Positions 1 to 32,909 of a stretch of 32,909 nt of DNA are shown piece after piece. Both the position numbers and the translations under genes were made by a program. Every line of letters starts with the position of its first letter. The first letter of the stretch is position 1. Below the pieces are notes generated by a model. That model saw only the letters and a program-made list of their open reading frames with translations, ran no database searches and was not told the DNA's origin. Origin of the DNA: Syntrophomonadaceae bacterium. GTDB lineage: Bacteria > Bacillota > Syntrophomonadia > Syntrophomonadales > Syntrophothermaceae. The DNA is taken from NCBI GenBank assembly GCA_012799365.1, contig JAAZLJ010000071.1, positions 1 to 32,909 of the forward strand. Reading direction: 5' to 3'.

Positions 1-297
1 TGCTTGTGGGATGAGAACGGCCAAACCGCCCGCCAATTGGCAGACCGGTTATATGTTGACGGCTCTACCATGACCGGTCTTTTGGATCGCATGGAAAGAA
101 AAGGACTGGTAGAAAGACACCATAACTCCAAAGATCGCCGGGCCTTAAAAGTGGTACTCACCAATAAAGGACGCGAACTGGAAGAACCGCTCAACCAGAT
201 TATCGAGGATACCAACCGTAAAGCTCTACAAACACTTGACGATTCAGAAGTCAATACCCTGAGGAAATTGCTGCATAATCTGGAACCGCGTCGATAA
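1..297 (+). CDS. MarR-family transcriptional regulator, C-terminal part (5' end outside window)
   Basis: The frame is open from base 1, so the gene starts upstream; about 98 residues are visible. They contain the C-terminal half of a winged helix-turn-helix. The helix-turn-helix reads TARQLADRLYVDGSTMTGLL, followed by RMERKGLVER (recognition helix) and the wing DRRALKVVLTNKGREL, whose D-x-R and LT-x-x-G pattern is typical of MarR proteins. A C-terminal helix follows that would form the dimer interface. MarR proteins are dimeric DNA-binding regulators, often responding to small aromatic or acyl ligands. The gene lies directly upstream of, and co-directional with, the acyl-CoA dehydrogenase/fix genes, but a separate promoter lies between them. 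Control of that cassette is therefore plausible but inferred; I saw no convincing operator palindrome. Confidence 0.85.
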   Translation, partial: CLWDENGQTARQLADRLYVDGSTMTGLLDRMERKGLVERHHNSKDRRALKVVLTNKGRELEEPLNQIIEDTNRKALQTLDDSEVNTLRKLLHNLEPRR

Positions 298-320
298 ATA
301 GTTGGTATGCAAATTAATGA

Positions 321-350
321 TTGACAAACTATCTTTCCTGATAATACAAT
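321..350 (+). promoter_or_regulatory. Sigma-A type promoter for the acyl-CoA dehydrogenase/fix genes
   Basis: A perfect -35 box TTGACA (321-326) is followed after 18 bases by TACAAT (345-350), five of six matches to the -10 consensus. It lies 83 bases upstream of the chosen acyl-CoA dehydrogenase start and just after the MarR gene, so the 5' leader would be about 75 nt. Confidence 0.6.
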
Positions 351-432
351 GCAGGTAAGATGAGAGTATGGTTAACTCGACATCAACGCCTGGATGGTGC
401 TGACCAGAACCAGTGAGAAAGGAGAGGTTATT

Positions 433-1572
433 GTGGATTTCAAATTGACGGAAGAACAGGAACTAGTAAGAGCGAATATTAGAGAATTTGTACAAGAGTA
501 CCTGGATCCCATTGCAGTCAAGATTGACGAAGAAAGCCTGTACCCCGCCGACGTAATCGCCAAACTGGCAGAAATGGGATGGATGGGCATGCCCTATCCC
601 GAGGAGTATGGTGGTGCTGGAACCGATTTTCTTACCTATACTATCGTAGTTGAGGAGATCTCCCGTTCTTGTGCCGCTACCGGTTTTACTTTTTCCTGCC
701 ACACCGCTTTGGGCTCTGGCCCCATCTACAATTTTGGCTCCGAAGAGCAGAAGCAAAAATACCTGACACCTCTGTGTAAAGGCGAAAAGATTGCCGCTTT
801 TGCCCTGACAGAACCTGGAGCAGGAACCGATGTCAATGCCGGAACCACGACAGCAGTGCTTGATGGTAATGAATATGTGTTAAACGGCACCAAGACCTTT
901 ATCTCCAACGGCCCGGTGGGCGATACCTTCGTGATATTTGCTAAAACAGACCCCGAAGCAGGCCCTAAAGGTATGAGCGCATTTATCGTTCCCAAGGATG
1001 CTCCCGGCTTCAAAGTGGGAGAAATCTTCTATAAAATGGGTATCCGCGCTTCGCAAACCTCTGAAATAATCCTCCGGGATTGCCGCATACCGAAAGAAAA
1101 CCTGTTGGGTAAAGAGGGCGATGGGTTCCGTATTGCCATGTCTACCCTCGATAATGGAAGAATAGGCGTAGCCGCTCAGGCGGTGGGCATTATTCAGGCC
1201 GCTCTGGACGAATCCATCAAGTACTCTAAGGAAAGAATCCAGTTCAACCGACCTATTTCTCGCCAGCAGGCCATCCAATGGATGATCGCCGATATGGGAA
1301 CCGAGCTGCAGGCAGCTAGATTTCTTACCTACCATGCCGCCTGGCTGAAAGATCAGGGGGAACGTTATTCCCAGCAAGCCTCTATGGCCAAACTGTTCGC
1401 CGCCGAGGCTGCATCTCGCCATACTTCTAAAGCCGTGCAGATTCACGGTGGTTACGGATATATAAAAGGCTTCAAAGTGGAACGCTTGATGCGCGATGCC
1501 AAGATAACCGAGATCTACGAAGGCACCTCGGAAGCACAGCGTATGGTAATAGCGGGAAGCCTGCTCCGCTAA
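433..1572 (+). CDS. Acyl-CoA dehydrogenase (short-chain type, FAD-dependent)
   Basis: This 379-residue flavoenzyme normally interconverts a saturated acyl-CoA and its 2,3-enoyl-CoA, passing electrons to an electron-transferring flavoprotein. Both family signatures are present: AFALTEPGAGTDV (about residues 122-134) in the FAD/substrate region, and IYEGTSEAQR near the C terminus, where Glu363 aligns with the catalytic base of short- and medium-chain dehydrogenases. The length matches butyryl-CoA dehydrogenases. I chose the GTG at 433 because AAAGGAGAGG lies five bases upstream; an in-frame ATG at 394 has no good ribosome-binding site and would add an unconserved leader. The following genes encode a FixABCX complex, its likely redox partner. 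Chain length and direction (oxidation, or reduction as for CaiA) cannot be read from the sequence. Confidence 0.93.
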   Translation: MDFKLTEEQELVRANIREFVQEYLDPIAVKIDEESLYPADVIAKLAEMGWMGMPYPEEYGGAGTDFLTYTIVVEEISRSCAATGFTFSCHTALGSGPIYNFGSEEQKQKYLTPLCKGEKIAAFALTEPGAGTDVNAGTTTAVLDGNEYVLNGTKTFISNGPVGDTFVIFAKTDPEAGPKGMSAFIVPKDAPGFKVGEIFYKMGIRASQTSEIILRDCRIPKENLLGKEGDGFRIAMSTLDNGRIGVAAQAVGIIQAALDESIKYSKERIQFNRPISRQQAIQWMIADMGTELQAARFLTYHAAWLKDQGERYSQQASMAKLFAAEAASRHTSKAVQIHGGYGYIKGFKVERLMRDAKITEIYEGTSEAQRMVIAGSLLR

Positions 1573-1585
1573 GAATTTCAGTATC

Positions 1586-1680
1586 GCCTTTGATGTGAAC
1601 TGCCAACCAGAAGGAATGGCCAGCAGGTCTGCTAAGACCCGACATACGGGTTAACTGCAGTTTCACATCAAAGGCATTTT
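1586..1680 (+). promoter_or_regulatory. Structured inverted repeat between the dehydrogenase and fixA; possible terminator or attenuator
   Basis: Two long arms, 1586-1603 (GCCTTTGATGTGAACTGC) and 1657-1675, are complementary except for one extra base. The right arm is followed by ATTTTTAT. Inside are short potential hairpins: GCCA/TGGC (1602-1605/1617-1620), GGTCT-GCTA-AGACC (1626-1639) and CCCG-ACATA-CGGG (1638-1650). The outer stem plus the U-rich tail could act as an intrinsic terminator that separates or tunes expression of fixABCX relative to the dehydrogenase. The multi-branched interior is more than a simple terminator needs. It matches no riboswitch class I recognise. Confidence 0.55.
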
Positions 1681-1707
1681 TATCAGTAACAAAGGGGTGA
1701 CAAAATC

Positions 1708-2472
1708 GTGCCCAAGATTATAACCTGCTTTAAATGGGTTATTGACCAGGCCGACATCAAATCAGAACCTGGCTCCAATCGTCTGATACTGGATCGGGTT
1801 GACTATAAGATCAGTGACTACGACCGTAACGCCATAGAAGAAGCCGTACGCCTGCAAGAAGTATATGGGGGCAGTGTGGCAGCATTAACCATCGGAACTC
1901 CGGCCGCCAGAAAGAGCCTTAAAGATGCCCTGGCCCGCGGGCCGGAGCAAGCATATTTCGTCCACGATGCCTCTTTTAATGATCTGGAACCTGCACAGAC
2001 TGCTTCCCTGCTGGCCCGGGCCCTTGACTCCCAGATTGATTACGACCTCATTATCTGCGGCGAAGGTTCTGGCGACTTATATGCTCAACAGGTGGGACCA
2101 CGCCTGGCTGAGAACCTGAATCTACCGTGCATCACCCAGGCCAGAAAATTAACCATCCAGGAAAACCAGGTTATTGCTGAACGTAAAGTAGAAGAGGGTA
2201 TCGAAGTGGTAGCCGCTCCTATGCCCTGCCTGGTTACCGTTCTACCCGAAATCAACACTCCCAGAATTCCTGGTCTCAAGGATACCCTGGCCGCCTCAAA
2301 AAAACCGGTAACCGAGATCTCCCTTCAGGATCTGGGCCAATACTACGAGCCCTGCCTGAAAACCATCGACCTCCAGGCCACCACTATGGAGCGAAAATGT
2401 GAAAAGTTCGACCCTGCGGATGGTCTCAATAAACTGGCCCAGGCGCTTGTAAAAGCGGCCGCTATAAGTTAA
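1708..2472 (+). CDS. fixA: Electron transfer flavoprotein beta-type subunit FixA
   Basis: This 254-residue protein is the EtfB/FixA subunit that pairs with FixB to bind FAD (and nucleotide) and carry electrons. The start MPKIITCFKWV, the segment KISDYDRNAIEEAVRLQE and EGSGDLYAQQVGPRLAENLN follow E. coli-type FixA more closely than ordinary EtfB; INTPRIPGLKDTLAASKKP is the usual C-terminal EtfB region. The start is GTG at 1708, seven bases after AAAGGGGTGA. It is the first gene of fixABCX, with fixB following after 14 bases. FixA proteins serve NADH- or acyl-CoA-linked electron bifurcation or crotonobetaine reduction; which of these applies here is inference. Confidence 0.93.
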   Translation: MPKIITCFKWVIDQADIKSEPGSNRLILDRVDYKISDYDRNAIEEAVRLQEVYGGSVAALTIGTPAARKSLKDALARGPEQAYFVHDASFNDLEPAQTASLLARALDSQIDYDLIICGEGSGDLYAQQVGPRLAENLNLPCITQARKLTIQENQVIAERKVEEGIEVVAAPMPCLVTVLPEINTPRIPGLKDTLAASKKPVTEISLQDLGQYYEPCLKTIDLQATTMERKCEKFDPADGLNKLAQALVKAAAIS

Positions 2473-2486
2473 GGAGGTGGATAATA

Positions 2487-3446
2487 ATGGCAGGAGTTTG
2501 GATCCTGGGAGAAAATCATGAACAAACCCTGGAACTATTGAATGGGGGGCGAAAGCTAGCTGACCAGTTAGACACTAAACTGGTGGCCCTGTTCCGGGGT
2601 GTTCAGGAACTGGCCCCCGAATATATTGATTATGGGGCTGACGAAGTACTGGTGTTACCCCCCATCGCTCCGGAACAACCATTCAGCAGCTATGTACCAA
2701 TTATAGTTGAAGAAGCCCGGCAGGAAGACCCTGATATTTTTCTGGTAGCAGCCACAACTCGGGGTAAAGAAATCGCCGCCCGGATAGCTGCTCGTTTGAA
2801 CACCGGTCTGGGAAGCGAATGCACCGGGCTGATCTTGGACCCGGACAGCGGAAAACTGCATATGAAACGTATGATGTTTGGAGGAGCAGCGGTACAAAAA
2901 GTAGTCTGCACCACCCGTCCTCAGATGGCCACCATACCTTTACACACTTTTGAACCGACTGCGCGGTTAGAAGGTAGAACGGGTCAGGTACGTGAACTGG
3001 CTGCACCCCCGGCCTCAGCCGTTAGTATAATTGAACGCAAGCCCAGGGAAAAAGAGTCCAGTAACATCACCGAAGCGAGAGTACTGGTCTGTGTGGGGCG
3101 GGGCCTGCAGAAAGAAGCCGACCTGGAACTGGCACGAGAGCTGGCCGAGGCACTGGGAGGCGAAATAGCCTGTACTCGACCCATCGCTGAAGAGCTGCAC
3201 TGGCTGCCAGAAGAAAGTTATATCGGACTCTCCGGCCAGCACGTTAAGCCCGATCTGTACATTGGTATAGGAATTTCAGGACAAATCCAACATACGGTCG
3301 GTATCCGTGATGCAAAAGTTATCTGTGCAGTAAACCGTGATGAAAAGGCAGCTATTTTCCAGATCTCAGACTACGGTATCACCGGGGATCTGTATGAGGT
3401 TATACCTCGACTCACGGCGGAATTGAAAAAGGTATTACAAAAATAA
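2487..3446 (+). CDS. fixB: Electron transfer flavoprotein alpha-type subunit FixB
   Basis: This 319-residue protein is the FAD-binding alpha subunit that forms a heterodimer with FixA. The N-terminal domain (about 1-180) begins MAGVWILGENHEQTLELLNG, as in FixB. The C-terminal FAD domain is well conserved: VCVGRGL, CTRPIAEELHWLPEESYIG, then PDLYIGIGISGQIQHTVG and ISDYGITGD, which match the ETF-alpha signature. An AAGGAGGTGG ribosome-binding site overlaps the fixA stop codon, indicating coupled expression. The ferredoxin insertion seen in some EtfA proteins is absent. Confidence 0.94.
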   Translation: MAGVWILGENHEQTLELLNGGRKLADQLDTKLVALFRGVQELAPEYIDYGADEVLVLPPIAPEQPFSSYVPIIVEEARQEDPDIFLVAATTRGKEIAARIAARLNTGLGSECTGLILDPDSGKLHMKRMMFGGAAVQKVVCTTRPQMATIPLHTFEPTARLEGRTGQVRELAAPPASAVSIIERKPREKESSNITEARVLVCVGRGLQKEADLELARELAEALGGEIACTRPIAEELHWLPEESYIGLSGQHVKPDLYIGIGISGQIQHTVGIRDAKVICAVNRDEKAAIFQISDYGITGDLYEVIPRLTAELKKVLQK

Positions 3447-3460
3447 GGTGTGATACAATC

Positions 3461-4756
3461 ATGGCCGAAGATAAATTTACAGCGATTGTGGTAGGAGCGG
3501 GCCCGGCCGGAAGTACCGCCGCCTACCTGTTGGCCCGGGAAGGTCTGGATGTTCTTCTCATCGAAAAAGGAGACACCCCCGGAAGTAAGAACATGTTTGG
3601 CGGCAGGATGTACAGTTATGCCTTGAATCGAATTATGCCTGACTTCTGGGAAGAAGCACCGTTAGAACGACCGGTAGCACGTGAAATCATAACCTTAATG
3701 GATGATGAAAAAAGTGTATCCGTTACCTACCGGGATGAAAACTGGCTGCACCCACCATACCACTCCTGGGTTCTACTGCGAGCGGATTTTGACGCCTGGT
3801 TGGCTTCCAAAGCCGAAGAAGCCGGGGCGCTTCTGGCCTGCAACATCCTGGTCGACGATGTTGTGTGGGACGGTGATCGTATAGTAGGAATACAGGCGGG
3901 AGATGATCAGCTTCTGGCTGACGTGGTCATCTGTGCCGATGGCGCCAATTCCTTACTCACGGAAAAGGCCGGGTTACGTAATCGACTGCTTCCCCACCAG
4001 GTAGCCACCGGGTTCAAGCAGGTTATAGAACTCCCGCCTGAGACCATCAATCAACGTTTCCAATTGAATGGCAGCGAAGGCGTGGCCCAATTATTTGCCG
4101 GCAGCTGTACCAGAGGGATGCAGGGAGGAGGTTTTCTCTATACCAACAAAAACAGTATCTCCCTGGGCCTGGTAATCAAATCTTCCGACCTGCAGCATAA
4201 CCAGTATTATCCGGCTGAACTTCTGGAAGACTTCAAGGCCCACCCTACTATAGCACCGCTCGTCGCCGACGGGCGAGAAGCAGAATATTCTGCTCATCTG
4301 GTACCGGAAGCCGGTCTGGAGATGGCTCCCCGACTGTTTGGTAGCGGCATTTTAGCAGCAGGAGATGCAGCGGGATTTGTTATCAACCTGGGCTATCTGG
4401 TAAGGGGTATGGATCTGGCTATAGCCTCAGGAGAAGCAGCCGCCCGCACCGTTATTCAGGCCAGGACCAACAACGATTTTTCTGCCGAGGGACTGAGTAT
4501 TTACCAGCAATTTCTGCAGGAAACTGCCGTCCTGACCGCCATGGAAACCTACCGTCAGGCACCCCGGTTTCTCGACAACCGACGCCTGTACGAAGTATAT
4601 CCTGCCCTGGCCACCGGCTTGCTGAGCAGGATGTTCACCGTAGACGAAACTTCCCCGGTACACCTGATGACCAAAGCTCTGAATGAATTAAAGAAAAATG
4701 AGATGGGTTTAACCCGTTTGATCGGTGATGCCTGGAAAGGGGGACGGTCACTATGA
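3461..4756 (+). CDS. fixC: FAD-dependent oxidoreductase FixC (ETF:quinone oxidoreductase-like)
   Basis: This 431-residue flavoprotein is related to ETF-ubiquinone oxidoreductase. It has an N-terminal Rossmann FAD motif VVGAGPAGSTAA (G12, G14, G17) followed by LLIEKG, the internal VVICADGANS stretch and a C-terminal GILAAGDAAGFVINLGYLVR FAD signature. Unlike mitochondrial ETF-QO it lacks the fused ferredoxin domain, which FixX supplies in trans. The complex probably passes electrons from FixAB to menaquinone at the membrane. The ribosome-binding site AAGGTGTGA lies seven bases before ATG. The stop overlaps the fixX start (ATGA), so the two are translationally coupled. Confidence 0.93.
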   Translation: MAEDKFTAIVVGAGPAGSTAAYLLAREGLDVLLIEKGDTPGSKNMFGGRMYSYALNRIMPDFWEEAPLERPVAREIITLMDDEKSVSVTYRDENWLHPPYHSWVLLRADFDAWLASKAEEAGALLACNILVDDVVWDGDRIVGIQAGDDQLLADVVICADGANSLLTEKAGLRNRLLPHQVATGFKQVIELPPETINQRFQLNGSEGVAQLFAGSCTRGMQGGGFLYTNKNSISLGLVIKSSDLQHNQYYPAELLEDFKAHPTIAPLVADGREAEYSAHLVPEAGLEMAPRLFGSGILAAGDAAGFVINLGYLVRGMDLAIASGEAAARTVIQARTNNDFSAEGLSIYQQFLQETAVLTAMETYRQAPRFLDNRRLYEVYPALATGLLSRMFTVDETSPVHLMTKALNELKKNEMGLTRLIGDAWKGGRSL

Positions 4757-5031
4757 AGCGTCTGACCGTAGAAGAAATGCTGGCCTTTAATAAATATGTG
4801 GTGGATGACGAAGCCAACCATATCACCCTCAACCGGGAGCTCTGCGCTGCTTGCCAGAACAAAGCTTGTGTCTACGTGTGTCCCGCCGGTCTCTATACCC
4901 TGAAGGATGGAGAAATTAATTTTGATGATGCGGGATGCCTGGAATGCGGAACCTGCCGGGTGATCTGCCCTCAAGCCATCAGCTGGCAGTATCCCCGGGG
5001 CAGCTTTGGAGTCATTTACCGATATGGATAG
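4753..5031 (+). CDS. fixX: Ferredoxin-like protein FixX
   Basis: This 92-residue iron-sulfur protein shows the FixX pattern. One cysteine set is C31-x2-C34-x4-C39-x3-C43-P. A second is the classical [4Fe-4S] set C62-x2-C65-x2-C68-x3-C72-P, within GCLECGTCRVICP. The C-terminal WQYPRGSFGVIYRYG is typical of the family. It is the Fe-S partner of FixC, equivalent to the C-terminal domain of ETF-QO. It is the last gene of the cassette and overlaps fixC by four bases; a strong palindrome lies nine bases beyond its stop. Confidence 0.94.
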   Translation: MKRLTVEEMLAFNKYVVDDEANHITLNRELCAACQNKACVYVCPAGLYTLKDGEINFDDAGCLECGTCRVICPQAISWQYPRGSFGVIYRYG

Positions 5032-5039
5032 GTATTTAA

Positions 5040-5061
5040 GACCGGGGCTTGAGCCCCGGTC
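5040..5061. terminator. Palindromic hairpin between convergent fixX and ribH
   Basis: GACCGGGGCT (5040-5049) and AGCCCCGGTC (5052-5061) form a perfect 10-bp inverted repeat around TG. It sits between the ends of two convergent operons, so it probably terminates both. The flanks are A/T-rich (AATAAATTA on one side, TTAAATA on the other strand) but neither has a long T-run, so efficiency is uncertain. Confidence 0.6.
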
Positions 5062-5098
5062 AATAAATTACGCCTTACTGAACTGAGTAGTGAAGCGA

Positions 5099-5563
5099 TC
5101 AGTCCAACTCTTTTAAAAGATTAGCCATTTCGATAGCAGTAAGGGCGGCATCAGCCCCTTTGTTACCAGCCTTGGTACCCGCCCGTTCAATGGCCTGTTC
5201 AATGGTATCAGCCGTGATGATCCCGTAAGCCACCGGCACCCCGGTCTGCAGCCCTACCTGAGCAACACCTTTGGTGACCTCGGATGCCACATATTCGAAA
5301 TGGGGAGTAGCCCCGCGGATAACCGCCCCCAGGCAGATAACCGCATCATATTTCTTCTGCGCCATCCTCTGAGCTGCTATCGGCAGCTCGAAGGCTCCTG
5401 GAACCCAGGCGATCTCGATATTGCGAGAGTCGGCCCCATGTCGGATGAGAACATCCATACACCCTGAGAGCAGTTTCTGAGTAATAAATTCGTTAAACCT
5501 CGATACCACCAACCCGAAACTCAGGTTTTCCGCAATCAATTTTCCTTCATAAACCCTGGTCAA
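5099..5563 (-). CDS. ribH: 6,7-dimethyl-8-ribityllumazine synthase
   Basis: This 154-residue enzyme condenses 5-amino-6-ribitylaminouracil with 3,4-dihydroxy-2-butanone 4-phosphate to give lumazine, the penultimate step of riboflavin synthesis. Conserved features are SRFNEFIT (21-28), WVPGAFELP, the [16 protein letters not shown] region with catalytic His88, and a C-terminal [16 protein letters not shown]. The start is taken as TTG at 5563, because AGGAGG lies seven bases upstream and this gives the usual 154-residue length; an open frame to 5632 exists but is unconserved. It is the last gene of ribD-ribE-ribBA-ribH, about 140 bases after ribBA with nothing recognisable between them. Confidence 0.95.
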
Positions 5564-5705
5564 AACACTACCTCCTACCCTAAAAATAGTCCACCCCAAC
5601 CCAATGCCGGGTCCCAATAACGGTACTGGCATCTCGGGTTAATCGTTATCAATACTATAAGGTATAACCTCATACTCTAATCAGTGTTTGAGCTATATTA
5701 TCCCG

Positions 5706-6911
5706 CTATATGGTAGCCAGCAGATGCCCCATTCTTTCTTTTTTGGTCTTCATATAGCGCTGGTTTTCCACCTTAACCTGTACCTCAATAGGAACTCGTT
5801 CTACCATGGACAGACCGTAACCTTCCAGCCCCCGGATCTTTTTGGGATTGTTAGTCATCAAGCGCATTTTCCTGACCCCCAGGTCGACCAGAATCTGTGC
5901 TCCAATACCGTAATCACGCAAATCCGCCGGGAAACCCAGGTCTTCGTTAGCCTCGACCGTATCTCTGCCCTCTTCTTGCAGCTTATAGGCTCGGATCTTG
6001 TTAACCAACCCGATCCCCCTGCCCTCCTGGCGCATGTACAGCAGTACTCCCTTACCCGCTTCCTCAATCATTTCCAGAGCTCGGCCCAGCTGCTCTCCGC
6101 AATCACAGCGCAAAGAACCAAATACATCCCCGGTAAGACATTCGGAGTGTACCCGAACCAAAATAGGTTCGTCTTTTTCCCATTCTCCTTTGACCAAAGC
6201 CAGATGTCCTTTACCGTCCAACAATGAACGGTAAGCCACCCCGGCGAACTTCCCAAAACGAGTAGGAAGTTGAATCGACTCCACTTTTTCCACCAGAACC
6301 TCAGTTCGACGCCGGTATTGGATCAGATCAGCGACTGTGATTATCTTCAGATCGTGTTCATGAGCAAACTCCATCAGCTCCGGAACCCGGGCCATAGCAC
6401 CATCATCATTCATTATTTCACAGCATACCCCGGCCGGGTAAAGACCCGCCAATAATGCCAGATCCACCGTGGCCTCGGTATGTCCAGCCCGTCTCAGTAC
6501 ACCACCTTCCTGGTATCGCAAAGGAAAAACATGCCCCGGACGGCGAAAGTCCGAAGGTTCCACGGTAGGAGAGAGCAGTGCCAGAATAGTTTCGGCCCGT
6601 TCAAAGGCAGAGATACCAGTTCGAGTGGTTTTGTAGTCTACCGAAACGGTAAAAGCGGTTTCATGATTATCCGTATTATCAGTAACCATTTGTCTAATAT
6701 CCAGCTCGTCCAGGCGCTCTCCTTTCATAGGAGTGCAGATAAGCCCTTTGCCATAAGTGGCCATAAAGTTGACCGCCTCCGGGGTGACCTTATCCGCCGC
6801 CATTACCAGATCACCTTCATTTTCACGGTCCTCATCATCAACTACGATGAGCATCTTCCCCGCTTTGATATCCTCAATGGCTTCCTCGATGGTGTTAAAC
6901 ACCTTGGTCAT
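5706..6911 (-). CDS. ribBA: Bifunctional DHBP synthase / GTP cyclohydrolase II
   Basis: A 401-residue fusion. Residues 1 to about 200 are 3,4-dihydroxy-2-butanone 4-phosphate synthase, acting on ribulose 5-phosphate, with the acidic loop [10 protein letters not shown] (25-34), RPGH (124-127) and [10 protein letters not shown]. Residues about 205-401 are GTP cyclohydrolase II, with [20 protein letters not shown] carrying zinc ligands Cys258, Cys269 and Cys271, then RQEGRGIGL. The two halves supply both precursors of lumazine. The gene begins eight bases after the ribE stop. AAAGGAGGAG abuts the ATG unusually closely, but the conserved N terminus [16 protein letters not shown] supports this start or the GTG three codons later. 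Confidence 0.96.
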
Positions 6912-6919
6912 CTCCTCCT

Positions 6920-7573
6920 TTATATTACATAACCATGCTCACGCAGGAAATCCCAACCCAATGTCTGGCCGTCGTTGGTCTGGTTATCAGCCTTCATTAA
7001 CCTTTCCACGTACTTGCCAATTACATCAGCCTCCAGGTTCACATAATCCCCAGGACGTTTAAAACCTAATGTGGTTAATTTTGCCGTATGGGGGATAAGA
7101 GAAACGATTATACCATCAGACAGTACATCCACAATAGTAAGGCTGATACCATCGATAGCTATGGAACCCTTGGGCAGAACGTAACGCATAACCTCATCCG
7201 GAGCTTTGATCCGGGTCACTACCGCAATGTCTACCCTGGTCTGCTCGACCACCTGACCCACACCGTCTACATGTCCCAGCATCAGGTGTCCCCCCAGCCG
7301 ATCCTGTAACCGCAGGGCCCGTTCGAGATTCACCTTTTGCCCGGCCCGAAGATAGCGTAAGGTGGTCTTGTCCATGGTTTCCGGCATCACATCAGCCGTA
7401 AACTGTTCAGAGCTAAACTCGACGACCGTGAGACATACCCCATCTACTGCAATGCTGTCTCCTAATTTCACATCTTCCAATACCCTGGTGGCTTCTATAG
7501 CCAGGCGAATGGACTGACTACCCCGCCTTACCGCTTTAACTACACCTAGTTCCTCGACAATTCCGGTAAATAT
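6920..7573 (-). CDS. ribE: Riboflavin synthase alpha subunit (apparent AUA start)
   Basis: A 217-residue enzyme that dismutates two lumazines to riboflavin. It has the duplicated lumazine-binding domain: the first copy covers about residues 1-97 ([17 protein letters not shown]) and the second about 98-190 ([20 protein letters not shown]). The conserved N terminus is normally MFTGIVEE; here the codons read ATA TTT ACC GGA ATT GTC, with an in-frame TGA three codons upstream and GAGGTG seven bases before the ATA. No ATG, GTG or TTG lies upstream in frame. The first conventional candidate is a TTG at 7480, which would delete 31 conserved residues. I therefore annotate an AUA start, with a sequencing or assembly error as the alternative. 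The gene lies between ribD and ribBA. Confidence 0.85.
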
Positions 7574-7603
7574 CTGGCTTCACCTCTTTTCGCTGCTACA
7601 AAA

Positions 7604-7659
7604 ATAGACGCAGATTAACGCTGATATTTATGATAATGCTGAAAATAAAAACTAACTCA
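7604..7659 (+). repeat. Dispersed intergenic repeat, short copy E (overlaps ribD 3' end)
   Basis: GACGCAGATTAACGCTGAT followed by ATGCTGAAAATAAAAACTAA matches the first half of the repeat family described at 8807, 10799, 14660 and 32719. The copy lies between ribE and ribD. Its CTAACTC end contains, on the minus strand, the TAG stop of ribD. The GTGTGGTAACCC block is missing apart from a possible ATAACCGG remnant that lies within ribD. Confidence 0.65.
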
Positions 7660-8752
7660 AATAACCGGTGATGAGGATATCCTCCTGAAAACGGTCAATG
7701 TTATAACTGGTTAGCCTGACAGCTTCCGCCATACGGGCCACTCCCCTACCTCCTACCGGTGAAGGTGCCCGATTCCCACCACAAAGTTTGGGAGCAATAA
7801 ACCAATAGACCTTATCTACCAACCCTGCCTCCAGAAAAGAAGCATTAACTTGCCCGCCCCCTTCTACCAGCAAACTCATAATTTCTCTTTTCCCCAGAGC
7901 TTTTAAGACCACATCCAAGGGCAGCTTGTCCCCATCACTATCTATGGCTATTACCTTGATTCCTCGATCTTCTAGCAGTGCAGCCCGTTCCTCGCTGGCC
8001 TGGTTACTGGTAAAAACCAGGGTTGACTGCTGTGCAGCGCTGGCTGCTATTTGCGAATCCAGCGGCAGCTGCAGCTTTTCATCCAGGATAACCCGGACCG
8101 GATCCCGACGGCCTTCAACCTCCAGCCGGGTATTCAGCAGCGGATCATCCTTTATTACTGTGCCAATTCCTACCAGGATAGCATCATACACATTCCTAAG
8201 CTGATGAACAAAACGCCGAGAATCCTCACCGGTTACCCAACGCGAGTCCCCGGTATAAGTCGCAATCTTGCCATCCAGAGTCATCGCACTCTTCAAGGTC
8301 ACGAAGGGAATTCCCCAGGTAATATACTTGAAGAAAAACTCGTTATTCCGACGAGCCTCTTCCTCCAGCACCCCCACCCTGACCTCGATACCGGCTTTTC
8401 TCAACCTGTTAACCCCTTGTCCGGCTACGCGAGGATTGGGATCCAAAATCGCCACCACTACCCGTTTCACACCAGCGGCTATGACCGCATCTACACATGG
8501 AGGGGTTTTCCCATAATGAGAGCAGGGTTCCAGGGTAACATAAAGCGTCGCATCCCGGGCTTGCTCCCCTGCCTGGTTTAGAGCATTGATTTCCGCATGA
8601 GGTCTTCCTGCCCGGAGATGATAACCTTCTCCCACCACTTCCCCGTCTTTTACCAAAACTGCCCCGACTATGGGATTGGGGCTGGTTCTGCCCTGAGCCC
8701 GTCGGGCCAGATTCAAAGCTCTTTTCATGTATTTATTATCATCGTCAAACAT
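7652..8752 (-). CDS. ribD: Bifunctional diaminohydroxyphosphoribosylaminopyrimidine deaminase / reductase
   Basis: A 366-residue fusion carrying out the second and third steps of riboflavin synthesis. The N-terminal zinc deaminase domain (1-145) shows TSPNPIVGAVLV, H52-A-E54 and EPCSHYGKTPPC (Cys77, Cys86). The C-terminal NADPH reductase (about 150-366) has TLKSAMTLDGKIA, GDSRWVTGEDSR, GIGTVIKDDPLLNTR and LLVEGGGQVNASF. The start is the ATG at 8752, behind AAGGGGTGG; an upstream in-frame codon adds only 11 unconserved residues. It is the first gene of the rib operon, preceded by the FMN riboswitch and terminator. The last codons and TAG stop run into repeat copy E. Confidence 0.95.
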   Translation of the reverse strand: MFDDDNKYMKRALNLARRAQGRTSPNPIVGAVLVKDGEVVGEGYHLRAGRPHAEINALNQAGEQARDATLYVTLEPCSHYGKTPPCVDAVIAAGVKRVVVAILDPNPRVAGQGVNRLRKAGIEVRVGVLEEEARRNNEFFFKYITWGIPFVTLKSAMTLDGKIATYTGDSRWVTGEDSRRFVHQLRNVYDAILVGIGTVIKDDPLLNTRLEVEGRRDPVRVILDEKLQLPLDSQIAASAAQQSTLVFTSNQASEERAALLEDRGIKVIAIDSDGDKLPLDVVLKALGKREIMSLLVEGGGQVNASFLEAGLVDKVYWFIAPKLCGGNRAPSPVGGRGVARMAEAVRLTSYNIDRFQEDILITGYLS

Positions 8753-8806
8753 TGGCCACCCCTTATGACTTGAACCTGCACCCAAGGATCTTGCATGAAA
8801 ATTTGA

Positions 8807-8906
8807 AACCGCAGATGAACGCTGATCGGACGCAGATTACACAGAAAATTTATGCATACGCTGAAAGTATAAAAACAACTCTACAGGAAGTGTGGTTAAC
8901 CACACT
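8807..8906 (+). repeat. Dispersed intergenic repeat, copy D (in the ribD leader)
   Basis: It opens TGAAACCGCAGATGAACGC and continues with CGCTGAT and CGCAGAT units 10-11 bases apart. An ATACGCTGAAAGTATAAAAA stretch and AACTCTACAGGAAGTGTGG follow. It ends in a perfect 18-bp palindrome, AGTGTGGTTAACCACACT (8889-8906), where other copies read GTGTGGTAACCCGG. It lies between the riboswitch terminator and the ribD ribosome-binding site, so it is transcribed as antisense repeat in the leader. Confidence 0.75.
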
Positions 8907-8975
8907 CCATAAATATGTAGTTTTCATTCGTCGGTGGTGTCGGTACGACAGACATGGGCGTCTGCCAGGAAATAA

Positions 8976-9002
8976 GAAAAAGCCCCGATTCTTCGGGGCT
9001 TT
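8976..9002 (-). terminator. FMN-riboswitch-controlled intrinsic terminator
   Basis: On the minus strand AGCCCCGA (9000-8993) and TCGGGGCT (8988-8981) form a stem around AGAA, extended by flanking A-T pairs and followed by TTTTTCTTATT. It is about 55 nt downstream of the FMN aptamer and before ribD. Its 5' arm (CCCCGAAG, 8998-8991) is also perfectly complementary to CTTCGGGG in the 5' strand of the aptamer (9180-9173), giving an alternative antiterminator pairing. Confidence 0.85.
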
Positions 9003-9057
9003 ACGAGCATAGTAGAGCATGTTCAAGTATGCCTGCAAAAATGCATACTCTCCTCAT

Positions 9058-9185
9058 CTCTCCTTCTCCCATCCAGCCTGTTACTGTCGGCTCCGGATTC
9101 TCACCGGATCTGCCCGAAGGCTCGCGGGCTTGAGGCCTACGCCCCTCACCGCCGGCACGGAATTCCACCGATCCCCGAAGGAAAG
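9058..9185 (-). ncRNA. FMN riboswitch aptamer (RFN element)
   Basis: Read on the minus strand, the conserved RFN blocks occur in order: CTTCGGGGATCGGTGGAATT, CCGGCGGT, AGCCCGCGAGC, GATCCGGTGAGAATCCGGAG, CCGACAGT and GGCTGGATGGGAGAAGG. The closing P1 stem pairs 9185-9177 (CTTTCCTTC) with 9066-9058 (GAAGGAGAG). FMN binding should favour the downstream terminator and switch off the rib operon. An extra hairpin, AGTATGC/GCATACT (9049-9043/9032-9026), lies between aptamer and terminator. Confidence 0.97.
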
Positions 9186-9211
9186 TCTAAATATTCGATT
9201 TCTTTGAATTT

Positions 9212-9240
9212 ATGATAGCATTCCCTATATCGGTGGTCAA
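9212..9240 (-). promoter_or_regulatory. Promoter of the FMN riboswitch / rib operon
   Basis: On the minus strand TTGACC (9240-9235), a 17-base spacer and TATCAT (9217-9212) form a good sigma-A promoter. The predicted start of transcription is around 9205, about 20 bases before the aptamer. The -35 box overlaps the rpe stop codon. Confidence 0.75.
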
Positions 9241-9896
9241 GCAATCCGGTTGATTCGCTGCAAAGTCTGCACAGCTTGCACCGGATCTGCAGATTTGAAA
9301 ACATATGAACCCGCTACCAGCACATCCGCCCCGGCCCGCACACAACTCTCGCCGGTCTGGTGGTTGATACCACCATCAACCTCGATTAACAGCTGAGCCT
9401 CCCGCTCATCAATCATTTGCCGCAGGTGAGAAATCTTCTCCACCGCGTTGGGTATGAACTGCTGACCGCCGTATCCAGGATTAACGCTCATAATCAGAGC
9501 CAGATCGATTTCGGTCAGGATATAATCCAGACTGCTCAAAGGGGTAGCCGGGTTAAGTGCCACTCCCGCCAGGATACCCAGTTCCTTGATCATTTTAACC
9601 ACCCGGTGCAGGTGGGTACAAGCCTCAACATGCACGGTTATCAGGTCGGCTCCCGCCTGGTGAAAGACAGGTATCAAGTTTTCCGGCCTTTCGATCATCA
9701 AGTGTACATCCATAAAAAGGTCAGTCTCGCCCCGCAGGTCTTTAACCACGTCTGGCCCTATGGTCAGATTGGGCACGAAATGACCATCCATTACATCGAT
9801 ATGTATCCAGTCTGCTCCCGCCTGCTCTACCATTACGATATCCCGTCCCAGATAAGCAAAATCGGCTGATAGAATGGAAGGTGCAACCAATGTCAT
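9237..9896 (-). CDS. rpe: Ribulose-phosphate 3-epimerase
   Basis: A 219-residue TIM-barrel enzyme interconverting ribulose 5-phosphate and xylulose 5-phosphate. Conserved residues include PSILSADFA near the N terminus, the metal site IHIDVMDGHFVPN (His32, catalytic Asp34), MDVHLMIE (His65), MSVNPGYGGQQF, and IEVDGGI with the second catalytic Asp. The ATG overlaps the rsgA stop (ATGA), so the two are coupled, as in the B. subtilis rsgA-rpe order. The product ribulose 5-phosphate is also a RibBA substrate, although the rib operon next door has its own promoter. Confidence 0.96.
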   Translation of the reverse strand: MTLVAPSILSADFAYLGRDIVMVEQAGADWIHIDVMDGHFVPNLTIGPDVVKDLRGETDLFMDVHLMIERPENLIPVFHQAGADLITVHVEACTHLHRVVKMIKELGILAGVALNPATPLSSLDYILTEIDLALIMSVNPGYGGQQFIPNAVEKISHLRQMIDEREAQLLIEVDGGINHQTGESCVRAGADVLVAGSYVFKSADPVQAVQTLQRINRIA

Positions 9897-10777
9897 TGAT
9901 AGCTCCTCTCCTTCTCTATGACCTCGCCCAGTATAGATACGTAGTTTTCATAACGAAAAGAGGCTATTTCACCCCTATTTACCGCTTCTTTAACTCCACA
10001 ATCCCGCTCTTGATGATGCAAACAATCGGCAAACCGACAGCCTGAAGCCGGTTCTTGAAATTCTATAAAATGCATCGCTAACTCCTCCCGTTTCATCCTG
10101 GGCAGTTCCAACGCACTAAATCCGGGAGTATCAGCAATCCATCCCCCCTCATGCAAGGAGAATAGTTCAGCATGACGTGTGGTATGCCTGCCTCGGCCCA
10201 GTTTTCGGCTTACTTCCTGGATCTCTAGCGATACATCAGGCAGCATCAGATTAAGCAGACTTGACTTCCCTGCCCCCGAAGGTCCTGCCAGAACAGCAAT
10301 GCTGTTCCCTACCACGCCAGTTAATTCCTCCACCCCCTGCCCATTGAGGGCCGATGTCTGCAAAAGCTGATAACCGATTTGAGGGTAATACTCTATAATA
10401 GATACTGCTTCAGGTTCAGGAGTGAGGTCAGACTTGTTCATTACTATACAGGATTCCAACCCATGCCACTCGGCCATGATCAGGAGCCGATCCAATGCCA
10501 TCAGACTGGGACGGGGACGCGCATAGGCCAGAACAATGAAAAGCATGCTCACGTTAGCAATCGGTGGCCGATATAATTGGGTAGAACGAGGCAAGATCTC
10601 TTCGATAACTCCCCGATTATTCTCCAGCGTCGTATATACCACCTGATCGCCGGTCAATACCCGGGCTCGGATTTTCCCCCGTAATCTGCACTCGTAAACC
10701 TCACCATCCGAGGCTTGAACATAGTGAAATCCGCTTAAACTTTTTAAAACCAGTCCTTCCCCACGACTACCTGTCAT
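9893..10777 (-). CDS. rsgA: Ribosome small subunit-dependent GTPase
   Basis: A 294-residue circularly permuted GTPase that checks late 30S subunit maturation. It has an N-terminal OB fold (about 1-70) and a permuted GTPase domain with the motif order G4 NKSD (114-117), G1 GPSGAGKS (165-172), G3 DTPG (216-219). A C-terminal zinc knuckle follows with Cys247, Cys252, His254 and Cys260 (CRFADCLHHQERDC). The start is the ATG at 10777, just after GGGGGAAGG. It lies between prkC (with a repeat in the gap) and rpe, the conserved Firmicute order. Confidence 0.96.
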   Translation of the reverse strand: MTGSRGEGLVLKSLSGFHYVQASDGEVYECRLRGKIRARVLTGDQVVYTTLENNRGVIEEILPRSTQLYRPPIANVSMLFIVLAYARPRPSLMALDRLLIMAEWHGLESCIVMNKSDLTPEPEAVSIIEYYPQIGYQLLQTSALNGQGVEELTGVVGNSIAVLAGPSGAGKSSLLNLMLPDVSLEIQEVSRKLGRGRHTTRHAELFSLHEGGWIADTPGFSALELPRMKREELAMHFIEFQEPASGCRFADCLHHQERDCGVKEAVNRGEIASFRYENYVSILGEVIEKERSYQ

Positions 10778-10798
10778 AACCTTCCCCCTTGTGAAAGT

Positions 10799-10890
10799 AA
10801 GACGCAGAAAACACAGATGGGACGCTGATAATACTAAAAATATAAAATAACTCTTACAGGGAGTGTGGTAACCCGGCGAAACTCAGGGCT
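10799..10890 (+). repeat. Dispersed intergenic repeat, copy C (between prkC and rsgA)
   Basis: AAGACGCAGAAAACACAGAT, GGGACGCTGATAATACTAAA and AATATAAAATAACTCTTACA are followed by GGGAGTGTGGTAACCCGGCG and AAACTCAGGGC. The last block is nearly identical to the copy at 32781. The repeat fills almost all of the prkC-rsgA gap. Confidence 0.8.
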
Positions 10891-10892
10891 CT

Positions 10893-12734
10893 CTATACCG
10901 CGTATTTCTTGTACAGCTCCCCGTTCAAGTAAACCTCCACCATACCCTTGCCATAATAATTGACGGTAAGTTTTACTTCATCGCCCCCGCCATAAATATT
11001 TCTTTCTAATAACCTTTCACCCTTGATATCTTTAACTACCGCTGTAACCTGGTAATAATCTTCGTCTGTAGGCAGTGTAACATTGATAGGGACCGTCCTG
11101 GGCATGGGACCAGGCCCCTTACTGACCACTATAGAAACACTCGCATCTTTATCAACCACCAACCCCGACTTGGGATCTTGACTTACAACCTGCCCGGCAA
11201 AGTATTCAGTACTGTCCTGGCGATCCACCTTGCCTATCGCCAATTTTCTGGCTTGTAAACTAGATTTGGCCTCCTCTTCAAATTTACCCACCAGATCAGG
11301 AACCTGTGTTTGCTCCGGCTTGGGACCCAGACTTACCATTACATCCACACTGCTGCCTGCTGGTACCTGACGGTTAGCCCGTGGTTCCTGAGACACAATG
11401 TTCCCTTCCGGAACCCGATTATCGTAAATGTTTTCTGGCTCTCCCAGCTGTAACCCCATATTCTTCAGCTCAAAACGAGCATCACTCAAAGTAGTATTCA
11501 CCAGATTAGGTACCTTCACCATCTCTGGACCTTTACTCAAAATTACCCGGACCTGCCGTCCCTCTTTCACCATTTTGCCCGGTTCAGGATCCTGGGTTAC
11601 CACATGGCCTGCCTCGATTTCGCTGTTATACTCTTCCCCGATCTTTTCCATTTTCAGCCCGGCCTCGGCCAATTGATTATAGGCTTCCCGAGCCGACAGG
11701 TTTCTTATTTCCGGAACCTCTACTTCCTGGCCAAAAATCATACCCCGCATACCGTAAGTTAATCCTGCCAACAGCCCGATCAAGGCCACCACCAACACTA
11801 ACCTGCCCATCGGTTTTACCTTTCTCTTCCTGGCCAACTTATCGTCATCTCCTTCATCAATCAGAGATGGTATGACAATAGTATCTGCGTTCCTCTTCTT
11901 GCGCCTGGACTTGGGGTCAGGCGGATGGAGATTCACCAAAGCCTGTTTCATCTCTACCGCCGACCTGTAACGTTCTATTGGGTTCTTGGCCATAGCGGTT
12001 AAAACTATTTTCTCCAGAACCGAAGGAATCGCCTCATTAAGAACACGAGGAGGAGTGGGCTCCTCATGAATGTGCTTTAATGCTACGGTAACCGGACTTT
12101 CGGCATCAAAAGGCACCTGCCCGGTGAGCATCTCATACATCAGACAACCGAGTGAATATATGTCAGTAGTTGCATCGACTACCGCTCCACGGGCCTGTTC
12201 AGGAGAAATATAGTGCACCGAACCCATGATGTTTCCACTATAAGTGATGGTACTGGTGCTGGGTGCCCGGGCGATACCAAAATCCGCTACCTTTATCTCA
12301 CCTTCCGGAGTCATTAAAATGTTATGCGGTTTAATATCCCGGTGGATAATTCCCCTGCTGTGGGCCTGTTCCAGTGCATCACAGATCATCACTGCAATTC
12401 TAATGGCATCATCCGGCAATAATGGTGCTCGGGCATCTATATAATCGTTCAGGCTGGTACCTTCTACGTACTCCATGACGATGTAGTGAAGCCCATCCTC
12501 CTCTCCCACATCGTATATATTCACTATATTGGGATGGGAAAGCTGAGCCGCTGCCTGGGCTTCGCTTCTGAATTTACGTACAAACGCCTGGTCACGAGCC
12601 AGTTCTTCTTTTAAGATTTTAACCGCCACGATCCGATCCAGAACCGTACAACGAGCTTTGAATACTGTGGCAGTACCTCCATCGCCTATCTCTTCTAACA
12701 GCTCATAGCGATTTTCCAGTATTCGTTTCTCCAC
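10893..12734 (-). CDS. prkC: Membrane Ser/Thr protein kinase with three PASTA domains
   Basis: 613 residues. A cytoplasmic Hanks-type kinase (about 10-270) has the glycine loop GDGGTATVFKA (18-27), Lys39, catalytic HRDIKPHN (131-138) and DFG (151-153). A basic linker is followed by one membrane helix (about 311-329). Outside the cell are three PASTA repeats (about 338-404, 407-473, 475-543), each with a V-P-x-L/I start, Q-D/E-P and a V-S-K/L-G-P end, then a C-terminal beta-rich segment. PASTA domains bind peptidoglycan fragments, so the kinase likely senses cell-wall state. The gene is 22 bases downstream of its cognate PP2C phosphatase, as in Bacillus prpC-prkC. Confidence 0.96.
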   Translation of the reverse strand: MEKRILENRYELLEEIGDGGTATVFKARCTVLDRIVAVKILKEELARDQAFVRKFRSEAQAAAQLSHPNIVNIYDVGEEDGLHYIVMEYVEGTSLNDYIDARAPLLPDDAIRIAVMICDALEQAHSRGIIHRDIKPHNILMTPEGEIKVADFGIARAPSTSTITYSGNIMGSVHYISPEQARGAVVDATTDIYSLGCLMYEMLTGQVPFDAESPVTVALKHIHEEPTPPRVLNEAIPSVLEKIVLTAMAKNPIERYRSAVEMKQALVNLHPPDPKSRRKKRNADTIVIPSLIDEGDDDKLARKRKVKPMGRLVLVVALIGLLAGLTYGMRGMIFGQEVEVPEIRNLSAREAYNQLAEAGLKMEKIGEEYNSEIEAGHVVTQDPEPGKMVKEGRQVRVILSKGPEMVKVPNLVNTTLSDARFELKNMGLQLGEPENIYDNRVPEGNIVSQEPRANRQVPAGSSVDVMVSLGPKPEQTQVPDLVGKFEEEAKSSLQARKLAIGKVDRQDSTEYFAGQVVSQDPKSGLVVDKDASVSIVVSKGPGPMPRTVPINVTLPTDEDYYQVTAVVKDIKGERLLERNIYGGGDEVKLTVNYYGKGMVEVYLNGELYKKYAV

Positions 12735-12756
12735 CGCAGTTAACCCCCTAGTCTGA

Positions 12757-13452
12757 TTAGACCTGGATAAGTATGATGGTTATATTATCGTAGCCACCTC
12801 GAGCAAGAGCTAATTTTAGCATGGCATCAGGGGATCCCATTCCCAAGTCCTCAATCAGTTGTCCAATTTCATGGTCTTCTACCAGATCAGTAAGTCCGTC
12901 ACTGGCCAGAAGTATGTAGTCGCCTTTGTCAATCGGCTCATGGAAAAAATCTATTTTAACTTCGAGCTCAATGCCCAATGCACGAGTCAGTATATGGTTA
13001 TAGGGATGAGACCTGACCTCATTAGCATCCAAAAAACCCTCCCGGGCCATTTTCTGCGCCAGAGTATGGTCTCGGGTAACTTTAGTAAACTGCTTATCCC
13101 GTAAGAGGTAAAGACCACTATCCCCTACGTGGGCTACATGCACGCTGTCCTCATGTATAACAGCACCGGTCAAAGTAGTACCCATTTCATGATACTCAGC
13201 TATCTGAATACCCTTGGAAAATATCACTTTATTGGCAGTCTTTATGGAACTCTCCAAAGATGCTGCCGGTTCATTGGTACATGAATACATACTATCTATT
13301 ACATCGATAGCCAGACTCGAGGCCACTTCCCCTCCCCGATGTCCGCCCATGCCATCACATACTACAAATAATCGTCGTTCCGGTGCTATCAGGTAGCGAT
13401 CCTCGTTCTTGGCCCGAACCAAACCCTTGTCACTAACCACTGCCGTTTGCAT
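12757..13452 (-). CDS. prpC: PP2C-family Ser/Thr phosphatase (PrpC/Stp)
   Basis: A 231-residue metal-dependent phosphatase that reverses PrkC phosphorylation. Motifs: NED (Asp18), VVCDGMGGHRGGEVAS (Asp33 and following), HVGDSGLYLL, TRDHTLAQ, LLASDGLTDLV and GYDNITIILI, all typical of the bacterial Stp/PrpC group. I placed the start at ATG 13452, because MQTAVVSDKGLVRAKNED is the normal N terminus and GGGGTGGGGT precedes it; a start at 13494 is also open but has no ribosome-binding site. It lies between rlmN and prkC, the conserved signalling pair. Confidence 0.95.
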   Translation of the reverse strand: MQTAVVSDKGLVRAKNEDRYLIAPERRLFVVCDGMGGHRGGEVASSLAIDVIDSMYSCTNEPAASLESSIKTANKVIFSKGIQIAEYHEMGTTLTGAVIHEDSVHVAHVGDSGLYLLRDKQFTKVTRDHTLAQKMAREGFLDANEVRSHPYNHILTRALGIELEVKIDFFHEPIDKGDYILLASDGLTDLVEDHEIGQLIEDLGMGSPDAMLKLALARGGYDNITIILIQV

Positions 13453-13522
13453 TACCCCACCCCACCCAATAGGTACAATAAAATCGGACCCCATCTTTTC
13501 TAAAATCTATATCAATTTTCTA

Positions 13523-14605
13523 CTAACCAGTATCATTTTCCTGCCAGATATCTTCTCTTTTTGCTTTCAATTGGCCACAGGCCGCATCAATATCAGCTCC
13601 CCGCTCCTCTCGAATGGCAGTATTAACTCCGGCTTCTTCCAACCATCGCCGAAACCGGGTTACGACCTCCTGGGGCGGGCACTCATAACCGGCTGACCCT
13701 ATTTCATTATAAGGAATAAGATTAACATTCGCCAACAAAGGACGAGTAAATGTCACCAAAGCCCTGGCATCCTCCCGGTTGGTATTTATCCGGTTTAAAA
13801 GTATATACTCCAGTGTCACCCGCCGGCCGGTCTTATCAAAATAATACTGCACGGCTGACTGTAATTCAGCCAGTGGGTATCTACGATTCAGCGGAACTAG
13901 AGTATCCCGGAGGGAGTCCCGAGCAGCATGCAGGGATACCGCCAGGACCACCTGTAGACCCTCTTCAGCCAGACGTCTGATACCCCGAACTTCGCCAGAG
14001 GTTGATACCGTGATGTGCCTCTGTCCCATATTGATACCCTCCGAGTCGGTCAACAACCTTATAGCTGATAATACCGCATCATAGTTGAGGAAAGGCTCGC
14101 CCATTCCCATGAAAACCACATTGGTTAGCCGTGGTTCTGCTCCGGTATTTTCCCGGGCCAGAACCCACCTGCTCAACAGCACCTGTCCTACTATCTCATG
14201 GACTTTTAGGTTGCGTTCAAAACCCCCGGCACCGGTAGCACAGAAACTGCACCGTAAAGGACACCCTACCTGGGAAGAAACACACACCGTATACCTCAAC
14301 CCACTATCGACGGGCTGGGGAATCAGTACCATTTCTATAGTTTTCTGGTCCTGCAATTCCAGCAGGAACTTACGAGTACCATCCTCAGATACCTTTTCTT
14401 CCAGAACCTCCGGCCAGGTTACCCGGGCCTTCTCCTCCAACACCTGACGTAATTGCAGCGGAAGGTCCGTCATTGACGCAAAATCGCGCTCTAGATTCAG
14501 ATAGATCCAGCGATACACCTGCCGGCCCCGAAACCGTTTTTCTCCCCGGTCCTGAAAAAAATCCTCTAATTCGGTTTGATTCATGCCCACCAATTCCGTC
14601 TTCAT
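13523..14605 (-). CDS. rlmN: Dual-specificity 23S rRNA A2503 / tRNA A37 methyltransferase
   Basis: A 360-residue radical SAM enzyme that adds a methyl group to C2 of adenine in 23S rRNA (and some tRNAs). The 4Fe-4S motif VGCPLRCSFCATG supplies Cys115, Cys119 and Cys122. MGMGEPFLNYD is the SAM-binding GEP motif, and the C-terminal DIDAACGQL holds the methyl-carrying Cys343. The start is uncertain: GTG, ATG (14605) and a further ATG 21 bases later are all possible, and I chose 14605 behind AGGGTGG. It lies upstream of the phosphatase and is separated from rsmB by a 370-base repeat-filled gap. Confidence 0.95.
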   Translation of the reverse strand: MKTELVGMNQTELEDFFQDRGEKRFRGRQVYRWIYLNLERDFASMTDLPLQLRQVLEEKARVTWPEVLEEKVSEDGTRKFLLELQDQKTIEMVLIPQPVDSGLRYTVCVSSQVGCPLRCSFCATGAGGFERNLKVHEIVGQVLLSRWVLARENTGAEPRLTNVVFMGMGEPFLNYDAVLSAIRLLTDSEGINMGQRHITVSTSGEVRGIRRLAEEGLQVVLAVSLHAARDSLRDTLVPLNRRYPLAELQSAVQYYFDKTGRRVTLEYILLNRINTNREDARALVTFTRPLLANVNLIPYNEIGSAGYECPPQEVVTRFRRWLEEAGVNTAIREERGADIDAACGQLKAKREDIWQENDTG

Positions 14606-14659
14606 ATCCACCCTGCCTTCGGAAAACCTTCTCACATCCAACACCTGCTAGAAAGTACT

Positions 14660-14778
14660 TTGAAACCGCAGATATACGCTGATGGACGCAGATGAATTGC
14701 AAAATAGACGCAGAATACGCAGAAAGTTATGAACACGCTGAAGATAAAAAATTACTCCTGGAGGGAGCGGGTTGAACA
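14660..14778 (+). repeat. Dispersed intergenic repeat, copy B1
   Basis: It starts TTGAAACCGCAGATATACGC and continues with CGCTGATGGA and CGCAGATGAA in exact 10-base steps. A further AGACGCAGAATACGCAGAAA, then AACACGCTGAAGATAAAAAA, and a diverged end GGAGGGAGCGGGTTGAAC follow. It is the forward partner of the inverted copy at 14833-14959. Confidence 0.75.
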
Positions 14779-14832
14779 AAACTCATGAATAACGCATGCA
14801 TAAGAGACATCTTTGATCAGCTTGGTCAGCAG

Positions 14833-14959
14833 GTCGCTTCGCCAGGTTACCACACCACTCACCATTACAATGCTCCGTACCTGCTCAATTATTTTAATGT
14901 TTTGTTAAATTCTGCGTCTTTCTGCGTTCTCTGCGTCAAAAAAAGAAATCAGCGTCTAA
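14833..14959 (-). repeat. Dispersed intergenic repeat, copy B2 (inverted)
   Basis: Read on the minus strand, it begins AGACGCTGATTTCTTTTTTT and GACGCAGAGAACGCAGAAAG with ACGCAGAAT. After an A/T-rich stretch it ends GTGTGGTAACCTGGCGAAGC, nearly matching the end of the copy at 32785. It forms an inverted pair with copy B1. Confidence 0.75.
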
Positions 14960-14977
14960 TTTTCATGAGCCCTGGGT

Positions 14978-16360
14978 TTATGGTGCCCGCCGCAGTCGCG
15001 CGATAAACATCCCATCGATACCGTAACGAGGTGGAAACAGAGTTATCATCCCCTGCGCGGCCTGTCTCCGATCTTCTTCCGTAAAAGGAAAAAACTCCAG
15101 AGCCCCGGTCAGGTCCTCCAAAACAAAATCTCGATGCCGGACCAAAAACGACTCTACCACCTGTTCGTTTTCTTCCGGCTCCAGGGTACAGGTGCTATAC
15201 ACCAGAACTCCACCTGGCTTGACCAGTCCAGCCGCCCGATTCAACATATCCTGCTGCAGACGAGCCAACTGGTCCAGATCTTCAGGGCTCCTCTTCCACC
15301 GGGCATCCGCCCGCCGCCGCAAAACCCCCAGACCAGAACAAGGAGCATCCAGTAAAACCCGATCACCGACCCCCCATTCGTCCGGCAGGCTCTCCAGCAG
15401 ATTGCAGCTGCAGGCTTCAACCATGGTTATCCCTAATCTGGCGGTATTGGCCCTTAATACATCCAGTTTGCCCTTATGCAGTTCCCCGGCCCGAATAACA
15501 CCCTGATTATTCATCATTTCCGCCAGATGGGTAGTCTTGCCTCCCACTCCCGCCGTCAGGTCATAGACCAACTGATTTTCTACCGGATCCAGGGCGGGAG
15601 TCACCAGCATCGAAGCCTCATCCTGGACATAAAACCAGCCCGACCGGAACGCGTCTAAATGCCGCAAGGTACCCGCCAGGTTTAAAATCCTCACACCCCA
15701 GGGTGTAAGCAAACTGGCCTCACACCGACATTCATCAGCCCTCAGGCTGTCCAACAACGCCTGGCGGTCAGTTCTAAGAAAGTTGGTGCGAACCGTGACT
15801 CCGGGAGAAAGATTGTCATATTCCAATAAACCCCGGGTCGCATCAAATCCGTATCTTGCCAACCAACGTACAACCAGCCATTCCGGATGGGAATAATATA
15901 CCGCCAGGTATTCTACCGGATTTTTTCTTGGATCAGGATAGGTAAGCCGCCCCCGGTTCCGGACCAGGTTGCGCAGAACCGCATTCACCAGACGAGATAC
16001 GGAGCTACCCAGCCGGGCGCGAGCCAGATTTACCGACTCATTTACCACCGCATAATCAGGTATCTTTTCCAAAAACAACAGCTGGTAAGCAGCCATACGA
16101 AGAATATTTCTTAACCAGGGATTCTGTTTCTTAATAGATCGAGACAAAAAGAGATCAAGCACCCAATCCAGGTGCTTTCGCATACGCGTGGTACCGCTAA
16201 CCAACTCGGTTAATAGAGCTCGATCAGCAGCACCCCAGGAGTTATGGCGCAGCTCTTTATCGAGTAGGAGATTGGTATAGGCGCCTTTTACCTCAACCTC
16301 ATACAGTAGACGCAGAGCTGCTGCCCTGATATTAGGGGATAAACCTTTTTTTCGTGCCAA
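14978..16360 (-). CDS. rsmB: 16S rRNA (cytosine967-C5)-methyltransferase
   Basis: 460 residues. An N-terminal NusB-like RNA-binding domain (about 8-140) is followed by the SAM-dependent m5C methyltransferase domain. The two motif cysteines are present: DAPCSGLGVLRR (motif IV) and YSTCTLEPEENE (motif VI), along with a C-terminal GIDGMFIARL. Motif I reads DLTAGVGGKTTHLAE where the family normally has CAAPGGKT, and the next SAM-binding acidic residue is in AGELHKGK rather than a V-D context. The start is TTG at 16360: the frame has a TAA (the stop of the preceding gene) three codons earlier, and GAGGAG lies nine bases upstream inside the peptidase gene. Confidence 0.93.
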   Translation of the reverse strand: MARKKGLSPNIRAAALRLLYEVEVKGAYTNLLLDKELRHNSWGAADRALLTELVSGTTRMRKHLDWVLDLFLSRSIKKQNPWLRNILRMAAYQLLFLEKIPDYAVVNESVNLARARLGSSVSRLVNAVLRNLVRNRGRLTYPDPRKNPVEYLAVYYSHPEWLVVRWLARYGFDATRGLLEYDNLSPGVTVRTNFLRTDRQALLDSLRADECRCEASLLTPWGVRILNLAGTLRHLDAFRSGWFYVQDEASMLVTPALDPVENQLVYDLTAGVGGKTTHLAEMMNNQGVIRAGELHKGKLDVLRANTARLGITMVEACSCNLLESLPDEWGVGDRVLLDAPCSGLGVLRRRADARWKRSPEDLDQLARLQQDMLNRAAGLVKPGGVLVYSTCTLEPEENEQVVESFLVRHRDFVLEDLTGALEFFPFTEEDRRQAAQGMITLFPPRYGIDGMFIARLRRAP

Positions 16361-16366
16361 ATAAGA

Positions 16367-17050
16367 TTACTCCTCACCGCCCATAGCGGCCAGTACTACA
16401 AAACGCAATAGGTTAGCCAGACTCATTATAGCCGCTGCTACATAAGTTAAAGCGGCTGCAGCCAGAACCTTTCTAACCATCGGTATTTCACCACTGTCCA
16501 GATATCCTCCACGTCCCAGCAGGGCTACCGCCCGGTGTGAGGCGTTAAATTCTACCGGCAAAGTAATAATTTGAAATAAGACCACCCCGGTAAACAACAA
16601 AGCACCCAGCCAGACCAGATCCAGCCAGTTAAAGATAAGTCCAATAAGAAGCAGCGGAAAGGAAGCGGTGGAGGCAAAGTTAGCCACCGGTACAATGGCA
16701 TTCCTGACCTGAAGAGGTACGTACCCTTCCTGATGCTGGAAAGCATGACCGACCTCATGGGCCGCTACTCCCAATGCTGCCACCGAAGTGTTTCCATAAA
16801 CCGAATCCGACAGACGCAGTACCCGCTGAGTCGGGTCATAGTGGTCGCTGAGATTACCCGGTATATACTCCACCGGCACCCGCCCCAGGCCCCCGGCCTG
16901 TAACAAACGGCTGGCCAGCTCAGCTCCAGTAAGATTGCTGGAAGATGAAACCCGAGAAAACTTTTTAAACGTCGATTGCACCTTGAACTGGGCATAAATC
17001 GATAAAATGATGGCCGGTATCAACAGCACCAACGTCACATCCAACCACAT
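16367..17050 (-). CDS. YugP-type membrane zinc metallopeptidase
   Basis: A 227-residue membrane protein. An N-terminal helix (about 3-21) precedes a soluble loop with the zinc motif HEVGH (98-102). Hydrophobic segments follow at about 113-135, 141-162 and 195-222. LPVEFNASHRA (about 163-173) is a hallmark of the YugP/DUF zinc metallopeptidase family, and its Glu is a likely third metal ligand. The substrate is unknown. It sits between the DUF116 gene and rsmB, and its last codons contain the rsmB ribosome-binding site, so the two are probably coupled. Confidence 0.9.
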   Translation of the reverse strand: MWLDVTLVLLIPAIILSIYAQFKVQSTFKKFSRVSSSSNLTGAELASRLLQAGGLGRVPVEYIPGNLSDHYDPTQRVLRLSDSVYGNTSVAALGVAAHEVGHAFQHQEGYVPLQVRNAIVPVANFASTASFPLLLIGLIFNWLDLVWLGALLFTGVVLFQIITLPVEFNASHRAVALLGRGGYLDSGEIPMVRKVLAAAALTYVAAAIMSLANLLRFVVLAAMGGEE

Positions 17051-17056
17051 AAGTCC

Positions 17057-17809
17057 TTAACCCCCTTTGATAATTAAATTAACCGCTTTCTCTACCTCTT
17101 CCACCGATACCTCGGTGTTAAGACAGGGACCATTAGGGCGAGAGTTCAGCACTCCCAGCACCGGTACTACACCGGAATCCTGGATACCTGCCGAAAGATC
17201 CCGCTCACAGGCTACCGCCACTACTCCTTGAGGTTTGACCTCAGTTATGTACTTGCGGGCCAGAGTCCCACCTGTAGCTACTTTTAAGATGGCATTATGT
17301 CGGTCAGCCATTTCAATTAGATCCTTGATCGAGCATTTACCGCATTTTTTGCAATTATTCACGTCGACGGTTATTTTATGCGGACATTCGGAATCCTGCA
17401 GGCAGTGAGGTATAAGTATTAGAACCTGGGACGCGGGAGACAGAGCCTTCCTGGCCTTAACCAGAGAATTATTAACTGCAATAAATGAACGCCAGATTCT
17501 TTCTTTACTAATACCCAGTATACGGCCCAAAAATAGGGCTATCGGAAATAAAACCTCGTTGGCCATACGTATGGCCCCATCCAAAGACGGAATTGGTTTA
17601 CATCTTACAATGGACAGTACGATGGCTAAAATACCGCCTCCGATCAGAAGCAGCAGCGCCGCAGCCACCACCAACGCGGAAATTATAATTATGCGGTTCA
17701 TCAAGACATCCCGGTGAGCCAACAGGTACCATCCACTGGTTATGATGCCTGCGACCAATAAGAGGCTGGCCATCAGGAGACCAACATATAGTCTCTTCCT
17801 TGTCTTCAC
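17057..17809 (-). CDS. DUF116 family cysteine-rich membrane protein
   Basis: A 250-residue protein of unknown function. Two hydrophobic segments (about 8-32 and 38-70) anchor it. The C-terminal cytoplasmic part carries a cysteine cluster: HCLQDSEC (Cys136, Cys142) and NNCKKCGKC (Cys153, Cys156, Cys159). VACERDL and NGPCLNTEV further on suggest an Fe-S or zinc site. I chose the GTG at 17809 because GGAGGAG precedes it by eight bases; an ATG at 17878 would overlap the end of fmt and lacks a good ribosome-binding site. It sits between fmt and the zinc peptidase in the translation/maturation block. The function cannot be inferred from position. Confidence 0.88.
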   Translation of the reverse strand: MKTRKRLYVGLLMASLLLVAGIITSGWYLLAHRDVLMNRIIIISALVVAAALLLLIGGGILAIVLSIVRCKPIPSLDGAIRMANEVLFPIALFLGRILGISKERIWRSFIAVNNSLVKARKALSPASQVLILIPHCLQDSECPHKITVDVNNCKKCGKCSIKDLIEMADRHNAILKVATGGTLARKYITEVKPQGVVAVACERDLSAGIQDSGVVPVLGVLNSRPNGPCLNTEVSVEEVEKAVNLIIKGG

Positions 17810-17870
17810 CCCTGTTACTCCTCCCCGGTGCCGTACAGCATTGTTCCCAAGAACCTGCCTTATATCTGTC

Positions 17871-18809
17871 CTATCCATTTCCCAATCTGAGGCCCGGATT
17901 TATATCAAATCCCTTGAGAAACTGTCCCGTCGACATTCTCTTTTTCCCTGCCCGCTGAACCTCTAAAGCCAGGAGAGTACCTTGTCCGGTTTGAACAGCA
18001 AATCCCTCATCATTGACTTCTGTCACCTCACCAGGAATACTCCCCGGGACATCGTTTTCAATGATTCGGCTCTGAAACACTTTTATTTTGATATCATCAA
18101 CCCTGGTATAAGCCCCGGGACGTGGATTAAGCCCCCGGATCTGATTGTGTATCTGGACTGCAGTTCGCGACCAGTCGATGATTTCATCCTCGGATTTAAT
18201 AAAGGGAGCATATGTCGCCAGTTCATCATTCTGAGGAATGCGCGGAGCGACCCCCCACTGAATCTGGTCTACCGTCTCCAGCAGCAGTTCGGCCCCCAGC
18301 TCAGATAACTTTTGGGCCAGTTCCCCACAGGTGGTATCGGGTAGAATCTCTATCTGCTTTTGGAGAATAATATCACCGGTATCCATAGTTTCATCCATAT
18401 ACATGGTAGTTACCCCGGTCACCGACTCGCCGTCCATGATGGCGCGCTGAATCGGGGCCGGTCCTCGATAGGCCGGTAACAGGGAGCCGTGTACGTTAAT
18501 ACTACCATATTCTGGACAGCGCAGAATCTCACTCGGCAGAATCTGCCCATAAGCTACCACTACTATTAACTCGGGCTTCTGGCTGCAGATAAAATCTATG
18601 GCTTCGGGTACCTTGATGCGAGCCGGCTGAAATACAGGTATACCAAATTCCTCGGCTACCTCCTTGATAGGGGAGGGTTTCATCTTATGACCCCTTCCCC
18701 GACGCCGGTCAGGCTGAGTCACCACCAGACAGACATCGTGCCCGGCCATTAGCAATTGGTAAAGAGATGGAACTGCAAATTCTGGAGTTCCCATGTAAAC
18801 AATGCGCAA
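17871..18809 (-). CDS. fmt: Methionyl-tRNA formyltransferase
   Basis: A 312-residue enzyme that formylates initiator Met-tRNA using 10-formyl-THF. The N-terminal Rossmann domain starts LRIVYMGTPEFAVPSL and contains the catalytic NVHGSLLPAYRGPAPIQ with its Asn and His, and DETMDTGD with the catalytic Asp. The C-terminal OB-like domain begins near GLNPRPGAYT. The start is TTG at 18809, behind GGGAGG with eight bases spacing; an upstream ATG at 18839 overlaps def and is unlikely. It lies just downstream of def, the enzyme that later removes the formyl group. Confidence 0.96.
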   Translation of the reverse strand: MRIVYMGTPEFAVPSLYQLLMAGHDVCLVVTQPDRRRGRGHKMKPSPIKEVAEEFGIPVFQPARIKVPEAIDFICSQKPELIVVVAYGQILPSEILRCPEYGSINVHGSLLPAYRGPAPIQRAIMDGESVTGVTTMYMDETMDTGDIILQKQIEILPDTTCGELAQKLSELGAELLLETVDQIQWGVAPRIPQNDELATYAPFIKSEDEIIDWSRTAVQIHNQIRGLNPRPGAYTRVDDIKIKVFQSRIIENDVPGSIPGEVTEVNDEGFAVQTGQGTLLALEVQRAGKKRMSTGQFLKGFDINPGLRLGNG

Positions 18810-18811
18810 AC

Positions 18812-19273
18812 CTATTTCCTCCCGTTTCTTTTCACCCATTCAGCACGATCTGTATAAAGAATGCCATCTAGGTGATCGATTTCGTGCTGGAGTACCCGGG
18901 CCGTCAGTTCCTCCCCCTCAAGACTAACCGATTCACCTTGACGGTTCAAGCCCTGGACCACCACCCGATGGGCTCGTTTAACCTGACCGTGAGTGCCCGG
19001 TACACTGAGACAGCCCTCCAACCCCACCTGTTCACCTTCCTGATGGATGATCTCCGGGTTTATTAATTCCATTGGTCCCTGCCCTATATCAAAGACGATA
19101 ACCCGCCGTAAAACCCCGATCTGAGGAGCCGCCAGCCCCACCCCGTCCGCTTCATACATAGTTTCTATCATATTATCCACCAGCCTCAATACCCCGTTAT
19201 TGATGTTTTTTACCGGTTTGGCTCGGCTGCGCAGCAATTGATCGGGTACCTCCAGTACCTGATAGACGGCCAC
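18812..19273 (-). CDS. def: Peptide deformylase
   Basis: A 153-residue metalloenzyme removing the N-formyl group from nascent proteins. All three motifs are present: GVGLAAPQIG (motif 1), EGCLSVPG (motif 2, metal Cys) and QHEIDHLDG (motif 3, HExxH metal ligands). The start is GTG at 19273, with GAGGGGA six bases upstream. It lies 16 bases after priA, and its stop region contains the fmt ribosome-binding site. Confidence 0.97.
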   Translation of the reverse strand: MAVYQVLEVPDQLLRSRAKPVKNINNGVLRLVDNMIETMYEADGVGLAAPQIGVLRRVIVFDIGQGPMELINPEIIHQEGEQVGLEGCLSVPGTHGQVKRAHRVVVQGLNRQGESVSLEGEELTARVLQHEIDHLDGILYTDRAEWVKRNGRK

Positions 19274-19289
19274 CTTTATTCCCCTCTCA

Positions 19290-21692
19290 TTACATTGTTA
19301 TTAACGGATTTACATCCACATCTATCTTAACATTTTTGGTTTTTCTTTGCTTTATTATATACCTTCCCACACTATTTAATAAGATTAGATTATTCCCTCG
19401 TAACATCAACTGGTAACGGTAGCGATCTCGTAGTTTAGGCCAGGGGCAGGGGCCCGGACCAAGCACCTGGCCACCCTCTTCATGGCTGACAAGTAAATCC
19501 TCTGCCAGTTGGCCAATCTCCTGCGCCACCAAAACGGTTTCCCTCTGGAGCGGTGAGCTAACCACAATACGCACCAGGTGAGAAAAGGGTGGGTAATCCA
19601 TCATCTCCCGAAACTTGATTTCCTCACGGTAAAACGATAAGTAATCGTGATTACGAGCGTGAATGATAGCATGACTGTAAGGCTCATAGGTCTGAAACAC
19701 CACTTCACCAGGAACCTCCGCCCGACCCGCCCGTCCTGCCACCTGCAGCAGGAGCTGGAACCCCCGTTCATAAGCCCGGAAATCGGGTAAATTCAGCAAG
19801 GTATCGGCACTTATGACCCCAACCAGAGAAACCTGGGGAAAATCAAATCCCTTGGCCACCATCTGCGTACCTATGAGTATATCAATCTGCTGCTCATTCA
19901 TCCCCTGAATGATTTCCTGGTGAGAGCCCTTGCGGCGGGTAGTGTCGATATCCATTCGCCTCACTCGCGCCTGAGGAAAACTCGCCTTTATCACCTCTTC
20001 TACCTGCTGAGTACCGAGCCCCAGACGCCGCAGATACTTCCCCTGGCAGCCCGGACATAGCTGAGGAAACTGCATCTCGTAAAAACAGTAGTGGCAGTGC
20101 AGTCTGCCCGTAACCTGATGATAAGTCAAGGGTATCGCACAGTGGGGACATTCCAGGGATAGCCCGCATTCACGACACATTACAAAGGTGGAATATCCTC
20201 GCCGGTTAAGAAATATAATGGCCTGCTCACCCCGGCTCAAGCAGCCCTCCAGCTTGTCAGACAAAACCCGAGAAAGAATGCCACGGTTACCGGACTTAAA
20301 TTCCTCCCGTAGATCCACTACAGTAATATCCGGCAGAGGATGACGGCCAATACGTTTCGGCAGCTCACAGATCAGATATTCACCGTTTAAAGCCCGTCGG
20401 AAAGTCTCGACTGACGGGGTCGCACTCCCCAGAACCACCACCGCATCCTGGAGTTCAGCTCGCTTTTCTGCCACCTCCCGTGCATGATAACGGGGTACAG
20501 CTTCCTGCTTATAAGTGTATTCTTGTTCCTCATCCAGAATAATCAATCCCAGATTAGTAAAAGGAGAGAAAATGGCCGAACGTGGACCCAAAACCAGATC
20601 CACTTCGGAATTGCGAATACGTTTCCATTCCTCGTACCGTTCACTATCGGACAGGCGACTGTGCAGCACCGCCATCCTCTCTCCCAGCCGTTTTACAAAA
20701 ATGCTGACCATCTGCTGAGTTAGAGCGATCTCAGGTACGAGAACTATCACCTGTTTTCCCATGGATATAGCCAGGTCAACCGCCTGCAGATAAACCTCGG
20801 TTTTGCCGCTGCCGGTCACCCCAAAAAGCAAACACTTACCCATACGTTCCGAGCGCAGTAAATTCCCAATGTCTTTAATGGCTGCTTCCTGGTAAGCAGT
20901 GGGATGAAATGGCTCTTCTCCCCCTCCACCCACCTGTATCCTCTTGGTAATCAAGTCCTTCTTAATCAGAGCGTTAAGACTGCTGCGGGGAATCTTCTGC
21001 TCCAGTTCGATGGCCGATATGGGGGAGTTTTCCAGTAATATCTGCAAAGCCTCCGCCTGACGTGGGGCCCGCCGACCCATGTTCTGCAAAGCCTCCATGG
21101 CCTGTGACTTGTCGTTGAGAGAATATACCTGGTTATCCAGGGTATAGCTTACCGGCTTGTAAGTACCACACCGTACGATAAGACCGGCGGCCTCCATCTC
21201 TTCCGCCAACTGGTCATCCCCCAGCAGGCTGCGGGCCCGACGCCAGGTCATTTCCCCCTCATCCCACAGCCGGGCCATCAAATCTGCGGCCGCCGGTCTC
21301 CCACTGAAAAGCTGTAAAACTTCCTGCCCTTCCTCCTCTGACAACAGCGGAGCCACCATTTTTTGCCGCCGCTTTTTCAACGATCGGGGAACCATGGTTC
21401 TCAAAACCAGACTTACCGGACACAGATAGTATGCCGCCATCCACTCGGCTAGCTCCAGCAGCTCGCTGGTCACAACCGTTTGTTCATCTAAAACTCGTAA
21501 AATGGCTTTAGGGTTCGGCACCTCGGTATGAGGAATAAGGGCCGCAACATAGCCTTCACACCGCCGATTACCGAAAGGCACCAGGACCCGACGTCCTACC
21601 TCCAATGTCGGCTCCAATTCCACCGGTACTCGATAAACATAGCGACGGTTCACCTCTTGAATCGGAATATCGACCAGAACCTCAGCATACAT
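19290..21692 (-). CDS. priA: Primosomal protein N' (replication restart helicase PriA)
   Basis: An 800-residue helicase that reloads the replisome at stalled forks. The N-terminal DNA-binding domain (about 1-90) is followed by the helicase core: Walker A GVTGSGKT (291-298), motif II DEEQ (387-390), GSATPSVET, and later GTQMVAKGFDFP and QVAGRAGR. Eight zinc cysteines in four pairs are all present (506, 509, 515, 518, 533, 536, 546, 549). Motif II is usually DEEH in this family; here the His is a Gln (codon CAA). The start is ATG 21692 behind GGGGAGGG; the upstream open frame would run through a terminator-like hairpin. Confidence 0.95.
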   Translation of the reverse strand: MYAEVLVDIPIQEVNRRYVYRVPVELEPTLEVGRRVLVPFGNRRCEGYVAALIPHTEVPNPKAILRVLDEQTVVTSELLELAEWMAAYYLCPVSLVLRTMVPRSLKKRRQKMVAPLLSEEEGQEVLQLFSGRPAAADLMARLWDEGEMTWRRARSLLGDDQLAEEMEAAGLIVRCGTYKPVSYTLDNQVYSLNDKSQAMEALQNMGRRAPRQAEALQILLENSPISAIELEQKIPRSSLNALIKKDLITKRIQVGGGGEEPFHPTAYQEAAIKDIGNLLRSERMGKCLLFGVTGSGKTEVYLQAVDLAISMGKQVIVLVPEIALTQQMVSIFVKRLGERMAVLHSRLSDSERYEEWKRIRNSEVDLVLGPRSAIFSPFTNLGLIILDEEQEYTYKQEAVPRYHAREVAEKRAELQDAVVVLGSATPSVETFRRALNGEYLICELPKRIGRHPLPDITVVDLREEFKSGNRGILSRVLSDKLEGCLSRGEQAIIFLNRRGYSTFVMCRECGLSLECPHCAIPLTYHQVTGRLHCHYCFYEMQFPQLCPGCQGKYLRRLGLGTQQVEEVIKASFPQARVRRMDIDTTRRKGSHQEIIQGMNEQQIDILIGTQMVAKGFDFPQVSLVGVISADTLLNLPDFRAYERGFQLLLQVAGRAGRAEVPGEVVFQTYEPYSHAIIHARNHDYLSFYREEIKFREMMDYPPFSHLVRIVVSSPLQRETVLVAQEIGQLAEDLLVSHEEGGQVLGPGPCPWPKLRDRYRYQLMLRGNNLILLNSVGRYIIKQRKTKNVKIDVDVNPLITM

Positions 21693-21711
21693 CTTTTGCC
21701 CTCCCCTAACC

Positions 21712-21746
21712 GATAAGACAAGAAACCGGGTTAATCTATAACCCGG
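21712..21746 (-). terminator. Hairpin and T-rich tail after metK, just before priA
   Basis: On the minus strand CCGGGTTA (21746-21739), loop TAGAT and TAACCCGG (21733-21726) form a perfect 8-bp stem, followed by TTTCTTGTCTTATC. It could end transcripts from metK or attenuate priA. The T-run is interrupted, so it is moderate at best. Confidence 0.5.
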
Positions 21747-21816
21747 CATTTAACCATTCACGAATTAAAAACAGACATCCATAATATAACCCGGAGGATG
21801 AAAACAGCTATTATTC

Positions 21817-21998
21817 GGGGTGTGATAACCCGCTCGCTCCCGAACTTATCGAAACATCATCGGCTTCGTATGTGGCTTCGACGAGTTAACACACTCCAGT
21901 TCAGAGTTATTTTATATTTTTAGCATTTTCTGCGTCCATCTGCGTTCTCTGCGTCAAATAATTAAAAGTAATCGGCGTAAATCATAATAATCTGCGGC
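21817..21998 (-). repeat. Dispersed intergenic repeat, copy F, with a second inverted end
   Basis: Read on the minus strand from 21998: CCGCAGATTATTATGATTTA, then GACGCAGAGAACGCAGATGG, ACGCAGAAAATGCTAAAAAT and ATAAAATAACTCT. The GTGTGTTAACTCGTCGAAGC end is followed by CACATACGAAGCCGATG, as in the copy at 32719. At 21817-21840 the plus strand carries another end-like block, GGGGTGTGATAACCCGCTCG, so two ends face each other. It fills the metK-priA gap. Confidence 0.75.
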
Positions 21999-22014
21999 CA
22001 TCTCGTCTAAAAAA

Positions 22015-23208
22015 CTATAACCCGGCCAGTTTTCTCAACTCGTCAGCCCGGTCGGTTCTCTCCCAGGTGAAGTCTTCGTCTTCGCGCCCAAAGTGCCCGT
22101 AAGCCGAAGTTTTCTTATAAATAGGACGCCGCAGGTCCAGGGCCCGGATGATAGCCGCCGGCCGCAGGTCGAACACCTCGTTTATAAGTTCGACAATGCG
22201 CTCGTCAGGCAGTTTACCAGTGTTAAAGGTGTTAACCGCCACTGATATTGGTCTGGCTACTCCAATGGCATAAGCCAGCTGCAGTTCGCAGCGATCAGCA
22301 ATCCCCGCCGCTACAATATTCTTGGCTGCATACCGCGCAGCATAGGTAGCTGACCGATCCACCTTGGTAGGATCCTTACCAGAAAAGCAGCCGCCCCCAT
22401 GTGGAGCCATACCTCCGTATGTATCAACGATTATTTTGCGGCCGGTCAGACCGGTATCTCCCTGAGGACCACCGATAACGAATCTCCCGGTAGGATTGAT
22501 GAGATAACGAGTTTTTTCATCCAACATCTGGGCCGGAGCCACCACCCGAATCACGTGTTCTATAATATCTTTGCGTATGGTATCCAGGTCGACATCCGGA
22601 TGATGCTGGGCTGCAACCACTATGGTATCAAGCCGTACTGGTCGATCCCCTTCATACTCCACCGTAACCTGGGTCTTACCATCTGGACGCAGGTAGGGAA
22701 GTATCCCCGACCTGCGAACCTCACTGAGACGGGCGGCCATTTTATGAGCCATCATGATAGGCAAGGGCATGAGCTCCTCGGTCTCATTAGAAGCATAACC
22801 AAACATCATTCCCTGATCCCCGGCCCCGGTAGCCAGCTCTTGCTCTGCCAGTTCCCCTGCCTTGGCCTCCAGACACTTATCCACCCCCAGGGCGATGTCA
22901 GGAGACTGTTCATCCAATGAGGTTATGACCGCACAAGTATCGCAGTCAAATCCGTATTTGGCCCGGGTATAACCTATTTCTCTTACCGTTTCCCGAACCA
23001 CCCGGGGAATATCCACATAACATTTGGTGGTTATCTCCCCTGATACCATTACCAACCCGGTAGTTACCAGAGTTTCACAGGCCACCCGACCCTCCGGGTC
23101 TTCAGCCAGAATCGCGTCCAGAATCGCATCTGAAATCCGGTCTGCGACCTTATCCGGGTGCCCCTCGGTCACTGACTCTGAAGTAAATAACCTTCTCAAT
23201 CTCGTCAT
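22015..23208 (-). CDS. metK: S-adenosylmethionine synthetase
   Basis: A 397-residue enzyme making SAM from methionine and ATP. The conserved N terminus [20 protein letters not shown] includes the ATP-binding His. The two signatures [12 protein letters not shown] and [16 protein letters not shown] are intact, and the C-terminal region is normal ([16 protein letters not shown]). The start is ATG at 23208 (GAGG eight bases upstream) or the TTG three codons later (AAAGGAG nine bases upstream), which gives the family-typical MRRLFTSES. It is 21 bases downstream of coaBC. No SAM riboswitch is visible, so it is probably expressed with the upstream housekeeping genes. Confidence 0.97.
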
Positions 23209-23229
23209 CTCCTTTGCCTCTATATAAAA

Positions 23230-24420
23230 TCAAAAGAGTCCTGCAATCTTATCCAGGATAACCGCTGCCAACTGCCCCTTCAACATCTGCGGCAATGGTA
23301 ACGGTTCAGAATCTCGGGCCATGATGGTTACTATGTTGGTATCACTGCCAAAACCCGCCCCCTCCTGAGTAACATCGTTGGCAATCAGGACATCCAGGTT
23401 TTTCTTATCCATCTTGGCCTGAGCATTGACGAGAAGGTCTTCCGTTTCTGCGGCGAACCCTACCAGGATGTGGTTACCCTTTTTCTTACCTAATTCTGCT
23501 AAAATGTCAGGGTTTCTGGCCAGCTCGATGACCAGGTCACCCTCCTTTTTCTTGACCTTCTGTCCACTGTAAGCTTTAGGCCGATAATCGGCCACTGCCG
23601 CGGCACCAATGACAATATCACACTGCGGATAATGCCTCAACACCTCATCATACATCTCACGCGCACTGGTAACCGGCACCACACAAGCACCTGCCGGCGG
23701 TGACAGATGAGTCGGTCCCGTTATCAGGATGACATCCCCTCCCCGGTTAATCACTTCCTGAGCCAGGGCCAGACCCATTTTACCGGTACTGCGATTGGTA
23801 AGATAGCGTACCGGATCCATCGCCTCTTGAGTAGGACCGGAAGTAATTAAAACCACTTTACCCTCATAATCCCGGCGAGGAAACAGCAATTCCGTGATCT
23901 TAGAATAAATTTCATCCACTTCCGGCAGCCGTCCTTTACCTGTAACCCCACAAGCCAGTTCTCCCTCGGCCGGCTCCAGGATATGGAAGCCGCGGTCCCT
24001 GAGACGGCCCAGGTTATCCTGTACAATAGGATTATTGTACATATTGGTGTTCATGGAAGGTACCACCAGAATCGGAGCTCTGGTAGCTAAAACCACGGTG
24101 GATAACAGGTCATCGGCCAATCCATGCGCCATTTTGGCAATAATATTAGCGGTGGCCGGGCTTATTACCATCAGATCCGCCTCCTCGGCCAACCCGATAT
24201 GCTGCACCCGCCACCGGCTGTCTTCCTGGAATGAATCTATCAACACCGGGTTACCTGACAGCGTACGGAAGGTTAAAGGAGCTATGAATTGCATTGCATT
24301 TGGAGTCATGATGACATGAACCCTGGTACCCACCTTATAAAGACGGCTCACCAGATCCGCTGATTTATAGGCAGCAATTCCCCCGGTTATACCCATAATT
24401 ACCGTCTTACTTGCATTCAT
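23230..24420 (-). CDS. coaBC: Bifunctional phosphopantothenoylcysteine decarboxylase / phosphopantothenate-cysteine ligase
   Basis: A 396-residue fusion for two steps of coenzyme A synthesis. The N-terminal FMN-dependent decarboxylase (CoaC, about 1-185) shows GITGGIAAYK, catalytic His74 in VQHIGLAEEADLMVISPATA, the PSMNTNMY motif (121-128) and Cys157 in ACGVTGKGRL. The C-terminal CoaB ligase (about 187-396) has LITSGPTQEAMDPVRYLTN, RSTGKMG and AAAVADYRPK. Its ATG overlaps the rpoZ stop by four bases, indicating translational coupling. Confidence 0.97.
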   Translation of the reverse strand: MNASKTVIMGITGGIAAYKSADLVSRLYKVGTRVHVIMTPNAMQFIAPLTFRTLSGNPVLIDSFQEDSRWRVQHIGLAEEADLMVISPATANIIAKMAHGLADDLLSTVVLATRAPILVVPSMNTNMYNNPIVQDNLGRLRDRGFHILEPAEGELACGVTGKGRLPEVDEIYSKITELLFPRRDYEGKVVLITSGPTQEAMDPVRYLTNRSTGKMGLALAQEVINRGGDVILITGPTHLSPPAGACVVPVTSAREMYDEVLRHYPQCDIVIGAAAVADYRPKAYSGQKVKKKEGDLVIELARNPDILAELGKKKGNHILVGFAAETEDLLVNAQAKMDKKNLDVLIANDVTQEGAGFGSDTNIVTIMARDSEPLPLPQMLKGQLAAVILDKIAGLF

Positions 24421-24647
24421 TTGTCTCCTCCGCCAGCTTCCTGTTCGTGCTCCTCATTACCCTTAATCTTTACCTCACCCTCGGCTACCTCTTCCAAAGC
24501 CCTGGATACCATAGCCGATAATCTCCAATTCTCATCATTTTTGTGTTCTTCCGACAACTGGCGCGCTCGCTTGGCTACTGCCACTACGACAGCATACTTG
24601 CTATTGCCGTTCCTGGCCAGCTTATTGATTGAAGGTGGTATCATCAT
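24417..24647 (-). CDS. rpoZ: RNA polymerase omega subunit
   Basis: A small subunit (76 residues from the chosen start) that helps assemble RNA polymerase. It shows the family core IPPSINKLARNGNSKYAVVV, AKRARQL and the region around ALEEVAEGEVKI; the C-terminal tail is Glu-rich. The ATG codons at 24656, 24647 and 24644 are all in frame; 24647 sits nine bases after a run of G that can serve as the ribosome-binding site, while 24656 overlaps the gmk stop with no spacing. It lies between gmk and coaBC as in B. subtilis. Confidence 0.93.
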   Translation of the reverse strand: MMIPPSINKLARNGNSKYAVVVAVAKRARQLSEEHKNDENWRLSAMVSRALEEVAEGEVKIKGNEEHEQEAGGGDK

Positions 24648-24652
24648 AAGTA

Positions 24653-25261
24653 TCATCCCCCCCCAATAAATCTGACTACCCTACAGCGCTCGGCAGTAAT
24701 GATTGCTATCAATTGAGCCATAGTACTCTCCAATTCATCATTTACCACCACATAATCGTAATTGGCCATCTGGGCCATTTCCTTATCATAACACAATAAA
24801 CGATTAGCAATGGTTTCCGAAGAATCTTTGCCCCGCTTTTCCAGCCTTTGGGCCAGCTCAGCCTCACTGGGAGGAGCTATAAAAATAAATGCCCCTTCAG
24901 GGAACTTCGCTTTTACCTGCATGGCTCCCTGAATATCAATTTCCAGTAAAACATCCTGCCCCCGCTCCAAGTTGTCCAGGACAAAACGACGGGGTGTACC
25001 GTAGTAGTTCCCATACACCTCCGCCCACTCCAAAAACTCGTCACCAGCCATCATGGCTTCGAAATCCGACCGCTCGAGAAAGAAATAGTCTTTCCCCTGC
25101 ACCTCCCCTACCCGGGGCGGGCGGGTAGTGGCTGAGATGGAATACTGGAGATGGTTTTGCTCAACGATCATCTCGGTGAGCGTACCTTTCCCCACCCCCG
25201 ATGGTCCTGATATTACAAAAAGTATACCTTTTCTGGATACTGAAAACTTGGATTCCACCAT
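24653..25261 (-). CDS. gmk: Guanylate kinase
   Basis: A 202-residue kinase phosphorylating GMP to GDP with ATP. P-loop GPSGVGKGT (19-27), the GMP-binding segment SISATTRPPRVGEVQGKDYF, and VLLEIDIQGAMQVK are all present. The ATG at 25261 directly follows the remA stop codon, and GAGGAG within the last remA codons is the ribosome-binding site (three bases from ATG, six from an in-frame GTG at codon 2). Its 3' end overlaps the rpoZ region. Confidence 0.97.
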   Translation of the reverse strand: MVESKFSVSRKGILFVISGPSGVGKGTLTEMIVEQNHLQYSISATTRPPRVGEVQGKDYFFLERSDFEAMMAGDEFLEWAEVYGNYYGTPRRFVLDNLERGQDVLLEIDIQGAMQVKAKFPEGAFIFIAPPSEAELAQRLEKRGKDSSETIANRLLCYDKEMAQMANYDYVVVNDELESTMAQLIAIITAERCRVVRFIGGG

Positions 25262-25534
25262 CTACTCCTCATCTATAATATGACTGTTATTTTCCCTGAT
25301 GGAAAGCCGGTTCGCCACTGTTTCCGGTTGGACGGCGGACAGAATGATGTGACCACTATCTACTATAATAACTGCTCTGGTCCTTCTGCCATAAGTGGCA
25401 TCAACCAGAACCCCCTTCTCTCGAGCTTCCTGAACAATACGTTTAATAGGTGCTGACTCAGGACTTACAATGGCAATAATACGGTTAGCAGCTACTATGT
25501 TACCAAAACCAATATTTACTAACTTTATCTCCAT
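25262..25534 (-). CDS. remA: RemA-family regulatory protein (DUF370)
   Basis: A 90-residue protein of the RemA family, a DNA-binding activator of matrix genes and osmoprotection in B. subtilis that forms oligomeric rings. Nearly all of the strongly conserved core is present: [56 protein letters not shown] and [12 protein letters not shown]. The ATG at 25534 has GGGAG five bases upstream; a GTG two codons earlier is possible. The function in this organism is unknown; the regulon may differ. It lies between yicC and gmk, its usual position in Firmicutes. Confidence 0.95.
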
Positions 25535-25541
25535 ACTCACT

Positions 25542-25554
25542 CCCGCCAGGCGGG
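25542..25554 (-). promoter_or_regulatory. Small hairpin next to the remA ribosome-binding site
   Basis: CCCGCCAGGCGGG is an inverted repeat in the 36-base yicC-remA gap. Its remA-proximal arm merges with the GCGGGAG ribosome-binding site, so folding could mask it and reduce remA translation. The loop is short (about five bases if four pairs form). Confidence 0.35.
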
Positions 25555-25570
25555 TTCACCTCCTGATAAA

Positions 25571-26449
25571 TTATTCAATGTTCTGGAGTTGTTCCCTGAT
25601 CTTCTCTAACTCTGCTTTGCTCTCCACTACCAATCGACTTATGGTAACATCATTGGCCTTGGAACCAATCGTGTTGATCTCGCGAAACATCTCCTGCACC
25701 AGAAAATCACCTTTCCTACCAATTACTCCCCCAACAGCCAGCAGATCGGCCAGCTGCTCTGTATGACTATTTAACCGCACTATTTCTTCGGCTATACTGG
25801 CTTTATCAGCAAATACAGCAATTTCCTGGGCAATACGAGTCTCTTCCATCACCACCTCTGGAACTATTTCCTGCAGTCTTTTCCTTATCTTTTGTGCATA
25901 TTCCCGAGGAAGCACCTCGGAACGCTCCTCCATGGCTGTAACCAATCCACTTATGACATTATTACGACCGAGAATATCTTCCTGCAGATTTTGTCCCTCG
26001 GCCTCCCTCATTTTAATCAAGCCATCCAGAGCCTGGTCAACGGCAGCAGATACCGTATCCCAGACTATTTCCATATCCTCTTCCTCATCTTCTAAAGTAA
26101 ATATCTCCGGTAACTTGACCAGATCCATGACAGTAAAATCTGGTGAAATACCAAGATTTTTCGCTAATTCTATCAGAGAGTCATGATAAGCTATCGCCAG
26201 TTCTTTGTCAATCTTAAGCTTACGCTCGCTTTCGCCGATTCTCTCAATATTAAGGCTCATCTCGATCCTGCCCCGGGTGATATCTCTGGTCAGTCTTTCC
26301 CGAATGGGTTCCTCCAACAGGGCATACCTGCGCGATACCCGGAGATACAGGTCGAAAAATCGGTGATTTACCGCCCGAATCTCGCAAGTTACCCGGTAAT
26401 TCTCATCAGATACGTCCGACCTGCCGAAGCCGGTCATACTTCTTACCAT
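25571..26449 (-). CDS. yicC: YicC-family endoribonuclease
   Basis: A 292-residue YicC/YloC protein. The N-terminal domain begins with the diagnostic MVRSMTGFGRSD and includes CEIRAVNHRFFDLYLRVSRR and the RGRIEMSLNIER region. The C-terminal DUF1732 domain ends with GRKGDFLVQEMFREINTIGS and KANDVTISRLVVESKAELEK. E. coli YicC is an RNase affecting small-RNA turnover, and B. subtilis YloC is also reported as an RNase; the target here is unknown. The ribosome-binding site GAGGAG lies eight bases before the ATG. It is located between dapL and remA. Confidence 0.95.
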   Translation of the reverse strand: MVRSMTGFGRSDVSDENYRVTCEIRAVNHRFFDLYLRVSRRYALLEEPIRERLTRDITRGRIEMSLNIERIGESERKLKIDKELAIAYHDSLIELAKNLGISPDFTVMDLVKLPEIFTLEDEEEDMEIVWDTVSAAVDQALDGLIKMREAEGQNLQEDILGRNNVISGLVTAMEERSEVLPREYAQKIRKRLQEIVPEVVMEETRIAQEIAVFADKASIAEEIVRLNSHTEQLADLLAVGGVIGRKGDFLVQEMFREINTIGSKANDVTISRLVVESKAELEKIREQLQNIE

Positions 26450-26473
26450 TACTTCAGCTCCTCGATTCCAATG

Positions 26474-27646
26474 TTAGAATTCTACTTTACCGATAGCCTG
26501 GTACATCCTTTCCAGAGCCTCCTGTATCCTCTCCACTTCGACCGTCAACGCTATCCGGAAATACCCCTCTCCGAATTGACCGTAACCTACTCCAGGAGTT
26601 ATAACTACCCCTGCCTTGTCCAGCACCAGCTCGGCAAAACTGGCCGAAGTATAGCCCTGCGGCACTGGAGCCCATACATAGATGGTACCCGGCGGAGAAT
26701 TCAGCTTCCAACCCATGCGGTTAAGACCTTCCACCACCGCATCCCGGCGTTCTTGATAAACCGCACACATTTCTTCTATGCACTCCTGGGACCCTGACAG
26801 GGCTGCGATCCCAGCCTCTTGTACCGCCTGAAATACCCCGGAATCTACATTAGACTTGAAACGGGTTAACACCTCTATAGCCTCTGCATTTCCACAGGCC
26901 CAGCCCAGCCTCCATCCGGTCATATTAAAACTCTTGGAAAAAGAATGAAACTCGATCCCCACCTCCCGGCCCCCTTCCACTTCCAGGAGACTGATGGGCT
27001 TCTGCCCGTCAAAGGCTATTTCCGAGTAAGCATGATCATGGCAAATCAGAATATCATAATTACGTGCAAATTCTATTGCTTTCATGAAAAACTCGCGATC
27101 AGCAAAAGCACCGGTTGGATTGTTGGGATAATTCAGGTGGAGCAATTTAGCTCGACGGGCTACATCTTCGGGAATATCCTCCAAAACAGGAAGGAAGCCA
27201 TTTTCCGCCCGCAGCGGCATATAATATGGCTCGGCTCCGACTAAAATAGTCCCGATACTGTATACGGGATACCCCGGGTCAGGTACCAATGCCATATCTC
27301 CCGGTTCCAGAAAACAAAAAGCGATGTGGGCAATGCCTTCTTTAGAACCCAGCAAAGCAACGACTTCCTCCCTGGGATCCAGGGTTACCCCAAAACGGCG
27401 TTTGAACCAGTCAGCCACCGCCTGCCTGAAGCTCAGCAAACCCACCGAAGTGGGATATCGATGATTGGCTGGGTTGGCAATAGCCCGGGCCATGGCCTCG
27501 ATGATATGCTCGGGAGTGGGCCGATCCGGGTCTCCTATGCCCAAACTGATTACATCTACCCCCTCTTCCTGTGCCTTTTCCAGCTTTTTCTCAATCCTGG
27601 CAAACAGGTATGGTGGTAGTTTCTGCATGGCCGAATTTCCTTTCAA
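26474..27646 (-). CDS. dapL: LL-diaminopimelate aminotransferase (DapL-like)
   Basis: A 390-residue class I/II PLP aminotransferase. The PLP lysine is Lys238 in [24 protein letters not shown] (99-107), DPGYPVY and NYPNNPTGA (172-180) match the DapL group. DapL converts tetrahydrodipicolinate directly to LL-diaminopimelate using glutamate. The assignment is strengthened by dapF directly upstream, because DapF uses LL-diaminopimelate. A different aminotransferase substrate cannot be excluded. The start TTG 27646 has AGGAGG eight bases upstream; an ATG at 27628 is an alternative. Confidence 0.88.
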
Positions 27647-27677
27647 GACTAGAACCTCCTCAATATATGTAAGTATT

Positions 27678-28526
27678 TTATAATTCCTTTAGATCGACTT
27701 CTCCGGTAAAGACCCTTCGGGCCTCACCCGTCATATAGACATGGTTGTTCGTCGCATCCCATTCGATAAACAGCTCCCCCCCTTTAAGTCGCAACACCGC
27801 CTGGCGGTTAGTCAGGTCATTAAGTACCGCGGCTACCAGGGTAGCACAAGCACCGGTTCCACAGGCCAACGTTTCTCCGGCTCCCCGCTCCCATACCGAC
27901 ATGCTAATACAGCTCCTGGATTCTATCTTAGCAAATTCTACATTGGTTTTACCAGGAAAAGCTGGATGTGATTCAATAATTGGGCCCCATTCATGCAGCG
28001 CAACTTCACCCAGCTCGTCCACAAAAATAACACAATGGGGATTGCCCATAGAGACGGCAGTGATACGGAAAGGGCCTGCTTCAGTATCCAATTCCTCATC
28101 TATAACCACTCCCGTCCCACCGCTCATAGGTATCAGGCTTCTTTCCAGCACCGGTTCACCCATGTCCACCCGCACCTGCTTGATCTGTCCCTGTTCAAAG
28201 ATGAGTAACGGGTAGCGAGGTCCTGCCAGGGTTCTTACTGAGAGCGAAACTTTAGAAACCAGTCCCGACTCCCAGGCATATCTTACCACACAGCGAATAG
28301 CGTTCCCGCACATCTCCGGCTCGGTTCCATCCGGGTTAAATATACGCATAAACAAATCGAATTCTGCATCCCGCCCGGTTACCACCAGACCATCAGCACC
28401 AATGCCAAACCGGCGATCACACAGCTTGACTGCCGCAGCCCCATATTCTTCCGGTGCCAGGTCTGCCTTTTCCGCATTGATTATTATAAAATCATTACCC
28501 AGCCCGTGCATTTTTACAAATTCCAT
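27678..28526 (-). CDS. dapF: Diaminopimelate epimerase
   Basis: A 282-residue cofactor-independent racemase converting LL- to meso-diaminopimelate for lysine and peptidoglycan. The two catalytic cysteines are present: Cys73 in [10 protein letters not shown] and Cys222 in [12 protein letters not shown]. The N terminus is the usual [12 protein letters not shown]. The start ATG 28526 is preceded by GGAGG/GGTGGGA; a longer frame to 28580 overlaps the end of the ATPase gene and is unlikely. It pairs functionally with the dapL gene 31 bases downstream. Confidence 0.97.
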
Positions 28527-28560
28527 TCCCACCAACCTCCAACCGAATATGTCTGTCCTT

Positions 28561-31278
28561 CTAAGTTCTAATTTTAGCACAATCCGGCGTAAACGCTAAA
28601 CTTCTTCGCCAAAGGTGACGTATCCATTGTACCAGCAGCTTGCCTCCCGCTACACTCAGAATCAGAGCCCACTGCCAACCCTCCAGGGGTACCGTCTGCA
28701 ACACCCGCTGCAGCCAGGGGGAATAGACGGCCAGGAACTGTACTGCAACAGAACAAACCACCGCTGCAATCAGGAAGCGGTTCGAGAAAAAACCCAGTTC
28801 AAACGCAGTATAGGCTTCCGAACGACACTCGAAAACATAGCACATTTGAGCTACTACCAGCATGGTAAAAGCCATGGTTCTGGCCAGAGCCAGGCCATCC
28901 TCCCCGTGCACCCCAGCGTAGACCAGACCCACAGTAAACATAGCCAGGGTGGTGATACCCACAAACAGCCCCATACCGCAAATCTGCCAGCCCAGTCCCC
29001 GGGAAAAGACCCCCTCATCCTTGGAACGCGGTTTGCGATCCATAACCCCGGGCTCCGGGGGCTCCAGGCCCAGAGCCATAGCCGGCAGCCCATCCGTAAT
29101 CAGATTTACCCACAATATCTGAATCGGAACCAGGGGGAGAGGCATCCCCAGCAAGGCCGCCATGAACATGGTAAGCACCTCACCTGCGTTACAGCCCAAC
29201 AGATATTTTATGAACTTGCGAATGTTATCATAAATAGCTCGACCCTCGTAGATAGCCGCCTCAATGGTAGAAAAGTCATCATCCGCCAGGATCATGGAAG
29301 AAGCCTCTTTGGTTACTTCAGTTCCCATCAAACCCATAGACACACCAATATCAGCTTCCTTGATCGCCGGAGCATCATTAACTCCATCTCCGGTCATCGC
29401 TACCACATGCCCGGCCTTTTTCAAAGCCCTGACAATGCGGTACTTGTGCTGGGGTGAGACCCGGGCAAAAACTCGCACCGTCTCCGCACAGCTCACCAGT
29501 TCCCGCTCTCCCAGCCGATCAATTTCTATCCCGGTGACCACCCGTTCACCGCTGGTTATGCCAATATCGCGGGCAATAGCCAGGGCAGTAGCCGGGTGGT
29601 CCCCGGTAACCATCACCGGTATTACACCGGCACGCAGACACCTGGTCACTGATTCCCGGGCTGCCGGACGCGGCGGATCTATCATTCCACAAATGCCCAC
29701 CAAAATCAGATTATCTTCCAGTTGGCGATCACTGAATGAACCCGCCTCATGCAAGCTCAGGTCTCGATAAGCAAATGCCAGTACCCGGTGGGCACTTGCA
29801 GCCCAATCATCCTGCAGGGACAGAAGCTTATTCTGGTGTTCCTGCCGTAAGGCAACCACTCGCCCATTATCAAGCATCACCCTGGAACAGCGAGCAAGCA
29901 GCATATCCAGGGCTCCCTTGGAATACACCCTTGATTTCTGTTTCCGGGCCACTACCACACTCATCATTTTACGTTCCGAGTCAAAGGGAACCTCCCGGAT
30001 AATCATCCGGGATCGTTTAAGCCCGGCCTTGAGGGCCATGGTAAGTAAAGCACCTTCAGTAGGATCACCGTACAGTACCGGGCGCTGGTCTTCTTCCTCA
30101 ATTTCAGCCCGATTGCAGTAATAGGCACACTCCATCAAAGCCGATAGACTCGGACTTTTCATGGGCTTAACCCGGCCTCGAGAATCGTAGAAACCGCCCC
30201 GGGGGCGATACCCTTCTCCCTCTACGTTTAAAACCTGAGCAATGGTAGCTACTTTCTTAACCGTCATTTCGTTCTGGGTTAAAGTACCCGTCTTATCTGA
30301 ACAGATAATAGTGGTACAGCCCAAGGTCTCTACCGCCGGCAGCTTGCGAACAATGGCATTGCGGCGCGCCATTCTCTGTACTCCCAGAGCCAGAACCACT
30401 GTAACCACCGCCGGCAGCCCTTCCGGAATGGCCGCTACCGCCAGGCTGACCCCGGCCATCAACATAGTCAGAGGAGCCTCACCACGCAAAAGGCCTAAAA
30501 ACGCCACCATCATGCAGATAGCGATACAAGCGGCTACCAATATTTTGCCCAGTTGATCCAACCTCATCTGCAAGGGAGTCCTCTCCTCCCGAGTATGCTT
30601 GATCATACTGGCGATTTCGCCCATTACCGTTTCCATGCCGGTACCCACCACCACCGCCCGCGCTCTCCCCCGGGTGATAATCGTACCCATAAAAGCCCGG
30701 TTAGCCATTTCCGCCAGGGGGGTCGGAACCGGGAGCATGATACCCGCATTTTTGTTTACCGGTACCGATTCACCGGTCAGAGCTGATTCTTCCACCTCCA
30801 GACTAAAACTCTCCAATAACCTGACATCGGCCGGCACCCGATCCCCGGCACTTAACAGAACAATGTCCCCGGGTACCAATTCCTCCGCCTCGATGCGGGT
30901 GGTATGACCATCACGAATGATGGTAGCAAAAGGTGATGACATCTTTTTTATAGCATCCAGGGATTTTTCCGCCCGGTATTCCTGCACAAATCCCAGAATC
31001 GCGTTGAGTACTACAATGGCCAGGATGGCCACCGCATCCACCATTTCCCCCAGAAGACCGGAAATGACCGTAGCCGCCAGCAAAATCAGCACCATAGTAT
31101 CGGTAAACTGGCTGGCCAGCATGGTCAACGGGCTGATTTTATCGGCTTCTTCTAATTGGTTGCGGCCCAGACCCAGACGCCTTTCGGCCTCTCGTGCTGT
31201 CAGGCCATTTTGGCTATGGGTAGAAAGTTGTTTGATGATTTTTTCGGGTGATTCATGATGCCAGAAACTCTTATTCAT
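28561..31278 (-). CDS. P2A-type calcium-transporting ATPase (YloB-like)
   Basis: A 905-residue P-type ATPase that would export Ca2+ (or related cations). The N-terminal cation ATPase domain, the actuator TGES (168-171), M4 IPEGLP (284-289), the phosphorylation motif CSDKTGTLTQ with Asp328, MTGDGVNDAPA hinge and C-terminal helices are all present. Calcium-site residues typical of SERCA-like pumps occur: Glu in PEGLP, Asn/Glu in CNAGEVLTMF (M5), and Asn/Thr/Asp in WVNLITDGLP (M6). The start is ATG 31278 after GGGGGATAGG. In B. subtilis yloB also lies next to yicC; here dapF and dapL are inserted between them. Confidence 0.93.
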   Translation of the reverse strand: MNKSFWHHESPEKIIKQLSTHSQNGLTAREAERRLGLGRNQLEEADKISPLTMLASQFTDTMVLILLAATVISGLLGEMVDAVAILAIVVLNAILGFVQEYRAEKSLDAIKKMSSPFATIIRDGHTTRIEAEELVPGDIVLLSAGDRVPADVRLLESFSLEVEESALTGESVPVNKNAGIMLPVPTPLAEMANRAFMGTIITRGRARAVVVGTGMETVMGEIASMIKHTREERTPLQMRLDQLGKILVAACIAICMMVAFLGLLRGEAPLTMLMAGVSLAVAAIPEGLPAVVTVVLALGVQRMARRNAIVRKLPAVETLGCTTIICSDKTGTLTQNEMTVKKVATIAQVLNVEGEGYRPRGGFYDSRGRVKPMKSPSLSALMECAYYCNRAEIEEEDQRPVLYGDPTEGALLTMALKAGLKRSRMIIREVPFDSERKMMSVVVARKQKSRVYSKGALDMLLARCSRVMLDNGRVVALRQEHQNKLLSLQDDWAASAHRVLAFAYRDLSLHEAGSFSDRQLEDNLILVGICGMIDPPRPAARESVTRCLRAGVIPVMVTGDHPATALAIARDIGITSGERVVTGIEIDRLGERELVSCAETVRVFARVSPQHKYRIVRALKKAGHVVAMTGDGVNDAPAIKEADIGVSMGLMGTEVTKEASSMILADDDFSTIEAAIYEGRAIYDNIRKFIKYLLGCNAGEVLTMFMAALLGMPLPLVPIQILWVNLITDGLPAMALGLEPPEPGVMDRKPRSKDEGVFSRGLGWQICGMGLFVGITTLAMFTVGLVYAGVHGEDGLALARTMAFTMLVVAQMCYVFECRSEAYTAFELGFFSNRFLIAAVVCSVAVQFLAVYSPWLQRVLQTVPLEGWQWALILSVAGGKLLVQWIRHLWRRSLAFTPDCAKIRT

Positions 31279-31335
31279 TCCTATCCCCCTTGGAAACCTT
31301 CTGACAAAATCTTATTCATATCGAGGGAAGAAAAG

Positions 31336-31366
31336 AATAAAAAAGCGGCCTCTCTTCCGAGGTCGC
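31336..31366 (-). terminator. Intrinsic terminator of the small 31.4-32.5 kb operon
   Basis: On the minus strand GCGACCTC (31366-31359), loop GGAAGA and GAGGCCGC (31352-31345) form a stem with one A-C mismatch, followed by TTTTTTATTC. It lies about 40 bases after the glycosylase-like gene and upstream of the ATPase, so it isolates the small operon from the ylo-type block. Confidence 0.8.
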
Positions 31367-31405
31367 CCATTAAAACACAAATAAACAATGATGGAAACAT
31401 GATAA

Positions 31406-32059
31406 TCAAAGTTCAAAACCGGTCATTATTTTTCGACACTGTTCAATGTCATCGAAGTCAGGCAAACAGATAAAACGGTATTCTGATGATTCAAAAACTC
31501 GAACAAATAGATCTTGCTCTTTTATATGATAAGTAAAAATCCCGAAAGCATGCAAAACTGCCCGGGCCACAGAATTCCCCACCGTCACCACCCAGAGTGG
31601 TTCCAAAGCCGCTATTTCTTCTACCGTAAAATAGAGACAGTTTAAGATTTCATGTATAGAAGGTTCCCGGGGAGAACCATTACAAGGTTGGCTGGACAGG
31701 ATACATAGACCGTTCTCATCAATACAGCAGCCTTTAAACCATCTGTCCCTTTCTTCCTTTACCGGACACAGCCTGGGCCGACAACGAACCAGAAAAGTAT
31801 AATACGCCTGGGCCTCGACATCCAATACCGGGTGCAAAATTTCAGCCAGTTGGCGCAGGTTTCCTCGATCCTGGTTAAAAATGTTGGCAGCCGCAAATAC
31901 CACCACAATATCAGGCTCAACACTCCCCACCCCATAAGAAGGCCTCCGGCAGCTATCGCGCAGCTCGCGACAACGATTACAACGTGCCACCCTTTTTTCC
32001 AGCCGTTTCAGATTCCGTATCCTTCGTTCGCGGTTAACCCCCAAATCCTCACCACCCAT
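31406..32059 (-). CDS. Divergent uracil-DNA glycosylase superfamily-like Fe-S protein
   Basis: 217 residues. It keeps the family-4 pattern of a [4Fe-4S] set: Cys27-x2-Cys30 in ARCNRC, Cys93 in LVRCRP (compare the family KCRPP) and Cys141 in LNCLYF. The region LEPLWVVTVGNSVARAVL follows as in these enzymes. The catalytic GEAPG motif is replaced by FAAANIFNQDRG and no HPS motif is visible near the C terminus, so glycosylase activity is doubtful. An insertion at about 98-126 adds five more cysteines. The start is uncertain: the ATG at 32059 has no clear ribosome-binding site. It lies 34 bases downstream of the unknown 132-aa gene. Confidence 0.7.
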   Translation of the reverse strand: MGGEDLGVNRERRIRNLKRLEKRVARCNRCRELRDSCRRPSYGVGSVEPDIVVVFAAANIFNQDRGNLRQLAEILHPVLDVEAQAYYTFLVRCRPRLCPVKEERDRWFKGCCIDENGLCILSSQPCNGSPREPSIHEILNCLYFTVEEIAALEPLWVVTVGNSVARAVLHAFGIFTYHIKEQDLFVRVFESSEYRFICLPDFDDIEQCRKIMTGFEL

Positions 32060-32093
32060 GCCGCGATGATAGCTGCTGTTGTAATTATTACTA

Positions 32094-32492
32094 CTACGGA
32101 CGCTTCATCAAGTACCGGCGGGTGCTTTCATTGACCCCCCAGGCAGCATCGGTCATTTTACTGCAAATATAGGCGCGAAAGTTATCATCCAGATCCGGAT
32201 CGGTGTAGTCTATAATCAGGTAAAGCACCCGGAGGATTTCAGCTGTATTGAGCATGAGTCTTTCCAATGGGGCTTTCTGAAGAACCTTGTCTCGAGACCC
32301 ATAGTGGAACAATAACCGCCTTACCACCCACATTATCTCCGCATTGGTCCACAAGCGCTTATCTAGAATCTCCTCTAATACTGCTTCCGAGCCTATCTTG
32401 TTTTCACGCTTACATATCTCATTCCATTCCGGAGTATCAAAAATGCCAAACTTGAGCTGCTCCAGGTTAGCGAGAAATTTTTCTGTATCCAT
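32094..32492 (-). CDS. Hypothetical protein, 132 aa
   Basis: I do not recognise this protein. It is helical-looking, with no signal peptide, membrane segment or metal motif. Segments such as LWTNAEIMWVVRRLLFHYG and LMLNTAEILRVLYLIIDYTD suggest amphipathic helices, and the C terminus is basic (RRYLMKRP). The start is ATG 32492, because GGGAGG lies eight bases upstream; an open frame extends to 32630 but it runs through the promoter and looks non-coding. Upstream is a promoter at 32534-32562; downstream is the glycosylase-like gene, probably co-transcribed. Confidence 0.75.
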   Translation of the reverse strand: MDTEKFLANLEQLKFGIFDTPEWNEICKRENKIGSEAVLEEILDKRLWTNAEIMWVVRRLLFHYGSRDKVLQKAPLERLMLNTAEILRVLYLIIDYTDPDLDDNFRAYICSKMTDAAWGVNESTRRYLMKRP

Positions 32493-32533
32493 GGTTCGTC
32501 CCTCCCTTGTCCTCTTCCCCACAGCTATACTAC

Positions 32534-32562
32534 ATTCTAGCTTACTTGCTCCGCGATAACAA
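32534..32562 (-). promoter_or_regulatory. Promoter of the small two-gene operon
   Basis: On the minus strand TTGTTA (32562-32557), a 17-base spacer and TAGAAT (32539-32534) make a plausible sigma-A promoter about 40 bases before the ATG at 32492. Confidence 0.55.
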
Positions 32563-32718
32563 TATGTCGACAGAGACGGACCCCCGTCGAAAAAGGTCGC
32601 AGGCTGCCCTGAGGCCCCAGCAGCACTCATAATACTATGTTGTTAGTAAGTTATATGGTACCAAAACATACGTCCCGGTACAATAAGTTATTACCGTTTC
32701 CATCTGGCTGCTGTGAAA

Positions 32719-32909
32719 ATTGAAACCGCAGATACACGCTGATGAACGCAGATGATAAAAATAACAGAATAACTTTATACGGGAGTGTGGTAACCCGGCG
32801 AAGCGACATACGAAGGCGACGTCGCAGTACACAGCGAAGCTGAGGGCTGTGAAGCGGAGCGAGAAACAGGACGTTTCGAGCACCGAAGGCTGAGTGCATG
32901 GACGCCGAA
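32719..32909 (+). repeat. Dispersed intergenic repeat, copy A, with long G/C-rich tail (runs off window)
   Basis: It starts TTGAAACCGCAGATACACGC, then CGCTGATGAA and CGCAGATGAT in exact 10-base steps. AAAAATAACAGAATAACTTT and GGGAGTGTGGTAACCCGGCG follow. A further 110 bases are rich in GAAG and GCGA-type words and include the palindrome GCGACGTCGC; the GAAGCGACATACGAAGGCGA part is shared with copy F. The 3' limit is outside the window. Confidence 0.8.

Follow-up and report, generated by a model that had tools for sequence, protein, structure and literature searches.

The riboflavin operon lies on the minus strand of the window, by which we mean the whole stretch of 32,909 nucleotides that was analysed, in the order FMN riboswitch, terminator-like hairpin, ribD, ribE, ribBA and ribH. 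The relevant features are as follows.

9057..9186, minus strand: FMN riboswitch at the head of the operon (RF00050, 105.7 bits)
8979..9002, minus strand: terminator-like hairpin in the interval between riboswitch and ribD (one site found)
7652..8752, minus strand: ribD, the 5' neighbour of ribE; its open reading frame is extendable to TTG 8785
7579..7587, minus strand: Shine-Dalgarno (SD) stretch of ribE, AGAGGTGAA (duplex with the 16S tail -11.7 kcal/mol, aligned spacing 9)
7580..7582, minus strand: TGA in the ribE frame, three codons 5' of ATA (read from the sequence)
7571..7573, minus strand: ATA, initiation codon of ribE (sequence, relatives, SD, alignment with Met1 of solved riboflavin synthases)
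6920..7573, minus strand: ribE, riboflavin synthase, 217 aa, TAA stop at 6922-6920 (TIGR00187 above cut-off, PDB matches)
5706..6911, minus strand: ribBA, the next operon gene after ribE, ATG start (canonical control)
5099..5563, minus strand: ribH, lumazine synthase, likely TTG start with a strong SD

The hairpin is likely the expression platform of the riboswitch; by itself it is weak, as shuffled sequences average 1.7 such sites against the one found. No ATG is present at the expected place in ribH, and the TTG at 5563 with its strong SD is most likely the start; the mechanically called 177-aa frame from 5632 (5099-5632) is therefore over-long. The stop codon of ribD is separated from the ATA of ribE by 78 nt, and this gap holds one copy of a repeat core, (T)AATCTGCGTC or a near-match, that was found at 7607-7619, 8829-8841 and 14685-14697, all on the minus strand (three matches versus 0.46 expected); the copies are possibly remnants of a small dispersed element.

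The ribE frame matches TIGR00187 with 227.7 bits (cut-off 156.6) over model positions 1-200, starting from 7573 exactly and with no internal stops. The gene is present in a single copy in the genome; a second pattern match (C42) proved to be a DnaK-like frame and was rejected. On the minus strand the start region reads AAAAGAGGTGAAGCCAG-ATA-TTTACCGGAATTGTCGAGGAA. The ATA (7573-7571), preceded by gcgaaaAGAGGTGAAgccag, stands directly before TTT ACC GGA ATT GTC GAG GAA, and ATA-TTT aligns with Met1-Phe2 (MFTG) of solved riboflavin synthases matched in PDB. The initial annotation had described an FTGIVEE N terminus encoded from this ATA, a GAGGTG ribosome-binding site seven bases upstream, an in-frame TGA three codons before it and no ATG, GTG or TTG ahead of FTGIVEE, the next conventional start being the TTG at 7480; all of this holds on the minus-strand sequence. 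GAGGTG occupies 7586-7581 and is separated from ATA by seven bases; the TGA lies at 7582-7580, with only AGC and CAG, and hence no ATG, GTG or TTG, between it and ATA; and the TTG, the first conventional in-frame codon 3' of ATA, encodes residue 32. Since the TGA rules out a start further 5', ATA is the sole possible initiator of full-length RibE. Nothing unusual was seen in the predicted RNA structure near the start (z +1.3).

Start codons of ribE in the order and beyond

The ribE genes of order members were gathered by a protein search and a start-neutral DNA pattern, giving 56 genomes after removal of one false match (in G042, a 366-residue frame that is not ribE). A locus search seeded with IFTGIVEE was excluded from the frequencies because the seed is biased to AUH, by which we denote ATT, ATA or ATC at the codon preceding FTGI(V/I)EE; NTG denotes ATG, GTG or TTG. 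The start codons were ATT in 22 genomes, ATA in 11, ATC in five, ATG in nine, TTG in five and GTG in four. AUH is thus the majority state (38/56, in 20 genera, with NTG in the remaining 18), and coincidence can be dismissed, given its recurrence at the equivalent position in so many members. The initial remark that AUA starts are very rare stands for bacteria in general but does not apply to ribE in this order. Control genes behaved conventionally: rpsL starts with ATG or GTG in 53/53 matched genomes of the order (the window's own family being unmatched by the pattern), and the start of ribBA, the next gene of the operon, is canonical.

The initial annotation had left two readings, a genuine low-efficiency start or a single-base error (ATG to ATA), and had proposed to align the codon in close relatives, ATG there counting against an AUA start. 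In G003, at 72% identity the nearest relative found, the codon is indeed ATG, behind an SD of the same kind; but in G001, which belongs to the same family and is assembled as one contig of 2.4 Mb, it is ATT with an in-frame stop three codons upstream, and AUH prevails in the order. An assembly or sequencing error could be suspected in a draft MAG (267 contigs, 91.6% complete, 4.2% contaminated) for which the nearest relative found carries ATG. It is nevertheless very unlikely, because most order members share AUH at this codon, the carriers including single-contig or isolate assemblies (G001, G411, Desulforadius, Petroclostridium). The genuine start is strongly favoured, and translation of the window's ribE very probably initiates at AUA.

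In eight of the 38 AUH genomes (seven genera) a stop precedes any usual start upstream. In the other 30 an NTG stands in frame upstream, nearly always a GTG inside the SD sequence GGTGGTG and nearly always no more than five codons away, and such codons are commoner here than in genomes with canonical starts. Relatives could then initiate at this GTG, three or four codons upstream, and read AUH as isoleucine, with few exceptions including the window. We regard this as highly improbable. The upstream GTGs are themselves part of the SD and lack a separate one (mean SD duplex of the upstream NTG codons -4.0 kcal/mol; usable SD for a nearby one in 1 of 29 AUH genomes having such an NTG). An SD at aligned spacing of 7-9 nt precedes the AUH codon in 38/38 genomes, with a mean duplex of -12.9 kcal/mol versus -11.3 for ATG ribE. 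Within one genus (G043/G056) the spacer between SD and start differs by non-multiples of three. Five genomes of genus g8 share one SD and spacer, GGGAGGTAATAGT, yet their codon -5, the only nearby upstream start candidate, varies among ATG, TTG and ACG. Finally, AUH genes blocked by a stop occur in many lineages, and for the window's ribE the TGA excludes an upstream GTG. The stop-blocked cases, the placement and strength of the SD and the constancy of the g8 leader thus identify the AUH codon as the ribE start in the relatives as well.

Outside the order, all six genomes sampled from two further families of the phylum (Desulforamulus-type) have AUH, five of them stop-blocked, and further stop-blocked cases came from Petroclostridium, Treponema zioleckii, Desulforadius and Schwartzia. 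The phylum sample gave AUH in 24/399 genomes, 15 of the 24 from the window's order. The Clostridia sample gave 4/245, of which two had been pre-selected and one is doubtful; Spirochaetota gave at most about 3/55 and Chloroflexota at most about 2/45, both mostly without ORF confirmation. No AUH ribE was seen among about 121 Bacilli genomes with a match. The trait clusters in one order, with a few relatives besides. To judge from these comparisons, AUH is an inherited weak start signal of ribE in the order and some related lineages.

Several other matches were encountered. The ribE starts of G382/L180 and G689/L259 were not convincing. Candidatus Chloroploca (G449, C55 and C72) has two ribE-like starts, one ATG and one ATA. 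Genus g16 and a further genome yielded short second RibE-like matches of about 85-90 residues, in frames of 97-119 aa and with 38-49% identity to the N-terminal half (G040:C131, G045:C61, G054:C130, G030:C16, G027:C134); possible candidates for their identity are single-barrel relatives of riboflavin synthase.

Initiation at AUH and the supply of RibE

The gene infC, encoding IF3, is the classic AUH-start gene. In the order, infC has ATT, ATC or ATA behind a long, extended SD (L229-L258), with ATT in the window's genome (L250); order members therefore encode IF3 and very likely use AUH for infC. At ribE, the extended SD at its usual distance would set fMet-tRNA on the AUA, where the third base alone would be mispaired; initiation is thus expected to be weaker than at AUG and compensated by the SD. 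AUU, AUA and AUC interchange at this position within the order (Syntrophomonadales-like) and some related lineages. Measurements elsewhere give the scale: in C. butyricum AUU, AUA and AUC yielded 5-20% or 45-85% of AUG, depending on the 5' UTR (PMC9680021), and in S. aureus AUA or AUU with an extended SD reached about 10% of the AUG level, rising to as much as 30% in rich medium (PMC13009471). IF3 is described as requiring Watson-Crick pairs at codon bases 1 and 2, with a graded preference at base 3 (PMC10158994), and AUN at the ribE start fits this.

The IF3 level may modulate ribE initiation. In a stronger form, ribE would have joined infC as an IF3-sensitive gene, with RibE tracking the initiation factor and the growth state. 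Both genes have AUH with a long SD in the same genomes, and AUA use in S. aureus ccpN depends on the medium (PMC13009471); but a connection of IF3 with the demand for riboflavin would be purely hypothetical and relatives with NTG cope without an IF3-sensitive ribE; such control seems improbable.

The initial annotation had also suggested that the start tunes RibE within the operon, which is plausible. The enzymes of B. subtilis and Aquifex form a cage in which a C-terminal signal holds three RibE within 60 RibH (PMC13376624). The RibE tail here, DFLREHGY (FLREHGY), resembles this cage-localization signal, FLxE(H/N)GF-type tails are common to order members, and the closest solved relative of the window's RibH is the B. 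subtilis 60-mer 1RVV. A weak ribE start makes sense where one operon has to supply RibH in large excess over RibE: output from the polycistronic mRNA under FMN riboswitch control could be held low, which would suit a complex of three RibE per 60 RibH. It is thus quite possible, if somewhat short of probable, that the weak start keeps RibE low relative to RibH.

Tolerated drift is a reading of similar probability. Here too ATA would be the true start, but a small need for RibE and a strong SD would make the third base unimportant, with no tuning involved. The third bases of the ATN starts (T22, A11, G9, C5) show no sign of selection against AUG: ATG, with 9/47 versus 12 expected from G at fourfold sites (p = 0.40), is neither depleted nor enriched. 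Simple tolerance fits equally well, since G is not avoided. On a tree inferred from RibE with the start codon left out, ATT, ATA and ATC must have changed into one another at least 13 times, and AUH and NTG at least seven times, within the order, as drift would produce. Drift accounts less readily for the absence of AUH from Bacilli, for its majority across a whole order and in all six genomes of the two further families, and for the stronger SDs of AUH ribE compared with ATG ribE.

A further proposal holds that AUH is actively kept, in the order and the Desulforamulus-type families, as the RibE:RibH setting for the 3:60 cage, coupling flavin synthesis to IF3. This we consider rather unlikely. 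Two observations count against tuning in any form, including the simple lowering of RibE considered above: ATG, GTG and TTG members of the order have the same RibE tail as AUH members, and the sampled Bacilli, to whose class the complex-forming B. subtilis belongs (PMC13376624), have canonical starts. The cage can thus do without a weak codon.

Relation to known AUH starts

Like ribE, infC combines an AUH initiator with a strong extended SD and conservation across species; unlike ribE, a biosynthetic enzyme gene in an FMN-riboswitch operon, it is autoregulated via IF3. The starts of ccpN (AUA; S. aureus and B. subtilis) and of S. aureus cvfC1 (AUU) and citZ (AUA) likewise pair AUH with an extended SD, those of ccpN and cvfC1 being conserved between species (PMC13009471); these are other genes in another lineage, and lowered initiation was measured there, whereas for ribE it is inferred. 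In E. coli, the AUU start of pcnB (Binns and Masters 2002, cited in PMC13009471) keeps an enzyme gene low, as proposed for ribE, but this is not a case of operon stoichiometry. Near-cognate ATT proteoforms of E. coli ribE also concern riboflavin synthesis (PMC13245402); however, that gene encodes lumazine synthase and corresponds to ribH here, and its near-cognate starts accompany AUG, whereas AUA is the sole start of the window's ribE. No report of a riboflavin synthase with an AUU start or another unusual initiation codon was found in the open-access literature; subscription journals could hold one.

AUH initiation of ribE joins the known cases of infC, pcnB and ccpN, and with it a metabolic gene enters the small set whose AUH starts are deeply conserved. 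In practice, gene finders restricted to ATG, GTG and TTG will cut ribE short or misplace its start in most of the order. Moreover, the order supplies a ready-made set of species in which a single operon gene has start codons of different classes, while the target ratio, 3:60, is known; the effect of start codon strength on subunit ratio becomes directly testable.
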